Source: Methanoculleus chikugoensis
GTDB taxonomy: Archaea > Halobacteriota > Methanomicrobia > Methanomicrobiales > Methanoculleaceae
Length of the DNA: 64,000 bases
Direction of reading: 5' to 3'
Assembly: GCF_019669965.1 (NCBI RefSeq)
Contig: NZ_AP019781.1
Coordinates: forward strand, 2,109,092-2,173,091
Positions within the stretch are counted from its first letter, which is position 1. Each line of letters begins with the position of its first letter. Below are positions 1-64,000 of this stretch, one piece after another. The notes under the pieces were generated by a model. It was not told where the DNA came from, made no database searches, and saw nothing but the letters and a program-made list of their open reading frames with translations. The position numbers and the translations under genes were made by a program.

Positions 1-2
1 CC

Positions 3-176
3 GGGCGTCCGGGAAGCGCGTTCCGGTTTGAACGGTTTATTGTCATCGTCGGGAAGGCGATCCGGGCATCGATGAGGCTGGTGAAAGAACCCCTGTGTTA
101 CCCCGACCAACGGGTACGATCACAGTTTAGCAGTGCGGGTACTGAAACGGATCCACGTTTTGAAACGGCCTAAACC
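3..176 (+). CDS. possible 3' end of a gene entering from the left edge
   Basis: One frame stays open from the window edge to a TAA at 174-176, giving about 57 residues without a visible start. The peptide is basic and contains a short hydrophobic stretch ([13 protein letters not shown]). I do not recognise a family. It could equally be a chance open frame in GC-rich DNA next to the decayed chelatase remnant. Confidence 0.2.
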
Positions 177-254
177 CTGACGAATCGTCCGGCAGGCGGG
201 ACACCGGGTCGGGAAATTCCCGCCATACTGCCGGTGAAAAGGGTTGGCAGCCGC

Positions 255-538
255 TCAGGCAGGGTACACCGCCGCATCCCGTTCGGCCGCCGTGATCTTC
301 TGCAGGAGGCCAGCAGAGAGGTCGGCGATCGGGTAGTACCCGCCGCCGGCATGTTCCGCGACGACTCTGCAGTAGCCCAGCCGGAACTCCAGAAAAGTTT
401 TGCGGTTCCTTTCTCGCCACGGATGAGCACGCCGCCGATCCCCGGATTAACGGCATTGAGAATGAGCGCACGTTTCATTGTCTCCTGACCGACAATAGCG
501 GTGAACGGAAGGACACTCCTTCGCGCCGAGTATGACAT
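255..538 (-). pseudogene. collapsed ChlI-ChlD chelatase remnant (internal deletion)
   Basis: The first 40 or so codons read LPFTAIVGQ and then RGEKGTAK. They match residues 11-47 of the intact ChlI-ChlD fusion at 13284-15287, including most of its Walker A loop. Immediately afterwards, in a different frame, comes [24 protein letters not shown] and so on to a TGA at 255-257, which matches the last 40 or so residues of the same protein. About 580 residues (the rest of the AAA module, the linker and the VWA domain) are therefore missing and the two ends are joined out of frame. This is a deletion derivative of a second chlID copy and cannot encode a working ATPase. Confidence 0.85.
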
Positions 539-636
539 ATGAGAGAATATGATGCAATTGATGTTAAATAGTTTCTATTTCGTAATAACCAATAGCGGAC
601 GAGGGCGGCCCTGCCCCCGCCCGGAACCATGTGGTC

Positions 637-969
637 TCAGAACTCTTCCGCGATGCCGTAGCCGTATGACCGCAGTACCTCGCTCCCCCGCTGCTCCGGG
701 TATGCGGCAAGCACGAGCCCCCGCGACTCCAGAAACTCCTCGGCGGAGACGATGGAGATAGGTTGGATCTGTTCGTCTTCGCCGGGCACCATCGACCAGG
801 TATGGATGTAGTAGATGTCCGGCAGCCCCTCCTCTTCGTGCAGGTAGAGATCCCTTCCGCGCCCGAATGCCCCGCCTGCGTCACCGCCCCGCGGCGCGAG
901 GTAGAGCCAGGCGTCACGGTCGGTGTCGAGGAGGATCTCGCCTTTCTCGGATTGAATACATTTCTTCAT
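637..969 (-). CDS. small soluble protein of unknown function (110 aa)
   Basis: I do not recognise this 110-residue acidic protein. It has no signal peptide or membrane segment. It looks like a compact single-domain cytosolic protein (YLAPRGGDAGG, YYIHTWSMVPGEDEQ, EEFLESRGL). The ATG at 969 is preceded by a good ribosome binding site (GAGGTGA, about 6 nt upstream), and codon use is typical of the neighbourhood, which supports a real gene. It stands alone between the chelatase remnant and the lipoprotein gene, so context gives no clue to its role. Confidence 0.6.
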   Translation of the reverse strand: MKKCIQSEKGEILLDTDRDAWLYLAPRGGDAGGAFGRGRDLYLHEEEGLPDIYYIHTWSMVPGEDEQIQPISIVSAEEFLESRGLVLAAYPEQRGSEVLRSYGYGIAEEF

Positions 970-1434
970 GGTCAGTCACCTCTGCCCCGCCAGCCGTGCA
1001 GGGCAGTTCGGCAGGCGGCGACGATGAACTCCGGGAGCCCGGTGAGGTGGCCATGGCCCTTCCGCAGCCCGGGTCGAACAGGAGGTTCCGCCACCGCCCG
1101 CCATCCGGAGATACAACAGCAAGTAACATATATTTTTCGTATAGTATCACCCGATGTTATAAAATAATTTTTTAGTAACAACTCGCCCCGAAAGGCATGC
1201 CCATGGTCGCCCGACGGATACGCTGCATGTACCCGCCGGAATCCTCAAACTCAGTCGAACCGGCAATTCTCCCTGGAGCTCTCCGTTGCGATCACCTCCG
1301 GAGTGCAACAGATGATACTGTGTGCCATGAAGCGCAGGACCGGCGGTGCCGGCTCCTCCGCTACGCATCGTGAGGGACAGGATCCCGGAAAATGTGGGGG
1401 CCAGGACAGGGGACACGCCGAATCGAAGGGGAAA
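970..1434. other. intergenic, no gene seen
   Basis: About 465 bases without a convincing gene. The part near 1130-1175 is AT-rich (GTTATAAAATAATT) and may hold the promoter of the 637-969 gene on the minus strand, although it lies some 170 bases upstream of that start. The open frames here are short shadows in GC-rich DNA. Confidence 0.5.
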
Positions 1435-1457
1435 CCCCGGATCCGGCCTATCCGGGG
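1435..1457 (-). terminator. hairpin at the end of lipoprotein copy 1
   Basis: CCCCGGAT and ATCCGGGG form a perfect 8-bp inverted repeat with a 7-nt loop overlapping the stop codon of the minus-strand lipoprotein gene, followed on that strand by TTTCCCC. It is terminator-like but lacks a long T-run. The paralogous gene at 21438 lacks this hairpin. Confidence 0.4.
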
Positions 1458-2173
1458 ACGTTCACCTTCTCGGTGCCCATCGTCACCTTCACATCGACGA
1501 ACCGCCCGTCCAGGGTCACGATATAGCGTCCCGCCCGGTAGAGCATGATCGACTTCTCCCGGGCGCTTCCGTATATCCCGTGGTAACCCTCGTCGGCGAT
1601 GAGCCGGAGGGTTTCGGGGTCGCGGACGGTGACGACGAGCCGGGAGTTCGCGTCCGGTTCGGGATGCCGCGGGGTCGCGGAGAAGGTGATGATGAACGGC
1701 ACGTCGACGACGTCCACCTGCAGCCCCCTGGCGGAATGGTAGAGGGTATACTGTTCCTCGAAGACCTTCGTCTTTTCGGCGACCGGCTTTGCGCCATCCA
1801 TCCGTGTCAGGGGCACGGGCGTGACGTTGCATGGGTTCGGGTCCGGCAGGTGCTCGCCGGGCTGCACCGGCACCGGATCGACCGGAACCACCACGTTCAA
1901 ATTCTGTGTCACGGAGGGAGCAGGGCGGCTCTCCCCGGCCGGTTCCAATGAGCCCGACCACGGTTGATCGACGGCGCCGGAGGGGATCGGCTCATCGTCC
2001 TTCTCGAGGGCGATACATCCGGAGCACGCGGCGACAAGGACGACGATCAGGATGAGTGCGGCGGTTCGGGCAGGTGCGCTACGGAAGTCTCCGCCGCGCC
2101 GTGGCACACGTCCTTTCCCATCGTTTCGCCGGTACAGCCCCGCATGCCGGCAGGGCAACGATTTTCTGTTCAT
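1448..2173 (-). CDS. lipoprotein, copy 1 of a duplicated pair
   Basis: A 241-residue predicted lipoprotein. A hydrophobic stretch (ALILIVVLVAACSGC) ends in a lipobox-like LVAACSGC, so the mature protein should be anchored outside the membrane by the Cys. A Pro-rich linker (VPVDPVPVQPGEH) leads to a C-terminal beta-rich domain of about 130 residues. The start at 2173 was chosen because it follows GGAGGAACTGAAGGT and aligns with the paralogue at 21438-22160. A shorter start nearer the hydrophobic segment is possible, since the N-terminal extension is long and basic for a signal peptide. The last 110 or so residues are almost identical to the paralogue while the N-terminal half has diverged. Function unknown; probably a surface protein. 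Confidence 0.7.
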   Translation of the reverse strand: MNRKSLPCRHAGLYRRNDGKGRVPRRGGDFRSAPARTAALILIVVLVAACSGCIALEKDDEPIPSGAVDQPWSGSLEPAGESRPAPSVTQNLNVVVPVDPVPVQPGEHLPDPNPCNVTPVPLTRMDGAKPVAEKTKVFEEQYTLYHSARGLQVDVVDVPFIITFSATPRHPEPDANSRLVVTVRDPETLRLIADEGYHGIYGSAREKSIMLYRAGRYIVTLDGRFVDVKVTMGTEKVNVPG

Positions 2174-2204
2174 ACCTTCAGTTCCTCCCTCTGCTTTCTC
2201 CATA

Positions 2205-2330
2205 GCGCTTTGTAGTCTCTGTGGTCACCATGCGGACGGCTGTGGCATCACCATGCGGACGGCTGTGGCATCGTCCATCCGGTCATCGATCCAGTTCTAT
2301 CTCCGAGTAGATCTCCCGCAAGACAAAGTC
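2205..2330 (-). pseudogene. possible decayed cobN 3' end upstream of lipoprotein copy 1
   Basis: DNA just upstream of the lipoprotein (GGACGATGCC, GCCGTCCGC, then AAAGCGCTATGGAG on the minus strand) resembles DNA at the same position upstream of lipoprotein copy 2, where it is part of a recognisable cobN C-terminal remnant. The peptide reading EIYSEIELDR may correspond to the CobN stretch AYLETEGWLEDR. Frames are broken. The call is weak here and rests on the better-preserved second copy. Confidence 0.3.
2227..2272. repeat. 23-bp tandem duplication
   Basis: Two perfect adjacent copies of a 23-bp unit beginning ACCATGCGGACGGC, inside the decayed region upstream of lipoprotein copy 1. The second lipoprotein locus has only one related unit, so the duplication arose after the two loci separated. 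Confidence 0.8.
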
Positions 2331-2396
2331 CCTGATCGAACCATGAACCCCAGGACAGGACCCCGTAGATGTTCAAGACGGAGGTGTCCTTCATGG

Positions 2397-3122
2397 TCAG
2401 ATCGTCGCCCTCCGGAAGACGGTGACACTCACCAGGAGGATCAGAACCGCACCGACGAGAAGCCCAAGGAGGGTGACCGCCGGGAATATTCCGGTCTGGA
2501 GATCCCTGATCGCATCGATTGCATAGGAGACGGGGTTTAACCGCGCAAGGGCCGCGAGCCAGCCCGGCATCTGGTCGTAGGGCATCAGCGCACTGCTCGT
2601 GAAGAAGAGCGGCATTGAGATCATCGCGTTGACTGCCGCGTAGGAGTCATGATCCTCAAGTTTGAGGGCGACCGTCGTCATCAGCGAGGAGAGGAGGAGG
2701 CCGAAGATGAAGAGGACTAGATAGGTCTGGAAGAGGAGCGCCGGGTCAAGGAAGTGCGCACCAAGCAGAATGGCAATTACCAGAATGACCGTCGCCTGGA
2801 TCAGGCCCCGGAGAGTGATGAAAAGGATCTTGCCAAAGAGGATGCTCTCCCGTGGTGCTGGCATCGCAAGGAACTTCTGGAGGTAGCCGAGGATCTTATC
2901 GAACATCAGGAGCGCTCCACCCTGGAAGGATGCACCAAGCATCGTCAGGACCAGGATACCGGGGGCGATGAAGTCAAGGTAGTTGTCGGTGAACCGGATC
3001 GGAAGAGCGAGGCCGACAAAGATGAGCCATGCCGCAGGCAGAACCAGCGTCGAGATGACATTGACCCTGCCCCGGAGCCAGCGGCGGAAGTCCCGCTCCA
3101 TGTAATAGAACATCCGCCTCAT
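2397..3122 (-). CDS. ABC-2 type transporter permease
   Basis: A 241-residue membrane protein with about six hydrophobic segments (VISTLVLPAAWLIFVGLALPI near the start, LLGLLVGAVLILLVSVTVF near the end). It has the layout of DrrB/ABC-2 permeases: a short basic cytosolic N-terminus and a conserved central segment (PRESILFGKI). The start overlaps the stop of the upstream ATPase by 4 bp, so the two are translationally coupled and should form one exporter. It is the last gene of the cobN operon. The substrate cannot be read from sequence; proximity to CobN suggests a metal or tetrapyrrole export or protection function, which is inference only. Confidence 0.85.
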   Translation of the reverse strand: MRRMFYYMERDFRRWLRGRVNVISTLVLPAAWLIFVGLALPIRFTDNYLDFIAPGILVLTMLGASFQGGALLMFDKILGYLQKFLAMPAPRESILFGKILFITLRGLIQATVILVIAILLGAHFLDPALLFQTYLVLFIFGLLLSSLMTTVALKLEDHDSYAAVNAMISMPLFFTSSALMPYDQMPGWLAALARLNPVSYAIDAIRDLQTGIFPAVTLLGLLVGAVLILLVSVTVFRRATI

Positions 3123-4075
3123 GCCCGCCTCCGAAGCATCCTGCTGAACTGCCCGACATCAAATGCCGCCGTCTCGTCCTGTTCTCCAACCAGGGCGAGG
3201 AAGACGTCGTCGAGGGTCGGTTGCCGGATCGAGACCGATCGGATCGTCATTCCATCTCTGGTGAGTGCGCGGGAGATGGAAAGGCCCGCCTCTTCACCGT
3301 TATCCACCTCAAACCTGAGTTCGTCATCGGTTCTGCCGAGAAAGGCGACACCTTCAGGGAGTTGCCCCCCGAAGGTTCCGTCAGTTCGGATCGAGACGAT
3401 GTCACGGCAGACAGTCGCCTTCAGCGCAGACGGGGTGTCGGTCGCCACCACCCGGCCTCCATCGATGATCCCGACCCGGTCGCAGGCCTGGTCCGCCTCG
3501 TCCATGTAGTGCGTCGTGACAAAGACCGTCATCCCCCGGTTCTTCAGCGCGATGATATGCTCCCATATCCGCTTTCTGCCTGCTACATCAAGCCCTATCG
3601 TCGGTTCGTCGAGGAAGAGCACCGCCGGGTCATGGACAAGCGCCTGCGCCAGTTCGAGCCTTCTGCGCATCCCGCCCGAGTAGGTCCGCACAAGGTCGTC
3701 CGCACGGGACGAAAGGTCCATCATCGCGAGCGCCTCATCCGCCGTCTCCCGGGGATGAGGGACGCCGTAGACCTTTGCAAAGAAGACAACATTCTCCCGC
3801 CCGGTGAGTTTCTGGTCGACCGCCATATCCTGCGGGACATAGCTGATCTGCTCCCTGACCGCGAGCGGGTTCCCCGTCACCGAGTGCCCACAGATCGTTG
3901 CATCCCCCTCCGTCGGGGCAAGGAGCGTCGTCAGCATCTTTACGGTCGTCGTCTTCCCCGAGCCGTTCGGTCCAAGGAGGCCGAAGATCTCCCGGTCGAT
4001 CAGAAGATCCATCCGGTCGACCGCAACAAGGCTGCCGAACCGTTTTGTTAACCCTGATACCTCTACTGCTGTCAA
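3119..4075 (-). CDS. ABC transporter ATP-binding protein (DrrA-like)
   Basis: A 318-residue ABC ATPase that should power the ABC-2 permease downstream. Visible motifs are Walker A GPNGSGKTT near residue 35, signature YSGGMRRRLELAQAL, Walker B VLFLDEPTIGLD and switch His in VTTHYMD. A C-terminal extension of about 80 residues is typical of the DrrA/CcmA-like exporter group. The apparent start is TTG at 4075, 7 bases after the cobN stop, with AGGAG upstream. The gene is in the same operon as cobN and the FecBCD-type importer, an unusual pairing of an import and an export ABC system around one chelatase. Confidence 0.88.
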   Translation of the reverse strand: MTAVEVSGLTKRFGSLVAVDRMDLLIDREIFGLLGPNGSGKTTTVKMLTTLLAPTEGDATICGHSVTGNPLAVREQISYVPQDMAVDQKLTGRENVVFFAKVYGVPHPRETADEALAMMDLSSRADDLVRTYSGGMRRRLELAQALVHDPAVLFLDEPTIGLDVAGRKRIWEHIIALKNRGMTVFVTTHYMDEADQACDRVGIIDGGRVVATDTPSALKATVCRDIVSIRTDGTFGGQLPEGVAFLGRTDDELRFEVDNGEEAGLSISRALTRDGMTIRSVSIRQPTLDDVFLALVGEQDETAAFDVGQFSRMLRRRA

Positions 4076-4082
4076 AGTAGTA

Positions 4083-7000
4083 CTACTCCTGCTGCTCTCT
4101 CTTCATATTTCTTGAAGCACGGATCTCTTCAAGGGTCATGATGGTGATCGCACCGCCCTGTACCTGGCCGTCCGCTCCATCAAGGCGATCTTCAAGCCAC
4201 CCCTCGGTTTCGAGGTACGCATCCCGGAGCCCTTCGGAAACCTCTGGATCCGGGTTCCAGAGCCCCCTGCATTCCGCTTCAAGGAGGCGCCGACCAATCT
4301 CTTCGAGCGCAAATGGATTCGCTTCTTTGAAGAAGGCCCGGTTCTCCGGATCGAGGACGAACGTCTTTGCTATCTCATCAAAAATCCGATCATCAACCTC
4401 GCCGGTCGATGCCTCCCATCCATAGACCGTACCGACACGTTTTGCGATGTCGCCTGCACCTTTGTACCCGTGTCGTTTCATCCCCTCGATCCAGGCAGGG
4501 TTGAGGAGTTTCGTCGTGACGACACGGCGCAGTTCTGCTGCAAGCGTTCTGACCTCGACCTGTGAGGGGGTGCGGGTGTCACCATAGTATGCTTCCACAC
4601 GTTTCCCCGAGAGGTGGCGTGCGGCAGCTGTCATCCCACCGTGGGTTCCAAAGTAGCAGCAACACCCGGTCAGGTCGTACTCGTCGGTTGCGGTCTTGTT
4701 GAAGGTTGCGTCAACATGGGAGAGGAGGCTTGAGAACCCAGACCTGTTCTCTGTTCCGATGTCTCCGTCCCCGTACGAATAACTGTTCCAATCGAGGAAA
4801 ATTTCTGCCAGATCCTTCTCTTCTTTCCATGCAGATGCAAAGACTGCAAGGTTGACGCCGCTGCCGTAGGTACCGGGCCTGCTCCCGAAGATCCTCTTGG
4901 TGGTTCCGCTCTCTCGTGTATGCATCCCAATTGGGTTCTTGTCATCCGGTTCATCAAGTTCAGATACAGCTGCCAGTGCACGGTCAAGGAGTTCGATTGC
5001 AGAGAAGAAACAGTCGCGGATGATACCACTTGCCCGGACTGTGACATCGACACGAGGACGGCCAAGGTCTTCGATTGGAATAACAGAAAACCCAGTTACT
5101 TTTACTCCTTCCCAAACCGGTTCGACACCGAGAAGTGTCAGGATTTGAGCGAACTGCTCTCCGTCGGTCCACATCAGGTCACTTGACATCCAGTCCATCG
5201 CGACTGTCTTTGGATAATCCCCATGCTCCTCAAGGTATGTTTTTAAAAGAGCATCGGCGAGCTTTCTGCCAACCATCCAGGCCGCTTTTGTCGGGACCGT
5301 CGAAGGGTCGAGTGAGTAGAAGTTCCTCCCGGTTGGAAGGATGTCAGTTTTTCCACGGGTTATCAGCCCAGATGGACCGGGAGGAATAAACCCGCCCGAG
5401 ATGCCGTGGAGGAGCGATCTTATCTCGTTAGTCTCGTTGATACCAGTATTGAGAGTTAGGATCAGAGCTGCTACAGCGAAAAGATCATCCTCTGTTCCCG
5501 GCAGCGGCGGACGACCGACTGCGGTATGGACTGCATCAAGGGCATTCGACCCAGAGAGGATCGCCCTGACGAAGGCAAGTTCTGCGCTCTCCCGTTCGCG
5601 GAGCAACTCCACGTTCTCTGGGGAACAACTATCCGCAAAGAGTGCTTTTGAGAGAGCGTTGTTGAACCGAGCAGCGGCATGGATGAAATGTGCTCTTGCC
5701 TCACCCTCCGGCCGCTCCCCGAAGATGTGCATGCCGTCTGGAATGCGGGAGGATGCAATCACTCCAAGATGCCGATGCACCCGCCCTATGAAGGCAGAAA
5801 AGTCTCCCCCCGTCTCTGGAAGACGGGTCTCCTCTGCGATACCACCTTCACGGACGGCAGCAGTGATCATATGTTCAAGGGTATGTGCACGGGCCGGATC
5901 ACTCTCCTTTGCACGAGCATACTCGTCAAGAAGTCCTTCGAGATCCTTTAACGCACCATAGAGGCCGCTTGCCTGCATTACCGTCTGCATATGATCTACG
6001 AGTGTCGCACAGGCACGCCGTTTTGCGATCGACCCCTCAGGGGGGTTGTCGGCATTGTAGATGTAAAGATGAGGGATTGTGCCGATGGCAATGTCGGGGA
6101 AGCATCGTGAAGAAGGAGCCGCAGATTTCCCCGGCAGAAACTCAAGGTTTCCATGTGTTCCGACGTGGATGATGACATCGGCGCCAAAAACCCGTTCCAG
6201 CCACCGGTAGGTTGCGAGGTACTGGTGAGTCGGCGGAATCTCGGGGTCGTGGAGTATCTTGCAGGCCTCGCCGTCGCACCTTGCCCCCGCGCATCCGCGT
6301 TTCGGCTGGACACAGACGACTGCGTTCCCATAGGATACTCCGGTGACGACGATGTTACCGTCGTGTACCATGGCGGCAGGGACACCATCCATCTCTTCTC
6401 CCGGCGGCCGCCCCCAGGACTCCTCCATTTTCACCTGTACTGTTGGATCGAGCTCGGAGAACCACTCCCGGTACTCGCTCTCATCAACGAGGGCAAGGGC
6501 ACCCCCGCACCGAATGATCGAACCGACCGATGTCCAGCGGAAGTCGCTGATCGCACGCTTCTCCATGATCAAATCGATCAGTTCTTTACCACTCTGAGGA
6601 GGATCAACCGAATAACCCCCATCTTTCATTGCGTTGAGAATCTTTGCAACGCTTTCCAGTGTATCGAGATGGGCGCCGGCGCCGACAGTTGCCTCGACCG
6701 ATGAGCAGGGCTTGTTATGGAGTATGAATGCGACCTTTCGTTCTTCCGGGCTCTTCTCCCGCAGTCGGATCCATGCTTCAACCCTCTTGCAGATCCGCTC
6801 GATCCTATCCGGGATCGGCTCATGCATTCCGGTCCCCTCACCGGAATCGACCTCGGTTCCGACGGCAAGCATCTCGATCATCCCCTGCATCTCAGGCAGA
6901 GCGACACTCCAGCCGATCTCGGTAGCAGACAGACCAAGAGGTGAATCAAGCCATTCCGGATGTGTCTTGTGATATAGGATGACCGGGTGAATAACGGGTA

Positions 7001-7760
7001 CATCAAGTTCGGAGAAGATATCCCGTGATCCTTCTGCATTAGATGCTTGGAAGACCGGTTGAAGGTTGATGATGAATGATACCTCTCCAGAGAACCACTC
7101 CCGGGCGACTTCGGGTCCCGGTCGAGCGCCGAGGTCGGCATCCCCGCCGGAGAGGCAGAAGATCGGAATGACATCTGCGAATAATTCAACCCTCCTGATG
7201 AGAGCATCGACGACCTCCTGGTCCCCGTTTGCCCAGTAGGTCCGTGAGAAAACTATTCCCACCGATAAGGGATGGCGCCGTGGGCGGAAGGTACGGTAGG
7301 CATTCAGGTCGGCGAAAGGCTCTTTTGCATCAGGATAATAGATCCCTTCCCATGGCATAGGCACCGGGGGTTCGGGTTCGGTATCGTCACCGGCGGCAAT
7401 ATGCTTGAGATACCGGATCATCCGGCAGTAGTTCTCTTCTCCGCCATGCGTCATGTAGGCCGAGACGGCGGCGACGGATTTGACCGGAACTGTAGAAAGT
7501 GACCAGAAAGCCTGGTTATGCCCAAACGAGACGATAGGAATGTCGGTTCGGAGGCGCGGTATCAGGTCGTCCCATGCGGCATCCTGCGAGGGGTGGAGGA
7601 GGATCAGGTCTGCCTCCTGTTGGGAAGAGAGGAACCGCTCCTGTGCATCCGGTTGGGCGACATCGTGGATGCCGGTGATCTCAAGAAAGATCTTTTCACG
7701 GTATGCGGCCGCAGTAAGAAGGGGGATGTCCGATCCCCACACAATGGCAGCGATCTTCAT
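4083..7760 (-). CDS. cobN: CobN-type metallochelatase large subunit
   Basis: At 1225 residues this has the usual length of the CobN/BchH large chelatase subunit (PF02514), which binds the tetrapyrrole and, with an AAA ATPase and a VWA partner, inserts the metal. Family segments seen include QPKRGCAGARCDGEACK, ATYRWLERVFGADVIIHVGTHGNLEFLPGK and, near the C-terminus, CCYFGTHGGMTAAARHL and RVGTVYGWEAS. It overlaps the upstream ATPase gene by 4 bp. The presumed ATPase partner, a ChlI-ChlD fusion, lies on the opposite strand at 13284. Cobalt insertion is the conventional annotation. Many anaerobic archaea carry CobN-like proteins whose metal is not proven, so the metal (Co, Mg or other) stays open. 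Confidence 0.93.
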   Translation of the reverse strand: MKIAAIVWGSDIPLLTAAAYREKIFLEITGIHDVAQPDAQERFLSSQQEADLILLHPSQDAAWDDLIPRLRTDIPIVSFGHNQAFWSLSTVPVKSVAAVSAYMTHGGEENYCRMIRYLKHIAAGDDTEPEPPVPMPWEGIYYPDAKEPFADLNAYRTFRPRRHPLSVGIVFSRTYWANGDQEVVDALIRRVELFADVIPIFCLSGGDADLGARPGPEVAREWFSGEVSFIINLQPVFQASNAEGSRDIFSELDVPVIHPVILYHKTHPEWLDSPLGLSATEIGWSVALPEMQGMIEMLAVGTEVDSGEGTGMHEPIPDRIERICKRVEAWIRLREKSPEERKVAFILHNKPCSSVEATVGAGAHLDTLESVAKILNAMKDGGYSVDPPQSGKELIDLIMEKRAISDFRWTSVGSIIRCGGALALVDESEYREWFSELDPTVQVKMEESWGRPPGEEMDGVPAAMVHDGNIVVTGVSYGNAVVCVQPKRGCAGARCDGEACKILHDPEIPPTHQYLATYRWLERVFGADVIIHVGTHGNLEFLPGKSAAPSSRCFPDIAIGTIPHLYIYNADNPPEGSIAKRRACATLVDHMQTVMQASGLYGALKDLEGLLDEYARAKESDPARAHTLEHMITAAVREGGIAEETRLPETGGDFSAFIGRVHRHLGVIASSRIPDGMHIFGERPEGEARAHFIHAAARFNNALSKALFADSCSPENVELLRERESAELAFVRAILSGSNALDAVHTAVGRPPLPGTEDDLFAVAALILTLNTGINETNEIRSLLHGISGGFIPPGPSGLITRGKTDILPTGRNFYSLDPSTVPTKAAWMVGRKLADALLKTYLEEHGDYPKTVAMDWMSSDLMWTDGEQFAQILTLLGVEPVWEGVKVTGFSVIPIEDLGRPRVDVTVRASGIIRDCFFSAIELLDRALAAVSELDEPDDKNPIGMHTRESGTTKRIFGSRPGTYGSGVNLAVFASAWKEEKDLAEIFLDWNSYSYGDGDIGTENRSGFSSLLSHVDATFNKTATDEYDLTGCCCYFGTHGGMTAAARHLSGKRVEAYYGDTRTPSQVEVRTLAAELRRVVTTKLLNPAWIEGMKRHGYKGAGDIAKRVGTVYGWEASTGEVDDRIFDEIAKTFVLDPENRAFFKEANPFALEEIGRRLLEAECRGLWNPDPEVSEGLRDAYLETEGWLEDRLDGADGQVQGGAITIMTLEEIRASRNMKREQQE

Positions 7761-8542
7761 GATCTTCCCCCCGCTATTGCATGAAGCGGTGCAACAAGAA
7801 GGCCCGCTTCGGGATCGTGTATAATCCGTGCATTCACCCCGTAGACCTCGCGTATCTGCTCCGGAGTGATGAGGTCTTCCGGGCTCCCGAACCCGACGAT
7901 GTGGCCGCCTTTGAGCAGCATCAACCGGTCGGCATAGCGTGCGGCGATGCTCAGATCGTGAACCGCCATGATGACGGTCATACCTGCTGTCCGCGAGAGG
8001 TCGTGGACGATGGCAAGTGTTTCCAGCTGATGGTGGATATCAAGGTTGTTTGTCGGTTCGTCGAGGAGGAGGACTTTTGGGTCCTGGGCAACTGCTCTTG
8101 CGATCAGCACCTTCTGCTGCTGGCCTCCGGAAAGCTCGTTGAAATCGCGGTCGGCGAGATCTTCAATTCCGAGGAGCCGGATCGCATACTCGATCCAGTT
8201 GAGGTCCTCTTCTCCAAGTCGCCACCCCATATGCGGAGTCCTTCCCATCATGATCACGTCAAAGACGGTTGCCGCAGAGATCCGTGCTCCGTTCTGGGGT
8301 ACATAGCCGATCGTCATTGCGATGTCATGCTGGCGCATCGAACGGAGATTCCGGTCATTGATGAGTATGGTTCCTTCCGGATGAAGGATCCGATCTATGC
8401 ACCGGATGAGGGTGGTTTTTCCCGAGCCATTCGGCCCGACAAGACAGGTAATTGTGCCTTTATCAATCTGGAAAGTCAGATCCCGCAGTACCGGAGTGCT
8501 ACGGTAGGCAAAGCAGAGTGTGTCTACGTTGATGGTTACCAA
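7757..8542 (-). CDS. Fe(III)/cobalamin-type ABC importer ATPase
   Basis: A 261-residue FepC/BtuD-like ATPase. Walker A GPNGSGKTT is at residues 36-44, followed by the Q-loop YVPQNG, signature LSGGQQQKVLIARA, Walker B VLLLDEPTNNLD and VHDLS. It overlaps the permease stop upstream by 7 bp and cobN downstream by 4 bp. The apparent start is TTG at 8542 with a G-rich ribosome binding site (AAGGGGG). Its substrate is set by the binding protein at 9576; family membership allows iron-siderophore, cobalamin, cobinamide or heme. Linkage to CobN favours a corrinoid or other metallated tetrapyrrole, by inference. Confidence 0.9.
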   Translation of the reverse strand: MVTINVDTLCFAYRSTPVLRDLTFQIDKGTITCLVGPNGSGKTTLIRCIDRILHPEGTILINDRNLRSMRQHDIAMTIGYVPQNGARISAATVFDVIMMGRTPHMGWRLGEEDLNWIEYAIRLLGIEDLADRDFNELSGGQQQKVLIARAVAQDPKVLLLDEPTNNLDIHHQLETLAIVHDLSRTAGMTVIMAVHDLSIAARYADRLMLLKGGHIVGFGSPEDLITPEQIREVYGVNARIIHDPEAGLLVAPLHAIAGGRS

Positions 8543-9576
8543 TAGTTTCGCCCCCTTCTGAGGAAGAGCAGGATGAAGAATGGAACGCCAAGGAAGGCGG
8601 TCATGATCCCAACCGGCAGAATCTGCGGTGCCATGATGGTTCTTCCGATGCTGTCTGCACCGAGGAGAACGAGTGCGCCCACCACAGCAGTTCCCGGCAG
8701 AAGGAACCGGTGGTCCCCCCCGATAACCATTCGTGTGATGTGCGGTGCAACAAGCCCGATGAACCCGATTGTGCCGGTGAAGCAGATGACACCGGCGGTG
8801 AGCAGGGAAGCTCCCGCCATCCCTCCTATCCGGAGTCGTTCGACCGGGACACCCAGGCTCGTTGCCGCCTCATCACCGGCAGCGAGGGTATTCAGACTGC
8901 GTGCAGAGATGAGAAAGAGCGGGAAGGTGCAGCCGATCAGAACTGCAGCAACCGTCACCGTCTCCCATGTGGATCGCCCGAGGCTTCCAAACATCCAGAA
9001 GACTACTGCATGGACGTCTTCTGAGCTTCCGATGTACTGGAGGAAACTGGTCAGTGCCGAGAAGAGGTACATGATCGCAATTCCTGCCATGATCATCGTC
9101 TCGGGGGTGACCCCTTTGTACCGGGCAAGACCATAGACGAGGGCGGCAGCGATCAGCGTGAAGAGGAAGGCGTTCCCGACGATGAGGGAGCCTCCCGCGA
9201 CGACACCGGCTCCAAGAACGATAGCAAGCGATGCTCCAAAACTTGCCGCCGAGGCGATTCCAAGGGTAAAGGGGCTTGCAAGCGGGTTTCGTAAGATACC
9301 CTGCATCACTGCTCCGGCAAGTCCAAGAGCGGCACCGGCAAGGATACCCATCAGGATGCGGGGAAGACGGTAGTCCCAGATGATTGTTCCCGCTTCACTT
9401 GCACCGTCAGGCCCTGTGAGGATAATTGTATAGACGTCAAGGACGCTTATTGGATATGACCCGAGTGTCGCTGCCATCCCTGTGAGGAGAATAAGGAAGG
9501 CGACGGAAAAGCCGATGATGAGTATTCTCGAATGCGTCCTATCAATATATCCATCCCGTGCCGATATGACGTCCAT
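8536..9576 (-). CDS. FecCD-family importer permease
   Basis: A 346-residue integral membrane protein of the BtuC/FecCD family. It has about ten transmembrane segments and the family landmarks RLPRILMGILAGAALGLAG, MQGILRNPLASP and GFIGLVAPHITRM. It should form the channel dimer with the ATPase at 7757 and receive substrate from the binding protein at 9576. ATG at 9576 overlaps the binding-protein stop by one base, a classic translational coupling. Length is normal and no disruption is seen. Confidence 0.92.
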   Translation of the reverse strand: MDVISARDGYIDRTHSRILIIGFSVAFLILLTGMAATLGSYPISVLDVYTIILTGPDGASEAGTIIWDYRLPRILMGILAGAALGLAGAVMQGILRNPLASPFTLGIASAASFGASLAIVLGAGVVAGGSLIVGNAFLFTLIAAALVYGLARYKGVTPETMIMAGIAIMYLFSALTSFLQYIGSSEDVHAVVFWMFGSLGRSTWETVTVAAVLIGCTFPLFLISARSLNTLAAGDEAATSLGVPVERLRIGGMAGASLLTAGVICFTGTIGFIGLVAPHITRMVIGGDHRFLLPGTAVVGALVLLGADSIGRTIMAPQILPVGIMTAFLGVPFFILLFLRRGRNYW

Positions 9577-10748
9577 TATACCCTCCCGTCAGGGTAGTAG
9601 AACGTTCCCTGCTCTTTGATCTCTTCCCCGGTTTTCGTGAAGCGGTCCAAGTATTCATGGTGGATGGCGACCGGATCGATATCCTCGAAGAGGGCTGGAT
9701 AGAACCATTTTGCCACCATGGCAACAGCAGCGGGTGAGGCGGTTCCCATGGAGAAAGCAGAGGTTACTACATAGATCCGGTCGTCCCTGACTGCAGGTAT
9801 CCTTGAAAAACCTGGAAGTGCCGATATTTCGTTGCGAAGGTTTTTGATCTCGTCTCGATCATCAAAATTATATCCTCCTTTTCCAAGCGCCCAGATGAGT
9901 ATCACGTCTGGCGATTGTGATATGACCCATTCGTGTTCAACATCGGCATTCATCGTAAAATGACCCTCAGCAACATTTTGACCGCCTGCCGCAACGAGGA
10001 TAGAGTGAAGCCCGGTATCGGTAGAGTAAGCCCTTCTCCCAAAGGATGTACCGCTTCCCGTTTCGGCATAGACCCGCACCCGTTTAGAATCCGGGATGGT
10101 GCTGACCCGCTCCGAGACGAGGTCCATGATGGCGTCATGCCAGTTAAGGTATTCATGGGTGTTCGCTTCCGCTCCGACGAGTCTACCGAGGGTCACCATT
10201 TCTTCACGGAAATATTCGGCCCGATAGAAATCCATTCTAACGACTTTTATGTGGGAAGGGAGATGGCGTTCAAGTTTTTCCTGTTCGGGGTACTTGACAA
10301 AGGTCATGACAATATCAGGTTGTAATGCAAGAATGCTTTCGATATCAGGCTCCCAGGCTCCTCCGACGCTCGGGCGGTCGACAAGATTTGGGAATTGGTA
10401 TGTTCTTTCCTTTATGCTCTCTGAGATTCCAACGATCCGATCATCTTCACCGATGACATTGATAGCATCAGCTGCCTGGTGATGAAGGATAACAATCCGT
10501 TCAACCGGCCGGTACAGGATGATCTCCGTGCCTACGGTATCGGTGATCCTGCGGGGGTATTGGGGATAGAGGGGAGCGGCGGCGCGGAGATCCTCGACAC
10601 CCGGCCCGCAGCCCTGAAGATGGTCGAGGATGCCTGTGGCAAGGATCTGCCGTGCCTCTTCATCGTAGTTATCCTCTGCCAGTGCCGGGCAAATCATGAG
10701 GAATGAGGCAAGGATGACCGCGCCGAGGATCTTCTGTGCCGTTCTCAT
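9576..10748 (-). CDS. Fe/cobalamin-type periplasmic-binding protein
   Basis: A 390-residue extracytoplasmic binding protein. An N-terminal signal peptide (ILGAVILASFLMICPALA) is followed by about 40 residues of linker and a PF01497-type domain beginning ITDTVGTEIILYRPVERIVIL. VGGAWEPDIESILALQPDIV is the typical mid-domain hinge stretch, and WALGKGGYNFDD and AVRDDRIYVV lie later. There is no lipobox and no C-terminal anchor, so how it stays at the cell surface is unclear; the neighbouring 10745 surface protein may help. The start overlaps that gene's stop (ATGA). Confidence 0.88.
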   Translation of the reverse strand: MRTAQKILGAVILASFLMICPALAEDNYDEEARQILATGILDHLQGCGPGVEDLRAAAPLYPQYPRRITDTVGTEIILYRPVERIVILHHQAADAINVIGEDDRIVGISESIKERTYQFPNLVDRPSVGGAWEPDIESILALQPDIVMTFVKYPEQEKLERHLPSHIKVVRMDFYRAEYFREEMVTLGRLVGAEANTHEYLNWHDAIMDLVSERVSTIPDSKRVRVYAETGSGTSFGRRAYSTDTGLHSILVAAGGQNVAEGHFTMNADVEHEWVISQSPDVILIWALGKGGYNFDDRDEIKNLRNEISALPGFSRIPAVRDDRIYVVTSAFSMGTASPAAVAMVAKWFYPALFEDIDPVAIHHEYLDRFTKTGEEIKEQGTFYYPDGRV

Positions 10749-11185
10749 GGGTGTCCCCTCCAGGTAAGAATAACAGCAGACAGTATGGCCCCAAGGATGA
10801 CAGCAGCAATGGGTGCCGGGGACTGTTTTGCAGAGGGTTGTGAAAAGGAGATTCCGTTTGTCAGGTCAAGAACTGTCCCGTTGATCTCCGGGGTTGCGGG
10901 TCCACTGAGCGTGTAAGTGATTGATTCCTCACCGAGTATGGCAAAATGAACCTTCGATTCTTCGGTTCTGGTCTGGTCCATCGGGTGCGTTGTTCCGAGA
11001 TAGGTGTATCCTGCCGGGATCACCTCAGTGATCCCGCCGATCATCCCATCGGGGAATGTCACCCGGACGGTGATCGTTCCCCCTGTGTCAGGAGAGGCAA
11101 TTGTCCGGTCGATTGCTGCTGTTGCGGTACCGATGCAGAGGACAAAGATGAGAAGAAGGATGGTGACTTGGCGGATACGAAGCAT
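10745..11185 (-). CDS. secreted, C-terminally anchored surface protein
   Basis: A 146-residue protein with a signal peptide (MLRIRQVTILLLIFVLCIGT), a beta-rich domain (TITVRVTFPDG, IPAGYTYLGTTHPM, EESITYTLSGPATPE) and a C-terminal hydrophobic helix ending in RGHP. This layout suits an exported protein held by one transmembrane helix. The start at 11185 was chosen because the longer frame upstream runs through AT-rich promoter DNA. It is first in the cobN operon and overlaps the binding protein by 4 bp, so it may be an accessory substrate-capture or docking subunit. The domain resembles those found in archaeal cohesin/NEAT-like surface proteins only in general shape; no family is assigned. Confidence 0.7.
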   Translation of the reverse strand: MLRIRQVTILLLIFVLCIGTATAAIDRTIASPDTGGTITVRVTFPDGMIGGITEVIPAGYTYLGTTHPMDQTRTEESKVHFAILGEESITYTLSGPATPEINGTVLDLTNGISFSQPSAKQSPAPIAAVILGAILSAVILTWRGHP

Positions 11186-11207
11186 AATGCAATGATTGTA
11201 ACACTCA

Positions 11208-11224
11208 TTCATAAGTATTTTTCT
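11208..11224 (-). promoter_or_regulatory. probable promoter of the cobN operon
   Basis: On the minus strand AAAAATACTTATG places an AT-rich TATA-like box about 30 bases upstream of the start at 11185, inside a 180-base AT-rich intergenic region. This implies a very short leader. Confidence 0.4.
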
Positions 11225-11367
11225 GTTATTATTACTAGGTAAAATAGATCCAGAATAATTCACACGAAATAAAGATAGTAACCATTTTTGTACAACAAAA
11301 ACCAGAGAAGTCGAGACAATGAGACAATTTCCCACAAACGATTCATAAAATAATTCTAAAAATTACA

Positions 11368-11401
11368 ATATAATAACACATTTATAGTGATAAGTGTTAC
11401 T
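11368..11401 (+). promoter_or_regulatory. pilin promoter with imperfect inverted repeat
   Basis: AATATAATAACAC and TTTATAGTG supply TATA-like boxes upstream of the pilin start at 11446. TAACACAT and AAGTGTTA form a near-perfect 8-bp inverted repeat. The 12-mer ATAAGTGTTACT at 11390-11401 recurs exactly at 16182-16193, upstream of the second pilus locus. Confidence 0.4.
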
Positions 11402-11445
11402 GTGATCGTTCGGCGCGGGATACCCCGCCGAGGAGGAATGATCGC

Positions 11446-12210
11446 ATGAATAATGATCGCATGAATGGAAGAAGAGAAAAACATGAGGATGCCGTTTCAC
11501 CGGTGATAGGGGTGATGTTGATGCTTGTCGTCACGATCATTATCGCCGCCGTCATCTCGGGGTTTGCCGGGGAACTTGTAGGAACTACAGAAAAAGCCCC
11601 GCAACTGGTGATGGATGTAGAGATCAAAAATACAGGAGACATGTGGACAAGCTGGGTTGTATTCGACATTAAGAGCGTGTCCGAACCGATCCATACACGT
11701 GATCTCCGGATTGCAACATCGTGGCGGACAACCAATAAAACGGCGAACGATGGCTCTATCATAACCGGAGGCGCTACGGTTGCGGCAGGAGTGGAAAACA
11801 CGAATTACACAACAAGCGATGCCGGTACTACCGGGCAATTCCGTATGGTTTCTCCCATAGGTCATGGCCAGGGAGTTACCCAGCTACAGGAATTCGAGTA
11901 CCAAAAGACAGTTCCCCCTTATGATCCCGGGCAATACTTCGGAAATTACACATTGACTGTTGGAACAGCGATGAGACAATCACCGGCACGCTATGGGCCG
12001 GCTCATAGAAATGATCTAGCCGCGGATGTATATCTTGAACTCTATGAATATCATCCTACGCATATAGAAAGAGACCAAAGAGATTCAGTTCAGGCAATTC
12101 TTGGCAAGGATTGGACTCACCTTCGTGTGGGAGATGTTGTGGATATCAAGATTACACACATCCCAAGCGGGCAAGTTATCTTTGATAAATCGGTGGTGGT
12201 GCAGGGATGA
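11446..12210 (+). CDS. archaeal type IV pilin-like protein
   Basis: A 254-residue protein with the archaeal Pilin_N (PF07790) signature. A short charged leader ends in EDAVSPVIGVMLML and runs directly into a hydrophobic helix (VVTIIIAAVISGFAGELVG). Cleavage by an archaeal prepilin peptidase is expected just before or at the AVSPVIG motif, leaving the helix for filament packing. The C-terminal 200 residues are a variable beta-rich domain. A strong GGAGG lies 9-14 bases upstream of ATG 11446; a second in-frame ATG at 11461 is also possible. It overlaps the next pilin by 4 bp, so the pair is probably co-assembled. Confidence 0.88.
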   Translation: MNNDRMNGRREKHEDAVSPVIGVMLMLVVTIIIAAVISGFAGELVGTTEKAPQLVMDVEIKNTGDMWTSWVVFDIKSVSEPIHTRDLRIATSWRTTNKTANDGSIITGGATVAAGVENTNYTTSDAGTTGQFRMVSPIGHGQGVTQLQEFEYQKTVPPYDPGQYFGNYTLTVGTAMRQSPARYGPAHRNDLAADVYLELYEYHPTHIERDQRDSVQAILGKDWTHLRVGDVVDIKITHIPSGQVIFDKSVVVQG

Positions 12211-12782
12211 GGTCTATTAGAGAAAACGAAGATGCCGTTTCGCCGGTTGTCGGCATTATGCTGATGCTGGTCGTCACGATCATCATCGCAGCGATTGTTT
12301 CCAGCTTTGCTGGCGGTCTTGCCAGCGATGCCAAGAAGACGCCACAGATAACCATCAAGGCCGAATACAGCCAGTCTCAGGGCATGACGATCTACCACCT
12401 CGGCGGTGATACCGTGAACACACTGGACACGAAGGTTTTCGTCAAACCCACAAGAGATTTTTCTTCCGATTACCAGACATGGGAGGTCAATACCTCTGCT
12501 CTTATGGTAAATAAAAAACCGTGGTTAAAAGTGGGGGGCTATCAAACAAGTAATGCATTGATATTTGGACCTGGTGATACCGCAATCGTGGAGCCTGCTG
12601 AGCTCAATGAGGGAGCGGTACAGCCTGCGACGTACGTCGGCAACTCGGCCCCCTATAATAACGCACAGGAGAAGAATGCAGGTTTCCAACATCCCGAAAA
12701 TCGAGGCAAACGATTTACCTTAAGTCTCGTCGACAACGGTGGAAAAACTATTGCACAGACCGAGGTTACAATTAGAGCCTGA
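12207..12782 (+). CDS. archaeal type IV pilin-like protein
   Basis: A 191-residue pilin with leader MRSIRENEDAVSPVVG, the hydrophobic helix MLMLVVTIIIAAIVSSFAGG and a variable C-terminal domain. The helix is nearly identical to those of the pilins at 11446, 25336 and 25842, while the exposed domains differ, as expected of pilins that share an assembly machine. The start overlaps the preceding stop (ATGA). The likely assembly machine is encoded at 16350-19881. Confidence 0.87.
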   Translation: MRSIRENEDAVSPVVGIMLMLVVTIIIAAIVSSFAGGLASDAKKTPQITIKAEYSQSQGMTIYHLGGDTVNTLDTKVFVKPTRDFSSDYQTWEVNTSALMVNKKPWLKVGGYQTSNALIFGPGDTAIVEPAELNEGAVQPATYVGNSAPYNNAQEKNAGFQHPENRGKRFTLSLVDNGGKTIAQTEVTIRA

Positions 12783-12819
12783 GATACCTGAAAACATTTC
12801 GAAGGCACTGCTATTGAAC

Positions 12820-12912
12820 AAGCCTTGGGGGGTGCCCACCGGTTCGACCGAACCGGTGATAACCTCTTTAGAGCACCCATTTCACCCACCCCCACAATAA
12901 CCCCCCAAGTCT
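12820..12912. other. structured intergenic element with nested inverted repeats
   Basis: Within the 500-base gap between the second pilin and chlID (12783-13283), CTTGGGGGGT at 12824-12833 pairs perfectly with ACCCCCCAAG at 12900-12909. Inside it ACCGGTTCG and CGAACCGGT form a 9-bp hairpin with a 2-base centre at 12838-12857. The result is about 90 bases able to fold into a long stem closing a strong hairpin. No T-run follows, and no protein reading of the gap is convincing. It could be a small RNA, an untranslated regulatory leader of chlID, or a short mobile repeat. The rest of the gap shows nothing further except an AT-rich stretch at 13240-13283 that may promote chlID. Confidence 0.5.
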
Positions 12913-13283
12913 TAGGATGGCCTCGATCGAGATGATTCAATGCGGAAGAGCACCCTGGGGAAGGCCTTCCGGTGATGGTGTCAGGCAGAGGGAGGTGTCC
13001 TCTGCCCCCTCGAATGCCCTGGTATGCGTGCCTGTGCAGACCGCAGATACACCCATTCTCAATGACACATATAGTGTTTTTCGCAGTATCTCTGGGCAAA
13101 CCAGCGCACCCGTCCTCCCACCTGTTGGGATGCTGCAGTACGGTCTTGCAAACTGAAACTAGACACTCAGATCCGACATGCAGTGCTCCTGCAGAAGCCA
13201 TGGAGAGAGCAAGGTGTGAATATGTAGTCAGAAACTTTTGAAAATGAAGAAATAGTATTAAAGATTACGACAATAGTAGGATT

Positions 13284-15287
13284 ATGACTCCGAGACCGCT
13301 CCACCACACACTCCCGTTCACCGCCATCGTCGGGCAGCAGCAGATGAAACTTGCTCTCGTACTCAACGCGATCAATCCCCGGATCGGCGGCGTCCTGATC
13401 CGGGGAGAGAAAGGGACGGCAAAATCCACCGCTGTCCGTGCACTTGCCGATGTTCTCCCTGAGATCCCGGTCATGCAGGGCTGCCCCTTCTCATGCGATC
13501 CAGGCGATCCAGACAGTTACTGTCCGATATGTTCAGGGATGGCAGATAATGGCGATCGAATCACCCAAACAACCCGGCCGGTCAGGGTCGTCACCCTGCC
13601 GCTTGGTGCGACGGAAGATCGGGTTGTCGGAACGCTCGATCTCAAACGTGCCATCAAGGAGGGGATTGCAGCACTCGATCCCGGCATCCTTGCCACAGCA
13701 CACCGTGGCATTCTCTATATCGACGAAGTAAACCTCCTTGACGATCATATCGTCGATATTCTCCTCGACGCAGCGGCAATGGGGGTGAATACCGTTGAAC
13801 GAGAGGGGATATCAGTCTCGCATCCGTCCAAGTTCATTCTTGTCGGAACAATGAATCCAGAAGAGGGTGAACTCAGGCCACAGCTCCTCGACCGGTTCGG
13901 CCTTATGGTAACAGTGGAAGGGATCGCCGATCCCGAAGAGAGGATGCTCGTCATCGAAGCCGCCGAAGCATGGGACGGAGATCCCGAAGCACTGCGTCTG
14001 GAACACGATGAGGAACTCAAATCTCTCAGGGCATCGATCCTTGCCGCACGCGACATCCTTCCCGAGGTCGAGATCGAAAAAGACCTCGTCAGGCAGATAA
14101 TCGATGCGTGCCTCAACCTCGGCATCACTACCCACCGCGCCGAGATCACCGTTGTGCGGACTGCAAAGACGATCGCAGCATTCCAGGGGAGAACGTCCGT
14201 CACCCCGGCAGATGTCCGCGAAGCGATTGCACTTGCCCTCCCACATCGGATGCGAAAACGCCCGTTTGAAGAGCCTGATATCGATCCGGGCGTCCTCGAT
14301 GACCTCATCCCGGATAGTGACGATCCAGATCCTTCCGATGATGAGACAGAATCCCCGCCACAGGAGCAGGATGAAAGCGACGAGTCCCATCCGCCCCCGC
14401 CATCCGGCCGGGGGAGGAGAGAGACTCATGGTATCGGCTCCCCAGTCAATACGGCGCCGATCCACGATGATATACCCCCCGATCGCACCCTCAGAAAGAC
14501 CGCACGGGGTCGCCGTATCCCAACTCCAACCGAGGACCTCCGGGGGCGGAAGACGAGTACTGCTCCGGCAGCTGAGTGGCGGGGCCTCTCGCTCGATGCC
14601 ACCATCAGAGCGGCGGCACCTCACCAGCGTGATCGTGAGAAGGGGGGGAATGCCATCTCGATCATCTCCGAAGACCTCCGGCAGGCCCGAAGGACCGGAA
14701 AAGCGGAGGTCGCCTGCGTCTTCGTCGTCGACGCAAGCGGGTCGATGGGTGCTGAGAAGAGGATGGAGAGTGCGAAAGGGGCCGTCCTCTCTCTCCTTGA
14801 AGATGCATACAAGAACAGGGACCGGATCGGGCTTGTTGCGTTCCGGGGAGACGACGCCGATGTCCTCCTTCCCCTCTCCCGGAGTGTTGAACTCGCTTAT
14901 CAGCGCCTCTCGGATATCCCTACCGGCGGGAGGACACCCCTTGCCCTCGGGCTTGAGAAGGGGCTGCAGATGCTCGAACGTGAGCGGAAAAAACGCAGAG
15001 ATATTCTTCCGATGATGATGCTCATCTCAGATGGCAGAGCAAATGCCGGGATGGGGGGAGAGATCCGCCAGGAGATTCGCAGTGTATCCGGGGCGATTGC
15101 AGAGGCCGGAATCCGAACCGTCATCATCGATACCGAGGCAGTATCTTCTCGTCAGCCCCTCTCTCTCGGCTACTGCCGGGAGATTGCCGGTATCAGCGGC
15201 GGCAGTTATTATCCGATCGCAGAACTTTCTGCAGGAACTGTGGAAGAGATCGCACGGCGGGAGGGTGGGCTCTTTATCGGTTCATGA
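13284..15287 (+). CDS. fused ChlI-ChlD metallochelatase ATPase
   Basis: A 667-residue fusion of the AAA+ motor (ChlI/BchI) and the VWA subunit (ChlD/BchD) of tetrapyrrole metallochelatases. Walker [10 protein letters not shown] is at residues 41-49, Walker [13 protein letters not shown] near residue 150, an arginine-finger/sensor region [10 protein letters not shown] follows, then an acidic Pro-rich linker (about 340-400). The VWA domain has the MIDAS motif DASGSM near residue 482. It should work with the CobN large subunit at 4083, although it is transcribed from the opposite strand 9 kb away. A shrunken second copy survives at 255-538. ATG at 13284 is preceded only by a weak GTAGGATT. Confidence 0.92.
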
Positions 15288-15516
15288 TGAGGGGCAACCA
15301 CCATCCTCCTTCTGCACATCTTCTCTGCAGAGTGAACTTACTATTAATGAACTCCAACGATTTTCTCATGCCCCTGCCATTCACACCCGACGGTGAACAT
15401 ACACCACCCCTCAAACATTAGGACAGTCATCTCCGGAGCAACGGCATCCAAAAACCCTCCGGGCACGTCTCGCCTCCCGGCAACCCCCACCAGCTCGGCG
15501 TGCGCCCCCCTCCCCC

Positions 15517-16101
15517 TCAGAACACAACCAACACCAGCGCGACCAGGGTGATGGGAACGACCCGCTGGAGCGGCGGGACCGCCTTCCTGCACCCGGCGAT
15601 GACAGAACCCCGATTGAGCGCGAGCGCGGCCACGGGGGCAGCAGGAACCGGGGCGATCACATGTCCAGGATCTGCGAGGAACCGGCGGCTGTAGAGGAGG
15701 GCGAAAAGCGCCTGGATGCCGCTTGAGAAGAGGTTCAGCCCCGTGTAGATCCCCCCGACAACAGGGCCGAGGAGGATCAGGGCCGCAGGGAGCTGGACGC
15801 GGAAGAGCGATTCCCCGAGCACCACCGGGAAGGCGCCCATGATAAGGATCGGGATCACCTCCCGCTCTGTCACCTTCCCGTCGCGGTAGTATTCGGCGAG
15901 CATCGACTTTCCCGCCGTGGCGTTGACCCCCATCGCGACGATCGAAAGGACGCACGCATCGGAGAGGCCGGAGATCTTGCAAAACGGCCCGGTAAACGAT
16001 GAAATCCGGGAAAAGACCCCGGCCTCGGCGAGAATGTTCACGACGACGATGCCCACGGTTACCAGCAGGACGGCGTTCACCGCGGAAAAGAATACCTGCA
16101 C
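15517..16101 (-). CDS. short Gate-domain (nucleoside-recognition) membrane protein, possibly truncated
   Basis: A 194-residue membrane protein with about five hydrophobic segments. GIVVVNILAEAGVFSRI, LSDACVLSIVAMGVNATAGKSMLA and IPILIMGAFPVVLGESLFR resemble the Gate/nucleoside-recognition domain (PF07670; MJ0871-like and SpmA/B-like proteins). Archaeal homologues I recall are nearer 300 residues with two such halves. Here the frame stops after VPITLVALVLVVF, just where the second half should begin, and no continuation is readable in other frames. It may be a truncated gene or a natural half-size protein. It lies convergent with chlID and divergent from the secretion ATPase. Confidence 0.6.
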   Translation of the reverse strand: MQVFFSAVNAVLLVTVGIVVVNILAEAGVFSRISSFTGPFCKISGLSDACVLSIVAMGVNATAGKSMLAEYYRDGKVTEREVIPILIMGAFPVVLGESLFRVQLPAALILLGPVVGGIYTGLNLFSSGIQALFALLYSRRFLADPGHVIAPVPAAPVAALALNRGSVIAGCRKAVPPLQRVVPITLVALVLVVF

Positions 16102-16181
16102 GGCCCTACCCTTCCCCGAATACCATCTTTTATTCTCCCGGACGTATCTGCACAGTATTACAATCTATTATAATTTATATA

Positions 16182-16193
16182 ATAAGTGTTACT
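16182..16193. promoter_or_regulatory. 12-mer shared with the pilin promoter
   Basis: ATAAGTGTTACT here is identical to 11390-11401 upstream of the first pilin pair. It lies in AT-rich DNA (TATAATTTATATAATAAG) between the Gate-domain gene (minus strand) and the secretion ATPase (plus strand), so it could serve either. Confidence 0.35.
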
Positions 16194-16325
16194 ACACATA
16201 ACCAACAGGCGAACTCATAGAAAACATCCGTGTCGTCCGGGTTCTCATCGATTGTGGCAGACGCGACGACCGGGCCACCATCACCGCCACGCCCAAGGAG
16301 ATCGTCACCCAGGAAAGACCCTCGT

Positions 16326-16378
16326 GAGTATACATAAGATAGTTAACTTATGGAATTAATTAACTATAAAGTATACTC
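16326..16378. repeat. large imperfect inverted repeat around the ATPase start
   Basis: GAGTATAC (16326) and ATAGTTAA (16339) are mirrored by TTAACTAT (16360) and GTATACTC (16371), giving arms of about 20 bp with a small asymmetric bulge and a 13-base centre. The presumed ATG of the secretion ATPase (16350) lies in the centre. It may be a dyad operator, a translational-control hairpin, or the scar of a mobile element. Confidence 0.6.
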
Positions 16379-18095
16379 CAGGAGATTAGAAGTGTTGCAG
16401 CGCAGGGAGCAGGGCTCGACAGAGGAAACATACGGAGCTACCCCGACCGCAGGGCTCAGGATACCCGGGAGTATCAGGGCGCTGATGGAACGCTTCAGGC
16501 ACCGGGAGCAGGGTTCGACAGAAGAAGACGAGAGCACCCCGAACGGAGGAGTTCCGTCCAGGATACTTGGTGGAGTCAAAACCCTGGCCGCACGCTTCAG
16601 GGCGCGCGACGCGCCGGGGGTAGACATCGCCTCCGGCAGCCCGGCCCTCCCCTCCGCCGGCAACGGCACGGTCAATACCTACTGGCTGAACCCCGGATTC
16701 TCGTACGCCGTCATCACCCGGGATAAAAACTCAAGTCTGAAGTACGAGGTCTTCGAACCCGAACTGGAACCCTCGGAGTACATCCTCCTCAACGAAGCCC
16801 ATGACTACATACGCGATGTATTCCTCTTCGACTCGCCCAGAGAAAAGAACGAGATCAGCCTCACGTACGACGACATGGTGCCGATCCTGCGGCGGTTCGC
16901 ACCGAAACTGGCCAAAGACCGGATCGGTGTCCTCTACTACTACCTGAAGCGCAACTTCCAGGGTTTCGCCAGGATCGACCCCCTGATGCACGACGACTAC
17001 CTCGAGGACATCAGCTGCAACGGCGTCGGCGTCCCGGTCTACGTCTATCACCGGCTCTACGAGAGTATGCCGACGAACATCACGTTTAAGGGCGACGAAC
17101 TGAACCGGTTCGTCCTCAAGATCGCCCAGAAGGCGGACCGGCAGATATCGCTCACGACGCCGCTCGTCGATGCGGCGCTCCCCGACGGCTCCCGTATCCA
17201 GCTGACGTTCTCCGATATCGTCTCCACCAGGGGGAGCTCGTTCACCGTCCGGAAGTTCCGCAAAGACCCGATGACGCCCGTCTCGCTCATCGAGTACGGG
17301 ACCTACAGCCCGGAGGTGCTCGCGTGCATCTGGCTTGCCGTCGAGAACCGCAAGAGCATGATCGTCGTCGGCGGGACGGCGAGCGGCAAGACCTCGACGA
17401 TGAACGCGATCTCGTTCTTCATACCCCACCACGCGAAGATCGTCTCCATCGAAGACACCCGTGAGATCCAGCTCCCGCACGAGAACTGGCTGCCGACGCA
17501 GACCCGCGAGATCAACGTCAGGGGTTCGAAGGGGGATGTCGACATGTTCGCCCTCCTCAAGGCGGCGCTCCGCCAGCGCCCCGAGTTCATCATCGTCGGG
17601 GAGGTCCGCGGCCGCGAGGCCCAGACGCTCTTCCAGGCGATGAACACCGGGCATACGACGTTCTCGACCCTCCACGCCGGCAGCATCGACGAGGCGATCA
17701 ACCGCCTGGTCAGCGACCCGATCAACGTGCCGACCGCGATGCTCGGGGCGCTGGACCTGATGGTCATCCAGTCCCTCCATTACCTGAACGACGGAACAGC
17801 CAGGCGGTGCGACTCGCTCCACGAGATCCGGGTCGAGCGGGGGAGGGAGATCGTCCACGACTGCCTCTACCGCTGGGATCCCCTCACCGACCGGTTCTGC
17901 CGGGAAGGCTGCGGTTCGCGGGTCCTCGACGACATCGCCAGACGGCGCGGGTGGTCGGCCGACGAACTGGAGAGGGAACTTGCGCGCCGCGCGGAGTTCC
18001 TCGCACGGATACACGCGGACGGCGGTATCGGGGTGGACGACCTGATCCGCCGAATAGCCGCATTCGGAGGAGGCGCAGATGTCGGTCCCAAGTGA
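16350..18095 (+). CDS. archaeal pilus/type II secretion ATPase (GspE/ArlI family)
   Basis: A 581-residue secretion ATPase that would power pilin assembly at the cytoplasmic face. Walker A GGTASGKTS, Asp box IVSIEDTREIQLPHENW, Walker B FIIVGEVRGREAQ and the His box GHTTFSTLHA are all present. The N-terminal 100 residues are unusual: a 40-residue block containing REQGSTEE, a Pro/Gly stretch and a basic helix (RALMERFR, KTLAARFR) is tandemly repeated. The ATG at 16350 has no ribosome binding site and lies inside a long inverted repeat, so the true start may be further in (for example 16486). It overlaps the downstream membrane-protein gene by 17 bp. It probably serves the four full-size pilins of the window. 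Confidence 0.9.
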   Translation: MELINYKVYSRRLEVLQRREQGSTEETYGATPTAGLRIPGSIRALMERFRHREQGSTEEDESTPNGGVPSRILGGVKTLAARFRARDAPGVDIASGSPALPSAGNGTVNTYWLNPGFSYAVITRDKNSSLKYEVFEPELEPSEYILLNEAHDYIRDVFLFDSPREKNEISLTYDDMVPILRRFAPKLAKDRIGVLYYYLKRNFQGFARIDPLMHDDYLEDISCNGVGVPVYVYHRLYESMPTNITFKGDELNRFVLKIAQKADRQISLTTPLVDAALPDGSRIQLTFSDIVSTRGSSFTVRKFRKDPMTPVSLIEYGTYSPEVLACIWLAVENRKSMIVVGGTASGKTSTMNAISFFIPHHAKIVSIEDTREIQLPHENWLPTQTREINVRGSKGDVDMFALLKAALRQRPEFIIVGEVRGREAQTLFQAMNTGHTTFSTLHAGSIDEAINRLVSDPINVPTAMLGALDLMVIQSLHYLNDGTARRCDSLHEIRVERGREIVHDCLYRWDPLTDRFCREGCGSRVLDDIARRRGWSADELERELARRAEFLARIHADGGIGVDDLIRRIAAFGGGADVGPK

Positions 18096-19881
18096 CCTGC
18101 CCCTCCCGGACGGCGGCCAACTCCGGAGGGCGCTGCGGATGGCGCACATCCCCATCCCGTATCCCGCCTACCTGCGGCAGGTTCTCCTCGCCACCGCCGG
18201 TGCGGCGGCCGTATACCTCGCGGGCATCGCCTATCTCACCCACGCCGGGTACAGGATCCTCCTCTTTTCCGTCGTTCCCGACGCGGTCACAAAGATCGTT
18301 CTCTTCCTTGTCCTGATCGCCGGTGTCTCCGGCGCCCTCTACACCTACCCCTTCCTCATCGCGCAGGGGAGGAAGACGAAGATCGACCTCGACCTCCCCT
18401 ACGCCATCACCTACATGGAAGCCCTCTCCACCACCATGACCCTCTACGAGGTCATCCGCAAGGTCTACGAGGAGATGGACCTCTTCGGGGAGGTCTCAAA
18501 AGAGTTCGGCATGATCGTGCGCGACGTGGAACTCTTCGGAGAAGACCTTCACACGGCGATGAAGAACCTCCAGCACACTACCCCGTCGCCAAACCTCGCC
18601 GACTTCTTCAACGACCTCGCCCTCCTCTCCGACAGCGGGGGGGACATCACCGCGTTCCTCGGGGCGCGCTCCGGGTTCTTCAGGGACGTCGCGGAGCGCG
18701 AGCAGGAGATGGCGCTCCAGACCATCGAGATCATGGCCGAGGTCTACGTCACGGCGTTCGTTGCGGGCCCGATCGTCATCATGATCATGATCCTCTCGCA
18801 GAACCTCGCCGGCCAGAGCGATCTCGCGGGCTGGATGCCGCTGATCACCCTCGGCATCCCTGCCGGGGCGATTGTGATGATCGGGATCCTGTATACCCTC
18901 CTCCCCGCTGAAAACCTCCAGATCAGCCGGCAGGAGCGGGGGGACCGCGAGCGCCTCGACATCCCGGACCCGGGAGGAGACGTCGACCCGCGGCTGATCA
19001 AGGCCTTAAAGGCACGGAGCCGCACCCTCGGGATCATGAAGGCGCTGAAGCAGCCGTTCCGCCACTACATCTCGAACTACGACTGGAGCCTCGTGCTCGC
19101 GATGCTCTGCGGCGGCGGCGCCACCGCGCTTCTCCTGCTCGGCTACTTCGACGCGTGGTTCCCGATGTACACCCTGGAGGTCGGCGTCTGCATCATCGTC
19201 TGCGTCTCCCTCTTCCCCGTGATGATCGCCTACGAGGGGAGGCGGTGGTACGTCAACAGCGTCGAGCGCCAGATGCCGGAGTTCCTGCGCGAACTCGCCG
19301 ATATGAAGGATATCGGGATGACGCTCCAGTCGGCGATCCACCGGATCGCGAACACGAAACTCGGGCTCCTGAGTTCGGAGCTGCAGATCACCTCCGAGGA
19401 GATCCGGCGGGGCGTCAGCATCGGCAACGCCCTCGTCCGGATGGAGGAGCGGATCGGGCTCGTCTCGGTGAAACGCGCGATATCGCTCGTGGTGAAAGCG
19501 AGCGAGATCACCGATCACCTCAGGGAGACGCTCATGGTCGCCATCAGCGACTTCGAACACTATCTCAAGATGAAACGGGAGCGGTTCAACTCGGCGTTCA
19601 CCTACATCGCCGTCGTCTACCTCTCCTTCGGCGTCTACCTCTACACCGCCCTCGAACTCAACACCCGGTTCGTGTCGAGTTTCGCGAAGTTCGACGTCGC
19701 CCTGGACATCGCCGGGAACACGACCGACATGTTCCACGTCGCTATCATCCTCGGGGCGTTCTCGGGCATCATGGCCGGGCAGCTCAGCGCAAACAGCATC
19801 CTCTCCGGGTTCAAGCACAGCATCGTCTTCCTCATCGCGACGGTCGTGGTCTTTGTCGTGCTCATCGGGGGTGCGCTATGA
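18079..19881 (+). CDS. pilus assembly membrane protein (TadC/ArlJ-like, two T2SF domains)
   Basis: A 600-residue polytopic membrane protein pairing with the ATPase at 16350 as the platform for pilin assembly. Two type II secretion F-type domains are visible: LDLPYAITYMEALSTTMTLYEVIRKV with LADFFNDLALLSDSGGD, and later RQMPEFLRELADMKDIGMTL with VGVSI-like and LVVKASEITDHL stretches. Hydrophobic hairpins lie around residues 25-110, 215-275, 335-385 and at the C-terminus. The start was chosen at ATG 18079 with GGAGG upstream inside the ATPase gene. The 3' end overlaps the following pilin (ATGA). Confidence 0.9.
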   Translation: MSVPSDLPLPDGGQLRRALRMAHIPIPYPAYLRQVLLATAGAAAVYLAGIAYLTHAGYRILLFSVVPDAVTKIVLFLVLIAGVSGALYTYPFLIAQGRKTKIDLDLPYAITYMEALSTTMTLYEVIRKVYEEMDLFGEVSKEFGMIVRDVELFGEDLHTAMKNLQHTTPSPNLADFFNDLALLSDSGGDITAFLGARSGFFRDVAEREQEMALQTIEIMAEVYVTAFVAGPIVIMIMILSQNLAGQSDLAGWMPLITLGIPAGAIVMIGILYTLLPAENLQISRQERGDRERLDIPDPGGDVDPRLIKALKARSRTLGIMKALKQPFRHYISNYDWSLVLAMLCGGGATALLLLGYFDAWFPMYTLEVGVCIIVCVSLFPVMIAYEGRRWYVNSVERQMPEFLRELADMKDIGMTLQSAIHRIANTKLGLLSSELQITSEEIRRGVSIGNALVRMEERIGLVSVKRAISLVVKASEITDHLRETLMVAISDFEHYLKMKRERFNSAFTYIAVVYLSFGVYLYTALELNTRFVSSFAKFDVALDIAGNTTDMFHVAIILGAFSGIMAGQLSANSILSGFKHSIVFLIATVVVFVVLIGGAL

Positions 19882-20264
19882 ACGATGAAGCGGTATCCGA
19901 AGTCGTCGGGGAGATGCTCATGATCTCCCTCGTGCTCCTCCTCGTCGCTGTCTTTGCCGTATCGCTCGGGAACTTCCTCCCCACCGAGCGGGCGCCGACA
20001 GTCACCGTCATGATGACGAATACAACGGAGAACGTCACGCTCTACCATAAGGGCGGCGACTGGGTGCGGGCGGCCGACCTCGAAATCGTCGTCTCGAACA
20101 CCACCGCGACCCGGAAGTACCGCTCCGATACGTTCGTCCTGTCGCCTGAGAAGCAGGTCTTCGACCTCGGGAGCAGCATCGTCGTGAACTGGACGGTCGC
20201 CGGCGACGAGACGGTGCGCCTCGTCATGCCGCGGGCGGTCCTCTTCACCGGGGAGGTGCGGTGA
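19878..20264 (+). CDS. minor pilin-like protein
   Basis: A 128-residue protein beginning MNDEAVSEVVGEMLM. This is a class III-like pilin leader followed at once by a hydrophobic helix (ISLVLLLVAVFAVSLG) and a small beta domain with several possible N-glycosylation sites (NTTENVT, NTTATRK). It departs from the canonical AVSPVIG motif by having Ser-Glu-Val-Val. Its position directly after the platform gene with a 4-bp overlap suggests a minor or priming pilin. It is followed without a gap by another pilin-like gene. Confidence 0.8.
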   Translation: MNDEAVSEVVGEMLMISLVLLLVAVFAVSLGNFLPTERAPTVTVMMTNTTENVTLYHKGGDWVRAADLEIVVSNTTATRKYRSDTFVLSPEKQVFDLGSSIVVNWTVAGDETVRLVMPRAVLFTGEVR

Positions 20265-21161
20265 ATGGACGATCGCGCCGTCTCGCCGGTCGTCGCGGCG
20301 ATGCTCCTCCTCGCCGTCCTGGTGACGTTCCTTTCGGCCTACAACGCCGTCGTCATCCCCTCGCTCAAGCAGCAGGCGGAGGTGGAGCACCTGCACGCGG
20401 TCGAGGAGTCGTTCCTCGCGTTTGGGTCGGACATGACCGCCGCCGCGGCGCTTAAACAGGATATGCGCCTCTCGAAACGCATCCCCCTCGGCGGGGGCGA
20501 TATGATCCTCGACCCGGTCAGGTCGGGGGGGACGCTCCGGGTCCTCGAGGACCCGGGAGGCCCGGTTGCGAACGTGACCCTGAACGGGACGACCTACTGC
20601 TGCAACATGACGGGGTTCTCCTACACCCCGATCAGCAACTTCTGGCGTGACCAGGGGTATGCCTGGCAGTACGGCTACACCAACGTCACCGACGGAGTCC
20701 TCCAGACGCCGCTCGAATACGCGGATATGGAGGAAGTTCGCAAGGCAGCGAAGACCTCGGGGTTCGCCGGATCGCTCATCGGGATCGAGCACGAGGGCGC
20801 AGGGGGCAACTGCACCGGCGTCCGGATATCGCTCGTGACGTTCGAGCCCGGGGACGATAACCTCGCGAGCGGAAACGGCATCGGAACGCTTTCGCTGGAT
20901 GCTACGGTGGAGGATATGCCGATCAACCTGACCGCCGACCCGGAAATAGGGGTTGCGGTCAACACGGCCCTCCCGGTCCCGCTGAATGCATCGCTGTGGG
21001 AGAACTGCAACGCGGCGTTCCATGCGATGAATGAAACCTACAACAACGTCAAAGACTGCACGTCCTCTTCCGAAGACGGCCTGGTGACGCTCACCTTCGC
21101 CGACGGTCAGGCACCCGGGGTGACGCTGCGTCTGGTCCGGGTCGTCGTCTCCGCCCGATGA
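20265..21161 (+). CDS. pilin-like protein, last gene of the secretion operon
   Basis: A 298-residue protein starting MDDRAVSPVVAAMLLLAVL, an archaeal pilin leader and helix, followed by a long extracellular domain rich in Asn/Thr (NVTLNGTTYCCN, NASLWENCN) with five or more Cys that could pair outside the cell. It is larger than the major pilins and may act as a tip adhesin or anchor. The start codon directly follows the TGA of the previous gene (GTGAATGG) and the reading is tightly coupled. Confidence 0.8.
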   Translation: MDDRAVSPVVAAMLLLAVLVTFLSAYNAVVIPSLKQQAEVEHLHAVEESFLAFGSDMTAAAALKQDMRLSKRIPLGGGDMILDPVRSGGTLRVLEDPGGPVANVTLNGTTYCCNMTGFSYTPISNFWRDQGYAWQYGYTNVTDGVLQTPLEYADMEEVRKAAKTSGFAGSLIGIEHEGAGGNCTGVRISLVTFEPGDDNLASGNGIGTLSLDATVEDMPINLTADPEIGVAVNTALPVPLNASLWENCNAAFHAMNETYNNVKDCTSSSEDGLVTLTFADGQAPGVTLRLVRVVVSAR

Positions 21162-21255
21162 AGGCGCATAGCCGGCCGGGATCGTTGAAAGCGCCGTCAA
21201 TATCCAGCCCATGACGAACTATGTAGCCCCCACCCCGCCCGCGCTTCGCGCTCCT

Positions 21256-21279
21256 CCCCCGCCCCCCGGGGGGCGGGGG
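21256..21279. terminator. 24-bp perfect palindrome between convergent genes
   Basis: CCCCCGCCCCCC is directly followed by its reverse complement GGGGGGCGGGGG. It lies 95 bases after the pilin operon and 160 bases before the end of the convergent lipoprotein gene, so a bidirectional terminator is plausible. No T-run is present. The remainder of this 276-base gap shows nothing else. Confidence 0.4.
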
Positions 21280-21437
21280 CAGTGCGTGGCGATAACCGGT
21301 GGGAAGCCGTGCACGGTTCTTCTCCAGGGTCTCCTTGTGCTTTGTGAAAAGGTTTGCAAAGGGAACTCTAAACGGTCACCTCGTGCGAGACCATAACTGC
21401 CGGATTGACGGAAGGAGGACAAAGGGAGAGAGCCGGC

Positions 21438-22160
21438 CTATCCGGGGACGTTCATCTTCTCGGTGCCCATCGTCACCTTCACATCGACGAACCGCCCGTC
21501 CAGGGTCACGATATAGCGTCCCGCCCGGTAGAGCGTGATCGACTTCTCCCGGGCGCTCCCGTATATCCCGTGGTAACCCTCGTCGGCGATGAGCCGGAGG
21601 GTCTCGGGGTCGCGGACGGTGACGACGAGCCGGGAGTTCGCGTCCGGTTCGGGATGCCGCGGGGTCGCGGAGAAGGTGATGATGAACGGCACGTCGACGA
21701 CGTCCACCTGCAGCCCCCTGGCGGAATGGTAGAGGGTATACTGTTCCTCGAAGACCTTCGTCTTCTCGGCAACCGGCCTTGTGGTGTCTATCCGGGTCAT
21801 CGGAATGGGCGTGACATTGGCCGTGTTCGGGTTCGGGAGGTGCTCGCCGGGCTGCACCGGCACCGGATCGACCGGAACCACCGTGTTCCGACTCCCTGTC
21901 GAGGGAGGAGCAGGGGCCGTTTTATCCGGGGACGGCTGAGCTGCACCCGACCACGGCGGTTCGGCGGGATCGGGACCGTCGTCCTTCTCGAGGGCGATGC
22001 ACCCGCTGCACGCGACGAGAAGGAGAGCGATCAGGAGGAGGGCGGGGGTTCGGACGTGCATGGCACTGCGGTTATCTGTACTGCGCTGCGGCAGGTGCGT
22101 CTGCTTATTGCTCCGCTGGAGCAGTCCGGCGCGCCTGCCGGGCGATGATATTCTTCTCAT
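21438..22160 (-). CDS. lipoprotein, copy 2 of the duplicated pair
   Basis: A 240-residue predicted lipoprotein with the hydrophobic segment and lipobox ALLLIALLLVACSGC, a Pro-rich linker and the same C-terminal domain as the gene at 1448. The two genes are nearly identical from the stop codon through about 330 bases, then drift apart in the linker and signal region. The ATG at 22160 (with GGAGAGGAGAGGC upstream) aligns with the start chosen in copy 1; a shorter form from 22061 (MHVRTPALLL) would give a more ordinary signal peptide and is a real alternative. Upstream lies a broken cobN 3' end. Confidence 0.7.
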   Translation of the reverse strand: MRRISSPGRRAGLLQRSNKQTHLPQRSTDNRSAMHVRTPALLLIALLLVACSGCIALEKDDGPDPAEPPWSGAAQPSPDKTAPAPPSTGSRNTVVPVDPVPVQPGEHLPNPNTANVTPIPMTRIDTTRPVAEKTKVFEEQYTLYHSARGLQVDVVDVPFIITFSATPRHPEPDANSRLVVTVRDPETLRLIADEGYHGIYGSAREKSITLYRAGRYIVTLDGRFVDVKVTMGTEKMNVPG

Positions 22161-22194
22161 GCCTCTCCTCTCCACAACGCTTTGACATTCTCCA

Positions 22195-22495
22195 TAGTCA
22201 CCCACGCGGACGGCATCGTCCACCGAGCTCTCGATCCAGCCTTCCGTCTCGGGATATGCTTCTGTAGCACTTTGAGAGCGTTCGGGTCGCGTCCGTGCGC
22301 CCCAAGCAGTCGCTTCCCACCCGTAGATGATCCTGCCGGGAGACACCCCCGCGCACCTGTAGCCGTTCCGGTATGCCTTCGCATTGGTCCGCTCGTATGC
22401 ATCGGCTCCGGCCTGCGGGAATGCTTCCAGCACCATCGCCGGGTCGAGGAGACAGGGATGAGATTCTTCACGGTCTCCCGACTGTGCATATTCAG
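22195..22495 (-). pseudogene. decayed cobN 3' end
   Basis: Frames here contain YRNGYRCAGVSPGRIIYGWEAT and AYPETEGWIESSVDDAVRVG. These line up with HGYKGAGDIAKRVGTVYGWEAS and AYLETEGWLEDRLDGADGQV from the C-terminus of the intact CobN (4083-7760). The roughly 100 residues that separate the two blocks in CobN are reduced to about 20, and no start or upstream part remains. It is a remnant of a second cobN, fused to the region in front of lipoprotein copy 2. The following bases to 22732 show no gene, apart from an AT-rich stretch at 22530-22580 and a partial dispersed repeat at 22635-22705. Confidence 0.65.
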
Positions 22496-22634
22496 TGTAC
22501 GATTACGGAACTTTCGTTACGCTACCGCCACCAAGTTTATGTTAATATTATATATTTAATAAAATCGTTTTGTTAATGAGGATAATATGCGAGGTTATCC
22601 CAGAACACCGCTACCGGGAGGAGGCACCCATCGG

Positions 22635-22705
22635 AACTCTTCGAGTTTCTCGAACCCTTTCCCTTCGGGAAGTCGTTATTCGCACCTACCGGTGTTCATG
22701 CATCC
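22635..22705. repeat. partial copy of a dispersed GC-rich repeat (weak)
   Basis: Read on the minus strand it contains CGACTTCCCGAAGG and GTTCGAGAAACTCGAAG, words that also occur in the better copies at 53517-53626 and 63558-63639. Only fragments are shared, so membership is tentative. Confidence 0.3.
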
Positions 22706-22732
22706 GCCGCCTCGCGGCACCCGGGCATGCGG

Positions 22733-23788
22733 TCACCGGCCTCGACAGCAACCCGAATTCTCCTGGCGATTGCAAAAAAAGACCGAACCCGCACCGCCCC
22801 TCCTTTCCCGCCGGAACGCTCCCTCATCCCTCGTACTCCCGGTACCAGCACGGGATGTCCATCGCAAAGCCTGGTGGTCGGCATAGACCCGCCGTACCCT
22901 CGCCTCGGATCGCCCGATCTCGCCCGGCAAACCGCTTTTACGGGCATAATCGTGCGCCCAGAGGAGATCGAGAACGATCGTCAGGGCGCAATACACCGCA
23001 TATCCCTTCCAGAACAGTGCGGGAACCGGCCCTTCGTGATACCCGTCAATCTGGCCCACGGAGAACGGAATACTGATGGCGCGGGTGAAGAAAGCCATCT
23101 TCAGAAAGTCATGGACGGGATCGCCCCAGTCATGCCGGTTGAAATCGATGATCCCGGTCAGCCGCCCGTCGCGAACGATCAGGTTCGCCGGATGGTAATC
23201 GCCGTGAAGGAACGTCCTGCCGGCGCCGTGAATGCAAGAGATGTTCTCCCGGATATACCGGGAGAGGCGCGCCCGGTCGATCCCCGGAGGGCGGAGGGAC
23301 TGTGCGTCAAACGCGGCAGCCTTGCGGGCGTATTTCGCGCTGACGGCCCCGGGCCAGTCCGGTAAGTCTTTCGGTGCCGGCATCGCGTGCAGTCTCTTCA
23401 GCTCCCTCCCTGCCTGCACCCCGAGCCGGTACTGGTCCTGCAGTGCCAGCCCGCCCAGTGCGGCTTCCCCGTCGGTCCCCTCCATGAAGTCCAGCACCAT
23501 GAAGCACAGGCTCCCATCGTCGGAAGTACCGAAGGCATGCGCGCCGGGAACGAGTGAGGAGTAGTTCCGGAGCTGCCGGATGACCTCGAACTCCGCCAGC
23601 TTATACGGCAGGACCCCCGGATCGGAGAGTGGGGCGATCCTGAGCAGATACCGTTTCGCATCGCCGCAGGAGAGGAGATATTTCCGTTCGAACGAGAACC
23701 CCTTCGGGATGCTCCGGACGGCGGTATACCCCGTAAGCGCCCGGACCTGCGCTTCTACCTTCTCAAAGACTTCCCGCTCATCCGTCAT
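22733..23788 (-). CDS. aminoglycoside phosphotransferase/choline kinase family protein
   Basis: A 351-residue kinase-fold protein. The catalytic loop HGDYHPANLIV and the metal-binding IIDFNRHDWGDP motif define the APH family (PF01636). An N-lobe with RYLLRI (presumed ATP-binding Lys/Arg region) and the hinge FMVLDFMEG are also seen. The substrate is unknown; archaeal members may phosphorylate small metabolites rather than antibiotics. The last 40 or so residues (after RRVYADHQALRW) are Arg/Gly-rich and look like read-through into non-coding DNA, suggesting that the original stop was lost. It lies alone between a decayed cobN region and a surface-protein gene. Confidence 0.82.
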   Translation of the reverse strand: MTDEREVFEKVEAQVRALTGYTAVRSIPKGFSFERKYLLSCGDAKRYLLRIAPLSDPGVLPYKLAEFEVIRQLRNYSSLVPGAHAFGTSDDGSLCFMVLDFMEGTDGEAALGGLALQDQYRLGVQAGRELKRLHAMPAPKDLPDWPGAVSAKYARKAAAFDAQSLRPPGIDRARLSRYIRENISCIHGAGRTFLHGDYHPANLIVRDGRLTGIIDFNRHDWGDPVHDFLKMAFFTRAISIPFSVGQIDGYHEGPVPALFWKGYAVYCALTIVLDLLWAHDYARKSGLPGEIGRSEARVRRVYADHQALRWTSRAGTGSTRDEGAFRRERRGGAGSVFFCNRQENSGCCRGR

Positions 23789-23862
23789 CCGTATCCGATC
23801 CTGAACGTTTCGTATTTTTCCGGAGGGGCTCCGGGCACCATGATAGGTTTAAAAATAAGGTG

Positions 23863-24990
23863 TTATTGTCTCCTTCTCAGAAGGACCGCAGCGCCCAGCC
23901 CTGCAAGCAGTCCGGCCACCGGAACGGAAGCCTGCTGTATCGGCTCTTCGCCTGCGTAGATCACCGTCCCGCTCTCAGGGATGGAGCCGGCATACCCGAA
24001 CGCACCGTAGCCCTCGTCGAAGAGGAGGGTCGCACCTTCAGGCTGCGCCAGATACGCCCCTCCGGAAACACCGAGAGTCCGGCCGGCCGGGATCTCAAAC
24101 GTCCCGCCGGGGAGCAGCGTTGCATTCTGCGTGAGAACCGCGTCTTCGCGGAGGATGTAGTTCCCTCCAACGGATGCGAACACCACCGCGTTGCCGCCGG
24201 AGATGGTGGTGACGTTTTCGTTGTACGCAAAGTTGTCTGCTCTGCCGCTCTCATCTTCGCGAATGAAAACGACGGCATCGCCGGAGATCTTCACGGTCCC
24301 GAACTTGGAGTCGATGCCGTAGTTTCTGGCCGCGGCCCCGCTCGAGTTTACTACAACCTGTCCGCCCGAGATGATAACGCCGTCGTCCGCGTTCTCCGTC
24401 TCCACCTCGCCTCCGTCGAGACCGAAGGTGTTGCTCCCGCCGCGCTGGTAGGCGTTTACAAGACCGCCGGCGATGTTGATGAACCGTAAGGCGTAGATTC
24501 CTTTGTTCTTGTGGGCTGCGGTCTCGACGGTCGTGGATACCGATCCGCCGGAGATCGTGACGTTGCCCGATTCCGCACAGATACCGTAGGCATTGCTGCC
24601 GCCGCTGCTGTTCTTGCCGTGGACGGTTATATCGATATTTCCGCTCTCGATCGTGATGGAGGGAGCCTTGATTCCGTAGAGGAACTCTTCATCGCTGTCC
24701 ACGACGATGGTGAGCGTTCTGCCCGCGGAGCTCCTGATCGTTACCGGAGCCGCAGATTCGATGCCGGCATTGCCGCCGCCGGCGATGGTGATGTCGTCCT
24801 CGATCTCGATGATGAGTTCATCCTCCCCGTCGTAGCGGATACCGTTTTTGAACTGTTCGATGGAAGCGCCGTTGAGGACATACTCCTTCGCGGACACGGT
24901 GGACGTGATGAGGAAACTGCACAGGAAGGCGAGTGCCCTCATCCTGCGGGACATTGGTGCGGAATAAGGGCGTCGTTTCTCTGTTGACAT
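23863..24990 (-). CDS. secreted beta-helix-like surface protein with C-terminal anchor
   Basis: A 375-residue exported protein. A signal peptide (RMRALAFLCSFLITSTVSA) leads to a domain made of short repeats with the pattern xTISGGxVxV and SITIESGNIDITV. This is typical of right-handed beta-helical, carbohydrate-binding-like surface proteins. The C-terminus PVAGLLAGLGAAVLLRRRQ has a small-residue motif, hydrophobic helix and Arg tail, as in archaeal proteins processed by archaeosortases or held by a single helix. ATG at 24990 was preferred over an upstream frame opening because it directly precedes the basic signal region. Role in adhesion or cell envelope is inferred. Confidence 0.75.
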   Translation of the reverse strand: MSTEKRRPYSAPMSRRMRALAFLCSFLITSTVSAKEYVLNGASIEQFKNGIRYDGEDELIIEIEDDITIAGGGNAGIESAAPVTIRSSAGRTLTIVVDSDEEFLYGIKAPSITIESGNIDITVHGKNSSGGSNAYGICAESGNVTISGGSVSTTVETAAHKNKGIYALRFINIAGGLVNAYQRGGSNTFGLDGGEVETENADDGVIISGGQVVVNSSGAAARNYGIDSKFGTVKISGDAVVFIREDESGRADNFAYNENVTTISGGNAVVFASVGGNYILREDAVLTQNATLLPGGTFEIPAGRTLGVSGGAYLAQPEGATLLFDEGYGAFGYAGSIPESGTVIYAGEEPIQQASVPVAGLLAGLGAAVLLRRRQ

Positions 24991-25335
24991 GATATCAGGG
25001 TATGGATTTTTGATGAGATTAATGTTTATAGTTATCGTTAACAAAATGGCACTGTAAATTAATTTTAGTTGATGTGCGCTGGTGGTGAGGAGATCCGAAT
25101 TGAAGGGCGGCACGGGAGATTGCCGGAAAATTCAACCGGCGCTGATTGATTTGTGGTGTTCCGGCTGATCTGAGGGTGATCCCTTGCTGCACGGCTCTGC
25201 AGATCTCTCGCGACCAAGGCACTTCACCGGCGATCTCAACGGAGCAATAAGACAGAGAACGTATGCCGCGGTCGCTGCCTGAGATGTGGGGGCATGAGCC
25301 CCCGAAAAAATTGGTTCGGGTCGATGATCGGGCAG
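24991..25335. other. intergenic region with surface-protein promoter
   Basis: AT-rich DNA at 25010-25065 includes a TATA-like CTATAAAC on the minus strand, suited to the gene starting at 24990. The remaining 250 bases up to the end of the pilin gene carry no recognisable gene or repeat. Confidence 0.4.
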
Positions 25336-25839
25336 TTATGCCGTGAGAACTGCGTATGCCTTCCCGATGATACCGGAATCCTTGTCGATCAGCTGGATAG
25401 TGTAGGTCTTTCCGATAAAGCTCGGATTCGGCACATACGTCCCGGTCCCTTCATACCCGTCAAAGGCTCCAAACGCATCGGTAAATCCCTTGTCAAGACT
25501 CATTTGCTGTCCCTGTGCAAATGAAGGAATGTTGATACCTGTCCCCGGGGTAAAGGTAGACGTGGTGCCCCCTCCAACTTTATAGTAGTTGGTGTCGCCG
25601 ACACAGACATCGAAATCCACGTTCTTGCCGGGGCTGACGCCAAGGCACGTTATGGTAAGACCATCCGCCACGCTCAGGTCGGCCTTGAAGGTAACCGTCG
25701 GTGTAGCGTCTTTCGTCGTACCCAGCCCTCCCGCAAAGGAGGAGACCACCGCTGCGATGATGATGGTTACGACAAGCATCAGCATGACGCCGATGACCGG
25801 CGATACTGCTGCATCCCGTGATTCTTCTCTCGCATTCAT
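25336..25839 (-). CDS. archaeal type IV pilin-like protein
   Basis: A 167-residue pilin. The leader MNAREESRDAAVSPVIG is followed by MLMLVVTIIIAAVVSSFAGG and a compact C-terminal domain rich in Thr/Gly (GGGTTSTFTPGTG). Only two bases separate it from the pilin upstream (stop 25842), so the two form an operon mirroring the pair at 11446-12782. The separate GTG/ATG choices are not an issue since the leader is unambiguous. Confidence 0.88.
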   Translation of the reverse strand: MNAREESRDAAVSPVIGVMLMLVVTIIIAAVVSSFAGGLGTTKDATPTVTFKADLSVADGLTITCLGVSPGKNVDFDVCVGDTNYYKVGGGTTSTFTPGTGINIPSFAQGQQMSLDKGFTDAFGAFDGYEGTGTYVPNPSFIGKTYTIQLIDKDSGIIGKAYAVLTA

Positions 25840-25841
25840 CG

Positions 25842-26756
25842 TTATGCCTCCTTCACCGTAACGGTTTTCATAAACATGGTCTGACCCGACGGGGTATGGA
25901 CAATCGTCACGGTGACGCGGTCGCCGGGAGATATTTCGGTGATACCTCCATAACCATCGCCATACACGCTTGTAGCTCCGAACACCCAGTTAGTATCAGT
26001 GGTTTCTGCATAGATGGAGCTCGTAAGGGTAGCGCCAGCCTCTCCGCTAGTTGCAAGCCCCTTGCTAAATAAATGCGCAGCAAGATCGGCATCACCAATC
26101 GTAGAACCAGAATTTAGTTTAAGGACAGTAGGATCTGAACCCAGATTATCGGCGGTCGCTGTGTCTCCAAATACGCTCGTCCACTGAGCAAGGGTCCAAC
26201 CACCGATGATCTCATTCTTAGAGAATTTAGATTTAGTGAAACCTTCCGGTTTGATACCACTGTAAACATCTATAAACGCACCATCAGAGGCACTCATCCT
26301 TGAACCGGCTTTCAGGGTATAGTTTCCAAACCACTGTTTTGAGTTTGTGCTATTTGCTGCTTGTGTCGCCGAAATAGAGGGGTTGTCAGCAGCAGTGGTA
26401 ACGTTATCCTGATCCTTGAAACCCTTTACATCCTGCCATTCCACGATGTTAAACCCGAATGGCACTGTGTGGTATCCCGGCACCAGCTTCCGCGTATCTC
26501 CGGCATTCGAGAGGACGATCATGATGTCCTTGGAGGAGACCTCCTCGGAGATCGACCGTACGGTGAGGTCGATACTCTTATCCGTCAGGCTGACATCGAA
26601 GCTTGCCGACGGGGCGGCTTTCTGCGAGCCCACCAGTCCGCCCGCAAACCCGCTCACCACGGCCGCGATGATGATAGTCACCACCAGCATCAGCATGACG
26701 GCGATGACGGGCGAGACCGCATCATCCTTTTTTTTCAAATCTGTTCTGCGTTGCAT
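25842..26756 (-). CDS. archaeal type IV pilin-like protein (large)
   Basis: A 304-residue pilin with leader MQRRTDLKKKDDAVSPVIA, helix VMLMLVVTIIIAAVVSGFAGG and a long exposed domain. The C-terminal stretch ending in DRVTVTIVHTPSGQTMFMKTVTV closely parallels the end of the 11446 pilin (VDIKITHIPSGQVIFDKSVVV). The two long pilins are therefore paralogues, as are the two short ones. Pilin pairs of long plus short type appear twice in this window. Confidence 0.88.
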   Translation of the reverse strand: MQRRTDLKKKDDAVSPVIAVMLMLVVTIIIAAVVSGFAGGLVGSQKAAPSASFDVSLTDKSIDLTVRSISEEVSSKDIMIVLSNAGDTRKLVPGYHTVPFGFNIVEWQDVKGFKDQDNVTTAADNPSISATQAANSTNSKQWFGNYTLKAGSRMSASDGAFIDVYSGIKPEGFTKSKFSKNEIIGGWTLAQWTSVFGDTATADNLGSDPTVLKLNSGSTIGDADLAAHLFSKGLATSGEAGATLTSSIYAETTDTNWVFGATSVYGDGYGGITEISPGDRVTVTIVHTPSGQTMFMKTVTVKEA

Positions 26757-27205
26757 AATTTTAAACCTCCGTATCCCCGAAGCAAGCGCTCAGAGGACTA
26801 CGCCTTGGGGTGGGCTTTCAACGTATATAAGTCAATCGCATTCTGTTTACATTTCTCAAAAGTTAATTGTTTTTTGTTTACTCCCTCCGGGCAGATATAC
26901 CCTTATCCCCTCTTTTGAGAACTCCCTTCATCCGACCCCTGCGCACTCCTCTCCGGCGAGGTCTTTTCCTCTCGGAATCCCGGATACCCGGGGGTCTTTG
27001 GGTTCCTTCGAGAACTGCCGCCGGGCGGCCTCTCGCCGCCATGAGGGGGCGTCCGGGTTGAAACGGGAGGTGCCGCGCCCGGTGAGGAGAAGCCGGTTCG
27101 CGTTGCCGCCGAAACCCATCCCGGGTCGCACCGGGCGTTCATGAAACAGCCGCAAAGGTTGCAAGAAAAATCCCGACCGGCATGGTTCCTGCGGAAAATC
27201 CGATA
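26757..27205. other. intergenic, no gene recognised
   Basis: The first 130 bases are AT-rich (pilin promoter, e.g. AACGTATATAAGTC near 26818-26831). Then comes a GC-rich stretch with several short palindromic words (GGATACCCGGGGGTC, CGGGCGGCCTCTCGCCGCC). No frame gives a recognisable protein. Confidence 0.4.
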
Positions 27206-27210
27206 AGAAC

Positions 27211-27270
27211 ATACTGTTAATTTTTCCGAAATATCAAAAGATATTTGTTTACCAACCTGAGATATATACC
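27211..27270 (+). promoter_or_regulatory. fmdE promoter with TTAACAG-type half-site
   Basis: A TATA-like GAGATATATACC at 27259-27270 lies about 35 bases before the chosen start. Upstream, ATACTGTTAA (27211-27220) matches, in reverse complement, the TTAACAG half-site found in the promoters at 32961-32990 and 34003 of the neighbouring transporter operon. Confidence 0.45.
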
Positions 27271-27305
27271 GCATGACGTTGCCGGAACGGATGGCGGGAG
27301 AAACG

Positions 27306-27857
27306 ATGGCTGAGATCGATCTCCTCCTGGCACGGGCAAAAGAGTTCCACGGTGATATGTGCCCCGGGATCGTGCTCGGGACCCGGATGACGATGATCGG
27401 GATGCGGGAACTCCACATGGACCCGATGGTGAGAAACAGGGATCTTATCGTGTATGTCGAGATCGACCGCTGCATTACGGATGCAGTCCAGGCGATCACG
27501 GGGTGCTCGCTCGGTCGTCGCACGCTGAAATACCGGCCCTACGGCAAGTTTGCCGCCACGTTCATCAACCTCGCGACACAGGATGCCGTCAGGGTCTCGG
27601 CCCGGGAGAAGGAGCGGACGGAGAATCCCGGCCCCGAGGCAGCAACCGCGCTGCGCGACGCACCGGAGGAGGATCTCTTCAAGGTGCAGAGAGTCGGGGT
27701 CGTGATCCCCGAAGGCGACCTCCCCGGCTTCCCGAAGCACCGGACCCGCTGCAGCAGGTGCGGCGAGACGATCCTGGACAACAAAGAGATTGTGGCGGAA
27801 GAGACGATCCTGTGCGGCAACTGCGCCCGGGGATCGTATTACACGGAAGCGGACTAA
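27306..27857 (+). CDS. fmdE: FmdE family protein with C-terminal zinc ribbon
   Basis: A 183-residue FmdE protein (PF02663). The N-terminal domain contains FHGDMCPGIVLGTRM and DRCITDAVQAITGCSLGRRTL with the conserved His and Cys that bind a metal. A C-terminal treble-clef zinc ribbon (TRCSRCGETILDNK then ILCGNCARG) follows. FmdE co-purifies with or is encoded near Mo/W formylmethanofuran dehydrogenase in methanogens, but its exact job is unsettled. The start at 27306 follows GCGGGAG; an earlier ATG at 27273 is too close to the TATA-like box. The 3' end overlaps the convergent methyltransferase by 4 bp. Confidence 0.88.
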   Translation: MAEIDLLLARAKEFHGDMCPGIVLGTRMTMIGMRELHMDPMVRNRDLIVYVEIDRCITDAVQAITGCSLGRRTLKYRPYGKFAATFINLATQDAVRVSAREKERTENPGPEAATALRDAPEEDLFKVQRVGVVIPEGDLPGFPKHRTRCSRCGETILDNKEIVAEETILCGNCARGSYYTEAD

Positions 27858-28729
27858 TCCGGGGTGGGATCACCCTTCTCCCACCAGATATGGGCGGTTC
27901 GCGAACGGCCCGGGGCAACGTACTCAGAACCGTCCCTGACCGCCCGTTCGAGAAGAAACACATCGACGATCTCCCGCTGCCAGTCCTCCGTTACGGAAAG
28001 ACGCTTGTAATAATCCTCCCGCATCTCTTCAAACCCGGCGTATCGCTGGCCTCTCTTCTTCGTTTCAACCTGCACGTTCGCATAAATGCCCAGCTGGCAG
28101 AGGACGTTCCACAGGATATCGGCGTTCGCTTCACTGTAGTACGGCTCACCGTGCAGTGCCGGCCAGAGCTCGGCGTTTCCTCCCGAAGCGGATGGGGAGG
28201 AGAAGAACCAGTAGAGGTGCACCGCATGTCTCGCCGCCGCATCCATCTTCAGAAGACTGGTGCGGATATCGCCCATGACAAGAGACCGTGAAGCAACGAC
28301 GACGTCGTGCACCCCCGCCTCCTCCGGGCCGACGTCCTCCCAGCAGCCGCGGATCTCACGGATCGGAGGAGCATTCACCAGCCGGCGGTATCTCTCCATC
28401 GCCGCACCCATAGGAGCCGACGGCTCTACAACCGTAACCCTGCAGCCCGCAAGGGCAAGAGGAACCGCAAGGGTCCCGGGACCTGCACCGATATCAAGAA
28501 CCGACGAACCCGGCGGGATCTGCATCCCGGCGATCTGGTTCTCGATACGGGACTTATCCCCAAAGATAAGATTCCGGACAAACCGGTCGACCACATCCTG
28601 GTTCGACCAGAACTTCCCGCGATCCTCGCCCATCTTCTCCTTCTGCGCAAGAGAACGGGCATGCTGTTCGTCCCACAAACAGACGTAGTCAATCGTGGTG
28701 CCGGAGGCACCGGGGCTTTCATACCGCAT
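27854..28729 (-). CDS. class I SAM-dependent methyltransferase, copy 1
   Basis: A 291-residue methyltransferase with motif I VLDIGAGPGTLAVPLALAG, the acidic end of strand 2 (VTVVEPSAPM) and motif IV-like HDVVVASRSL. An N-terminal helical region (WDEQHARSLAQKEKMGED) and a C-terminal cap (WNVLCQLGIYANVQVETKKRGQRY) may set specificity. It is a clear tandem paralogue of the next gene. Both sit at the 3' end of an Fe-type ABC importer operon, which suggests methylation of the imported ligand, a metal-chelating cofactor or a metallophore. The target cannot be read from the sequence. Confidence 0.85.
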   Translation of the reverse strand: MRYESPGASGTTIDYVCLWDEQHARSLAQKEKMGEDRGKFWSNQDVVDRFVRNLIFGDKSRIENQIAGMQIPPGSSVLDIGAGPGTLAVPLALAGCRVTVVEPSAPMGAAMERYRRLVNAPPIREIRGCWEDVGPEEAGVHDVVVASRSLVMGDIRTSLLKMDAAARHAVHLYWFFSSPSASGGNAELWPALHGEPYYSEANADILWNVLCQLGIYANVQVETKKRGQRYAGFEEMREDYYKRLSVTEDWQREIVDVFLLERAVRDGSEYVAPGRSRTAHIWWEKGDPTPD

Positions 28730-28786
28730 ACAACCTCATGGAAATCACAAAACGTGACCGGATCTATCTCATGCTCCGGGGAATGG

Positions 28787-29626
28787 TCACTTCTCCCACC
28801 GGATATGGGCCGTCTTCGAGACCCCCGGAATACAGAACCCGGTTTTCGTCCGCACGATCCGCTCATGCACGAAGGAAGCAACGATCTCCCGCTGCCGGTC
28901 GTCGCGGACATAGAGACGCCGGCAGTAGTCGGCAACAGCCTCCTCTTCGGTCGGGTAGCGCTGCCCTTTCTCCACGCCTTCGACCGTTAGATCCGGATAG
29001 ATCCCGAGCTGGCACAAACAGTTCCAGAGGAGATCCGCCGTCGGTTCGGCAGCAAACTCGCTTCCGTGCAGTCGCGGCCAGAGACTGAAGTTCGCCCCGG
29101 TCCACGCGGGCGGCGTCAGGAACCAGAACAGGTGTACCGACCGCTTCGCCGCCGAGTCTATCTTTTTGAGGGAAGGGCCGATATCGTCGAGCGCTAGCGA
29201 GAACGAAGCGACGACGACATCGTGCGTCCCCACCTCCGCCGGGTCCGCATCCTCCCACCGGGAGGGGATCTCGCGGATCTCCGGAGCCCCGGAGAACTCC
29301 CGGTACTCCTTCATCGCGGCCCGCATCCCGGCGGACGGCTCCACGACCGTGACGTCGCAGCCCGCGAGAGCAAGGGGGACGGCAAGAGTCCCCGGACCCG
29401 CCCCGATGTCGAGCACCGTGGACCCGGGAGGGATCTGCATCGCCGCAATCTGGTCAACGATACGCGATCGGTCGCCGTTCAGCAGCCGGTCCACAAAGCG
29501 GCGAATGTTTGCCGGGTCTTCCCAGAAACTTCTGCCGTCGTTTTGGATCTGCTTCTGGCGGTTCGCCGCCTCATGCTGCTCGTTCCAGAGAGAGATGTAG
29601 TCGACCATCATGCCGCTATCCTTCAC
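28787..29626 (-). CDS. class I SAM-dependent methyltransferase, copy 2
   Basis: A 279-residue paralogue of the gene at 27854, with the same motif I (VLDIGAGPGTLAVPLALAG), VTVVEPSAGM and the shared cap NCLCQLGIYPDLTVEG. The two align end to end, so they arose by tandem duplication. The start overlaps the binding-protein stop by 4 bp, tying methyltransferase synthesis to the importer. The alternative that these are unrelated housekeeping enzymes is less likely given this coupling. Confidence 0.85.
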   Translation of the reverse strand: MKDSGMMVDYISLWNEQHEAANRQKQIQNDGRSFWEDPANIRRFVDRLLNGDRSRIVDQIAAMQIPPGSTVLDIGAGPGTLAVPLALAGCDVTVVEPSAGMRAAMKEYREFSGAPEIREIPSRWEDADPAEVGTHDVVVASFSLALDDIGPSLKKIDSAAKRSVHLFWFLTPPAWTGANFSLWPRLHGSEFAAEPTADLLWNCLCQLGIYPDLTVEGVEKGQRYPTEEEAVADYCRRLYVRDDRQREIVASFVHERIVRTKTGFCIPGVSKTAHIRWEK

Positions 29627-30810
29627 CGGTTGCGCCCCCTCCCGGCAACAGCCGCTGCTGCGGCGAGACCTGCAAGAACGCCGAAGAGCGGGGCCGGGGC
29701 CTGCGTGGTTGCCTGTGCCGACGCGGATGCCGGGGCGGGTTTTGCATACACCATCAGGTCGTCCAGCTCCGCATCCGTCAGGTCGTACCTGAAGAACAGC
29801 GTGTAGAACTCCTTGACGCGATAGTCGATATCATAGTCGAAGACGTCCGGGTACATCAGGTTCCCGAGCCAGATCATCGACAACAGCCGCTGAATCGACG
29901 GCGGACCGCCCATCCAGCTGTACGGGCCGTACGGCGCCTCGTAGACGTTGCCGTTCCTGACCGCAGAGAGCGACCGCCACATCGGGTCGGTCATGATCGT
30001 GTTATAGTAGGCGTGCCCGTCGACGTACCCCACGATGATGTAATCGGGATTCAACTGAAGGATATCCTCCATCGTGTACTCGTCGCCCGGCCCGCCGGTC
30101 GTCGCGGGTTTTGCGAGGTTGTTGCCGACATAATCGATAACTTCGGCATGATACGAGCCTTTTCCGATCATGGATATGGAGTTGCCGTCGATGGCGGTCA
30201 CGTAGATCAGGGACTTTTTATTGTCGCCGACCTCCTTCATGCCGGTATCAAACTCGGCAAGAAGCGCGGAGACGTAGTCGGAGAGTTCCTGACCGCGCTC
30301 CGGGCGGGAGAGAAGTTCGCCGAGTTTCACGTAGGAAGCGGGGATCTCCTCGAGCTTGTTCTGGGTGACGAACGCGAACGCCACACCGGTCTTCGACTGG
30401 ATATCATCAAGATCCGGCTTCATGGTCTCCTTTGCCTCGCCGATGTCCAGAACCACGTCGATGTTGAGGTTTTTGTTCAATTCCATGATCGACTCGGGGT
30501 TCATGGTCGCGGCCTTGGAGCTGTAGAACTGGCCGGTGACCGGAAGCGTCAGAAGCCGGGGATCGATGTACTTCGCCTGGGCATCGGTAAACTCGCTGGA
30601 GACACTCACGAAGAGGTCCTGATCCACTGAGTAGAGCACGATCTGGGCCAGGGGGCCGGACGGCGAGACCGCGTCGATCTTGACCGGCAGGGTGATCTCC
30701 CGGCCGACATCGTCGACGAATGTCCGGGTCTCCTCGGCGGCGCTGCAGAATGCGACGGCGGTGCCGGAGAGGAGAACGAGAACCACGAGCATTTTTATTA
30801 CTGTCTTCAT
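29623..30810 (-). CDS. Fe-complex/molybdate-type binding protein with C-terminal anchor
   Basis: A 395-residue PF01497 binding protein. Signal peptide MLVVLVLLSGTAVAFCSA, domain start TFVDDVGREITLPVKIDAVSPS, hinge MNPESIMELNKNLNIDVVLD, and YTMEDILQLNPDYIIV with AVRNGNVYEAPYGPYSWMGGPPS. The C-terminus APLFGVLAGLAAAAAVAGRGR is a membrane-anchor or sorting tail common in methanogen surface proteins. The ATG at 30810 has GGAGGT 7 bases upstream; a longer frame start has none. Members of this family carry Fe-siderophores, cobalamin or, as in MolBC-type systems, molybdate/tungstate. Linkage to FmdE favours Mo/W by inference. Confidence 0.88.
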   Translation of the reverse strand: MKTVIKMLVVLVLLSGTAVAFCSAAEETRTFVDDVGREITLPVKIDAVSPSGPLAQIVLYSVDQDLFVSVSSEFTDAQAKYIDPRLLTLPVTGQFYSSKAATMNPESIMELNKNLNIDVVLDIGEAKETMKPDLDDIQSKTGVAFAFVTQNKLEEIPASYVKLGELLSRPERGQELSDYVSALLAEFDTGMKEVGDNKKSLIYVTAIDGNSISMIGKGSYHAEVIDYVGNNLAKPATTGGPGDEYTMEDILQLNPDYIIVGYVDGHAYYNTIMTDPMWRSLSAVRNGNVYEAPYGPYSWMGGPPSIQRLLSMIWLGNLMYPDVFDYDIDYRVKEFYTLFFRYDLTDAELDDLMVYAKPAPASASAQATTQAPAPLFGVLAGLAAAAAVAGRGRNR

Positions 30811-30864
30811 ATGTGCACCTCCCGAAAACGGGAACTCATACAACTATGATCTGGATTTGATGGA

Positions 30865-30919
30865 ATAAAATATAATACCTTACAATTTCAATCAGTTAAA
30901 GCAAAATAAGTTAACGGCC
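30865..30919 (-). promoter_or_regulatory. internal promoter and possible operator before the binding protein
   Basis: On the minus strand TTATATTTTATTCC provides a TATA-like box upstream of the start at 30810. ATCAGTTAA (30891-30899) and TTAACGGCC (30911-30919) form a half-conserved dyad with 11-base spacing, resembling the stronger dyad at 32961-32990. Confidence 0.45.
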
Positions 30920-30922
30920 ATG

Positions 30923-31726
30923 CTACCCGTGCTTCCCGATGCCGCCGTCGATCGGGATGCAGAGGTTGTGGCGGCGTGAGCCGTACTGGTAATCCTCGAT
31001 ATGTACATCCACACCATAGACATCCTTGATCAGGTCGGCATCCAGAACATCCTCCGGCGTTCCGTCGGCGATCACCCTCCCGCCGTAGATCATCAGCGTC
31101 CGGTTCGCGTACAGAAATGCATGGTCCGGATTGTGGGTCGAGAGGATGATGATATAGCCGTCCCTCGCGAGATCCGATATCCGGCACATCACCCGGAACT
31201 GGTTGCCGTAATCGAGGTTTGCCGTCGGCTCGTCCATGATCAGGATCTTTGCCTTCTGCACAAGCGCCCGGGCGACCAGGGCAAGCTGCCGCTCGCCGCC
31301 GCTGATCTCGCCGTATCCTGCATCCCGGAGATGAGCGATCCCAAGGTTCTCCATCGCCGCGTACGCCTCATCGATGTGGCCCCGGTTCGGCGTACCAAGC
31401 AGACGCACCTGATTGGTCAGGCCCATCAGGACCACATCCAGCACCGTGTAGTTGAAGACCGGATGCGTCGACTGGGGGATGTAGGCGACATGCTTTGCAA
31501 TCTCCTTATGATCGAGAGTCTTGATATCCAGACCATTCAGCCGGATGCTGCCCCGGTAGTTTCGCAAAAATCCGAGAATGCACCGGAACATCGTACTCTT
31601 CCCGACGCCGTTCGGCCCGAGCACGGCGAGGAGATCTCCCTCCTTCACCGAGAACGAGACATCGTCGAGTACCAGGCGGGTACGCCTGCCGTAGGCAAAG
31701 GAGAGATGAGATATCTCCAGGCTCAT
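30923..31726 (-). CDS. ABC importer ATPase
   Basis: A 267-residue FepC-like ATPase: Walker A GPNGVGKST, Q-loop AYIPQSTHP, signature ISGGERQLALVARAL, Walker B ILIMDEPTANLD and switch LSTHNPDH. It overlaps the permease stop upstream by 4 bp and should energise that permease. The 112-base gap to the binding-protein gene carries its own promoter, so the binding protein can be made in excess of the membrane parts. Confidence 0.9.
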   Translation of the reverse strand: MSLEISHLSFAYGRRTRLVLDDVSFSVKEGDLLAVLGPNGVGKSTMFRCILGFLRNYRGSIRLNGLDIKTLDHKEIAKHVAYIPQSTHPVFNYTVLDVVLMGLTNQVRLLGTPNRGHIDEAYAAMENLGIAHLRDAGYGEISGGERQLALVARALVQKAKILIMDEPTANLDYGNQFRVMCRISDLARDGYIIILSTHNPDHAFLYANRTLMIYGGRVIADGTPEDVLDADLIKDVYGVDVHIEDYQYGSRRHNLCIPIDGGIGKHG

Positions 31727-32910
31727 GACCGTTTCCCTCCCATCATCAGCAGATAGGCGAAGATCGGCGCTCCGACGAACGCGGTGAGAATGCCGAGCGG
31801 CACCTCGGTGGTTGCTATCGTCCGGGCGAAATTATCCACCAGGAGAAGAAATCCGCCGCCCATAATGATTGCCGCAGGAATGATCCTCCGGTAGTCGTAG
31901 CCGAAGATCATCCGGCAGAAGTGCGGGATCACGAGGCCGACCCAGCCGATGATGCCGGAGATGGAGACGGCGACCGCCGTAACGAGGGTTGCACAGAGGA
32001 TCACGATCAGCCGGAGCAGGTTGGTGTTGATCCCCATGCTCTTCGCCTCGTCCTCGCCGAGGGTGAGGACGTTCATCCTCCAGCGGAACAGGTAAAGGGG
32101 GATGAGGCCGATGACGATCACCACGCCCGCAAAGTACACGTCCTCCATGGTCGCGCCGGCAAGGCTGCCCATCAGCCAGTAGGTGATGGCCGGCAGCTGA
32201 TCGTTGGTATCGGCGACGAGTTTGATGTAGGACGTGGATGCGGAGAAGAGACTGGCGACAAGAATGCCGGCCAGGACCATACCGAGGGTGGGGTTTCCTC
32301 TCGTCAGGCGGCTGACCGCATACGCGGTGCCGACCGCAACAAGACCCCCGGCGAAGGCGAAGACCGTGATCGCCCCGGTCCCGAGGTAAAAGTAGATGGC
32401 AAGGGCTGCGCCGAAACCGGCACCGGCGGATGCCCCGAGGATATCGGGAGAGACGAGAGGATTCTGGAACATTCCCTGATATGCGGCGCCGGCCGTCGAG
32501 AGGGCGGCCCCGACGAGAAGTGCCGCGAGGATTCTCGGCAGGCGGATGTTGAAGACGACGCTGTACATCGCATCGTCCCAGGTCTCCGCCACGGGAATGA
32601 CCGGCGAGAGAAGGATGTGAACAATATCGCCCAGAACCGGGATATCCATCGACATGGCGAAGTGAACGGCCGGCGAGAGGAGAATGAGAACGGCGTCGGA
32701 GATGCCGAGCGAGAATCTGCCGACGGCAAACGAGGCGATGACGCAGAAAACGGCGGCGAGCAGCAGAAGGATAAACCGGAGCCGGTAGTCGGGCAGCTCT
32801 CGGTCCGATACGGATGGGGCCGATGCTGTACCGGCCGTGTGCAACCGGGTCTCCGTTGCAGCGCCGGTCGGTGTTGTAAGAGGTGATCTCGTCGGTTCTG
32901 CATCAGCCAT
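31723..32910 (-). CDS. FecCD-family importer permease
   Basis: A 395-residue membrane permease with the family marks NIRLPRILAALLVGAALSTAG, YQGMFQNPLVSPDILGASAG and GWVGLVIPHFCRMIFG. Compared with the 346-residue permease at 8536 it has a polar N-terminal extension of about 40 residues (Pro/Thr-rich) before the first helix, and a longer first external loop (MDIPVLGDIVHILLSPVIPVAETWDD). The ATG at 32910 was preferred over a frame opening further upstream in the AT-rich promoter; no clear ribosome binding site is seen for either. Confidence 0.88.
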   Translation of the reverse strand: MADAEPTRSPLTTPTGAATETRLHTAGTASAPSVSDRELPDYRLRFILLLLAAVFCVIASFAVGRFSLGISDAVLILLSPAVHFAMSMDIPVLGDIVHILLSPVIPVAETWDDAMYSVVFNIRLPRILAALLVGAALSTAGAAYQGMFQNPLVSPDILGASAGAGFGAALAIYFYLGTGAITVFAFAGGLVAVGTAYAVSRLTRGNPTLGMVLAGILVASLFSASTSYIKLVADTNDQLPAITYWLMGSLAGATMEDVYFAGVVIVIGLIPLYLFRWRMNVLTLGEDEAKSMGINTNLLRLIVILCATLVTAVAVSISGIIGWVGLVIPHFCRMIFGYDYRRIIPAAIIMGGGFLLLVDNFARTIATTEVPLGILTAFVGAPIFAYLLMMGGKRS

Positions 32911-32960
32911 GTATGGTATTGATTCTTTTTCAAAGTTAAATAAATACACTTTTATTTTCA

Positions 32961-32990
32961 GATCAGTTAACAATATTTTATTAACAGATC
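32961..32990. promoter_or_regulatory. dyad operator candidate upstream of the permease
   Basis: GATCAGTTAA and TTAACAGATC form a 10-bp inverted repeat (9 of 10 positions match) separated by 10 bases, about one helical turn. It lies 51-80 bases upstream of the permease start within AT-rich DNA. Similar half-sites occur upstream of the binding protein, DUF364 and fmdE genes. Confidence 0.6.
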
Positions 32991-33126
32991 ATACTACCGG
33001 AAATAAGGATCGGTCGAACAGAGCGGCAGGATCGCCTGCCGGCGCAGACGCTGATGGATGATCGGGCCGGTGCCCCGGAGACGGATCCGTTTCCGCTCCA
33101 AAAGATCGGCCTGCAAAATGTTTCGT

Positions 33127-33975
33127 TCAGGGGGTGTCCGACCGGCAGACGGTCGTCTTCTCCGCGGATTTGCCGAAGAAATGATACCCGGAGCCTCCCT
33201 CTGCAATCGTATCGAGCACCTCGTCGGGGCGGGTGACGCTGTCCCCCCCGAGGATTGTTACGCCGCGCCGGAAGAATGCATCCGGAAGCATGCTGGCGGT
33301 CGGCCCGACGACAACGATCGAAGCACCGGGCCGGGCGAGAGCAAGCAGGGGTTCGAGGGTGTTGTTGATGAGGGTGGTGCCGGTGATGACGAGCATGTCG
33401 GCCCTGCGGACTTCTGCATCCGCGTTATCCGGAGAGATGGCGTAGGGCAGTTCGTCGGGCTTCAACGTGCGCAGGTCGAGTTCGAGGATCCCGAACGGCT
33501 TTCCCCGCGCCTTGAGCCGCCGGATGATCGGCACGAGCGCCCCCACCACCACGACGTACCCGTCCCCGGGCAGCGGCACGGTAGCAAGGATGTCCCGCCC
33601 GGTCTCCCGGATGTGGTCGGGCCGGTGCTTCCAGCAGGATTCGGAGAGCGCGTTGAGAATGGCAATACCGACCGCTTTTTTGAGCGGGGGCGCACGGGGG
33701 AGGTCGCGGAGAAACTCCGCGACGCTTCGCCCCACAAACCGTCCGGGGTAGGGCATGGCGCGGGCCGAACTGGGACAGCAGACCGCTTCCGGGATCTCTT
33801 TTATCGGGGTGAAGCAGAGGCCACCGGAGCCGTCGCTGAGTTTTACGCCGGTAAAGAAGATCCCGATCACGACCCGCTCCACGGTGATGGAGTCAAGATC
33901 GCTTCCGAGGATCTCACGGATCTTTCCAAGGGTTTCTTCGAGAATCGAACCGGGGTGTGCGGACGGAGGTGTCAT
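33127..33975 (-). CDS. DUF364/DUF4213 family protein (putative metal-binding)
   Basis: A 282-residue protein with the two-part DUF4213-DUF364 layout. The N-terminal half includes VVIGIFFTGVKLSDGSGGLCFTP and MPYPGRFVGRSVAEFL. The C-terminal Rossmann-like half includes MLVITGTTLINNTLEPLLALARPGASIVVVGPTASMLPDAFF and GGDSVTRPDEVLDTIAEGGSG. Proteins of this family in anaerobes are often called putative heavy-metal chelation proteins and often sit beside FecBCD-type importers, as here. It is first in the operon, ahead of the permease. The two halves suggest binding of a small metal-ligand complex in the cleft; no catalytic role is known. Confidence 0.82.
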   Translation of the reverse strand: MTPPSAHPGSILEETLGKIREILGSDLDSITVERVVIGIFFTGVKLSDGSGGLCFTPIKEIPEAVCCPSSARAMPYPGRFVGRSVAEFLRDLPRAPPLKKAVGIAILNALSESCWKHRPDHIRETGRDILATVPLPGDGYVVVVGALVPIIRRLKARGKPFGILELDLRTLKPDELPYAISPDNADAEVRRADMLVITGTTLINNTLEPLLALARPGASIVVVGPTASMLPDAFFRRGVTILGGDSVTRPDEVLDTIAEGGSGYHFFGKSAEKTTVCRSDTP

Positions 33976-34325
33976 GGAGTTCCTGTTTTTAGTCCTGTTC
34001 GGTTAACAGGATTAAGGAAGGAAATCCATTTAATGATAACGTCCCGCATTTTCTGTAAAATAAATACCCTGTACCCAGCCCGCCCCTCTCTCACCCGTCA
34101 ATGCACACCGTGCACCGTCTCGCTCATTGCCGGCCCAGGCGATATCGGCGCCCATGCCGGCGCAAAAGGGGAGGAAGGGCACCATAGAACCCTTCCCGGC
34201 AGAGTGTCAGGCGGAGAACAATCCGGATAATCGCACAGGGCGTCTGTCAGGACGGCGGGATCTCCTGCTGACCCTGAAGTTAAACATTAATAACGAAATG
34301 CCCAAGCTTGTATACACAGACTGCT
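33976..34325. other. intergenic region with divergent promoters
   Basis: Next to the DUF364 start, GTTAACAGGAT at 34002-34012 matches the half-site of the 32961-32990 dyad. Near 34278-34295, TTAAACATTAATAACG may be the promoter of the DUF2178 gene. The GC-rich centre carries no recognisable gene. Confidence 0.4.
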
Positions 34326-34799
34326 ATGAAGCGAAACACGTTCTATCTTCTGGCCGGTATCGTTGCGCTCGCCGAGGTCGGCATCTTCTGGCTCTCAGTG
34401 GAGCTCGAGAGACCGATCCTGATCCAGGTCGCGTTCGTCCTCGGCGTCCTCTTGCTGTATGCGGCGCGAAGGGCGGTCGAAGAGAGAATAGAGGACGAAC
34501 GGACGGCGATGATCACACAGAAGGCGGCGCTCCGGACACTGGAGGTCTTCTGGGTGGCCTTCTTTGCGATCAGTCTCGGGAGTGCGGTCGTTGCGTTCTC
34601 AAGGCCGCTCGGGTTGCGCCCGCCCCACCCGGGACCTCCCGGAACGGCCCCACCCGACGTGCTCGAACTCCCGTTCATCGGCGGTTTCGCTCTCTTTCAG
34701 ATGGCGCTGCTCTGCCTGATGATCTTCCTCTACGTCGGGTTCAGGATGTATTACGCCCGCAAGTACGGAGAATGGGATACCGATGAAGAACAGGATTAA
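34326..34799 (+). CDS. DUF2178-like membrane protein
   Basis: A 157-residue membrane protein with four hydrophobic helices (YLLAGIVALAEVGIFWLSV, PILIQVAFVLGVLLLYAA, VFWVAFFAISLGSAVVAF, LFQMALLCLMIFLYVGF) and the conserved cytosolic loop EERIEDERTAMITQKAALRTL, which marks the DUF2178 group. Such proteins are commonly encoded with a small HTH regulator, as here, where the genes overlap by 17 bp. They may form a membrane-coupled sensor pair, but function is unproven. The start at 34326 is near the TATA-like box, so the mRNA may be nearly leaderless. Confidence 0.8.
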   Translation: MKRNTFYLLAGIVALAEVGIFWLSVELERPILIQVAFVLGVLLLYAARRAVEERIEDERTAMITQKAALRTLEVFWVAFFAISLGSAVVAFSRPLGLRPPHPGPPGTAPPDVLELPFIGGFALFQMALLCLMIFLYVGFRMYYARKYGEWDTDEEQD

Positions 34800-34992
34800 G
34801 GTCTACCGGGCGATGCACGACCTTACCCAGGAAGGGCTCGCAAACGAGCTCGGGGTCACCCGGCAGACCATCCTCGCCATCGAGAAGGGGAAGTACGACC
34901 CCTCGCTCGAACTCGCCTTCAAGATCGCCAGGTTCTTCGGCGTCGCCATCGAGGAGATCTTCCTCTACGGCGATGCGACGGAGCGGAAGTAA
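34783..34992 (+). CDS. small Xre-family HTH regulator
   Basis: A 69-residue DNA-binding protein consisting of little more than the helix-turn-helix: YRAMHDLTQEGLANELGVTRQTILAIEKGKYDPSL, ending in FGVAIEEIFLY. It is of the YozG/Cro-like compact type usually paired with a DUF2178 membrane protein. It overlaps that gene by 17 bp and has an internal ribosome binding site near GGAGAATGGG. The target promoter is unknown; self-regulation is likely. Confidence 0.9.
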   Translation: MKNRIKVYRAMHDLTQEGLANELGVTRQTILAIEKGKYDPSLELAFKIARFFGVAIEEIFLYGDATERK

Positions 34993-35008
34993 CCCCCAAG
35001 ACCGGGGG
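34993..35008 (+). terminator. GC hairpin after the HTH gene
   Basis: CCCCC and GGGGG with a six-base loop begin directly after the TAA of the HTH gene. It could stabilise the transcript end. It lacks a T-run. Confidence 0.3.
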
Positions 35009-35457
35009 CGCTGCCCGGGCGTTTCCGGCCCACAACCCCGACTCACCATAACAAATAAGGCAGCCTGCCCCCGGCCATCGCCTCCCCTCTTCTATCCCGG
35101 ATTTCGTGCGTCCTTTGATCGTAGATCCTGCATAACCCACCATGCCGGCGCACGATCCATGGAAGCCGGTGGTTCGGCGGGACGAACCGAGACGTACCCA
35201 TAGGCCGGTGCCCGTTCACGAAAGATGTCGAGTCGACCCACCATTTTGTTCAAAATATATCACTATTGGTAAGTTATAAATAACAATATGTAAAATGTAC
35301 CTTACATTGTCCGGCAGTCCTTCCCGCAGATTCCGAGAAGGGCGCGACATCAGAGCAGCATATCAAAAGTGAGTGAGAAGACCATGAAACCTGCCAGAAC
35401 GATACCGGAACAGCGCCGATGCCGTAGAGGAGCCTCCATGCCCCGGAGGCAGAGCGG
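35009..35457. other. intergenic region with promoter of the surface protein/ABC operon
   Basis: TATA-like elements lie at 35252-35261 (AAAATATATC) and 35272-35280 (GTTATAAAT). ATGTAA (35288) and TTACAT (35302) form a 6-bp dyad just downstream that could be an operator. From there to the start at 35458 is a leader of about 150 bases without a convincing gene. Confidence 0.4.
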
Positions 35458-36702
35458 ATGATGCGTAACCTCTGCATCCTGCTCCTCCTTCTCTCGACAA
35501 TCGTGGGTGCTGCGGCGGCGGCCAATGCGTCGGCTGAGGAACAGATCGCGGTCACCGGAGTCACCGTCAACCCCGACGCGCTCATGCGCGGGGATATGGG
35601 CACGGTAACGGTCGATATCAAGAACACCGGGGAGACAGGCGTTGCCATCAGCAGGGCTGAACTCTATCCCAACGGGATTGCCGTCGTCAACGACAAGACC
35701 TACGATTCGGTGGGCATCATCGGCCCCGGGAACACCATGTCGTTCACGTTCACCGTGCGGGCCGATACCGCGGACGGCATCTACTACCCGACCTTCTACC
35801 TGGACCTCCGGGAGAGCGGGAGCGTCCGCTACTCCGTTCCGGTGACGGTTGAGAGCACCGAGATCCGGGTCAGTATCGTCGACGCCCCGGAGACCTACCC
35901 GGCAAACAGCGAAGACACCATCGTTCTCTCCGTCGGTAACCCCCGCGGGAACAGCGTGAACGGCGTAACCGTCACCCCGACCGGCGAAGACGTCAAGAGT
36001 ACCCAGACGGCCGTCTTCCTCGGCGCCCTCGCGCCGGACGAGGAGAAGAACGCCTCGTTCCGGATCCTGGCATCACAGTCGACCGAACTCACCTTCGATG
36101 TCTCTTACCGGAACGGGATCAACGAGCACCACGCCATCTTGACCGTCCCTATCGAGATCGGTCAGAGAACGGTCGAACCGGATATGGTGGTCAATAACAT
36201 CGAGATGTCGCAGAGCGGCGGCGCGATCACGCTGACCGGCGACGTGACCAACGCCGGCCTGAAAGATGCGTACTCTGTCAAGATCACCGTCGATGACCCG
36301 GCGACCCCGACCGACCCCTACCCGGTCTACGTCGTCGGCGGACTGGAACCGGACGACTTCTCGAGCTTCGAGGTCACGTGCAGCGCCGAGGGCGCGTCCT
36401 CCATCCCACTCCTCGTCCAGTACAAAGACGAGAACGGCAAAACCTTCAGCGAGACCGTGACCGTCTCCCTCTCCTCCGCAGGGCAGGCGCCGCAGGCCGG
36501 CACCGGCAACCAGATGCCGTCCGGGATGACCAGCGGCCCCCAGAGTGGAAGAGGGGGCATGGGCATGTTCGGATCGTTCGGCAGCGGGTTTTCGCAGATC
36601 CCGGTAGCGGAGATCCTCCTCGTGATCATCGGAGGCGTGGCTGTCGTCGCCGCATGGCGGAAGGGTTACTTAGGGAAGATCCTTGAGCGGCTCCGCAAGT
36701 AA
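35458..36702 (+). CDS. secreted COG1361-like protein, partner of a MacB-type ABC system
   Basis: A 414-residue exported protein with signal peptide MRNLCILLLLLSTIVGAAAAA. Three or more Ig/CARDB-like repeats follow (VTVDIKNTGETGVAISRAELYP, TIVLSVGNPRGNSVNGVTV, LTGDVTNAGLKDAYSVKITV). Then a Gly/Met/Ser-rich linker (GMTSGPQSGRGGMGMFG), a C-terminal helix (VAEILLVIIGGVAVVAAW) and a basic tail. In archaeal operons this type of protein sits where bacterial systems have the MacA adaptor, so it may present substrate to, or receive it from, the ABC permease. GGAGG precedes the start; the next gene begins 16 bases after the stop. Confidence 0.82.
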   Translation: MMRNLCILLLLLSTIVGAAAAANASAEEQIAVTGVTVNPDALMRGDMGTVTVDIKNTGETGVAISRAELYPNGIAVVNDKTYDSVGIIGPGNTMSFTFTVRADTADGIYYPTFYLDLRESGSVRYSVPVTVESTEIRVSIVDAPETYPANSEDTIVLSVGNPRGNSVNGVTVTPTGEDVKSTQTAVFLGALAPDEEKNASFRILASQSTELTFDVSYRNGINEHHAILTVPIEIGQRTVEPDMVVNNIEMSQSGGAITLTGDVTNAGLKDAYSVKITVDDPATPTDPYPVYVVGGLEPDDFSSFEVTCSAEGASSIPLLVQYKDENGKTFSETVTVSLSSAGQAPQAGTGNQMPSGMTSGPQSGRGGMGMFGSFGSGFSQIPVAEILLVIIGGVAVVAAWRKGYLGKILERLRK

Positions 36703-36717
36703 CCCGGGGGAAGATAG

Positions 36718-37389
36718 ATGAGCAGTCCGGTTATCGAACTCGACGACGTCAAAAAGGTCTACCCCCTCCCTTCAGGCGACGTCACGGCGTTAAGAGGGAT
36801 ATCCCTCCGGATCGACGAGGGGGAGTTCGTTGCCATCATGGGGCCGTCGGGGTCGGGGAAGTCGACCCTCCTCAACCAGATCGGGTGCCTCGATCGTCCC
36901 ACGTCGGGCGACCTTTTTCTCGCCGGGAAGAACACCAGGGAGATGGACGACCGGGAGTTGACCAGCCTCCGGCTCTCTTCCATCGGCTACATCTTCCAGA
37001 AGTTCAACCTCATCCCCCTTCTTTCCGCCTACGAGAACGTCGAATACCCCTATATCATGAAGCACAGGAAGAACGACGACACCGGGCGGGTGAGGGATCT
37101 CCTCGCCCAGGTCGGGATCGACGAAAACCTCTCGGCACATAAGCCAAGCGAACTCTCGGGAGGCCAGCAGCAACGGATCGCGATCGCCCGGGCGCTCGTC
37201 AACGACCCGGCCATCCTCCTCTGCGACGAGCCGACCGGCAACCTGGACTCGCAAACGAGCCTCCAGATCATGGAAATCCTCGCGGGTCTCCACGGCAGGG
37301 GCCGGACAATCGTCATGGTGACCCATAACCCGGAGACCGCCGGGTACGCGGACAGGACGATCACGATACGGGACGGGATGGTCGCATGA
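36718..37389 (+). CDS. MacB/LolD-type ABC ATPase
   Basis: A 223-residue ATPase: Walker [11 protein letters not shown]-loop [10 protein letters not shown], signature [15 protein letters not shown], Walker [13 protein letters not shown] and VTHNPE. This is the mechanotransmission (type VII) group that works with FtsX-fold permeases. It overlaps the permease gene by 4 bp, with the secreted COG1361-like protein upstream in the same operon. Substrate unknown. Confidence 0.92.
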
Positions 37390-38606
37390 TCGGAAACGAC
37401 ATCATCTTCGCGCTCTCGGTACGGAGCGTCAGGCTCCACTTCCTCAGATCGGTCCTCGCCGCCCTCGGTATCGTGATCGGCGTCGTCGCCATCGCCTCGA
37501 TCGGCATGATGGGAGCGAACATGACGCTCTCGGTCACGGAGGAACTCTCCGATATGGCGAACAAACTTACCGTCACCGCATACCGCGGAGGCGGGGGCGG
37601 CATGATGGGAGGACCGGGTGGTGGAGGTAGCGGGGGCTCCTCCGACGACGATGCGATCACGGAAAGCGAGTTCAAGACAATTCAGCGCATCGTCGCGAAG
37701 TACGGGACCGCCTACACCGTCATGTCGGAATCCGACCGGATCGAGGTCGGGTCGGAAGAAGGAAGAGCGACCATCTACGGCCTTGATGCGGAGATCATCC
37801 GCGGGATCCTCACCGTCGAGACGGGAGAATACCCCAAGAGCACGACCTCGGTGGTGGTCGGGCCGACGCTTGCCGAGCGGCTTGACCTCAAGATCGGGAG
37901 CAAGATAGATATCGGCGACCCCGACGAGGGGTCCACCACGACCGTCCGGGTCGTCGGCATCCTCGAGGAGCGCGGCATGTCGATGGATCTCTCCACGGAT
38001 ATGGCGATCGTCGGCACCCAGAAACTCTTCACCGGCATCTACGGCGGCGAAGGTGAGTACGACCAGGTCAACGTCGTCGTGAACGACTTAAACGATATCG
38101 ATGCGGTCACGGAGGCGATCGAAGACGAACTCAACAGGAAAGAGGATACGGTCACCGTCCAGGACAGCAGCCGCATGATGGAGAGCATCACCTCGACGGT
38201 CTCCACGATGACGACGTTCGTGATGGCGATTGCCGGGATCTCGCTCCTCGTTGCCGCGGTCTCGATCTTCAACGTCATGATGATGTCGGTGAACGAGCGG
38301 GTACGCGAGATCGGGATCCTCCGCTCCATCGGGACGCAGCGAACCGAGATCCTGCGGATGTTCATCTACGAGGCAGGGATCCTCGGGCTCGTCGGAGCGG
38401 TCATCGGTGCTATTGCGAGCATCGTCATCGGCTATATCGTCGTGCTTGGCATGGTCGGCACCGCCGAGCACTTCTTTGCGCCCGGGAGCATCGTCTACGT
38501 CCCGATGGCTATGGCCGTCGGCGCCGCGATCTGCATCATTACCGGGGTCTACCCGGCGTGGCGAGCGTCGAACCTCGACCCGATCGAGGCGTTGCGTGCC
38601 GAATAG
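37386..38606 (+). CDS. MacB-type ABC permease (FtsX fold)
   Basis: A 406-residue permease with one N-terminal helix ([20 protein letters not shown]), a periplasmic-side MacB core domain of about 220 residues and three C-terminal helices ([58 protein letters not shown]). [14 protein letters not shown] is the coupling motif. An unusual Gly/Met-rich loop ([19 protein letters not shown]) follows the first helix and echoes the Gly/Met-rich linker of the partner surface protein. Confidence 0.92.
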
Positions 38607-38659
38607 GATGATTCACGCCTTTGCGCGAGGAGGGTACAGGGACAGTAACGATGCCTCAC

Positions 38660-38724
38660 GCGAAGTGCGACGGGCGGGATGTCCGGAACTTGAGAAGACC
38701 GAAGGCCTTCGAAGAGCGCGAGAT
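38660..38724. repeat. degenerate dispersed repeat fragment (weak)
   Basis: CTTGAGAAGACCGAAGG and GAAGAGCGCGAG resemble parts of the GC-rich repeat at 53517 and 63558. Lies in the gap between the ABC permease and the convergent TPR gene. Similarity is partial. Confidence 0.25.
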
Positions 38725-38759
38725 GGATAAAAGATAGATTCCGGGGGAACCGGCCGCAC

Positions 38760-39401
38760 TCACCCCCGCTGAATCGCCGCCCTCTCCGCCCGCCCGACCA
38801 GTTCCCGGAGCACCGCCCGCGCGAGATCCACGTTCCCGTAGTCCCGCTCCCGGGCCACGTCACGGATGCAGGCCGGCACCTCGACGACCCGCCCGGCCTC
38901 CCGGATCTCTGCTTCGAGCGCCGCGAGACCCCGCCTCTCTCGCATCCGATCCCGGTGCCAGGCCGCCGACCCCCGTTCCGGGTCGATCGAGAGAACCGTC
39001 TCGTAACATTCTACCGCCTCGTCGTAGCGGCACATCACCCCGAGCATCCAGCCCCGGCTCTGCCAGGCGAGGATGTGCTCCGGGTCAAGACTGAGCGCCC
39101 GATCGCAGCAGGCGACCGCGCTGCCGTGCTCCCCGAGGTGCGCGAGAGCGTAGCCCTTCCGCTGCCATGCCGTCGCATCGTCGGGGTCTACGGCGAGCGC
39201 CTTATCAAAACAGGCGACCGCCTCGTCGTAGCGCCCGGCCTTGATGAGAGCAAACCCTTTCCTCCTCCAGAGGACGGGATCGTCGGGAGAGAGTTCAAGT
39301 GCCTTATCGTAACAGACGACCGCATCGGTGAAACATCCGGTGGTGCAGAGAGCCTGACCTCTGTGATACCAACGTTCGGCATCCTCATCTCTAGTCGCCA
39401 T
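38760..39401 (-). CDS. TPR repeat protein
   Basis: A 213-residue protein made of four tandem 34-residue TPR units, each with the pattern AWxxxGxALxxxGxxxEAxxCxDxALxLDPxD (for example GFALIKAGRYDEAVACFDKALAVDP). A Cys recurs at the same place in each repeat (AVVCYDKAL, AVACFDKAL, AVACCDRAL, AVECYETVL). A short C-terminal helical domain follows. It is presumably a soluble protein-protein interaction scaffold. It is monocistronic, so its partner is not indicated. Confidence 0.9.
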   Translation of the reverse strand: MATRDEDAERWYHRGQALCTTGCFTDAVVCYDKALELSPDDPVLWRRKGFALIKAGRYDEAVACFDKALAVDPDDATAWQRKGYALAHLGEHGSAVACCDRALSLDPEHILAWQSRGWMLGVMCRYDEAVECYETVLSIDPERGSAAWHRDRMRERRGLAALEAEIREAGRVVEVPACIRDVARERDYGNVDLARAVLRELVGRAERAAIQRG

Positions 39402-39482
39402 CGAACCTAAAGGGGGATCAACCCATAAGAAGATAACCCGGCCCGCAACGAATAAGACCGGTCGAACACGAAGTAACTACTC

Positions 39483-39989
39483 ATGACAGAGAGGATTCTT
39501 GTTGCCTACGCTACCCGCTACGGCTCTACCGCAGAAGTGGCGGAGGCGATCGGCGACGAACTCCGCAAAGCGGGCGTCGATGTCGATGTCCGGCCGGTGG
39601 GGGAAGTCCAGGATCTCTCCCCGTATCGGGCCGCCGTCATCGGGAGCCCGATATACATGGGGAAATGGCTCCCGGAACCGCAGGTATTCATCGAGAGAAA
39701 CCAGCAGCGTCTGCGCACCATCCCGGTCGCCTACTTCACCGTGGGCCTCACGGTCACGGACAGAAGCCCCGAGATCCTCAGGAAAGCAGAAGCATCAATG
39801 GACTCAGTCAGGCTGCTCGTCAACCCGGTGGAGGTCGGCATCTTCCCGGGCAGACTGAAGAGCAGCGGCCTCTCCTTCACCGACCGCACCATCGTCAAGA
39901 TGATCCGGGCAACGACCGGGGACTTCCGCGACTGGGGGGCCGTCCGCGCCTGGGCGCAGGCGGTGCATCAGAAGATCATAGCGACGTGA
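39483..39989 (+). CDS. flavodoxin-domain protein (HemG-like)
   Basis: A 168-residue flavodoxin-fold protein. LVAYATRYGSTAEVAEAI is the phosphate-binding loop of flavodoxins and IGSPIYMGKWLPE the second FMN loop. The C-terminal VGIFPGRLKSSGLSF and RDWGAVRAWA match the protoporphyrinogen-oxidase-like (PF12724) branch. In a methanogen it more likely serves as a small electron carrier or quinone/thiol reductase than in heme synthesis. It stands alone upstream of the ACT-hydrolase gene. Confidence 0.85.
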   Translation: MTERILVAYATRYGSTAEVAEAIGDELRKAGVDVDVRPVGEVQDLSPYRAAVIGSPIYMGKWLPEPQVFIERNQQRLRTIPVAYFTVGLTVTDRSPEILRKAEASMDSVRLLVNPVEVGIFPGRLKSSGLSFTDRTIVKMIRATTGDFRDWGAVRAWAQAVHQKIIAT

Positions 39990-40112
39990 CCGGCCGCGAT
40001 GGGGCGGTGTGCAGGCACAGAAACCCCCCATTTTCTCGTTCAGGGTGCCGCAACGCACAAAAAAGTGCTTATAGGACGGCCGCTCACCTCTATAAACCAT
40101 AAGGTGAACCGG

Positions 40113-41633
40113 GTGAATAAATACTCTTTTGTCGCCAGAATGCCCGACAAACCGGGCGCGCTGCATCGCGCGGCCGAGATCGTCAAGTCTTATGCGGGCA
40201 ACATCATCCGCATCCAGTACGACCGCAGGATCGATCCCGCCACGGTCTTTTTTGAGGTGGCCGCAGAACCGGAGAGTTACTCCCTGATGAAGAGAGACCT
40301 TCACGCGCTCGGCTACCTCCAGGAGTCGCTCCCCACGCTCGGGTTCCTCAAACTCTCCGTATACCCCCCCCACGAACCCGGCTCCCTCTTCGAACTGCTC
40401 ACCTACGTCACCGGGGCGGGGGCGAACATCGCCTACATCGACTTCGACGACCGGAGGCCGGACCCCGGGAGAGTCACCATCAGCCTGAACGTCGAGGAGA
40501 CCGCGATCGTCGAGAGCCTGCTCGACCGGCTGAAGTCCCGTTACCGGCTTGAGATCCTGGAGTACGACACCACCGGCGAGAAACTCGACGACACCGTCTT
40601 CTACGTCCGGTTCGCCCAGGCGGTGCGGGGGCTGATCGGGACGGCGGAGGACGAGTTCCTGCTCTCGCTCCTCCAGGACGTCAACCACATCGTCCAGGAA
40701 CTCAACAGTCTCGGCCAGGACCCGAGAGAGGTCTTCGAGTCCATCCTGCTCACGGGCCGGACGCTCCGGGACACCACCGGCGACCGGTTCTACGCCGACG
40801 TACAGCGCATCGGCCTCACCGACGACGTCGAGGTCTTCTGCTTCCAGATGCCGGGCGGCGGGAACATCTTCCTGCTCCGCGCCCCGGACGAGACGGTGAT
40901 GATCGATACCGGGTACGGGATCTATCACGAGGACGCCGTCCGGATGTTCCGGCACTACGGGCTCGGAGATCTCGGGAATATCCGGAGGATCTACATCACC
41001 CATGCCGATGCCGACCACTGCGGGGCGGGGGGGCTTTTTGACGCGAAAGCGTATACGCACACCGGGTCGCTCGAGATCATCCGCCGGGCAAACCGGGCAT
41101 ACGGGTCGCGCAGCGAGTCCTCGATCCTCGAAGAGGTCTACACGACCGTCATTAACCTCTTCTCGCACTTCACTCCCCCGAACGACCCCGAGATCTTCCC
41201 GGCGGAGAGGCTCGGCATGCGCTCGATCTTCCCCGTCCTCGCACGTTTTACGGTTCACGACCTCGAGTTCGAGGTGCTCGAGTCACTCGGCGGGCACATG
41301 CACGGCCAGGTCTACTTCTTCTGCCCCACGCACGGGATCATCTTCACCGCCGACACGCTGATCAACTTCGGCAGCCTCGACGAGGCCCGGAGACGCTACA
41401 ACTCGCTCGCCGACTTCCTGGTGACCTCGGTCAACGTCGACAGCGACTGCGCACGCCGGGAGAGGAAGGCGTTGCTCGAACTGATCCGGAACCTGGACGA
41501 GGAACTCGCCCCGACCGGCCGCCGGTGCCGGGTCGCGTGCGGCCACGGCGCCATATCCGTCCTCTCGGACGGGAGACTGGAAGCGGTCGGGCCCATCGAG
41601 CGCTACCGGGCAGACGAGGAAAGAACGGGCTAA
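40113..41633 (+). CDS. ACT-domain/metallo-beta-lactamase fusion protein
   Basis: A 506-residue fusion. Residues 1-150 hold two ACT-like regulatory units (FVARMPDKPGALHRAAEIV; SVYPPHEPGSLFELLTYV). Residues 240-500 are a metallo-beta-lactamase fold with FQMPGGGNIFLL, MIDTGYG, ITHADADHCG at about 295-304, GGHMHGQ at 394-399 and ADTL. The usual HxHxDH metal motif reads H297-A-D299-A-D301-H302, so the second His is Asp, which should alter the metal site. The GTG start at 40113 follows AAGGTGA and the conserved MNKYSFV-like opening; the frame upstream is open but has no homology. Amino-acid control of a hydrolase or oxygen-handling enzyme is the likely idea; substrate unknown. Confidence 0.85.
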   Translation: MNKYSFVARMPDKPGALHRAAEIVKSYAGNIIRIQYDRRIDPATVFFEVAAEPESYSLMKRDLHALGYLQESLPTLGFLKLSVYPPHEPGSLFELLTYVTGAGANIAYIDFDDRRPDPGRVTISLNVEETAIVESLLDRLKSRYRLEILEYDTTGEKLDDTVFYVRFAQAVRGLIGTAEDEFLLSLLQDVNHIVQELNSLGQDPREVFESILLTGRTLRDTTGDRFYADVQRIGLTDDVEVFCFQMPGGGNIFLLRAPDETVMIDTGYGIYHEDAVRMFRHYGLGDLGNIRRIYITHADADHCGAGGLFDAKAYTHTGSLEIIRRANRAYGSRSESSILEEVYTTVINLFSHFTPPNDPEIFPAERLGMRSIFPVLARFTVHDLEFEVLESLGGHMHGQVYFFCPTHGIIFTADTLINFGSLDEARRRYNSLADFLVTSVNVDSDCARRERKALLELIRNLDEELAPTGRRCRVACGHGAISVLSDGRLEAVGPIERYRADEERTG

Positions 41634-41763
41634 TTCGACGGGTGAGCACGGGCACCCATCAACCCGCCTTTCCATGGGGACCCATTGTTGTGGAACCCTC
41701 CGGCTCATCGTTCTTCTCATGCCCCTCCCCTACGGGGAACTCACATTTAGCTCCGTATGACCC

Positions 41764-43056
41764 CTACTCGCCGGCCAGGGCAATCAGCGCACCGATAACG
41801 ACCATGACCCCGCCGACCATCAGCGCCAGAGACTCCAGCTGGATGAGGAGAAGGAGGGTCGAGACGATGCCGACGGCCGGGATGACCGGGAGCCTGCCGA
41901 TGCTGCCCGGTACCCGGAACGGCCGGAGAGCGTCCGGTGCACGGTAGCGGAGCAGGATCACGGACGCGTTGATGACGGCGAACGTCACGAAGAGCGTGAA
42001 GTTCGTGATGCTTGCAACGAAGTCGATCTCGCCAGCAAAGAGGAACGCGATGGAAGCAAGCAGAACGGCGACGATGGCCGTCCACGGCGTCCGCGTCCGG
42101 GGGTGCACCCGGGCGAGGGCTGCCGGGAGCGAGGAGGAGGAGGCCATCCCGTAGATGATCCGGGATGACGCCATCATCATCAGGAGGGCGGTGTTTGCCG
42201 TGGCGAAGAGAGCGATGACGGAGATGACGGTGAACGCCGCAGGACCGAGGGCGACCGAAGCGACGTCGGCAAAGGGCGCCCTCGACGCGGCGAGCTGCTC
42301 CCACCCGACGACGGAGACGGCGGCGAGGGAGACCAGGATATAGAGGACGACGGAGATGGCAAGCGCGATCGTCAGGGCGAGGGGGATGGCTCGTTCGGGG
42401 TTTCTGGTCTCTTCCGAGAGTTTCACGATCTCCTCAAACCCCATGTAGGCAAAGAAGACGAGTGCAGAGGCCTGCAGGAGACCCGGAACCCCGAAGGGCA
42501 TCTCGAAGTAGTCTACCCGTCCAAGATACGGGAGGCCGATCAGGATGACCATGACGATCCCCCCGACCTCGACGAGGGTCATGGCGATGGCGGCCCGGGC
42601 GGTCTCCCTGATACCGTAGAGGAGGATCCCGGCAAGGACGAGGAGGAGCAGGACGGCGGAGGGGAGTGCCGGGAAGCCGAAGAGATCCGAGAAGTAACCG
42701 GAGAACCCGAGCGAGACGGTCGCGGCCCCGAGGATGCCGGAGAAGGTGATCAGCCACCCGACGACGAACGCAAGCCTCCTCCCGAAGGCGTTTCTGACGT
42801 ACTCGAACTCGGCGCTCGCACGGGGGTACATCGACGAGAGTTCGGCGTAACTCAGCGCACTGAAGCCGGCGATGGCGGCGGCGACGGCGAAGGTCAGCCA
42901 GACGGCGTTTCCGGCCATTCCGGCCGCTTCTCCGAGCAGGGCATAGATCCCGGCCCCCAGGATGATCCCGACGCCCGAGAGGGTGACCGCGGGAAGGCCG
43001 AGTTCGCGCCGGAGTTTCGTTCCGGGAGCCGGGCTGTCCCGGTCCTCGTTCGACAT
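41764..43056 (-). CDS. APC-family amino-acid permease
   Basis: A 430-residue transporter with about 12 helices. The N-terminal GLPAVTLSGVGIILGAGIYALLG is the conserved first helix with its unwound Gly motif, and FFAYMGFEEIVKLSEETRNPERAIP is the family signature in the middle. It most likely imports an amino acid or exchanges it for another with a proton. The start at 43056 (MSNEDRDSPAPG) was chosen over a longer frame that runs through low-similarity DNA. It is monocistronic and divergent from the hemerythrin gene. Confidence 0.9.
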   Translation of the reverse strand: MSNEDRDSPAPGTKLRRELGLPAVTLSGVGIILGAGIYALLGEAAGMAGNAVWLTFAVAAAIAGFSALSYAELSSMYPRASAEFEYVRNAFGRRLAFVVGWLITFSGILGAATVSLGFSGYFSDLFGFPALPSAVLLLLVLAGILLYGIRETARAAIAMTLVEVGGIVMVILIGLPYLGRVDYFEMPFGVPGLLQASALVFFAYMGFEEIVKLSEETRNPERAIPLALTIALAISVVLYILVSLAAVSVVGWEQLAASRAPFADVASVALGPAAFTVISVIALFATANTALLMMMASSRIIYGMASSSSLPAALARVHPRTRTPWTAIVAVLLASIAFLFAGEIDFVASITNFTLFVTFAVINASVILLRYRAPDALRPFRVPGSIGRLPVIPAVGIVSTLLLLIQLESLALMVGGVMVVIGALIALAGE

Positions 43057-43244
43057 GTACAATCCTATGCGCCTGCAGCATTTATCTTGCGGGGATGAAG
43101 GAGGCGGAGTGGGAAGACACCGCCTTTCAGGCCGGGGTGGTTCACGGACATCCGGCAACGACTGCCGGGTACCGGCACGATACGCCATCCAGCCGGAGGG
43201 ATCGCTGCCGGAAAGAGCGGAAAGGCCGCGGGACGGGACTCCGC

Positions 43245-43260
43245 ATAACGTATATATATC
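43245..43260 (+). promoter_or_regulatory. hemerythrin promoter
   Basis: AACGTATATATATCC is a clear archaeal TATA box, about 50 bases before the ATG at 43309, which itself follows a G-rich ribosome binding site (GGGGGGAAGTGA). Confidence 0.55.
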
Positions 43261-43308
43261 CGTCTCGCTCCTCATGGCTTCCCTGCACGAGCGGGGGGAA
43301 GTGACTCG

Positions 43309-43758
43309 ATGGCACAGAACGTTATCGATATCCTGAAGCAGGAGCACGAGATGGTGCTCTCGCAACTCTCGGAGCTCTCAAGCACGGGCACGAGCAACCG
43401 GGAGCAGAAGTACACTACCATGAAGAAGAACCTCATATCGCATATGATCGGGGAGGAACAGGCCGTATACCCGAAACTCATGGACTCGGGGATGAAGGAG
43501 ATAGCCCTCGAGTCGATCGAGGAGCACAACGCGGTCAAGACGCTCTTATCCCAGCTCGACAGCGCATCCACGTCGGAGGAGGATGTCTGGGTGGCGAAGA
43601 TAACGGTGATCCAGGAGAACGTGAAACACCATATCAGCGAGGAGGAGGAGCATATCTTCCCCGAGATGCAGCAGAAGATGAGCAGCGCCGAACTCTTGAG
43701 TCTCGGCAGCAGTTACGAAGAGGCAAAGAAGAGCGCGATGCCGATGGCGGCACGCTGA
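43309..43758 (+). CDS. hemerythrin-like HHE protein
   Basis: A 149-residue four-helix protein of the HHE family (PF01814). LKQEHEMVLSQL supplies the first His, LISHMIGEEQAVYPKL the second His and Glu, IEEHNAVKTLL the third, and VKHHISEEEEHIFPEM the last His/Glu cluster. A di-iron site for oxygen, NO or iron handling is expected. In a strict anaerobe an oxygen-scavenging or sensing role is plausible. It is followed 100 bases on by a second, divergent member. Confidence 0.9.
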   Translation: MAQNVIDILKQEHEMVLSQLSELSSTGTSNREQKYTTMKKNLISHMIGEEQAVYPKLMDSGMKEIALESIEEHNAVKTLLSQLDSASTSEEDVWVAKITVIQENVKHHISEEEEHIFPEMQQKMSSAELLSLGSSYEEAKKSAMPMAAR

Positions 43759-43861
43759 GCAACCGGGTGAATGTGTCGGCACCTCTCTTTTTTGGCCGGG
43801 AACGTCCGGGCGAAACCGTTAAGTTCCTCTTCCCCTATTCTCCCCCGGACGGAGGACGCGT

Positions 43862-44299
43862 ATGCCGCAGGTTCTTGAACTGATCCGGGAGGATCACGAT
43901 CTCATCAGGGCGCTCTTCGACGAACTCGAGAGCAATCCCGAGACCCGGGACGTCCGGTGCATCACGCTGCGCCGGGAACTGCCGGGGCACATGCATGCGG
44001 AGGAGGTTACCCTGTATGCACATCTCCAGGACAGGGTTCCGGAGGAGATACGGCGGTCGCTCGACGAGCATAACGAGGTTCGTGCGGCGCTTGCGCGCTT
44101 CGAGAGAATCTCGCTCCAGGACGACGCCTGGTTGCCGGAGCTCCGTGAACTGAGGGAGGATGTGGAAGCGCACTTCACAACGGAGGAGCAGAGAGTCTTC
44201 GCCCTGGCGGAGCAGCACCTCAGCAGAGGCAACCTCTTTGAACTCACCGAGACATTCCAGCAGGAGAAAGAGGCGGCGGCACAGACTGCGGTGATGTGA
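43862..44299 (+). CDS. hemerythrin-like HHE protein, second copy
   Basis: A 145-residue HHE protein: IREDHDLIRALFDEL, LPGHMHAEEVTLYAHL, LDEHNEVRAAL and VEAHFTTEEQRVFALAEQHL carry the His/Glu ligands. It is clearly related to the 43309 gene but diverged, so the tandem pair is old. The start has GGAGG (CGGAGGACGCGT) 5-7 bases upstream. Its end runs up to the fwdB remnant. Confidence 0.9.
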   Translation: MPQVLELIREDHDLIRALFDELESNPETRDVRCITLRRELPGHMHAEEVTLYAHLQDRVPEEIRRSLDEHNEVRAALARFERISLQDDAWLPELRELREDVEAHFTTEEQRVFALAEQHLSRGNLFELTETFQQEKEAAAQTAVM

Positions 44300-44329
44300 C
44301 CTGCCGGTGTTGCACAGTCACGATCAGAG

Positions 44330-44545
44330 CATCGCATCTGCGAACCCCTATCCCGGTCGCATGCGTGGAGGTCGGGTGTGAAAAGAACAGGCTGCCGGAT
44401 GGACCCCATCCCGATCCGGCTGCAGAAGGTTTCCGGCACTGGTCTACCGACCGACGAAGAGGCGCCCTCGCGGGTACTGCACACCGTACAGGAAGAGCGG
44501 CGGTCCGGGTGTGTAGTGCGAACGAGAGCGTTTCGGAGCTCTGGC
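44330..44545 (+). pseudogene. fwdB 3' remnant
   Basis: In one frame IPVACVEVGCE, and after a frameshift TGCRMDPIPIRLQKVSGTGLPTDEEAPSRVLHTVQEERRSG, line up with the C-terminus of the intact FwdB at 46700-46860 (IPVACVGIDCEGTGYRMDSVPIRMKKV and GLPTDEEVLSEILSRVRERR). Only the last 60 or so residues survive. The rest of a second fwdB gene has been lost between here and the hemerythrin gene. Confidence 0.85.
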
Positions 44546-45145
44546 GGTCGGCCGGGACCGCTTCCAGACCCGGGCACCCTCCGGGGGTGGTTACCCCACG
44601 AGCAAGTTAATCAAATATACTCAACAAATACATAATGTTAAATAGTTTAGATATATATTATCAGTACGATGCCACCGTGCTTGCGGTGCATCATGAGATC
44701 GACGGAATGCAAGCGAGGAACCGGAATACCAGAGCAGCATCTCCCGCTGTTGAGAGGTCGACGAAGTAACGATCGCGCCCTGAAATTCTCTCCAAGCATC
44801 AACGTAATGAATCCACAGGGCACCCGGGAGAAGATGAGGGAAACGCACCGGGTAAACGTCGCCCGGGTGCTCTGGAGACGCCATGGAAGCCGGGCAGGAT
44901 CGGCGTCGCCGGCCCTGCCCGACCAACTTTAACGCTGTTTTTGAAGAGACCCTGTGCGGGACCCGGGCTCTAACCGGCATCCGCATGCAGCATGCAGCAT
45001 GCAGATGGCGGGCGGGCGCGTGAGCGCAACCGGACCTGCCCGGGTGCCGGTGGGCCGCCGCCCAGAACAATCACCTCATTACCATTACGGGAAAGTAAAC
45101 ATATTTTCATAACCCTTATCCACGCGGAGGTATGATTGAACTTCT
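44546..45145. other. intergenic region upstream of fwdDB
   Basis: It holds an AT-rich stretch (44600-44665), a hairpin element (44668-44700) that recurs after fwdDB, and near 45090-45115 the likely fwdDB promoter (AAACATATTTTCATAACC). GCATGCAGCATGCAGCATGCAG near 44982-45004 is a short tandem repeat of an 8-base unit. No gene is recognised. Confidence 0.45.
44668..44700. repeat. hairpin element, copy 1
   Basis: GATGCCACCG, a short loop, CGGTGCATCAT and GAGATC. ATGC-ACCG pairs with CGGTGCAT. A related element at 46986-47020 lies at the same distance class downstream of the intact fwdB, so it probably travelled with the fwdB 3' flank when the gene was duplicated. Confidence 0.55.
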
Positions 45146-46909
45146 ATGGACGTTCTCATCACGAGCGGGAGGACGATCGCCCAGGGCAGAAAACTCTACT
45201 ACAAAGACATGCCCGAATATTCCGATGAAACGGCACGCTGTTTCGTCAACCCGTTCGATCTCCTGGAACTCGGGGCCGCGGCAGGCGACTATCTTCTCCT
45301 CTCGACCGGCACGGGAGAAGAGGTGTTCAGTGCCACACCCTGCGACGATCTCGTCTCGGGAACCGTATTCATCCCCTGCGGGCCGCACGCAAATGCAATC
45401 CTGCACGCGACCACGCGGGGAACCGGTGCTCCGGATTACAAATGGCTGGAAGGGACGGTGACCCTGACCCGGAGGCCCCCGCGATCGGGCTGGGATATCC
45501 TCATCGAGGAGGGCGGTGCCGCATGCCCTCCGGTGCCGGCGCCCGTCGGCGGGGAAGACGGGGATCTCGTGACCATCCGCGATGTTGTCTGCCCGCTCTG
45601 CGGGTGCCTCTGCGACGACCTCGTCGTGAAGGTCGGGGGCGGGGCCGTCAGATCGGTCGATAACGCATGCTCGCTTGGTTCGGAGAAGTTCCTGTCGCAG
45701 AGCCGTCTCACGCACCCGATCTCGAACGATGGAGGTACCTGGAAAGCGATCGACTTCGAAGAGGCGATCCGCCGTACCGCGGAGGTCCTCGCCGACGCCG
45801 AACGGCCGCTCCTTTTTGGGTGGAGCGGGACGTCCGCGGAGGCGCAGTGCATCGGCATCCATATCGCCGAAGCGATCGGGGGCGTCATCGACAACTGTTC
45901 GTCGATCTGCCACGGCCCGTCAATCATGGGCATCCAGGAGGCAGGCCACCCGGGATGCACGCTCGGTGCGGTGAAGAACCGGGCCGACGTCGTGATCTAC
46001 TGGGGCTCGAACCCCATCGAGTCGCACCCCCGCCACCTCTCCCGGTATACGACGTTCGTCAACGGGAAGTACCGGGACAACGGGCACCACGACCGAACTC
46101 TTGTCGTCGTGGACATCAGGGAGACCGATACCGCGAAGATTGCCGACGAGTTCATACGGGTCAAGCCGGGCGCGGATTACGCCGTGTTTTCAGCCCTCCG
46201 GGCAATCCTCAGGGGTCACGCGGATATCCTTCCTGCAACCGTCGGAGGCGTCCTGCGGGAGAGGCTGATCTGGCTCGCCGACCTCTGCAGGAACACCCGG
46301 TTCGGGGCGCTCTTCACGGGGATAGGCCTGACGCAGTCTCCCGGCAGGTACAAAAACGTCAGGAACGCCATCCAGCTCGTCGACGAACTCAACCGCCATA
46401 CGAAGTTCACCCTGACACCCATGCGCGGGCACTGGAACGTCAACGGCACCAACCAGACGTTTTCATACCTCACGGGCTACCCCTACGGCGTCGACTTCTC
46501 GCGTGGCACACCGTATTACAACCCCGGCGAGACGACGGCGGTCGATCTGCTCCGCCGGGGCGAGGCCGATGCATGCCTCATCATCGGCGCCGACCCCGGG
46601 GCACACCTGCCGAGGAGGTGCAACGAACACCTCGCAACGATCCCGACCATCGTCATCGATCCGTTCGTCTCGCTCAGCACCTCCTTTGCGGATCTCCATA
46701 TTCCGGTCGCGTGCGTAGGCATCGACTGCGAGGGAACGGGCTACCGGATGGACTCCGTCCCGATCCGGATGAAGAAGGTTCTCTCCTCGGGTCTCCCGAC
46801 CGACGAGGAGGTGCTGTCGGAGATCCTCTCCCGGGTACGGGAGAGACGCCAGCCTTACGGCGTAACCGTCCCGAAGACACCATCTTCAGAGGCGCCGCCG
46901 ATAGCATGA
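45146..46909 (+). CDS. fwdB: formylmethanofuran dehydrogenase, FwdD-FwdB fusion
   Basis: A 587-residue protein joining two subunits of the tungsten/molybdenum formylmethanofuran dehydrogenase, which reduces CO2 to formylmethanofuran in the first step of methanogenesis. Residues 1-130 are the FwdD-like molybdopterin-dinucleotide-binding barrel (MDVLITSGRTIAQGRK, ARCFVNPFDLLELG). From about 148 comes FwdB: the iron-sulfur motif CPLCGCLCDD, then NCSSICHGPS, where Cys255 is the presumed metal ligand (Cys, not Sec). The rest is the pterin-binding body (IGADPGAHLPRRC, LTPMRGHWNVNG). In well-studied methanogens FwdB and FwdD are separate proteins. GGAGG lies unusually far (about 14 bases) before this ATG. 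Confidence 0.92.
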   Translation: MDVLITSGRTIAQGRKLYYKDMPEYSDETARCFVNPFDLLELGAAAGDYLLLSTGTGEEVFSATPCDDLVSGTVFIPCGPHANAILHATTRGTGAPDYKWLEGTVTLTRRPPRSGWDILIEEGGAACPPVPAPVGGEDGDLVTIRDVVCPLCGCLCDDLVVKVGGGAVRSVDNACSLGSEKFLSQSRLTHPISNDGGTWKAIDFEEAIRRTAEVLADAERPLLFGWSGTSAEAQCIGIHIAEAIGGVIDNCSSICHGPSIMGIQEAGHPGCTLGAVKNRADVVIYWGSNPIESHPRHLSRYTTFVNGKYRDNGHHDRTLVVVDIRETDTAKIADEFIRVKPGADYAVFSALRAILRGHADILPATVGGVLRERLIWLADLCRNTRFGALFTGIGLTQSPGRYKNVRNAIQLVDELNRHTKFTLTPMRGHWNVNGTNQTFSYLTGYPYGVDFSRGTPYYNPGETTAVDLLRRGEADACLIIGADPGAHLPRRCNEHLATIPTIVIDPFVSLSTSFADLHIPVACVGIDCEGTGYRMDSVPIRMKKVLSSGLPTDEEVLSEILSRVRERRQPYGVTVPKTPSSEAPPIA

Positions 46910-46985
46910 TGTGCGCCGCACGAGTAAAGGTAAATAGTTCGACACAGAACAAAAGTTAAATATACAACACAGTCAACAGATAAAA

Positions 46986-47020
46986 TGGTGCCACCGCAGT
47001 GGCGGCGCATCATTGAGATC
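46986..47020. repeat. hairpin element, copy 2
   Basis: GGTGCCACCGC, AGTG, GCGGCGCATCATT and GAGATC, alike in sequence and folding to the element at 44668-44700. Located 77 bases after the fwdDB stop. The rest of the gap to the 5S gene (46910-47298) has no other recognised feature. Confidence 0.55.
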
Positions 47021-47298
47021 CAATTGTAAAACCTCAATTCCATCAAACCAAACCGCGGAACACCGCGAACGCCGGGAACGGGGAAGAGCCCGATCGGGCA
47101 TCGTGCCGGATGTCCAGGGAGGCGCTTCAACGGGGCGAAAGGGATTCTTCCCGCTCTTCTCCACCCCTGGTTTTCAGTTTTGTACTCGTATCGACGTAAT
47201 AACGTGCGTTACGCAGAAGAAGAACGATCGATTGCGAGCGTTCGCACGGAAGAAGAACAGAGTTGAAACTCTAAGAACAGTTTTCAGAGTAAAGGGAG

Positions 47299-47424
47299 GT
47301 AATAGCAGCGAGTCGGGCTTCCCGAGGGCTCGCGCACCTCAGTACCACACGGCACGTGGGAGGGCTTAACTGCTGGGTTCGGAATGGGTCCAGGTGTTTC
47401 CCCTCTGCTATGGCCGCTATTACC
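47299..47424 (-). rRNA. rrf: 5S ribosomal RNA
   Basis: On the minus strand the RNA runs from GGTAATAGCGGCC through CCATTCCGAACCCAGCAGTTAAGCC and GGTACTGAGGTGCG to CTGCTATTACC. The terminal helix and loop sequences are those of archaeal 5S rRNA. It is the last gene of the rRNA operon. Ends are estimated from the terminal stem. Confidence 0.9.
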
Positions 47425-47510
47425 AGTTACATCCAGGTATGAAGTGTCGGTCGAGTCGAAAACCCCTGTGGGGTTTTCTCCCCAATCGGCCGCTTCGCGC
47501 CCGAATGGAA

Positions 47511-47581
47511 GCCAAGGCCCGGACTTGAACCGGGGTGTAGTTGATCTGCAGTCAACCGCGTGGCCGCTCCGCCACCTTGGC
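47511..47581 (-). tRNA. tRNA-Cys (GCA)
   Basis: The acceptor arms GCCAAGG and CCTTGGC pair fully. The anticodon loop CTGCAGA gives GCA (Cys) and the T-loop reads GGTTCAAGTCC. It lies between 23S and 5S, whereas tRNA-Cys, when rRNA-linked in methanogens, is usually placed after 5S. Confidence 0.92.
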
Positions 47582-47646
47582 AAGCTGTGCTACCTCAATA
47601 GTTTAGTTCTCCTTTTTATTTAAGGATTACTCACTTGAGGTGTTTT

Positions 47647-47682
47647 GGTGCGTACTCCGGATTTCGTCTGAGTTCAGCGGAC
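47647..47682 (-). other. 3' arm of the 23S processing stem
   Basis: GTGCGTACTCCGGA and GAGTTCAGCGGAC are complementary, with small bulges, to 50593-50630 on the other side of 23S. This is the pre-rRNA helix cut by the archaeal splicing endonuclease. Confidence 0.7.
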
Positions 47683-47683
47683 G

Positions 47684-50592
<2,909 letters not shown>

Positions 50593-50630
50593 GTTCCGCT
50601 GAACTCATTTAACGTCCAGAGTACGCACCT
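50593..50630 (-). other. 5' arm of the 23S processing stem
   Basis: GGTGCGTACTCTGGACG followed by GAGTTCAGCGGAAC on the minus strand. It pairs with 47647-47682 to close the 23S precursor loop. Confidence 0.7.
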
Positions 50631-50726
50631 ATACACAGCCTCCTCAGGTCAAAAGACCTTCAGCCCTTCCCCGGTGATTCACATCTCCGGGTGCATCGAA
50701 GGCAGGAAGGGATGCTTCCTGCCCAG

Positions 50727-50799
50727 TGGACTCAGGGGGATTTGAACCCCCGGCCTCCGCCTCGCAAAGGCGGCGCTCTTCCAACTGAGCTATGAGCCC
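50727..50799 (-). tRNA. tRNA-Ala (TGC)
   Basis: The acceptor GGGCTCA pairs with TGAGTCC. The D-arm AGCTCAGTTGGAAGAGC, anticodon loop with TGC (Ala) and T-loop GGTTCAAATCC are all present. It occupies the usual 16S-23S spacer position. Confidence 0.95.
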
Positions 50800-50866
50800 G
50801 AATCTCCCGTTGACATCGGCAATTTTACGTTTTGTCCAGCAACCGCTTGACCCAAGTAATTTCATT

Positions 50867-52333
<1,467 letters not shown>

Positions 52334-52478
52334 TTGGAAGTAATGCACACTACTAAACTTGGGAGGAATTAGCGGTTACTGAACAAATTTCCGCATTGCC
52401 AATGCCAACGTCAGAACCAACCCGCGTCACAGCGCGGTTGCGTCGGTTCTCCATCAACAGGAAAACAATGTTTATTTT

Positions 52479-52496
52479 ACAAGTATTTAAACATAT
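52479..52496 (-). promoter_or_regulatory. tandem rRNA promoter unit 1
   Basis: Minus-strand TATA-like TTTAAATACTTG, flanked by GGAAACATATGTTT and AACATTGTTTTCC, which mirror each other. It is the nearest of six evenly spaced units to the 16S gene. Confidence 0.55.
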
Positions 52497-52618
52497 GTTT
52501 CCTGCATCGGATTCGAGAGCAAGTCTCGAACCTTCATATCCGTTTTGAATACAGGGAACTCGGCCCAAACCGGGTCGCGAGAGTTCACCTGTGAGGGAAT
52601 TAACGTTTGTGTTTGAAC

Positions 52619-52632
52619 ACATATAAACGTTT
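52619..52632 (-). promoter_or_regulatory. tandem rRNA promoter unit 2
   Basis: Minus-strand AAACGTTTATATGTG, a strong archaeal TATA box, with CACAAACGTTAATTCC about 15 bases downstream where transcription could begin. Confidence 0.55.
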
Positions 52633-52761
52633 TCATCCCGCTTCAGGATCCACCCCGGAGATTCCCGAAGGATCTCCGGCCCGATCCGGGAACTGTCCGG
52701 AAATTTGCGTTCCGAACTCCCAGATGTTTCACCTGCGCAGGAACATATGTTTGTGAGTCAT

Positions 52762-52775
52762 CACATATAAACATT
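52762..52775 (-). promoter_or_regulatory. tandem rRNA promoter unit 3
   Basis: Minus-strand AATGTTTATATGTG followed downstream by ACAAACATATGTTCC. About 143 bases from unit 2. Confidence 0.6.
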
Positions 52776-52881
52776 GTTCCTGCCCGGGTTCCGGGCCGAA
52801 GACTGAACACATATTCCCGGCCCCTGCGCCCGCATCGCGGGCGCATGAGTTCATTTTGTGAGAATATATGTCGGATCTCCA

Positions 52882-52896
52882 GACATATAAACATTG
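52882..52896 (-). promoter_or_regulatory. tandem rRNA promoter unit 4
   Basis: Minus-strand AATGTTTATATGTCTGG followed downstream by CGACATATATTCTCAC. About 120 bases from unit 3. Confidence 0.6.
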
Positions 52897-53026
52897 TCAC
52901 CCTGCATCAGACCCGAATCAATTGTCGGGCCCTCACAGCGGTTGAGGGGACACGAGATCAGACCACCCCGGAAGGGCTGCACGATCCGACGTCCTGACAA
53001 CACAGCCTTACTATGTTGTCACCAAT

Positions 53027-53041
53027 GCTATATAAACATTT
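53027..53041 (-). promoter_or_regulatory. tandem rRNA promoter unit 5
   Basis: Minus-strand GGAAATGTTTATATAGC followed downstream by GACAACATAGTAAGG. About 146 bases from unit 4. Confidence 0.55.
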
Positions 53042-53173
53042 CCCTGCTTTGTCGGATCCAAGCACGTGGCTTCGACCCCCATAAACGTTGAGATCTCCGG
53101 ACGTTCTGCACATCCCGTGCAGAATTCGCGCGGATTTTGCTCCCAACTTGACTATTACATGTTGATGCTGGAG

Positions 53174-53188
53174 GTATTTATACATTTA
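53174..53188 (-). promoter_or_regulatory. tandem rRNA promoter unit 6
   Basis: Minus-strand GTAAATGTATAAATACC followed downstream by ATCAACATGTAATAG. About 147 bases from unit 5 and the farthest from the 16S gene. Confidence 0.5.
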
Positions 53189-53516
53189 CCCCGCACCGGT
53201 TCAGAAAAGTGGAATCGCACTGTCGAACTCTCCGGATTCACCCCTCAAAAGACCTCGCCGGAAGGCAGGAGCGCGGGTAAGATCCCATGCGCGCAGTCCC
53301 ATCGATCACGGAGCGGGCATAATTATCGCAGGCATAGGGCGAACGGCGCTATCAGATCGGGGATGAGAGGTCCCGATCCAGAACAGGACCACGGCATCTA
53401 AGGTTTCACATAACGCCGCCCCCATCTACCCTTCGCACCTGACGATGCTCACACCCCGGCTCTTCAGCCTGTCGCGCCGTCCCGGCAGTCGCGCTCCGGA
53501 GTGTCGCACTCCGTTT

Positions 53517-53626
53517 TCGCGCGAAACCGCGAAGGACGACTTTCCCGAAGGGTGCGATGGCCCGCAGGGCCGGAGCTTGAGAAACCCGAAAGGTTTCGGA
53601 CAGGAGTTCGAGCACCGGAGGTGCGG
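53517..53626 (+). repeat. dispersed GC-rich repeat, copy A
   Basis: Contains the words GCGCGAAACCGCGAAGGACGA, TTTCCCGAAGGGTGCGA and GAGTTCGAGCACCGGAGGTG in this order. The same words occur in the same order on the minus strand at 63639-63558. It lies in the 600-base gene-free stretch (53200-53823) between the rRNA promoters and scpA, which otherwise shows only smaller palindromic fragments. Confidence 0.75.
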
Positions 53627-53823
53627 AGTGCGGCCCCCCCTGTGGGGGGAGCATGGGCACCGTCAGGTGCGAAAGACAACGCCCTTTGACCCATCGTGCC
53701 TCCGGTGCGCCAACTCCGCTCAGGGCGAAACGTCACCCTTTGCGTGAGTTTTCAGTAGAGGAGAACGACCTCACGCGTTGAGCGCGAAAGGCTGTTGAAA
53801 GTTTGACGGGAGTTTCCTCAGGG

Positions 53824-54594
53824 CTATGGCGAAGTAGTGTGATCGGCCTCTGCGGCATCGTTGTCGGGGATCTGCTCGCCGACATAGATCTCACCGAAGA
53901 ACTCGTCCTGCCAGAGCGCGAGTTTGCCCTCGAGCATCAGGAAGAGGAGCGGGATGTAGATATCGCGGCGGCTCCGCCCTATGGCGCCGGAGAGATCGCC
54001 GAGCGTCAGGACATCCCCATTCGGGGCAGCGCGCCGGAACTCCTTCATGACGACCTCGACCGCACCCTGGTACCCCTCGTCGTGCGCCACCGCCACCACA
54101 TCCCGGGCATCGAGATCGAGGTCCGGCTCGCGCGGCACGGAGACCCGTTTGCGCTGCCTGCGCCGCTGCTCCTTCTCCGCCGTTTTGAGCTGCTTGATGA
54201 GCTCGTAGAGCGTGACCGGCGGGCGTTTCCGCAGGTTCTTTCGCCCCAGACGACGCTGGATCTCCCGCTCCAGGCGGCCTATCGGCTCGGTCTCCCCGCC
54301 CGACTCGAAGTCGAACCCGAGATCATCAAACGACTCCTCCTCGTCATCATCAAACGAATCCTCGTCCTCTTCTTCGCCCCAGCCATCGAGGTAATCCGAC
54401 TTCAGGCGCAGCAGGCACGCGGCATAAAAGAGCGTCCTCCCCGATATCCGCAGGTCGAGTTCCTTCCGGCGGTCGAGTTCGGCGAGGAACCGGTCCGTCA
54501 CATCAACGATATCGATGTTCCAGGGATCGACCTCTCCCCGCTCGGCCATGCCGGCCAGGATCTCGACAGGTTCCTCATCCATTGTTCTGCACAC
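53824..54594 (-). CDS. scpA: ScpA kleisin-like segregation protein
   Basis: A 256-residue kleisin that should bridge the SMC heads. It opens with EPVEILAGMAERGEVDPWNIDIVDVTDRFLAELD, the ScpA N-terminal helical domain, has a long acidic linker (EEDEDSFDDDEEESFDD) and ends in a winged-helix-like domain (RRDIYIPLLFLMLEGKLALWQDEFFGEIYV). It overlaps smc by 20 bp, so the two are made together. No scpB-like gene follows; the downstream side is a repeat-containing gap. Confidence 0.9.
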   Translation of the reverse strand: MCRTMDEEPVEILAGMAERGEVDPWNIDIVDVTDRFLAELDRRKELDLRISGRTLFYAACLLRLKSDYLDGWGEEEDEDSFDDDEEESFDDLGFDFESGGETEPIGRLEREIQRRLGRKNLRKRPPVTLYELIKQLKTAEKEQRRRQRKRVSVPREPDLDLDARDVVAVAHDEGYQGAVEVVMKEFRRAAPNGDVLTLGDLSGAIGRSRRDIYIPLLFLMLEGKLALWQDEFFGEIYVGEQIPDNDAAEADHTTSP

Positions 54595-57500
54595 CGGTCA
54601 CGTAGGTGCTCTTGTCCGCGCGGATCGTCACGCCCACGATACGGTCGGCGCGCTCGATCATCGGTTTTCGGAGCGAAACGATGATCGACTGCGCGTTCCC
54701 CGAGAGCTCGCTCATCATGGTGGCGATGCGGCCGACGTTGTTCCCGTCGAGGAACATATCCACTTCATCGAGCGCATAGAACGGCGCGGGCATGAACTGC
54801 TGGATGGAGAAGATGAACGCGAGCGTGGTGAGCGACTTCTCGCCCCCCGAGAGCGAGGAGAGGAGGTGCACCTTCTTGTCCCGGGGCTGGACCGCAAACG
54901 TCATCCCGCCTGCGAAGGGATCCTCCTCGTTGTCGAGGACGAGCCTCCCGCTTCCGTCAGTCAGACGCGCGAATATGTCGCGGAAGTTCGTGTCGATCGC
55001 AGTAAACGCAGTCATGAAGGCGTCGTACTTCATCTTCTCGTACTTCTCGATCCGTTCGAGGAGCATCATCCGCTCCCGCGAGAGCACCTCTTTCTTCTCC
55101 GTCCGCTCCTCGACACGGGCAGAGACCCGGTCGCACTCCTCGATCGCGAGCATGTTCACCGCGCCGATCTTCTTGAGCGCCTTCTCGGCCTCCGCGATCC
55201 CGGCGTCGATGGCGGCGAGATCGAGATCCGTCTCCACGTCGCCCGCCTGCTCCCTGAGCACCGCAAGTTCCGCGAGGAGCGAGTGTTCCCGCTCATTGAG
55301 AGCGTCGATCTGCATCCGGATCCGCTCCATCGCACCCGAGAGTTCGAGCGAGCGCTGGTCGAGCACCCGGATCTCCGCGAGAACCCGGTCGCGCTTCTCG
55401 TGCAGGCCCGCGAGTTCGTCGGAGAACTCCTTCTGGCGCGCCTCGAACTGCACGATCAGGCGGCGCTGCTCCTCGATCTGCTCCTGTGTGGCCGTGATCT
55501 CGTCATCGATCTCCTGGTTCTTCGCCTCCAGGCGGCTCCGCTCCGCGGCAAGCTCCTCGATCCGGTTCGCGAAGTGCTGGCGCTCGCGCTTCGCGTCGGT
55601 GATGTCGGCATCCTTGTTGCGGAGCCGCCGCTCGATATCCTCGACGGTTTTGCGGATGCTCTCGTACCGCTCGCTGAGCTCCGGGACCTCGGTGTCGTCG
55701 AGTATCTTCTTGAGACCGTCGATCTCCGCCGAGACCCGGGCGATCTCGCCGGTTATCCGTTCGAGATCGCCCTCGAGCCGCGCAAGTTCCTCGCCGCCGT
55801 TCTTCGCGGCATCGAGCATCTCCCGCAGGCTCTCTTCGAGCGTCCGCTTCTCGCCGGAGAGCACCTCGATCCGCTTCCGGAACTCGTCCACCAGCATTCG
55901 GTAGCGCGCAACCTGCTCGTCGATCGAACTCCGCTCCGCTCGTTTCGCCTCCGCGGCCACGGCAAAGCGACCGATGGACGCCTCGATCTCGCCCGCCTCC
56001 GCCTCGAGTTCGGCGAGCTTTGCACGGACCCGCGCGATCTCGTCGTCGACCGCCACCCCGAACCCGCGGACCTTCTTTCCCTGGGAACCGCCGGTCATGG
56101 CACCGCTCCTCTCGACGAAATCGCCATCGAGAGTGACCATCTTGTACCGGCCCATCAGCCGCCGCGCACGGTCGAGGGTGTCCACCACCACCGTCGCGCC
56201 GAAGACGACCCGGAACGCGCGGTCGAACGCCGGGTCGAACTCCAGGAGATCGACCGCGTAGCCGACGATGCCCGGATCGGCCTCAAGCGGCGAGAGGATC
56301 GGGGGCCGAAGTTTGTTGAGCGGCAGGAACGTGACCCGGCCGAGCCGGTTCTCCTTCAGGTAACGGATCGCATCGGACGCCACCGTGTCGGTATCGACGA
56401 TGACCCACCTGAGCCGGCCCATCGCCGCCACGTCGAGCGCGGTCGCGTACTCCGGCGGCGCCCGCCCGAGCTGCGCGACCGCGCCGTGGACGCCGTCCAT
56501 GCCGAGCACGACCTCCATCGCCTTCCCGCCGGCATCGCCGTGCGCCTGCTGCTGCGCCTCGTAACGCATCAGGTTCTGCTCGTTCTCCCGGATCTCCTTC
56601 TTCAGCCGATCGAGCGCCGACCGCCGCCCAAAGAGCGTGCTCTCCGCCTCGGAGAGATCCCGCTCGATCTGGCGTTTCTGTGCCTCGCAGTCGGCCATGC
56701 AGGAGGAGTACTCCGCGACCTGCTCCTGCTTGTTCGTGAGTTCCTCGTCGATCTGGGCCATGCGCGCGTCCAGGCGTTCCCGCTCCGACGTCCGCATCCG
56801 GCTCTTCTCGATGAAGAGGTCCTGCTCGCGGAGGATCTTCGACCGGAGTTCCTTCTTGCTCTCGAGATCCTGCATCTTCGCGAAGAGCTGGTCTTTTACC
56901 CCTTCGACCTCCTTGCTCCCGCTCGCGATACGCTCCTCGATCCCTGCCATCTCGTCGCGCTGCGTCGCGAGTTCCATGGCGAGGTTCGCCCGGTCGATCG
57001 AGAGGTTGCGGATCTGCGCGGCGCACTCCTCGACTTTCGCCTCGGCGCGTTTGCTGTCGAGATAGACCCGCTGGACAGCCTCGGCATTCTCTTCTCGGTT
57101 GACCTTCAGCCGCTCGATGCTCTTCTCGCCGAGTTTGATCGCGCTTCGCGCCTCTTCGAGCCGTCCGACGAGTTCGAGATACTCGGGACCGCTCTTGTGG
57201 TGTATCTCCTCTTCGACGGCCTGCTGGCGTCCGTGCGCCTCCTCGATCTCTCTCTTGACGACCTCGACCTCGCCCTCGGTGCGTGCGACCGCCGTCTGCT
57301 GATCGCGCATGAGATCGTGAAGGGTGCCGATCTCCTGCTCCTTCTGCCGGACGAGCGCCGCCCCCCGGCACTGCCCGAGGTGCTCGAGCTCCTCCTGCCA
57401 TCGCCGGTACTCCATCGCCTGCTCGCGCTCGTGCTGGAGCGCGTCAAGCCGCGCCACGAGTTCGTTCAAGAGGAGTTCCTCGCGTTCGAGCCGCTCCCGC

Positions 57501-58018
57501 ACCACCTCGAGTTCCGAGAACGCCTGTCCGCGCTTCTGATCGAACTCGGCGACACCCGCAATCTCGTCGATGATCTTGCGCCGCTCGCCGTCGGTCATCT
57601 CCATGATGCGGGTGATGTCGCCCTGCATCACGACGTTGTAGCCCTCCGGCTTGATCCCGATCTTCGCGAGGAACTCGATGACGTCGCTCTGCTTGCAGAG
57701 GCGGTTGTTGAGATAGTTGTAACTATAGTATCCCGCCGGCGTCCGCTTGATCCGGCGGCGGATCACCGTGCCGTCCGAGAACGTGACCGTCACCTCGGCG
57801 GTGTTCTTCCCGGAATTGACGTTGATGAGATCGGTCAGCTTCTCGGCCCGCAGTCCCCGCGCACCCGAGAGGGCCAGGACGAAGAGGATGCTGTCGATGA
57901 TGTTGCTCTTTCCGGAGCCGTTCGGGCCTGAGATGACAGTAAATCCTTCGAAAAAAGGAATTTTCGTCTTTCTGGCGAAAGACTTGAAGTTGTCGATCTC
58001 AAGCTGCGTGATGTACAA
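54575..58018 (-). CDS. smc: SMC chromosome condensation protein
   Basis: A 1147-residue SMC ATPase. Walker A GPNGSGKSN is at residues 31-39. There follow a coiled coil to about 500, a hinge (GVHGAVAQLGRAPPEYATALDVA and GNNRVT-like LGRVTFLPLNKL, about 505-680), and a second coiled coil. The C-terminal head has signature LLSSLSGGEKSLTTLAFIF and Walker B PFYALDEVDMFLDGNN. Length and layout are standard. It is preceded by a coiled-coil gene 17 bases upstream and followed by scpA. A long antisense frame exists but is a shadow of the GC-rich coiled coil. Confidence 0.96.
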   Translation of the reverse strand: MYITQLEIDNFKSFARKTKIPFFEGFTVISGPNGSGKSNIIDSILFVLALSGARGLRAEKLTDLINVNSGKNTAEVTVTFSDGTVIRRRIKRTPAGYYSYNYLNNRLCKQSDVIEFLAKIGIKPEGYNVVMQGDITRIMEMTDGERRKIIDEIAGVAEFDQKRGQAFSELEVVRERLEREELLLNELVARLDALQHEREQAMEYRRWQEELEHLGQCRGAALVRQKEQEIGTLHDLMRDQQTAVARTEGEVEVVKREIEEAHGRQQAVEEEIHHKSGPEYLELVGRLEEARSAIKLGEKSIERLKVNREENAEAVQRVYLDSKRAEAKVEECAAQIRNLSIDRANLAMELATQRDEMAGIEERIASGSKEVEGVKDQLFAKMQDLESKKELRSKILREQDLFIEKSRMRTSERERLDARMAQIDEELTNKQEQVAEYSSCMADCEAQKRQIERDLSEAESTLFGRRSALDRLKKEIRENEQNLMRYEAQQQAHGDAGGKAMEVVLGMDGVHGAVAQLGRAPPEYATALDVAAMGRLRWVIVDTDTVASDAIRYLKENRLGRVTFLPLNKLRPPILSPLEADPGIVGYAVDLLEFDPAFDRAFRVVFGATVVVDTLDRARRLMGRYKMVTLDGDFVERSGAMTGGSQGKKVRGFGVAVDDEIARVRAKLAELEAEAGEIEASIGRFAVAAEAKRAERSSIDEQVARYRMLVDEFRKRIEVLSGEKRTLEESLREMLDAAKNGGEELARLEGDLERITGEIARVSAEIDGLKKILDDTEVPELSERYESIRKTVEDIERRLRNKDADITDAKRERQHFANRIEELAAERSRLEAKNQEIDDEITATQEQIEEQRRLIVQFEARQKEFSDELAGLHEKRDRVLAEIRVLDQRSLELSGAMERIRMQIDALNEREHSLLAELAVLREQAGDVETDLDLAAIDAGIAEAEKALKKIGAVNMLAIEECDRVSARVEERTEKKEVLSRERMMLLERIEKYEKMKYDAFMTAFTAIDTNFRDIFARLTDGSGRLVLDNEEDPFAGGMTFAVQPRDKKVHLLSSLSGGEKSLTTLAFIFSIQQFMPAPFYALDEVDMFLDGNNVGRIATMMSELSGNAQSIIVSLRKPMIERADRIVGVTIRADKSTYVTGVQNNG

Positions 58019-58035
58019 GGACGGGACTCCCTTAC

Positions 58036-58758
58036 CTATCGATCGAGGTCGACGGTGTCGTCCTCGTCGGCCTGGATGACGTCATTGACCGGACGTGCCT
58101 TCTGCTCGACGAAGAGCTTGCGTTCGGCCGGTTTGCCGCCTTTCCCCCGGCCCTTCGCCGCGGCGATCCCGGACCCGGTGCTGGCGACGATGTACTCGGA
58201 GGATCTCCTCGGCTCCGGTTTCAGCGTCCCGTCGTTCTGCATGATGAGCTCGAGATCCCGGTCGTCCTCCGGAGCGGGCGCAGGCTGCCGCCGCTCCACC
58301 TGGCGCGCGGGAGCCTTCCGCTCCACGGCACGCACGGGGCGCGGCTCGGCGGCGGCGCGTGGTTCCGCCTGGAGCGTGACGGGGGCTTTCTTCTCCTCGA
58401 CCGGCACAGGTGCCTTCCGGCGCTCATCCGCGTCCCGGGCGAGTTTCATCACGATCGATTTGATGTCCAGAACCTCTTCCGTCAGGCCTTTCACCACGGC
58501 CTCCAGTTCCCGCACCTTCCGTTCCGCGTCGCGCAGGCGCTCGTCTCCCGTCTCCGGCGCCCGGGACTGCCCGCGATCTTCCGCCAGGCCCCTCATCACG
58601 TCCTCGAACTCCCGCACTTTCCGCTCAAGGTCGTGCAGGCGCTCGTCTCCCGCCGCCGATACCGGCGGCTGTTCTCGCTCTTTCATCGTCTCCATCTCCT
58701 TCTCGCGCTCCGCAAGTTCCCGCTCAAGAAACCGTATCCTCGCATCCTTCTGCGCCAT
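58036..58758 (-). CDS. coiled-coil protein of unknown function upstream of smc
   Basis: A 240-residue protein. Residues 1-110 form a heptad-rich coiled coil with an internal repeat (GDERLHDLERKVREFEDVMRGL and GDERLRDAERKVRELEAVVKGL). This is followed by a Pro/Ala/Lys/Arg-rich disordered tail and a short conserved-looking C-terminus (ELIMQNDGTLKPEPRRSSEYIV). The ATG at 58758 follows GAGGGA. It is 17 bases from smc in the same operon, so it may be an archaeal accessory of the SMC-ScpA complex. No known family is recognised. Confidence 0.75.
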   Translation of the reverse strand: MAQKDARIRFLERELAEREKEMETMKEREQPPVSAAGDERLHDLERKVREFEDVMRGLAEDRGQSRAPETGDERLRDAERKVRELEAVVKGLTEEVLDIKSIVMKLARDADERRKAPVPVEEKKAPVTLQAEPRAAAEPRPVRAVERKAPARQVERRQPAPAPEDDRDLELIMQNDGTLKPEPRRSSEYIVASTGSGIAAAKGRGKGGKPAERKLFVEQKARPVNDVIQADEDDTVDLDR

Positions 58759-58965
58759 TATCTCCCTCAAACTAATCCTTGATAATAATTACGTAATAAT
58801 ATTACTATAGATTCCCCCGAATGAAGAAGTATTACATTTAATCCGGGACGCAGTCGGGGAAATCCCGGCTGCCGTCGCGGATGACGCCGGAGCCGCATCC
58901 CCCGGGCGCCCATGCCCGCGTCTCAGGAGGCCGTACAAAGAATGCCTCCCGGACAACTGTAACCA

Positions 58966-58980
58966 GCCCCGTATAAAAGA
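58966..58980 (+). promoter_or_regulatory. glyA operon promoter
   Basis: CCCCGTATAAAAGAAAGC carries a TATA-like box about 40 bases before the glyA start at 59017. Confidence 0.45.
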
Positions 58981-59016
58981 AAGCATATTACCTCAACGGA
59001 GCAACCCTTTTTCTGC

Positions 59017-60288
59017 ATGTCTAATCTGGCAAACTTCGATCCAGAAATCGCAGGCCTCATCGAGGAAGAGCGCCTGCGTCAGGTCAATGGGTTGGAACTG
59101 ATCGCTTCTGAAAACGTCGTCAGTAAGGCGGTTCTCGAGGCGATGGGTTCGATCATGACCAATAAGTACGCCGAGGGCTACCCCGGCAAGCGCTACTACG
59201 GGGGGTGCGAGTTCCATGATGCCGTGGAGAACCTGGCACGCGACCGGATGTGCGAACTCTTCGGCGCGGAACACGCGAACGTCCAGCCTCACTCGGGGAG
59301 CCAGGCAAACCAGGCTGTCTACTTCGCCTACCTCGGCTACAAGGACAAGATCATGAGCCAGAGCCTCACCCAGGGCGGCCACCTCTCCCACGGATCGCCG
59401 GTCAACATCACCGGGCGCTGGTACTCCATCTTCCACTACGGCGTCGACCCCGAGACCGAGACGCTCGACTACGCGGCGATCGAGGAGATCGCGCGGACAG
59501 TGAAACCGCAGATGATCGTCTGCGGCGCGAGCGCCTACCCGCGCGAGATCGACTTCAAGGCCTTCCAGGAGGTCGCCGATACCGTCGGCGCGAGGTGCAT
59601 GGCCGATATCGCCCACATCGCCGGACTCTGCGCGACCGGATACCACAACTCCCCGGTCGGGGTCGTCGATATCGTGACGACGACGACGCACAAGACCCTG
59701 CGGGGCCCCCGCGGCGGCGCCATCATGTGCGGCAAGGAGGATGCGGCCGCTATCGACAAGTCGATCTTCCCGGGAATGCAGGGCGGCCCGCTGATGCACA
59801 CCATCGCTGCCAAGGCGGTCTGCTTCAAGGAAGCCCTGACCCCGGCGTACAAGGACTACTGCGGGCAGGTCGTCAAGAACGCAAAGACGATGGCCGACGT
59901 CCTCGCAGAGGAAGGGCTCGACCTCGTCTCCGGCGGCACCGACAACCACCTCATCCTGCTCGACCTGACCGGGGTCTCGACGAACGGCGAGCACCTCACG
60001 GGTCTTGCGGCCGAGACCGCGCTCGGCGAGGCGGGGATCACCGTGAACAAGAACACCATCCCCCGCGAACAGCTCAGCCCCTTCGTGACGAGCGGCCTCC
60101 GGATCGGCACGCCTGCCGTCACCTCACGCGGCATGAAAGAGGAGGAGATGAAGCAGATCGCTCACTGGATCGCCCGGGTCGTGAAGGATATCGCGAAGGA
60201 CAAGACCTCGAAGAAGGCGATCACCGAAGTGAGAGAAGAGGTTATTGCCCTTGCGAGCAAGTATCCCCTCTACCCTGAAGTAGCATGA
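59017..60288 (+). CDS. glyA: serine hydroxymethyltransferase
   Basis: A 423-residue PLP enzyme that interconverts serine and glycine and passes a one-carbon unit to a pterin carrier. [30 protein letters not shown], and the PLP-lysine motif [13 protein letters not shown] identify GlyA. The neighbouring folD, DHPS-like and cofE genes form a compact one-carbon/cofactor operon with overlaps of 4, 25 and 4 bp. Whether the carrier is tetrahydrofolate or tetrahydromethanopterin cannot be told from the protein alone; folD beside it suggests folate. Confidence 0.96.
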
Positions 60289-61136
60289 TACTCGACGGCA
60301 AAGCGGTCTCGGAGAAGAGGCTCGAGATCCTCAAAGAGAGAATAGAAGAGTCCGGGCTCTACCCGCGCCTCGCGACCGTCATCGTGGGCGAAGACCCCGC
60401 GTCGCAGATGTACGTCCGCATGAAGCACCGGGCGTGCGAGCGCGTCGGGATCGGGTCGGTCGGGATCGAGCTCCCGGCGGACGCCACGACGGAGCGGGTG
60501 CTTGAGGCGGTCGCGCGCCTCAACAACGATCCCGACATCAACGGGATCCTGGTCCAGCTCCCGCTCCCGGCCGGAGTCGATACCACCCGCGTCATCGAGG
60601 CGGTCGCGCCCGATAAGGACGTGGACGGGTTCCAGCCCTGCAACCTCGGCAGGCTCTTCTCCGGCACCCCGGTCTTTGCGCCCTGCACCCCGCAGGGGAT
60701 CATGACAATCCTCGAAGAATACGATGTCCCGATCCGGGGGAAGCGGGCGGTCGTCGTCGGCCGGAGCATCGACGTCGGCCGGCCCATGGCCGCTCTGCTC
60801 CTGAACGCCGACGCGACCGTCACCGTATGCCACTCGAAGACCGAGAATATCGAGGCTGAGATGCGAAACGCCGATATCCTGGTCAGCGCGATTGGAAAAG
60901 CGAAGTTTGTCGGGCCGGAGATGGTGAAGGAAGGCGCGACGGTCATCGATGTCGGGATCAACCAGGACGAGCAGGGCAAACTCTGCGGCGACGTCGATTT
61001 CGAGGCAGTGAAAGACCGGGCGGGAGCGATAACCCCGGTCCCCGGAGGCGTCGGCCCTATGACCATCGCAACGCTGATGGAGAACACGTTCATGGCGGCC
61101 AAGATGAGGACATGCGACAACACCACTGTTTGGTAA
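60285..61136 (+). CDS. folD: bifunctional methylene-THF dehydrogenase/cyclohydrolase
   Basis: A 283-residue Fol[30 protein letters not shown] carries the substrate-binding and catalytic Tyr/Lys, [10 protein letters not shown] and [16 protein letters not shown] follow, and [30 protein letters not shown] is the NAD(P) site. It catalyses the reversible steps between methylene- and formyl-tetrahydrofolate. FolD is absent from many methanogens that rely only on methanopterin, so its presence indicates a folate branch. It overlaps glyA by 4 bp. Confidence 0.95.
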
Positions 61137-61927
61137 ACCGCCTCCGGATCGGCGGCGACGCTCCGGTTCGCCTGATGGGCGTCATCAACTGCAGCCCCGA
61201 GTCGTTCTACCGGGGCTCCTATATCCCGGCCGGAGAGGTCTACGACCGCGCCCTCGCCATGACGGCGGCGGGCGCCGATATGATCGATCTCGGGGCGCGG
61301 AGCACGGCCCCGGGCTCTTCTCCCATCACCGTCGCCGAGGAGGCGGCACGGGTGGACGCGGCCCTCTCGGAACTCGACGGGACCGGGATCACCCTCTCGG
61401 TGGACACCCGCTACCCGGAGGTGCTCGAGGTCTGCCTCCGCCACGACGTCCATGCGGTGAACGATATCTCCGGGCTTGCCGAAGAACGGTACGCACGGGC
61501 GGTCGCCGACTCCGGGCTGCCGGTCTTCGCGATGGCGAGCTGTCGGGAGCCCGGCGACGCCGCCGGAGTTGCCGCCACACAGAAAGCCCTCGAAGCGGTC
61601 GTCGGCCGGTGCGCGCGCCTCGGGATCGAGGAGTACGTCCTCGATCCCGCCGTCGGCCGGTGGGTTCCGGGACGGACGAGCGAGGACGACTGGGAACTCT
61701 GCCGGAACTTCTCCTCGTTCAGGGAGTTCGGCCGCCCGGTGCTTGCCGCGATCTCGCGGAAGACGTTCATCGGCGACCTGCTCGGCCGCCGGCCCGAAGA
61801 CCGGCTCGCAGGCACCCTCGCGCTCACGACGATGCTCGTCGACGCGGGTGCGGCCGTCGTGCGGAGCCACGACGTCCCCGAGACCGCCGACCTCCTGCGG
61901 GTGCATGCAAAGATGAGGCAGACATGA
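61112..61927 (+). CDS. dihydropteroate synthase-like protein
   Basis: A 271-residue TIM-barrel pterin enzyme. [19 protein letters not shown] is the DHPS first-strand motif (here Cys replaces the usual Thr/Val in NxTPDSF-type motifs). [32 protein letters not shown] and [11 protein letters not shown] follow. In methanogens such proteins act in pterin or methanopterin synthesis; the exact substrate is uncertain. The start is 25 bases inside folD. The 3' end overlaps cofE (ATGA). Confidence 0.88.
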
Positions 61928-62730
61928 CGACACCTTCATTCTCGGTATACGGTCTTGCGACCCCCCTGTTCCGCCCCGGCGCTGACGTCGGGGCGCACCT
62001 CCTCTCGTCCGTCGAACGCTCGGCCGCCCGGAAGTTCGAGACGGGCGACGTGGTGGTCGTGGCGGAGTCCGCTCTCGCCACCGCCGAAGGGCGGGTCGTG
62101 AGGCTCGACGATGTCGAACCGTCAAGAGAAGCCCTCCAGCTCGCCGAAGAGTACGAGATGGATCCCCGGCACGCCGAGGTGGTGCTCCGGGAGAGCGACC
62201 GGATCGTCGGGGGTATTCCCGGGTTCCTGCTCTGCATGAAGAACGGGACGCTTCTGCCGAACGCCGGGATCGACGCCTCGAACACCCCGGCGGGCACGCT
62301 CGTCCTCCTCCCCCTTGACCCGGACGCGTCCGCGGCGGGTATCCGTGCCGCGATCGCCGGGCGGTCGGGGGCCGACGTCGGGGTCATCGTCGTCGACTCC
62401 CGGACGCACGCGATGCGGCTCGGATGCTCCGGGGTTGCGATCGGGTGTTCGGGCATCCCCTCGGTGGTCGACGAACGCGGGAGAAAAGACCTCTTCGGCC
62501 GCGAACTTGAGGTCACGAAGAGAGCGGTCGCGGACTGCATCGCGTCCGCCGCAGAACTCGTGATGGGAGAGGCAGGGGAGTGCGTCCCCGCGGCCGTGGT
62601 GCGGGGAGTCGGGCTTCCCGTCGGCGATTATGCCGGGGTCGCCACGATCGACGCTTCAGAGTGCCTCTTCATGGGGGTCGCGCTGCACGCCGACCCGGCC
62701 CTTCTCGTCAAGGGCGATCGAGAACCCTGA
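61924..62730 (+). CDS. cofE: coenzyme F420:L-glutamate ligase-like protein
   Basis: A 268-residue CofE family protein. FETGDVVVVAESALATAEGRVV, VGGIPGFLLCMKNGTLLPNAGIDASNTPAG and SRTHAMRLGCSGVAIGCSGIPSV match the F420-gamma-glutamyl ligase fold, which adds glutamates to F420-0. Some residues differ from the canonical CofE motif (usually R-x-G-x-x-G-x-A-I-G with Gly in place of Cys), so a divergent paralogue is possible. The 3' 75 bases overlap the convergent cofC gene. The start is the ATG of an ATGA overlap. Confidence 0.85.
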   Translation: MTTPSFSVYGLATPLFRPGADVGAHLLSSVERSAARKFETGDVVVVAESALATAEGRVVRLDDVEPSREALQLAEEYEMDPRHAEVVLRESDRIVGGIPGFLLCMKNGTLLPNAGIDASNTPAGTLVLLPLDPDASAAGIRAAIAGRSGADVGVIVVDSRTHAMRLGCSGVAIGCSGIPSVVDERGRKDLFGRELEVTKRAVADCIASAAELVMGEAGECVPAAVVRGVGLPVGDYAGVATIDASECLFMGVALHADPALLVKGDREP

Positions 62731-63303
62731 GTTCTCCAGGAACTCCCTGCTCTTTCTCCCTTTTCCGTGGATGAGGATCTCGACCAGGTCCTCCTTCTCG
62801 TCGATATCGGTCGACATCCTGAACGAGTCGATCACCTCGACGGAGAAGCCGCACTCCTCGGCAATCCGCATGTGGTCGAGGAAACTCGCGCCGTAGTAGT
62901 CGGCGCGGAAACACCGCGGTTTCTTGAGGAATATGATGTTCGTCCCGCCGCCCCGCCCCGGCACGATGGACATGTCCTTCTCGGTCCGGATCAGCCGCTG
63001 GATGTCCCCGGCCGTCACCAGGGGGATATCGGCCATGATGATGAGCGCGGGGCAGTGGAACTGCTTGAGCGCCCAGTTGATGGCGTCGTTGAGCGACTCC
63101 GTCCGGACGGCGACGAGGGCGTTCTCGTGTTTGAAGGGGTGGGTGCAGAGGAGGGTGGCGCTGCACCCGGACTTCTGCACGGCGGCGATCACGTCTTCAA
63201 GCATCGCCCGGGCGAACGCTTCCCGCTCTTCCTGGTCGAGGATGCAGGAAAGGCGCGTCTTGGGGTTTACCGGCTTAAAGGGAATGAGCGCGTGGAAGTA
63301 CAT
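62656..63303 (-). CDS. cofC: 2-phospho-L-lactate guanylyltransferase
   Basis: A 215-residue nucleotidyltransferase with ALIPFKPVNPKTRLSCILDQEEREAFARAML, the loop of the CofC family, and ALIIMADIPLVTAGDI, the conserved MADxP motif with the metal-binding Asp. GRGGGTNIIFLKKP and STDIDEKEDLVEIL are also family features. It activates 2-phospholactate (or a related acid) for F420 synthesis. It ends 75 bases inside the cofE gene on the opposite strand. Confidence 0.93.
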   Translation of the reverse strand: MYFHALIPFKPVNPKTRLSCILDQEEREAFARAMLEDVIAAVQKSGCSATLLCTHPFKHENALVAVRTESLNDAINWALKQFHCPALIIMADIPLVTAGDIQRLIRTEKDMSIVPGRGGGTNIIFLKKPRCFRADYYGASFLDHMRIAEECGFSVEVIDSFRMSTDIDEKEDLVEILIHGKGRKSREFLENSGFSIALDEKGRVGVQRDPHEEAL

Positions 63304-63557
63304 TGAGAAACGGTTGTCGGGGCAGTATCAAAAAGGCATCGTTTCCCCTGCGACGGGAAAAGGCAGCCCGGGCTAAATCGAAAACTCCGGCCCCTACCCA
63401 TTCGGGTGCTCACGCTTCGGTTTTCGCACCTTCGCACCTGCCGGCTACCTCGATGATCTGCTCACGCGAAGACGCGAAGACGCGAAGTCCAGTATAGTTG
63501 CCTGAAACTCCCTTCGCGTTCATCGCACCCGACTATGCTCGAACTCTTCTCCCGCAC

Positions 63558-63639
63558 CTCGTACCTCCGGTGCTCGAACTCCGTTCCTACGGAACGTCGC
63601 GCTCTTCGGGAAAGTCGTCCTTCACGGCTTCGCGCGAGG
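63558..63639 (-). repeat. dispersed GC-rich repeat, copy B
   Basis: On the minus strand CGCGCGAAGCCGTGAAGGACG, ACTTTCCCGAAGAGCGCGA and GAGTTCGAGCACCGGAGGT are nearly identical to copy A at 53517-53626. It lies in the 389-base gap (63304-63692) between cofC and cofG, where the remainder is short direct repeats (CACGCGAAGACGCGAAGACGCGAAG near 63462) and no gene. Confidence 0.75.
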
Positions 63640-63692
63640 CCACGTCGCCCTCACGACCGAAAGTTCATGTGCGGGAATGCCGACATATAGCC

Positions 63693-64000
63693 ATGCACCG
63701 GCGCGTGATCACCTTCTCGAAGAACGCGTTTCTTCCCCTGACGACGGTCTGCCAGAACCGCTGCGGCTACTGCTGTTTCCGCACCCCCGTCGAGGAAGGG
63801 TGCGTCATGCCGCCCGACGAGGCGATCCGGACGCTGGAAGCGAGCGCGGCCCTCGGGTGCACCGAAGCGCTCTTCACCTTCGGGGAGCGGCCCGGTGCGG
63901 TGCCGGGCTTTAGCGAAATGCTCGGGCGGCTCGGCTACGCGGATATCCTCGACTACGTCTACGACCTCTCTCTCGCGGCCATCGAACACGGCCTTCTCCC
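63693..64000 (+). CDS. cofG: FO synthase subunit CofG, cut by the window end
   Basis: The first 102 codons of a radical SAM enzyme. MHRRVITFSKNAFLPLTTVCQNRCGYC contains the CxxxCxxC cluster at residues 20, 24 and 27. FRTPVEEGCVMPPDEAIRTLE and ALGCTEALFTFGERP follow as in CofG/FbiC N-terminal domains, which make the deazaflavin FO with CofH. The start at 63693 is the first ATG after an in-frame stop. It completes an F420 cluster with cofC and cofE. Confidence 0.93.
   Translation, partial: MHRRVITFSKNAFLPLTTVCQNRCGYCCFRTPVEEGCVMPPDEAIRTLEASAALGCTEALFTFGERPGAVPGFSEMLGRLGYADILDYVYDLSLAAIEHGLL

Follow-up and report, generated by a model that had tools for sequence, protein, structure and literature searches.

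The rRNA operons of Escherichia coli are transcribed from tandem sigma-factor promoters, P1 and P2, which raise and differentially regulate rRNA synthesis. In Halobacterium the rRNA operon is single copy. Among archaea, up to five rRNA promoters have been described for Halobacterium cutirubrum, at least one of them growth-rate-regulated (PMC4983044, citing Dennis 1985), and Haloferax volcanii has three rRNA start sites, at 185, 293 and 444 nt (PMC4983044). The archaeal core promoter consists of BRE and TATA elements, depends on TBP and TFB, and typically places its TATA box ca. 28 nt before the start (PMC8553660). For the Methanomicrobiales, no published rRNA promoter mapping or start-site data were found in the literature searched.

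The window considered here is a 64,000-nucleotide stretch of the complete, single-contig genome (2,622,259 bp) of Methanoculleus chikugoensis. This genome contains one 16S gene and a single rRNA operon. The operon lies on the minus strand and begins with the 16S rRNA gene (50867..52333), followed by tRNA-Ala (50726-50799), 23S (47675-50600), tRNA-Cys (47510-47581) and 5S (47300-47421), with the genes for ScpA and SMC located upstream on the same strand. ScpA shares 97% identity with its counterpart in M. chikugoensis L21-II-0, and most of its remaining near matches come from Methanoculleus as well. Six promoter-like units, all in the direction of the operon, are found 5' of the 16S gene. They are read here as six complete TBP/TFB-type core promoters that would feed the single operon with read-through and nested leaders, a reading to which a probability of roughly 0.8 is assigned. 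The arrangement resembles the arrays of Halobacterium cutirubrum/salinarum and Haloferax volcanii in placing several promoters of the same direction within ca. 750 bp of the 16S gene, with nested leaders, and promoters of differing strength belong to the shared traits. It differs in the number of units (six, with up to seven in relatives), in its TTTATATG-type TATA box, in an obligatory CAACAT at +20/21 and in the conserved hairpins in which units are embedded; moreover, activity has been measured in haloarchaea, while here it is predicted from sequence. The preliminary description of the locus had contrasted it with the one or two promoters usual for archaeal rRNA. This is too strong, since several rRNA promoters (up to five, or three) are established in haloarchaea and two to seven units are the rule in the Methanomicrobiales. 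Stacked rRNA promoters are therefore already known, and the Methanoculleus array is an unusually long, well-conserved variant rather than a new kind of system. It goes beyond these precedents in the number of units, in their occurrence across the Methanomicrobiales, in the fixed CAACAT shared with tRNA genes and, in Methanoculleus, in the hairpins embedding the promoters. The E. coli P1/P2 pair is a functional analogy only, with unrelated promoters and two rather than six of them.

Anatomy and conservation of the six units

The units are numbered outwards from the 16S gene, and all lie on the minus strand. P1 (52458..52507) carries the TATA box GTTTAAATA, with its G at 52492, AACAT at +20 and a predicted start near 52462 (score 33.7, core identity 0.96). 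The same box, GTTTATATG, is found in the following three units: P2 (52594..52643; G at 52628, predicted start near 52598, score 30.2, core identity 0.93), P3 (52738..52787; G at 52772, predicted start near 52742, score 28.6, core identity 0.84) and P4 (52858..52907; G at 52892, predicted start near 52862, score 25.9, core identity 0.88), with P2 and P3 each located within a covarying inverted repeat or hairpin. P5 (53003..53052) has GTTTATATA, with G at 53037 and a predicted start near 53007 (score 34.6, core identity 0.90), and the most distal unit, P6 (53149..53198), has GTATAAATA, with G at 53183 and a predicted start near 53153 (score 28.6, core identity 0.94). The scores are those of the order-wide two-block model introduced below, and the core identities were computed over 16 Methanoculleus genomes. 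Measured from the 16S start, the TATA boxes stand at 160, 296, 440, 560, 705 and 851 bp, with successive spacings of 136, 144, 120, 145 and 146 bp from proximal to distal, and no unit was found beyond P6 out to 1500 bp upstream.

The consensus form of the TATA box, GTTTATAT/GTTTAAAT/GTATAAAT, is present in all six units, and in each a (C)AACAT or AAACRT word begins 20–21 bp past the TATA G. Upstream of the box, an A occupies position -2 in every unit and position -3 in five of the six, in a stretch too short to distinguish a BRE from general AT-richness. The preliminary description had given spacings of about 140, 143, 120, 146 and 147 bases, which are close to those computed here; its ACAT word is likewise present throughout, at a tighter offset than the 15–25 bases proposed. 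Its "even" spacing holds approximately within this genus, while other genera range from ca. 62 to 190 bp. A fixed, nucleosome-like spacing of 146 bp describes P6–P5 and P5–P4 in the genus but was rejected on the same range.

The six units stand out clearly from the remainder of the sequence. A 45-bp matrix was built from 68 units of other Methanoculleus species, leaving out the focal genome; run over both strands of the window, it returned P1–P6 as its top six matches, with scores of 34–55. The seventh was the reverse strand of P1, at 23.8, the best unrelated site in the window reached 14, and the best score in 20 simulated 128-kb sequences was 5. This ranking, together with the simulated scores, excludes a chance origin of the six units. 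A genome-wide search with the strict pattern GTTTAWATRN{11,12}ACAT gave three matches, each inside the array, and a looser 18-position pattern adds one further site, immediately 5' of a tRNA gene. The array as a whole occurs once in the genome, adjoining the sole 16S gene, and a search of plasmids gave no match. The reverse-strand match corresponds to a promoter-like sequence on the plus strand (52455..52504; GTTTATTTT, G at 52470) with both TATA and AACAT, which overlaps P1, scores 23.8 and 22.4 and is a product of the P1 dyad. It is present in 13 of the 16 Methanoculleus genomes, and this conservation implies that P1 could be bidirectional.

Conservation was assessed in the 16 Methanoculleus genomes with an intact upstream region. 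Thirteen of these, the focal genome included (12 of 15 congeners), have all six units at unchanged distances, so that the doubt raised at the outset as to whether the further units are conserved in relatives is answered in favour of conservation. The other three genomes (G010, G028 and G033) have four units above threshold, with one or two lost or degraded and their remains still visible, which indicates that not every unit is indispensable. The TATA and ACAT cores have a column identity of 0.91, which exceeds the 0.78 of the remaining array sequence (p=2e-11); the sequence beyond the array, on its upstream side, has 0.59. An extra GTTTATATA at about -943 in two of the genomes (G001 and G024) was not counted as a unit, as it is without a CAACAT word.

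At the level of the order, a two-block model (block 1, aAAtGTTTATATg; block 2, AACATTgtta.Ccc), trained on the same regions that it scans, identified 223 sense units in the 1-kb upstream regions of 56 Methanomicrobiales genomes, compared with 2 in shuffled sequence; its 25 antisense matches fall mostly in Methanoculleus at the P1 dyad. Among these units, 84% share a TATA-to-ACAT offset of 20 bp, and a further 13% have one of 21 bp. Two or more units are found in 54 of the 56 genomes, with a maximum of seven in four genomes of one genus (g12). An earlier, regex-based count had missed boxes of the GTATATATC type. When applied to 19 genomes belonging to other families in the phylum, the order-trained model, which may not fit their own promoter types, found at most two units.

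Two further stretches were noted beside the array. Directly 5' of the 16S gene, 52375-52450 (-120 to -40) is near-invariant within the genus and is predicted to form a leader hairpin and one side of the 16S processing stem. In the gap between the array and ScpA, the G+C-rich stretch 53425-53790 is composed of short palindromic modules in mosaic arrangement and contains several inverted repeats; with 53 genome-wide matches, reaching 93% identity over 112 bp, it looks like a dispersed repeat family of the genome.

Probable promoter identity and the tRNA genes

The same two-part layout is found at tRNA genes. Of 28 tRNA upstream regions examined in the genome, 15 have a positive TATA score, and in 10 of these block 2 scores best at exactly offset 20, against ca. 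0.6 expected with 25 offsets tried. The mean block-2 score, plotted by offset, has one sharp peak, 0.1 at position 20, compared with -12 or worse elsewhere. As the tRNA genes were left out of the training set, this result is an independent check on a model that had been trained on the rRNA regions it scans. At the tRNA loci L136, L144, L151 and L160, among others, a CAACATTGTAgGGC-type element lies ca. 20 bp downstream of the TATA box, and this shared element is a candidate stable-RNA promoter consensus for Methanoculleus. Given the same TATA plus CAACAT layout, at the same offset, before tRNA genes, the two-part architecture is most likely the stable-RNA core promoter of the organism.

With an archaeal TATA box ca. 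28 nt before the start, CAACAT would lie within the segment that melts prior to initiation, and starts are predicted ca. 30 bp past each TATA G. The unit is like the archaeal core promoter (PMC8553660) in its AT-rich TATA box, in the A-rich bases just before it, which may represent a BRE, and in having an element within the melting or initiator region. The CAACATTGTA-type downstream element, common to tRNA genes in the Methanoculleus genome, is far stronger here than the two-base "WW" -10 element of haloarchaea (PMC4983044). Conservation across genus and order, cores better conserved than spacers and the recurrence of the same promoter at tRNA genes together support the earlier interpretation as a tandem promoter array, which, on sequence evidence, appears largely right.

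Leader structure and rival readings

The leader between the promoters (52432..53092, minus strand) has conserved secondary structure, with hairpins in each spacer, and is presumed to be transcribed by read-through from P5, P6 and other upstream promoters. Consensus folding of the sense strand over the 16 congeners gives z-scores of -3.0 to -9.9 in most windows from -760 to about -60; beyond -1000, most windows stay close to zero. Compensatory changes are found in the hairpins of every spacer, and a test of G-U against A-C mismatches clearly favours G-U in the spacers (22:1 in the P4–P5 spacer). The conserved structure starts only downstream of P6/P5; being of the RNA type, it is indirect evidence of read-through from the distal promoters.

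Structure also extends over the promoters themselves, which permits a reading in which the motif serves chiefly as a structural element of RNA or DNA, or else as a palindrome bound by a regulator; the TATA-like word would then be a hairpin arm or one half of the site of a dimeric factor. P2 and P3 lie in the inverted repeat AAYRTT-TATA-TGTGA...TCACA-AAYRTT, in which 93% of cells are paired over 24 distinct sequences, against 29–46% for slid pairings, and in which 24 two-sided changes are seen, against 7.7 in shuffles and 0–2 for slid pairings; P1, P2, P3 and P5 each fold more stably than their shuffled versions (z -3.3 to -5.8). Yet TATA and CAACAT keep the same offset in other families that lack the dyad, as they do before tRNA genes, the P2/P3 hairpin is not common to P4, P5 and P6, and the variable inner stem of the hairpin speaks against sequence-specific protein contact there, so that a mainly structural role is considered very unlikely. 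On the RNA or DNA origin of the P2/P3 dyad, the same mismatch comparison gives the promoter dyads no decisive excess of G-U (16:14 at P3), and the upstream control region itself has 218:122. The promoter dyads may have been selected as RNA, as DNA, or through a possible antisense-promoter role of P1. Alongside promoter function, the hairpins overlapping P2 and P3 form a second constraint on the same sequence and could explain part of its conservation.

A different reading is that only one or two units are active, the remaining ones being leftovers of earlier tandem duplications. Units do duplicate, as is seen in another genus of the order (see below), some have been lost or degraded in the three congeners named above, and in H. 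cutirubrum two of the five rRNA promoters are hardly detectable (PMC4983044). Relics would nonetheless be expected to decay over such divergence, whereas all six cores are 84–96% identical over the 16 congeners, above their flanks, with P6, the most distal, among the best conserved; this reading is therefore regarded as unlikely. Equally improbable is the proposal that the number of promoters compensates for rRNA gene dosage, with single-operon lineages multiplying promoters and multi-operon lineages having no need to. Among 35 complete or near-complete genomes, those with one operon have a mean of 4.6 units and those with several 2.75, and unit number correlates negatively with rRNA copy number (Spearman -0.58, p=0.0003). 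Once a phylogenetic regression on the 16S tree is applied, however, the slope loses significance (p=0.13 with the best lambda, 0.45 with lambda set to 1), two-operon members of the genus with up to seven units have six while their one-operon relatives have seven, and several one-operon genomes have two units only. The raw correlation stands, the phylogenetically corrected one fails, and no trade-off is claimed. A comparison with other rRNA operons of the M. chikugoensis genome, as proposed in the preliminary description, has no counterpart, a second operon being absent.

Proposed working and significance of the array

In the tandem promoter reading, each unit would comprise two elements: a TATA box rich in A and T (TTTATATG/TTTAAATA/TATAAATA), with an A-rich position in front of it where a BRE would be expected, and, 20–21 bp downstream, a CAACAT-type word at the site melting just before the start. 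Polymerases would initiate at the six predicted starts and cross the downstream promoters, giving pre-rRNAs with nested 5' leaders of ca. 130–820 nt, all of which would be trimmed to the same 16S. We infer that each promoter fires, that their output is additive and that read-through occurs; the array would thereby increase initiation at a single-copy gene and may also regulate it differentially.

Arrays would expand and shrink through tandem duplication of a promoter-plus-spacer unit. In a genome of another genus (G127, L036 869-1285), a 132-bp unit of this composition stands in 3.2 tandem copies that are 99% identical; this expansion of the array is apparently recent, and the repeat argues that arrays grow by tandem duplication. 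Unit number varies among close relatives, from two to five in one genus (g26). On these sequence comparisons, tandem duplication combined with loss would be the simplest account of the origin of the array.

A more tentative suggestion, which we hold to be possible though rather less than probable, is that in Methanoculleus the downstream promoters are folded into the nascent RNA coming from upstream ones and sequestered there in hairpins. The inverted-repeat arms cover TATA and CAACAT at P2 and P3, and more weakly at P1 and P4, and compensatory change keeps the P2/P3 pairing. If true, such hairpins could prevent termination or pausing in T-rich promoter DNA, keep the next promoter free of obstructing R-loops, or guide the processing of pre-rRNA, and rRNA operons would show a new architectural principle, a promoter on which selection acts at the level of DNA and of RNA structure alike.

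rRNA promoters set the growth capacity of the cell, and the Methanomicrobiales are a major methane-producing order. The array yields a promoter consensus common to rRNA and tRNA genes and six predicted starts per operon. With two to seven units per operon over an entire order, the multiplication of promoters by tandem duplication becomes traceable, and the covarying hairpins over the promoters raise the question of how polymerases cross a chain of active promoters.
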